NCBI GenBank assembly: GCA_946479405.1
Contig: CAMLGD010000219.1
Location: 1-5,212 of the forward strand
Source of the DNA: an uncultured Vogesella sp.
Lineage (GTDB): Bacteria; Pseudomonadota; Gammaproteobacteria; Burkholderiales; Chromobacteriaceae
Length of the DNA stretch: 5,212 nucleotides
Direction of reading: 5' to 3'
Shown: positions 1 through 5,212 of the stretch, piece by piece
Layout of the letters: every line of letters starts with the position of its first letter
Position numbering within the stretch: the stretch's first letter is position 1
Translations under genes and position numbers: made by a program
Notes under the pieces: generated by a model
Database searches by the model: none
Told to the model about the DNA's origin: nothing
Seen by the model: the letters and a program-made list of their open reading frames with translations, nothing else

Positions 1-216
1 ATCTTCGAGGCGCTGACCGCCTCCGACCGGCCGTACAAGCGGGCCAAGACGCTGTCCGAAGCCATCCACATCCTCAGCGGCTTCAAGCAGCGGCGGCATA
101 TCGACCCGCTGCTGTTCGACCTGTTCCTCACCTCCGGCGTGTACCTGCAGTATGCGCAGCGCTATCTGCAGCCTGAGCAGATCGATGAAGTGGACATCGC
201 CCGCTACCTGGGCTGA
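1..216 (+). CDS. HD-GYP-type phosphodiesterase, C-terminal fragment (5' end outside window)
   Basis: The reading frame is open from the first base and ends at TGA 214-216, giving the last 71 residues of a larger protein. The visible part begins IFEALTASDRPYKRAKTLSE, which matches the end of the HD-GYP domain: the helix after the metal-binding core, with the family's typical ALTASDRPYK stretch. It then continues through LFDLFLTSGVYLQYA to a short acidic tail ending in RYLG. HD-GYP proteins usually hydrolyse cyclic di-GMP and sit in the cytoplasm behind sensory or membrane domains. The HD metal ligands and the GYP motif themselves lie upstream of the window, so neither activity nor N-terminal sensory architecture can be judged here. 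A plain HD-domain phosphohydrolase with the same tail is the main alternative. The next gene on this strand begins 305 bases later and looks separately transcribed. Confidence 0.82.
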   Translation: MFEALTASDRPYKRAKTLSEAIHILSGFKQRRHIDPLLFDLFLTSGVYLQYAQRYLQPEQIDEVDIARYLG

Positions 217-224
217 TGCCGCCA

Positions 225-256
225 GGTTGGCCGCAGTTCCGGCGTGGCGGCCAGCC
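225..256 (+). terminator. Hairpin 8 bases after the HD-GYP stop, possible terminator without U-tract
   Basis: GGTTGGCCGC (225-234) pairs with GCGGCCAGCC (247-256) over 10 bp with one G-U wobble and a 12-base loop. Its position directly after the stop codon suits transcript ending or 3'-end protection. No T-run follows, so it is not a canonical intrinsic terminator. Confidence 0.33.
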
Positions 257-273
257 CGGACCGGCACTGCCAT

Positions 274-314
274 TTGACTTGCGTCATGGCGTTTGTGCCG
301 GTGGCACCTAGAGT
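274..314 (+). promoter_or_regulatory. FNR/ANR-like site with -10 element (putative class II promoter of the solute-binding gene)
   Basis: TTGAC (274-278), a TTGC spacer (279-282) and GTCAT (283-287) form a dyad close to the FNR/ANR consensus TTGAT-N4-ATCAA: the left half keeps TTGA and the right half keeps TCA with T for the last A. A -10-like TAGAGT lies at 309-314 (4 of 6 against TATAAT). If transcription starts near 322, the dyad centre (280.5) falls at -41.5, the standard position for class II activation by this family. There is no good independent -35 for that -10, which fits an activator-dependent promoter. A second small dyad, GTGCC-GGT-GGCAC (295-307), lies between the two elements. 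This is inferred from pattern and spacing only; oxygen control is not shown. Confidence 0.5.
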
Positions 315-521
315 GAATCAGCAGCGGGCAGGGAGGCCTGGCCGCGGCAACGGACAAGGTTGGATATAGATATGCGGCCGGCGCCAGCAGGGCGCGGGCC
401 TCAGGCATACAGGGTTTTGGGCGGCGGGTGCCATGCCTGCCGCCAACAGGACTCAGCGCCTTGCCGGGACTGGCTGGACCTTTTGGGAGGGGGAGCGTGC
501 TTCATCTACGAAAGGAACAAC
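315..521 (+). other. Long 5' leader of the solute-binding gene
   Basis: About 200 bases separate the putative promoter from the ATG at 522. The stretch has no convincing gene. The frame of the downstream gene is open back to a TTG at 360, but the extra 54 residues are rich in Gly, Pro, Cys and Arg and would bury the signal peptide. A strong hairpin lies at 420-444: GGCGGCGGG (420-428) pairs with CCTGCCGCC (436-444), 9 bp with one G-U wobble around a 7-base loop. I looked for known riboswitch cores (glycine, SAM, others) and could not support one. Confidence 0.4.
513..516 (+). promoter_or_regulatory. Ribosome binding site deciding the start at 522
   Basis: AGGA, within AAAGGAAC, ends 5 bases before ATG 522. 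The Met at 522 is followed at once by a clean signal peptide. Upstream in-frame candidates (TTG 360, ATG 372) have no comparable site and give an unlikely N-terminal extension. Confidence 0.75.
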
Positions 522-1412
522 ATGAAATCCCCGCTTACGCTCTCCGCCATGCTGCTTGTCGGGCTGGCGGCCACCGGCAACGTCTGTCGTGCCGATACCC
601 TGCAGAAGATCGCGGACAGCAACCGCATCACCGTGTCGTACCGCGAGGCAGCGGTGCCGTTCAGCTACGTGGTCAATGGCAACAACATCATGGGCTTTGC
701 CGTCGACCTGACCGAGGCGGTAATCGACGACGTACGCCAGCAGCTCAAGCGCCCGGCGCTGCAGGTGGCATATATCCCGGTTACCTCGCAGACGCGCATC
801 CCCATGCTGGTGAATGGTAGCTACGACCTGGAGTGCGGCTCCACCACCAATAACGTCGCCCGCAACAAGGACGTTGCCTTCTCCATCAACTACTTCTATG
901 CCGGCACCCGGGTGCTGACCAGCAAGGCGGCCAATATCCGCAGCTATGCCGACCTGGCCGGCAAGACGGTGGCCACTACCGCCGGCAGTACCAATGAGAA
1001 AGTCATCCGTCAGTACAGTGAACAGCATGGCTTGGGCATGCAGCTGTTGCCGGCGAAAGACTATGCCGACTCGCTGGCGTTGCTGGAGCAGGGCCGCGCC
1101 GCGGCGGTGGCGTTGGACGATATCCTGTTGTACGGCCTGCGCGCCGGGGCGGCCAACCCTGCCGCGCTGGAAGTGGTGGGTGAGACGCTGCAGGTCGAAC
1201 CGTATGCCTGCATGCTGCGCAAGGATGATCCGGCCTTCAAGACGCTGGTGGATGGCGCCATCGCCCGGCTGATGCAGTCTGGCCGCTTTGCCCGCCTGTA
1301 TCACAGCTGGTTCGAAATGCCGATTCCGCCCAAGGGCACCATGCTGGCCATGCCAATGAGCGCAGCGCTGCAGGCCAATCTCAAGACCATGAGCGACAAG
1401 CCGGAACGCTAG
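522..1412 (+). CDS. gltI: GltI-type periplasmic glutamate/aspartate-binding protein (orphan ABC solute-binding protein)
   Basis: The 296-residue protein has a Sec signal peptide: Lys2, a hydrophobic core over about residues 5-19, and likely cleavage after Ala24 (VCRA/DT). Cys22 does not sit in a lipobox. The mature part is a type 2 periplasmic binding fold very close to the glutamate/aspartate receptor of gltIJKL: REAAVPFSY (41-49), TSQTRIP (88-94), ECGSTTNN (104-111), DD (199-200), CMLRKDDP (230-237) and PIPPKG (267-272). E. coli GltI is about the same length (302). Judged against the Shigella/E. coli protein from memory, ligand-contacting Arg41, Ser89, Arg92 and Ser107 are kept, but the contact His of AKDHGDS is Tyr181 here (AKDYADS). 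In transport it would capture an acidic amino acid or relative and deliver it to an inner-membrane permease. No permease or ATPase gene adjoins it: the next gene converges from the other strand. Family certain, exact ligand not. Confidence 0.88.
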   Translation: MKSPLTLSAMLLVGLAATGNVCRADTLQKIADSNRITVSYREAAVPFSYVVNGNNIMGFAVDLTEAVIDDVRQQLKRPALQVAYIPVTSQTRIPMLVNGSYDLECGSTTNNVARNKDVAFSINYFYAGTRVLTSKAANIRSYADLAGKTVATTAGSTNEKVIRQYSEQHGLGMQLLPAKDYADSLALLEQGRAAAVALDDILLYGLRAGAANPAALEVVGETLQVEPYACMLRKDDPAFKTLVDGAIARLMQSGRFARLYHSWFEMPIPPKGTMLAMPMSAALQANLKTMSDKPER

Positions 1413-1442
1413 CCACGTGGCAGCAGCGGGGCATGAGGCTGC

Positions 1443-1461
1443 CGGGGGCATGCTGCCCCCG
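1443..1461. terminator. GC-rich hairpin between convergent genes, possible bidirectional terminator
   Basis: CGGGGGCA (1443-1450) and TGCCCCCG (1454-1461) form a perfect 8-bp stem around a TGC loop. It lies 30 bases after the solute-binding stop and 10 bases after the Anbu stop on the other strand. Neither side has a T-run, so termination would have to be atypical or Rho-assisted. A competing stem (GGCAGC at 1419-1424 with GCTGCC at 1438-1443) overlaps it. Confidence 0.38.
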
Positions 1462-1471
1462 CTGGCGGCTG

Positions 1472-2218
1472 CTAGGCTTGATCGCCATCCTTGAACCACA
1501 GCGCGTCCGGCAGCTGGCTGAACACGCTGCGCAGCCCCTCGCCCCAGCCCTGGCGCAGGGTCAGGAAGTAGGGGTCGTCCTCGGTAACGCGGTGGCGCGG
1601 CGCGAAGTCGAAGTGATCGCGCTGCTGCCACAACAGGTCAATCGGCAGCCCCACCGACAGGTTTGAGCGGATGGTGGAATCGAACGAGATCAGCGTGCAC
1701 TTGATGGCCTGCGCCAGCGGCGTGTCGTGGCGGATCACCCGGTCGAGGATGGGCTTGCCGTACTTGGCTTCGCCTATCTGCAGGTAGGGCGTGTCCGGGG
1801 TGGCTTCGATGAAATTGCCCTGCGGGTAGACCTGGAACAGCCGTGGCGGCTCGCCCTTGATCTGCCCTCCCACCAAAAAGCTGCAGCCGTAGTCCACGCC
1901 TTGCGACTGGGTCTGGCCGTCGCCGTCGCGGGCAATGACCTCGCGCACGGTGCGGCCAACCAGCTCCGCCGCCTGGTACAGGCTGGGGACGGTGTGGAGG
2001 TTGGCCGCATCGTGGCTGAGCCGGCTTTTCAGCAGGCTCACCACGCTCTGGGTGGTGGCCAGGTTGCCGGCGTTCAGCAGCACGATCTGCCGCTCGCCCG
2101 GCACCGCCACCACGTTCATCTTGCGGAAGGTGGCCACGTGGTCCACCCCCGCGTTGGTACGCGAATCGGAGGCAAAGATCAGCCCCTCGTCCAGCACCAT
2201 GCCGACACAGTAGGTCAT
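1472..2218 (-). CDS. anbu: Anbu, proteasome-related N-terminal threonine peptidase
   Basis: This 248-residue protein belongs to the Ntn-hydrolase family of bacterial proteasome relatives (COG3484, Anbu or putative proteasome-type protease). It starts MTYCVGMVLDEG; removal of Met exposes Thr as the catalytic residue 1. Counting from that Thr, Asp17 lies in ASDSRT and Lys32 in FRKM, equivalent to the Thr1/Asp17/Lys33 set of proteasome beta subunits. Other family marks are LLNAGNLATTQ (47-57), QIGEAKYGKPILDR (147-160) and SFDSTIRSNLSVGLPIDLL (178-196). Anbu subunits are known to assemble into ring-like or open helical cytoplasmic particles; natural substrates are unsettled. The start codon overlaps the transglutaminase stop as ATGA (2218-2215), and a GGAGG lies at 2233-2229, 10 bases ahead, inside the upstream gene. 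It is the last gene of the cluster, so its expression probably depends on coupling to the transglutaminase. Confidence 0.95.
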   Translation of the reverse strand: MTYCVGMVLDEGLIFASDSRTNAGVDHVATFRKMNVVAVPGERQIVLLNAGNLATTQSVVSLLKSRLSHDAANLHTVPSLYQAAELVGRTVREVIARDGDGQTQSQGVDYGCSFLVGGQIKGEPPRLFQVYPQGNFIEATPDTPYLQIGEAKYGKPILDRVIRHDTPLAQAIKCTLISFDSTIRSNLSVGLPIDLLWQQRDHFDFAPRHRVTEDDPYFLTLRQGWGEGLRSVFSQLPDALWFKDGDQA

Positions 2219-3009
2219 TGCTGGTCTGCCTCCGTTACCCGTGCATGCGCCTGCAGCGCCTCGCTGCCACCGCCCCGGCGCACGCCGCGCACCGGGCTGG
2301 CATCGCTGTAGTCCAGGCCCACCGCCAGCTTCAGGTGGTGGCGGTCCGGGCGCATGCGGTTGCTGATGTCAAAGCCCAGCCAGCGGCCCGCGGCATGCAC
2401 CTCGGCCCAGGCGTGGCTGGCCACGTGGGTGTCGCGGTCGCTCAGCAGGTAGCCGCTGACATAGCGCGCCGGCAGCCCCAGGCTGCGGCAGGCGGCGATG
2501 AACACATGGCTGTGGTCCTGACATACGCCGGCGCCCAGCGCCAGCGCCGCGCTGGCCGTGGTTTCCGCCGCGGTGACGCCGCTGCTGTAGGGCATGGCAT
2601 CGGCTACCGTCAGCATCAGCGCGGCGAGGCCGGCTTCCGCATTGGCGGCAATGGCGGCGGCATGGCTGGCCGCCAGCGCGCAGATGGCGGCGTCTGGTTC
2701 GGTCAGCGCGCTGCCGCGCAGGAACACCGGCGGTGGCAGGGCCTCGGCCTCGTCCGCCCAGTCGTCGCTGGTTTCCACCACGCCGTGGGCGCGCAGGCGA
2801 ATCTCGCTGTGCGGGGTGTCCAGGGTCAGCACATGCAGGATGTTGCCGTAGGCATCGCTGCTTTCACTGGCGGCCACCGGCAGCTCCAGCTGCCAGCTGA
2901 TGATGCGCTGATGCGCTGTTTGCGGCGGCGTCAGGCGCAGGTACTGGGTGCTGTGGCTGACGGTGGCGTCGTAGTGGTAGACGGTTTCGTGCGAGATGGT
3001 CAGTTGCAT
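2215..3009 (-). CDS. Transglutaminase-like cysteine enzyme of the Anbu cluster
   Basis: The 264-residue protein has the two-part layout of this COG1305 subgroup. The N-terminal beta-rich region begins MQLTISHETVYHYDATVSHS and carries YLRLTPP. The papain-like transglutaminase core follows, with the catalytic triad visible as Cys163 (GAGVCQDHSHVF), His199 (ASHAWAEV) and Asp214 (GFDISNR). The tail HHLKLAVGLDYSDASPVRG is also typical. No signal peptide or membrane segment is seen, so it should be cytoplasmic, like Anbu. Such enzymes can cleave or transfer acyl groups at amide bonds; the substrate here is unknown. A strong AGGAGG (3019-3014) lies 4 bases before the ATG, fixing the start. The gene is coupled to Anbu by an ATGA overlap, but 155 bases separate it from the GNAT gene upstream, so it may have its own promoter or rely on read-through. 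Confidence 0.93.
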   Translation of the reverse strand: MQLTISHETVYHYDATVSHSTQYLRLTPPQTAHQRIISWQLELPVAASESSDAYGNILHVLTLDTPHSEIRLRAHGVVETSDDWADEAEALPPPVFLRGSALTEPDAAICALAASHAAAIAANAEAGLAALMLTVADAMPYSSGVTAAETTASAALALGAGVCQDHSHVFIAACRSLGLPARYVSGYLLSDRDTHVASHAWAEVHAAGRWLGFDISNRMRPDRHHLKLAVGLDYSDASPVRGVRRGGGSEALQAHARVTEADQQ

Positions 3010-3164
3010 ATTGCCTCCTGCGGATAACGGCTAAAAACCGGTTTGCGATCTGCTACGTCTGCTCTCGATCGGGGCGATGCGGCGTTAAGCTCTGCACGGG
3101 AATGCGCCGTTGCGAGATGTAAACGCCGTCGTTTGCCTTGCCGCGCTAGCCTGCCAGCGCGGCA
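3010..3164 (-). other. 155-base gap inside the cluster, with hairpin and small palindrome
   Basis: All other junctions of this cluster overlap or lie within a few bases, so this gap stands out. It holds a 9-bp hairpin directly after the GNAT stop and a 10-bp perfect palindrome AAACCGGTTT (3035-3044), about 26 bases ahead of the transglutaminase start. On the minus strand a TTTACA (3124-3119) resembles a -35, but no acceptable -10 lies 16-18 bases further on, so I could not assign a sigma70 promoter. No coding remnant was recognised. Confidence 0.45.
3139..3164 (-). terminator. Perfect 9-bp hairpin right after the GNAT stop
   Basis: Read on the minus strand, TGCCGCGCT (3164-3156) pairs with AGCGCGGCA (3147-3139) around an 8-base loop. 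The stem begins at the base after the TGA stop. The following bases are AGGCAAAC, with no T-run, so full intrinsic termination is doubtful. Partial termination or 3'-end protection of the upstream three-gene message is possible. Confidence 0.4.
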
Positions 3165-3671
3165 TCAGCTGGCGAGTGAAAGTTGCCAGTAGGCCACGTC
3201 CAGCCAGCGGCCGAACTTGCGGCCAACCTGTTCGAAGCTGGCTACCTGCTTGAAGCCCAGCGCGCGGTGCAATGCGTCGCTGGCCGGGTTGGGTTGCGCC
3301 ACGCCGCCGATCACGGTGCGCAGGCCCAGAGCGGTGAGCCGTTGCAGCAGCTCGCGGTACAGCAGCTTGCCCAGGCCCTGGCCTACGGTTGCCTGGCGCA
3401 GGTAGATGCTGGCTTCCGCACTGTGGCGGTAGGCCGGGCGCGCACGCCAGCGGCTGGCATAGGCGTAGCCGAACAGCTCGCCGTCCTCGGCTTCGGCCAC
3501 CAGCCACGGCAGGCCCTGCGCCTGGGTGCCGGCGATGCGTTCGGCCATGTCGGCCACGCTTACCGGCTGCTCTTCGAAAGAGATGGTGGTGTACTCGATG
3601 TACGGGTTGTAGATGGCGCAGATGGCGGCCGCGTCGTGCGGGGTGGCCTCGCGGATGATCAGCTCGCTCAT
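3165..3671 (-). CDS. GNAT N-acetyltransferase of the MnaT/phosphinothricin-acetyltransferase family
   Basis: The 168-residue single-domain GNAT protein begins MSELIIREATPHDAAAICAI. The family's YNPYIEYTTISFEE follows (21-34), then LPWLVAE (54-60), GYAYASRWR (68-76) and YRHSAEASIY (81-90). The acetyl-CoA pyrophosphate loop is VGQGLG (96-101). PNPASDALHRALGF (127-140) and GRKFGRWLDVAYW (150-162) complete the fold. Relatives such as E. coli MnaT (YncA) and the PAT/Bar enzymes acetylate the amine of small molecules such as methionine analogues or phosphinothricin. Its start overlaps the alpha-E stop as ATGA (3671-3668), with GGAGG (3680-3676) 4 bases ahead, so it is translated with alpha-E. Upstream in-frame codons run antiparallel to nothing known and only shadow alpha-E, so the longer frame was rejected. 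A GNAT is not one of the usual four partners of this cluster; it may modify the pathway's substrate or be a passenger. Confidence 0.9.
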   Translation of the reverse strand: MSELIIREATPHDAAAICAIYNPYIEYTTISFEEQPVSVADMAERIAGTQAQGLPWLVAEAEDGELFGYAYASRWRARPAYRHSAEASIYLRQATVGQGLGKLLYRELLQRLTALGLRTVIGGVAQPNPASDALHRALGFKQVASFEQVGRKFGRWLDVAYWQLSLAS

Positions 3672-4591
3672 GCTGCCTCCAGGTAGGCGCCGTGCACGGC
3701 ATCGCCCAGTGCGTGAATCTGGCTGAGGAACTGCGCCAGGTAGGCGTGCAGCCCGCCGGCAAGAATGCTGTCGATCTGGTCGTAGCTCAGCTCGGCATGC
3801 AGGGTTGCGGCCAACCTTTTGGCACGGTGGCCGGTGTCGCCCTGGATGCGCGGCAGCAGCTCGGCAATCTCGTCCACGCAGGCGCGCAGCGAGCGCGGCA
3901 CGTCCGGGCGCAGGATCAGCAGCTCGGCCACCCGCCGCGCGCTCAGGCTGTCGCGGTACAGCTCGTGGTAGGCCTCGAAGGCGCCCAGCGAGCGCAGCAG
4001 CGCGCCCCACAGGTAGAAATCCGCCGCGCTGTCGTCCAGCTCGTGGCCCACCAGGTGCGATTTCACGTCGATCAGCCGTGCGGTGTTGTCGGCGCGTTCC
4101 AGGAAGGTGCCAAGGCGGATGAAGGAAAACGCGTCGTTGCGCTGGATGGTGCCGTAGGTGGTGCCGCGGAACAGGTGCGAGCGCTCTTTCACCCAGTCGA
4201 AGAAACCGGCCAGCGGGCGGCCCTCGGCGGCCATCTGCCGCGCTTCCAGCCAGCTGGCGTTGATGTTTTCCCACATCTCGCCGGTGATCTTGCCGCGCAC
4301 GGCGTGGGCGTTTTCGCGGGCGTATTTCAGGCAGCTGATGATGCTGGCGGGGTTGGCCGCATCAAAGGTCATGAAGTGCAGCACGTCGGCGGCGGCAAGC
4401 TGCGGGTGGCGGGCGCGGCAGGCGTCCAGCGCGCCGGTGGTGGCCAGTGCGGCGGCAATGTCGGCGCCGCCTCGGGATTGCGGCAGCAGCGACAGGCTGT
4501 GGGTCACGTCGAGAAGGCGCGCCAGGTTTTCGGCGCGCTCCATGTAACGGCTCATCCAGTACAGCTGGGAAGCGGTGCGCGAGAGCATCAT
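3668..4591 (-). CDS. Alpha-E domain protein (COG2307/DUF403), partner of the ATP-grasp ligase
   Basis: The 307-residue, largely helical protein has the N-terminus MLSRTASQLYWMSRYMERAE typical of the family, and full family length. Two similar charged motifs, ERAENLARLLDV (18-29) and ERADNTARLIDV (165-176), suggest an internal duplication of the helical unit. NASWLEAR (111-118), FDWVKERSHLFRGTTYGT (131-148) and LSYDQID (268-274) are further family-like stretches. No enzyme activity is established. The protein is almost always encoded next to the circularly permuted ATP-grasp protein, which implies a joint complex or successive steps. Three in-frame ATGs lie at 4597, 4591 and 4588. The first overlaps the upstream stop as ATGA but abuts the GGAGGA (4603-4598), leaving no spacing. 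The second is 6 bases beyond it and is preferred; the third gives the commonest family N-terminus, MLSRTA. The end overlaps the GNAT start. Confidence 0.93.
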   Translation of the reverse strand: MMLSRTASQLYWMSRYMERAENLARLLDVTHSLSLLPQSRGGADIAAALATTGALDACRARHPQLAAADVLHFMTFDAANPASIISCLKYARENAHAVRGKITGEMWENINASWLEARQMAAEGRPLAGFFDWVKERSHLFRGTTYGTIQRNDAFSFIRLGTFLERADNTARLIDVKSHLVGHELDDSAADFYLWGALLRSLGAFEAYHELYRDSLSARRVAELLILRPDVPRSLRACVDEIAELLPRIQGDTGHRAKRLAATLHAELSYDQIDSILAGGLHAYLAQFLSQIHALGDAVHGAYLEAA

Positions 4592-4593
4592 GA

Positions 4594-5212
4594 TCATTCC
4601 TCCAGTATCCAGGTGTCCTTGGTGCCGCCGCCCTGCGACGAATTCACCACCAGCGAGCCCTGCTTGAGCGCCACGCGGGTGAGCCCGCCGGCCACCATGC
4701 TGATTTCGCGGCCGGACAGCACAAAGGGGCGCAGGTCGATGTGGCGCGGGGCGATGCCGGCCTCCACGAAGGTGGGGCAGGACGACAGGCACAGCGTGGG
4801 CTGCGCGATGTAGTTGGCCGGGTCGGCGAGGATGCGCTGGCGGAAGTCCTCGATCTCGGCGCTGCTGGCGGCGGGGCCGATCAGCATGCCGTAGCCGCCG
4901 GCGCCGTGAACTTCCTTCACCACCAGCTCGGCCAGGTTGTTCAGCACGTGGTCCAGCTCGGCCGGGCGGCGGCACATCCAGGTGGGCACGTTCTGCAGCA
5001 GCGGCTCCTCGCTCAGGTAAAAGCGGATCATGTCCGGCACGTAGGGGTAGATGGATTTGTCGTCCGCCACGCCGGTGCCGATGGCATTGGCCAGGATCAC
5101 GCCGCCGCTGCGGTACACCGACAGCAGCCCGGGCACGCCCAGCATGCTGTCGGCGCGGAAGGCCAGCGGGTCGAGGAAGGCGTCGTCGATGCGGCGGTAG
5201 ATCACGTCCACC
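4594..5212 (-). CDS. Circularly permuted ATP-grasp protein (COG2308), C-terminal part; 5' end outside window
   Basis: About 205 C-terminal residues are visible. The GTG at 5211 is an internal Val of the family motif [16 protein letters not shown], not a start, and the frame is open to the window edge. Family members are roughly 470-490 residues, so more than half the protein is missing. Numbering from that Val, recognisable parts are [10 protein letters not shown] (21-30), [20 protein letters not shown] (42-61), the nucleotide-binding strand and glycine loop [16 protein letters not shown] (97-112), YIAQP (134-138), HIDLRPFVL (157-165) and [14 protein letters not shown] (190-203). ATP-grasp enzymes activate a carboxylate as acyl-phosphate and join it to an amine; in this group the substrate is unknown and peptide or amide synthesis is a prediction. 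It heads the visible cluster, and its stop lies 2 bases from the preferred alpha-E start. The cluster's promoter would be beyond the window. Confidence 0.93.
4598..4603 (-). promoter_or_regulatory. Shine-Dalgarno of alpha-E inside the ATP-grasp 3' end
   Basis: GGAGGA encodes the last two Glu residues of the ATP-grasp protein and also acts as the ribosome site of alpha-E. It touches ATG 4597 directly, lies 6 bases from ATG 4591 and 9 from ATG 4588. Normal spacing argues for the second or third ATG even though the first makes the neat ATGA overlap. Confidence 0.7.

Follow-up and report, generated by a model that had tools for sequence, protein, structure and literature searches.

The closest described system to the locus analyzed here is the Anbu operon of Pseudomonas and Yersinia, which encodes a circularly permuted ATP-grasp ligase, Alpha-E, a transglutaminase-like cysteine enzyme (TG) and the proteasome-like hydrolase Anbu. 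In the available text of the literature cited here, no product is given for this operon; Anbu showed no specific interaction with the other operon proteins (PMC6376114) and tests with standard substrates gave no sign of peptidase activity (PMC6376114, PMC5666114). The Pseudomonas putida genes PP_2685-2688 are described in excerpts of three studies as induced under nitrogen limitation (PMC7801951, PMC3325844, PMC8050072). In Burkholderia cenocepacia, the genes I35_5080-83, which include a DUF404/407 ATP-grasp, a DUF403 Alpha-E and a TG, show a 6.0- to 9.4-fold drop in an ntrC mutant and are termed common sigma-54/NtrC targets in the accessible part of the report (PMC5491218). COG3484 is listed among sigma-54 regulon members in the portion available of PMC12316311.

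Gene content of the locus

Five minus-strand genes occupy positions 1472-5212 of the window, the 5,212-nucleotide stretch of DNA analyzed here, and all five are real. Genes were assigned by sequence matches to Pfam, NCBIfam and the PDB, and not on the basis of the COG profiles named in the first-pass annotation. The order ATP-grasp, Alpha-E, TG, Anbu is retained, with one GNAT acetyltransferase inserted between Alpha-E and TG. The window derives from Vogesella or a near relative, and the cluster is the known Anbu operon, in a variant with an embedded ArsN1b-type acetyltransferase. New here are the identity of this fifth gene, the sigma-54 site ahead of the ATP-grasp gene and the internal duplication of Alpha-E.

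Anbu (1472..2218, 248 aa) is a proteasome-like Ntn hydrolase that matched Proteasome PF00227 with 40.3 bits (cut-off 22.4) and the solved Anbu structures 5loy, 5nyw and 5lox in the PDB, with 5loy the best (E 1.1e-100). Its nucleophile is Thr2, which becomes Thr1 after Met removal, and it is accompanied by Asp18 and Lys33 with the Met counted. In a residue alignment of 121 rows, consisting of the window and 120 canonical loci (L141 repeats L003), these residues are kept in 120/121, 121/121 and 121/121 rows, respectively. TG (2215..3009, 264 aa), whose last 4 nt overlap the beginning of Anbu, matched PF08379 (77.0 bits), PF01841 (70.2 bits) and PDB 3isr (E 1.2e-14); its triad Cys163/His199/Asp214 is kept in 119/121, 121/121 and 121/121 rows.

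Alpha-E (3668..4597) is all-helical and matched PF04168 with 320.5 bits (cut-off 20.8). Its ATG overlaps the stop of the ATP-grasp gene (ATGA). A sequence search found no relative in the PDB, and no confident fold match was found. The AF2 model has a pLDDT of 86.6 and a pTM of 0.87. The protein, which has two ER motifs, is internally duplicated, the repeats spanning residues 9-99 and 156-250 (numbered from MLSR at 4588), and this duplication is a guide to where an active site may be sought. The ATP-grasp gene (4594..5212; PF14403/PF04174) is represented by its C-terminal 205 codons, the remainder lying beyond the window; since its PF14403 match (257.4 bits) spans profile positions 197-374 of 374, the window holds just the C-terminal half of the protein. 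The N-terminal half is intact in relatives. In the close relative L003 the whole gene (L003:6302-7729) encodes 475 aa, of which residues 10-474 align with PDB 3n6x (E 1.9e-221). A stand-alone circularly permuted ATP-grasp adjoining Alpha-E is as expected of an Anbu operon.

The first-pass annotation had named the four core families, listed the TG triad and the Anbu residues (as Thr1/Asp17/Lys32, without the Met) and described the cluster as apparently intact. All of this agrees with our analysis: the profile matches fit the named families, the catalytic residues are present, and the N-terminal half of ATP-grasp, whose ATP-binding residues were named as a point to check, is intact in relatives. 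The fifth gene, which had been left unnamed, is the GNAT gene at 3165-3671.

The embedded acetyltransferase

The fifth gene (3165..3671, 168 aa), whose first 4 nt overlap the end of Alpha-E, encodes a GNAT N-acetyltransferase of the ArsN1b/phosphinothricin acetyltransferase type. It scored 220.6 bits against NF040504, for which the curated cut-off is 210, and four in-operon relatives scored 213.3-225.1 bits; PAT/ArsN1 chains were matched in the PDB. Residues Ile30, Phe32, Arg76, Arg78, Tyr81, Glu86, Tyr90 and Ala125 are the counterparts of positions described as binding ligand or taking part in catalysis in PpArsN1 or ShPAT, the PpArsN1 pocket residues being taken from PMC6465285. Of 10 pocket positions compared in 10 in-operon GNATs, seven are invariant, one is Ile or Val and two (77 and 159) vary; the general-base position is Glu, as in ShPAT. 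The predicted glutamate-analogue pocket is conserved, and by these sequence criteria the enzyme probably acetylates glutamate-like molecules.

The GNAT gene lies between Alpha-E and TG in all eight Vogesella-type loci (L001-L008: five named Vogesella and three relatives) and in 3/3 Chitinimonas loci, and the 4-nt overlap with Alpha-E was seen in all seven Vogesella-type loci measured. Pairwise dN/dS was 0.06-0.26 in six of seven pairs, and 0.54 against V. oryzae. In the five Vogesella and three Chitinimonas genomes searched, it is the sole copy above the cut-off. We considered the GNAT as a universal fifth member and rejected this, since among 180 Anbu loci (80 and 100 in two sets; L141 repeats L003) it is in-operon just in the Vogesella-type and Chitinimonas loci. 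No GNAT was found inside any other operon of the 180 using an iterated GNAT profile, which could overlook remote GNATs. Of 62 ArsN1b-type genes in the phylum sample, 61 lie more than 20 kb from any Anbu or Alpha-E among the matches listed. The GNAT is therefore no core part of the system. In Chitinimonas and Parachitinimonas, GNATs of other types are found within the cluster or next to it.

Grouping of the Vogesella and Chitinimonas operons as one clade was rejected (AU p 0.0001; operon tree, a quick tree). In the GNAT tree, from which four short rows were dropped and in which the label Vogesella was for most rows assigned from identity, the GNATs of both groups belong to a single clade of 48 rows, where other proteins separate them. 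Because both share this clade, there may have been a single old gain of the GNAT, followed by losses.

Distribution of the operon

Anbu is widespread: of 299 genomes sampled across the phylum, 101 carry it. Co-conservation of the genes, on which the original interpretation depended, is borne out: Alpha-E is present in 100/101 Anbu genomes vs 56/198 Anbu-less genomes (Fisher test, phylogeny ignored) and in all 40 genomes chosen from Anbu-bearing loci, solo-Anbu loci included, and the order ATP-grasp, Alpha-E, TG, Anbu was seen in 65 of 100 phylum loci fetched. Anbu is absent from 56 of the 156 Alpha-E genomes, and is the sole core gene in 34/180 loci.

Promoters and probable nitrogen control

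The promoter region of this operon lies outside the window, and the promoter evidence comes from relatives. The sigma-54 and NtrC strings used for scoring are ones that we take to be the respective consensus sequences. A -24/-12 sigma-54 site scoring 11 or 12 of 12 was found ahead of the ATP-grasp gene in seven of the eight Vogesella-type loci, 34-37 nt before the ATG and within otherwise divergent sequence; in V. urethralis (L008) no such site was found ahead of this gene. Across the phylum, 26/66 canonical operons were preceded by a site scoring at least 10, and 17/66 by one scoring at least 11; among control ORFs the corresponding counts were 4/180 and 0/180. As controls, the three longest ORFs lying outside the cluster were taken from each locus, and some of these may not be genes. 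The remaining 40/66 canonical operons scored below 10. This comparison is a cleaner test than the other counts of sigma-54 and NtrC-like sites, which mix related species; the other sigma-54 count takes one ATP-grasp per locus. With that mixing, and with the assumed consensus, 39 of 72 sigma-54 sites had NtrC-like sites scoring at least 11/14 upstream, compared to a rate of 7.5% in mononucleotide shuffles. Both rpoN and ntrC were found above cut-off in all eight genomes (five Vogesella, two Chitinimonas and one Parachitinimonas).

Given the sigma-54-type promoter and NtrC-like sites upstream in relatives, expression of the operon is most likely triggered by a shortage of nitrogen. There is good support for nitrogen control; against it stands the P. 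putida rpoN mutant, which still induces the genes. In the tabulated excerpt of that study, PP_2686-2688 were induced 14.2-, 16.0- and 19.6-fold in the mutant under nitrogen limitation, compared to 12.6-, 11.0- and 14.7-fold in the wild type, and urtA behaves in the same way in that table; the Anbu gene PP_2685 changed 1.12-fold in the same wild type (PMC7801951). Sigma-54 sites were also found in 10 of 21 cases where Anbu is absent and at one of 34 solo Anbu genes. These counts cover 20 of the 56 genomes with Alpha-E but no Anbu, and 19 selected solo-Anbu regions; an ORF of more than 800 codons was scored as fused. As the other 33 solo genes have no such site, Anbu need not share the nitrogen program. 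The signature tracks the ligase/Alpha-E module and not Anbu, which makes cells starved of nitrogen the place to look for the molecule.

Function of the operon

The identity and intactness of the genes, their co-conservation and the promoter signature are supported by these results. The first-pass annotation had gone further, proposing that a small peptide is made or attached by the ligase pair and then processed by TG and Anbu. The families, their intactness and their co-conservation have stood; no result here shows the peptide step. The sigma-54/NtrC-type promoter and the glutamate-analogue acetyltransferase point to nitrogen metabolism and a glutamate-like substrate, and leave peptide synthesis neither proven nor excluded.

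Our preferred reading, to which we give a probability of roughly 0.4, is that the Anbu operon encodes a pathway for nitrogen starvation in which amides of glutamate-like compounds are formed and split, with capping by the GNAT in this variant. The ATP-grasp enzyme, aided by Alpha-E, would activate a carboxylate as an acyl phosphate and join it to an amine, yielding an amide of a glutamate-like compound. TG and Anbu would be amide-handling partners, acting by hydrolysis or transfer through their Cys and Thr nucleophiles. The GNAT of Vogesella and Chitinimonas might acetylate the alpha-amino group of the glutamate-like substrate or product. We infer a shared compound for the ligase and the hydrolases, its glutamate-like nature and a place for the GNAT in the pathway; the substrate class is suggested by the glutamate-analogue binding of the GNAT's family. 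The embedded GNAT also suggests a mass tag to seek, +42.011 Da. The further proposal that the Anbu/Alpha-E system builds and recycles a glutamate-type amide in nitrogen starvation as stored or scavenged nitrogen, instead of tagging proteins, and that two lineages acquired the GNAT at the same position as a cap for the amine of the pathway, is doubtful as a whole.

A rival explanation is protein tagging. Here, ligase and Alpha-E would attach a peptide tag, TG would edit it, and Anbu would degrade the tagged proteins, releasing nitrogen in starvation. The available text of PMC6376114 credits Iyer et al. 2009 and Valas and Bourne 2008 with such hypotheses; the P. aeruginosa Anbu binds epoxomicin and MG132 through Thr1, according to excerpts of PMC5666114, and protein turnover agrees with nitrogen-starvation control. 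However, the available portions of the same two papers report that no peptidase or protease activity of Anbu was found, no unfoldase gene is present in the window's cluster, and over a third of Alpha-E genomes (56/156) do without Anbu. A GNAT of a free-amino-acid-type family would also be a poor match to a protein tag, and we regard tagging as unlikely. Less likely still is that Anbu is an independent protease linked to the ligase module by shared transcription only. Its solo loci, nearly all without a sigma-54 site, the frequency of Alpha-E without Anbu and the near absence of Anbu induction in one P. putida data set (PMC7801951, as excerpted) would fit this; yet Alpha-E accompanies Anbu in all but one of the Anbu genomes, also where Anbu is unlinked.

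A further explanation concerns the GNAT alone, is compatible with the other readings and is uninformative on the core substrate: the enzyme may detoxify glutamine synthetase inhibitors of the arsinothricin or phosphinothricin type, benefiting from expression under a nitrogen-starvation promoter at the time of greatest need for glutamine synthetase. Its score above the ArsN1b equivalog cut-off, the conservation of the predicted inhibitor pocket and its status as sole above-cut-off copy argue for this, as do the 61/62 phylum relatives away from Anbu or Alpha-E among the matches listed, which indicate that an ArsN1b-type enzyme works without the operon. Against it, the gene is found at one and the same position in two groups that the operon tree does not place as sisters, it overlaps Alpha-E in Vogesella, and one resistance gene would not explain the other GNAT types of Chitinimonas and Parachitinimonas. 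We consider detoxification possible, if tentative.

Comparison with known systems

The embedded GNAT resembles the ArsN1/phosphinothricin N-acetyltransferases (NF040504; PDB 5jtf, 5dwm) in exceeding the family cut-off and in its corresponding pocket positions. It differs in lying inside an operon that has a nitrogen-starvation-type promoter in relatives, and its activity is predicted. The L003 ATP-grasp aligns over 465 query residues with 3n6x, a DUF404-407 protein named putative glutathionylspermidine synthase, and no sequence difference was seen. A precedent for combining acetylation with ATP-grasp ligation on glutamine-type residues is the N-acetylglutaminylglutamine amide pathway, with its GNAT/ATP-grasp fusion (TIGR03103). 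In the window, by contrast, the ATP-grasp is of the circularly permuted type, a different family, the genes are separate, and no match of the GNAT to TIGR03103 was found at E 0.001.

Like operons of the NtrC/sigma-54 regulon, those of the relatives have a -24/-12 site ahead of ATP-grasp in genomes with rpoN and ntrC, together with candidate NtrC palindromes; control here is predicted from sequence. The B. cenocepacia cluster likewise begins with DUF404/407 and DUF403 genes, but has a second, large transglutaminase-domain protein, and Anbu is unmentioned in the accessible part of that report (PMC5491218). The Pseudomonas/Yersinia Anbu operon, of which the P. putida copy is nitrogen-limitation induced (PMC7801951, PMC8050072, in the portions available), shares with the window its four families, their order and the catalytic residues; the window differs in its fifth gene, the ArsN1b-type GNAT, which among 180 loci is found in the Vogesella-type and Chitinimonas loci only.

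Gene organization and nearest relatives

Five genes lie on the minus strand of the window, transcribed in the order ATP-grasp (C-terminal part, 4594-5212), Alpha-E (3668-4597), GNAT acetyltransferase (3165-3671), transglutaminase-like enzyme (TG; 2215-3009) and Anbu (1472-2218). Assignments came from Pfam, NCBIfam and the PDB, the last of which yielded no relative for Alpha-E. ATP-grasp overlaps Alpha-E, Alpha-E overlaps the GNAT gene and TG overlaps Anbu; by coordinates, GNAT and TG are separated by 155 nt. The eight nearest of 80 species-genome loci are Vogesella-type (five Vogesella by name and three relatives). For ATP-grasp, Alpha-E and GNAT, the best match among the 80 is V. margarita (locus L003), with identities of 100%, 99.6% and 98.2%. 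The promoter and the ATP-grasp N-terminus were read from the Vogesella-type relatives, not from the window.

The plus strand carries an orphan glutamate/aspartate-type solute-binding protein (522-1412; PF00497), convergent with Anbu, that scores 282.6 bits against PRK10797, under the cut-off of 375. Among the eight Vogesella-type loci, an 86% homologue adjoins Anbu only in V. oryzae (L002). The end of an HD-domain protein gene is found at 1-216, also on the plus strand (PF13487 HD_5, 24.6 bits, under the cut-off of 27.2).

Conservation of the core operon

Across 121 rows (one reference and 120 canonical loci), conservation extends to the TG triad, to Thr/Asp/Lys of Anbu and to many columns of ATP-grasp. 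Since the catalytic Cys163 column of TG holds Gly in two of these rows, the enzyme may be inactive in a few operons, unless the alignment is in error there.

The phylum was sampled evenly with 299 genomes, of which 101 have Anbu and 156 have Alpha-E. Alpha-E was present in 100 of the 101 Anbu genomes versus 56 of 198 Anbu-less ones (Fisher p 3e-37, uncorrected for kinship), and among the Alpha-E matches listed, at least 86 of 102 Anbu genes lay within 10 kb of Alpha-E. The exact order ATP-grasp, Alpha-E, TG, Anbu occurred at 65 of 100 Anbu loci, the remainder being divergent doubles (10), Anbu alone (12) or other forms (13); this set is the 102 Anbu places minus two, one of which (G056) was added later as L259. 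All 40 genomes picked from Anbu-bearing loci had Alpha-E somewhere.

Anbu is the only core gene at 34 loci (for example L031, L033, L038 and L051). In Roseateles/Pelomonas relatives with such solo Anbu genes, ligase and Alpha-E genes are located elsewhere, and a fused ATP-grasp/Alpha-E paralogue (an ORF over 800 codons) often lies about 7-8 kb from the stand-alone ATP-grasp. At L192, L197 and L200, TG and Anbu are split by a large opposite-strand gene, which in L192 matches SBP_bac_5, a peptide-type solute-binding family.

Alpha-E structure

The AlphaFold2 model of Alpha-E (68 sequences) is all-helical (pLDDT 86.6, pTM 0.87), and its comparison with the PDB gave no confident match. Residues 9-99 are homologous to 156-250 (HHalign probability 96.5, E 8.8e-10, score 61.6, versus at most 17.4 for 20 column shuffles). 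Each repeat carries an ER(A)(E/D)N motif, followed further on by a P-x-S motif; of 202 Alpha-E proteins, 151 had two ER[AS][DE] motifs, 42 had one and 9 had none. Numerous Arg and Glu positions are invariant, which suggests a putative anionic ligand site between the repeats.

Promoter signature

In seven of the eight Vogesella-type loci, TGGCAC(G/A)-N4-TTGCT lies 34-37 nt before the ATP-grasp ATG, within otherwise divergent sequence. This conserved sigma-54 site is missing upstream of ATP-grasp in V. urethralis (L008), where the upstream region is unrelated and the operon genes are all present. Sigma-54 scores of at least 10/12 were obtained for 71 of 140 loci versus 1.2% of shuffles and, in a cleaner phylum set, for 26 of 66 canonical operons versus 4 of 180 control ORFs (the three longest per locus outside the cluster). 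Stand-alone ATP-grasp genes were preceded by a site at 27/82 Anbu loci, in 8/19 picked solo-Anbu genomes and in 10/21 Anbu-less genomes; for fused ATP-grasp/Alpha-E genes the corresponding counts were 0/12, 2/8 and 0/2, and for solo Anbu genes 1/34. By these counts, it is the ligase/Alpha-E module in its stand-alone form that the signature follows, rather than Anbu. Palindromes of the NtrC-like type scoring at least 11/14 were enriched, lying upstream in 39 of 72 cases versus 7.5% of shuffles, and rpoN and ntrC were present in all eight genomes tested.

The embedded GNAT and other inserts

With the ArsN1b model (NF040504; cut-off 210) the window GNAT reaches 220.6 bits, and it forms one clade with 34 rows labelled Vogesella, the labels having been set from identity. 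Among the 80 loci, the slot between Alpha-E and TG is occupied by a GNAT in 8/8 Vogesella-type and 3/3 Chitinimonas loci. In all seven measured Vogesella-type loci, the gene and the Alpha-E stop share a 4-nt overlap, and in four of them the gene overlaps the TG start as well. Its dN/dS is 0.06-0.26 in six of seven comparisons and 0.54 against V. oryzae. Vogesella and Chitinimonas stand apart in the four-gene tree (AU p 0.0001), so either the slot was filled on two separate occasions or there were several losses of the gene.

In each of five Vogesella and three Chitinimonas genomes, the in-operon GNAT is the sole ArsN1b copy over the cut-off; the Chitinimonas genomes have an additional weaker match (112-115 bits). 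ArsN1b-type genes occur in 62 of the 299 phylum-sample genomes (E <= 1e-40), 11 of them over the cut-off, and of these 62 only that of V. margarita lies within 20 kb of any Anbu or Alpha-E among the matches listed.

Other inserts were also seen. A second, different GNAT lies between ATP-grasp and Alpha-E in Chitinimonas and Parachitinimonas (L247), and a third type overlaps the start of solo Anbu in Parachitinimonas. The different GNATs of these genera, at slots other than that of the ArsN1b-type gene, lie inside or directly before the cluster (L013:7012-7584, L014:6419-6997, L247:5874-6476, L039:9483-10004). Non-GNAT same-strand inserts are rare, with several gaps outside that count (e.g. L021, and L014 before Anbu); they include, in one genome, a gene for an amino acid exporter of the LysE type that separates ATP-grasp from Alpha-E (L229:4453-5076), and a CMD-family insert in L198, which L202 resembles by eye.

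The ligand-binding residues described for PpArsN1 (PMC6465285), Ile/Val30, Phe32, Arg76, Arg78, Tyr81, Tyr90 and Ala125, are kept in 10/10 in-operon GNATs. Glu86 occupies the position of Asp85 in PpArsN1 and Glu88 in ShPAT, and positions 77 and 159 are variable. From the kept residues, the GNAT is predicted to acetylate a glutamate analogue at its alpha-amine. A large part of what was seen for the GNAT would also be accounted for if the enzyme, expressed from a nitrogen-starvation promoter, shielded glutamine synthetase against inhibitors. This is the main rival for the GNAT and is compatible with the other readings; we regard it as rather unlikely.

Proposed function and published nitrogen control

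ATP-grasp enzymes form amides via acyl phosphates. The reading that we prefer is that the operon would run a nitrogen-starvation amide cycle whose substrate is glutamate-like, and that the GNAT would serve in certain lineages as a capping enzyme. The genes, residues, co-conservation and promoter signature are supported by our results; we infer the substrate class, a common substrate of ligase and hydrolases, and the GNAT role. In the published work on the Yersinia operon, the ATP-grasp protein released phosphate from ATP, Anbu reportedly showed no peptidase activity, and the proteins of the operon did not interact specifically with one another (PMC6376114).

In an ntrC mutant of B. cenocepacia, I35_5080-83 were down 8.2-, 9.4-, 9.4- and 6.0-fold; these genes (DUF404/407, DUF403 and a pair with transglutaminase domains) are listed as shared targets of sigma-54 and NtrC (PMC5491218). 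P. putida PP_2685-2688 are induced by nitrogen limitation, which was ascribed to NtrC (PMC7801951; PMC3325844). Nitrogen depletion raised the signal of a PP_2688 promoter reporter 3.7-fold, and a PP_2685 upstream piece gave no response (PMC8050072); PP_2685 itself changed just 1.12-fold in the wild type (PMC7801951). An rpoN mutant still induced PP_2686-2688 (14.2, 16.0 and 19.6 versus 12.6, 11.0 and 14.7 in the wild type) and likewise urtA (PMC7801951). The mutant data and the 1.12-fold value count against the proposed control; since urtA too was induced without rpoN, a second look is due at the strain used or at the assignment to sigma-54 in P. putida. A sigma-54 regulon survey includes COG3484 (PMC12316311), and in marine metagenomes urea-metabolism domains co-vary with these operon families (PMC3597751). 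That the family is under nitrogen control had thus been described before; what is new here is how far this extends across the phylum and that it is linked to the ligase module.
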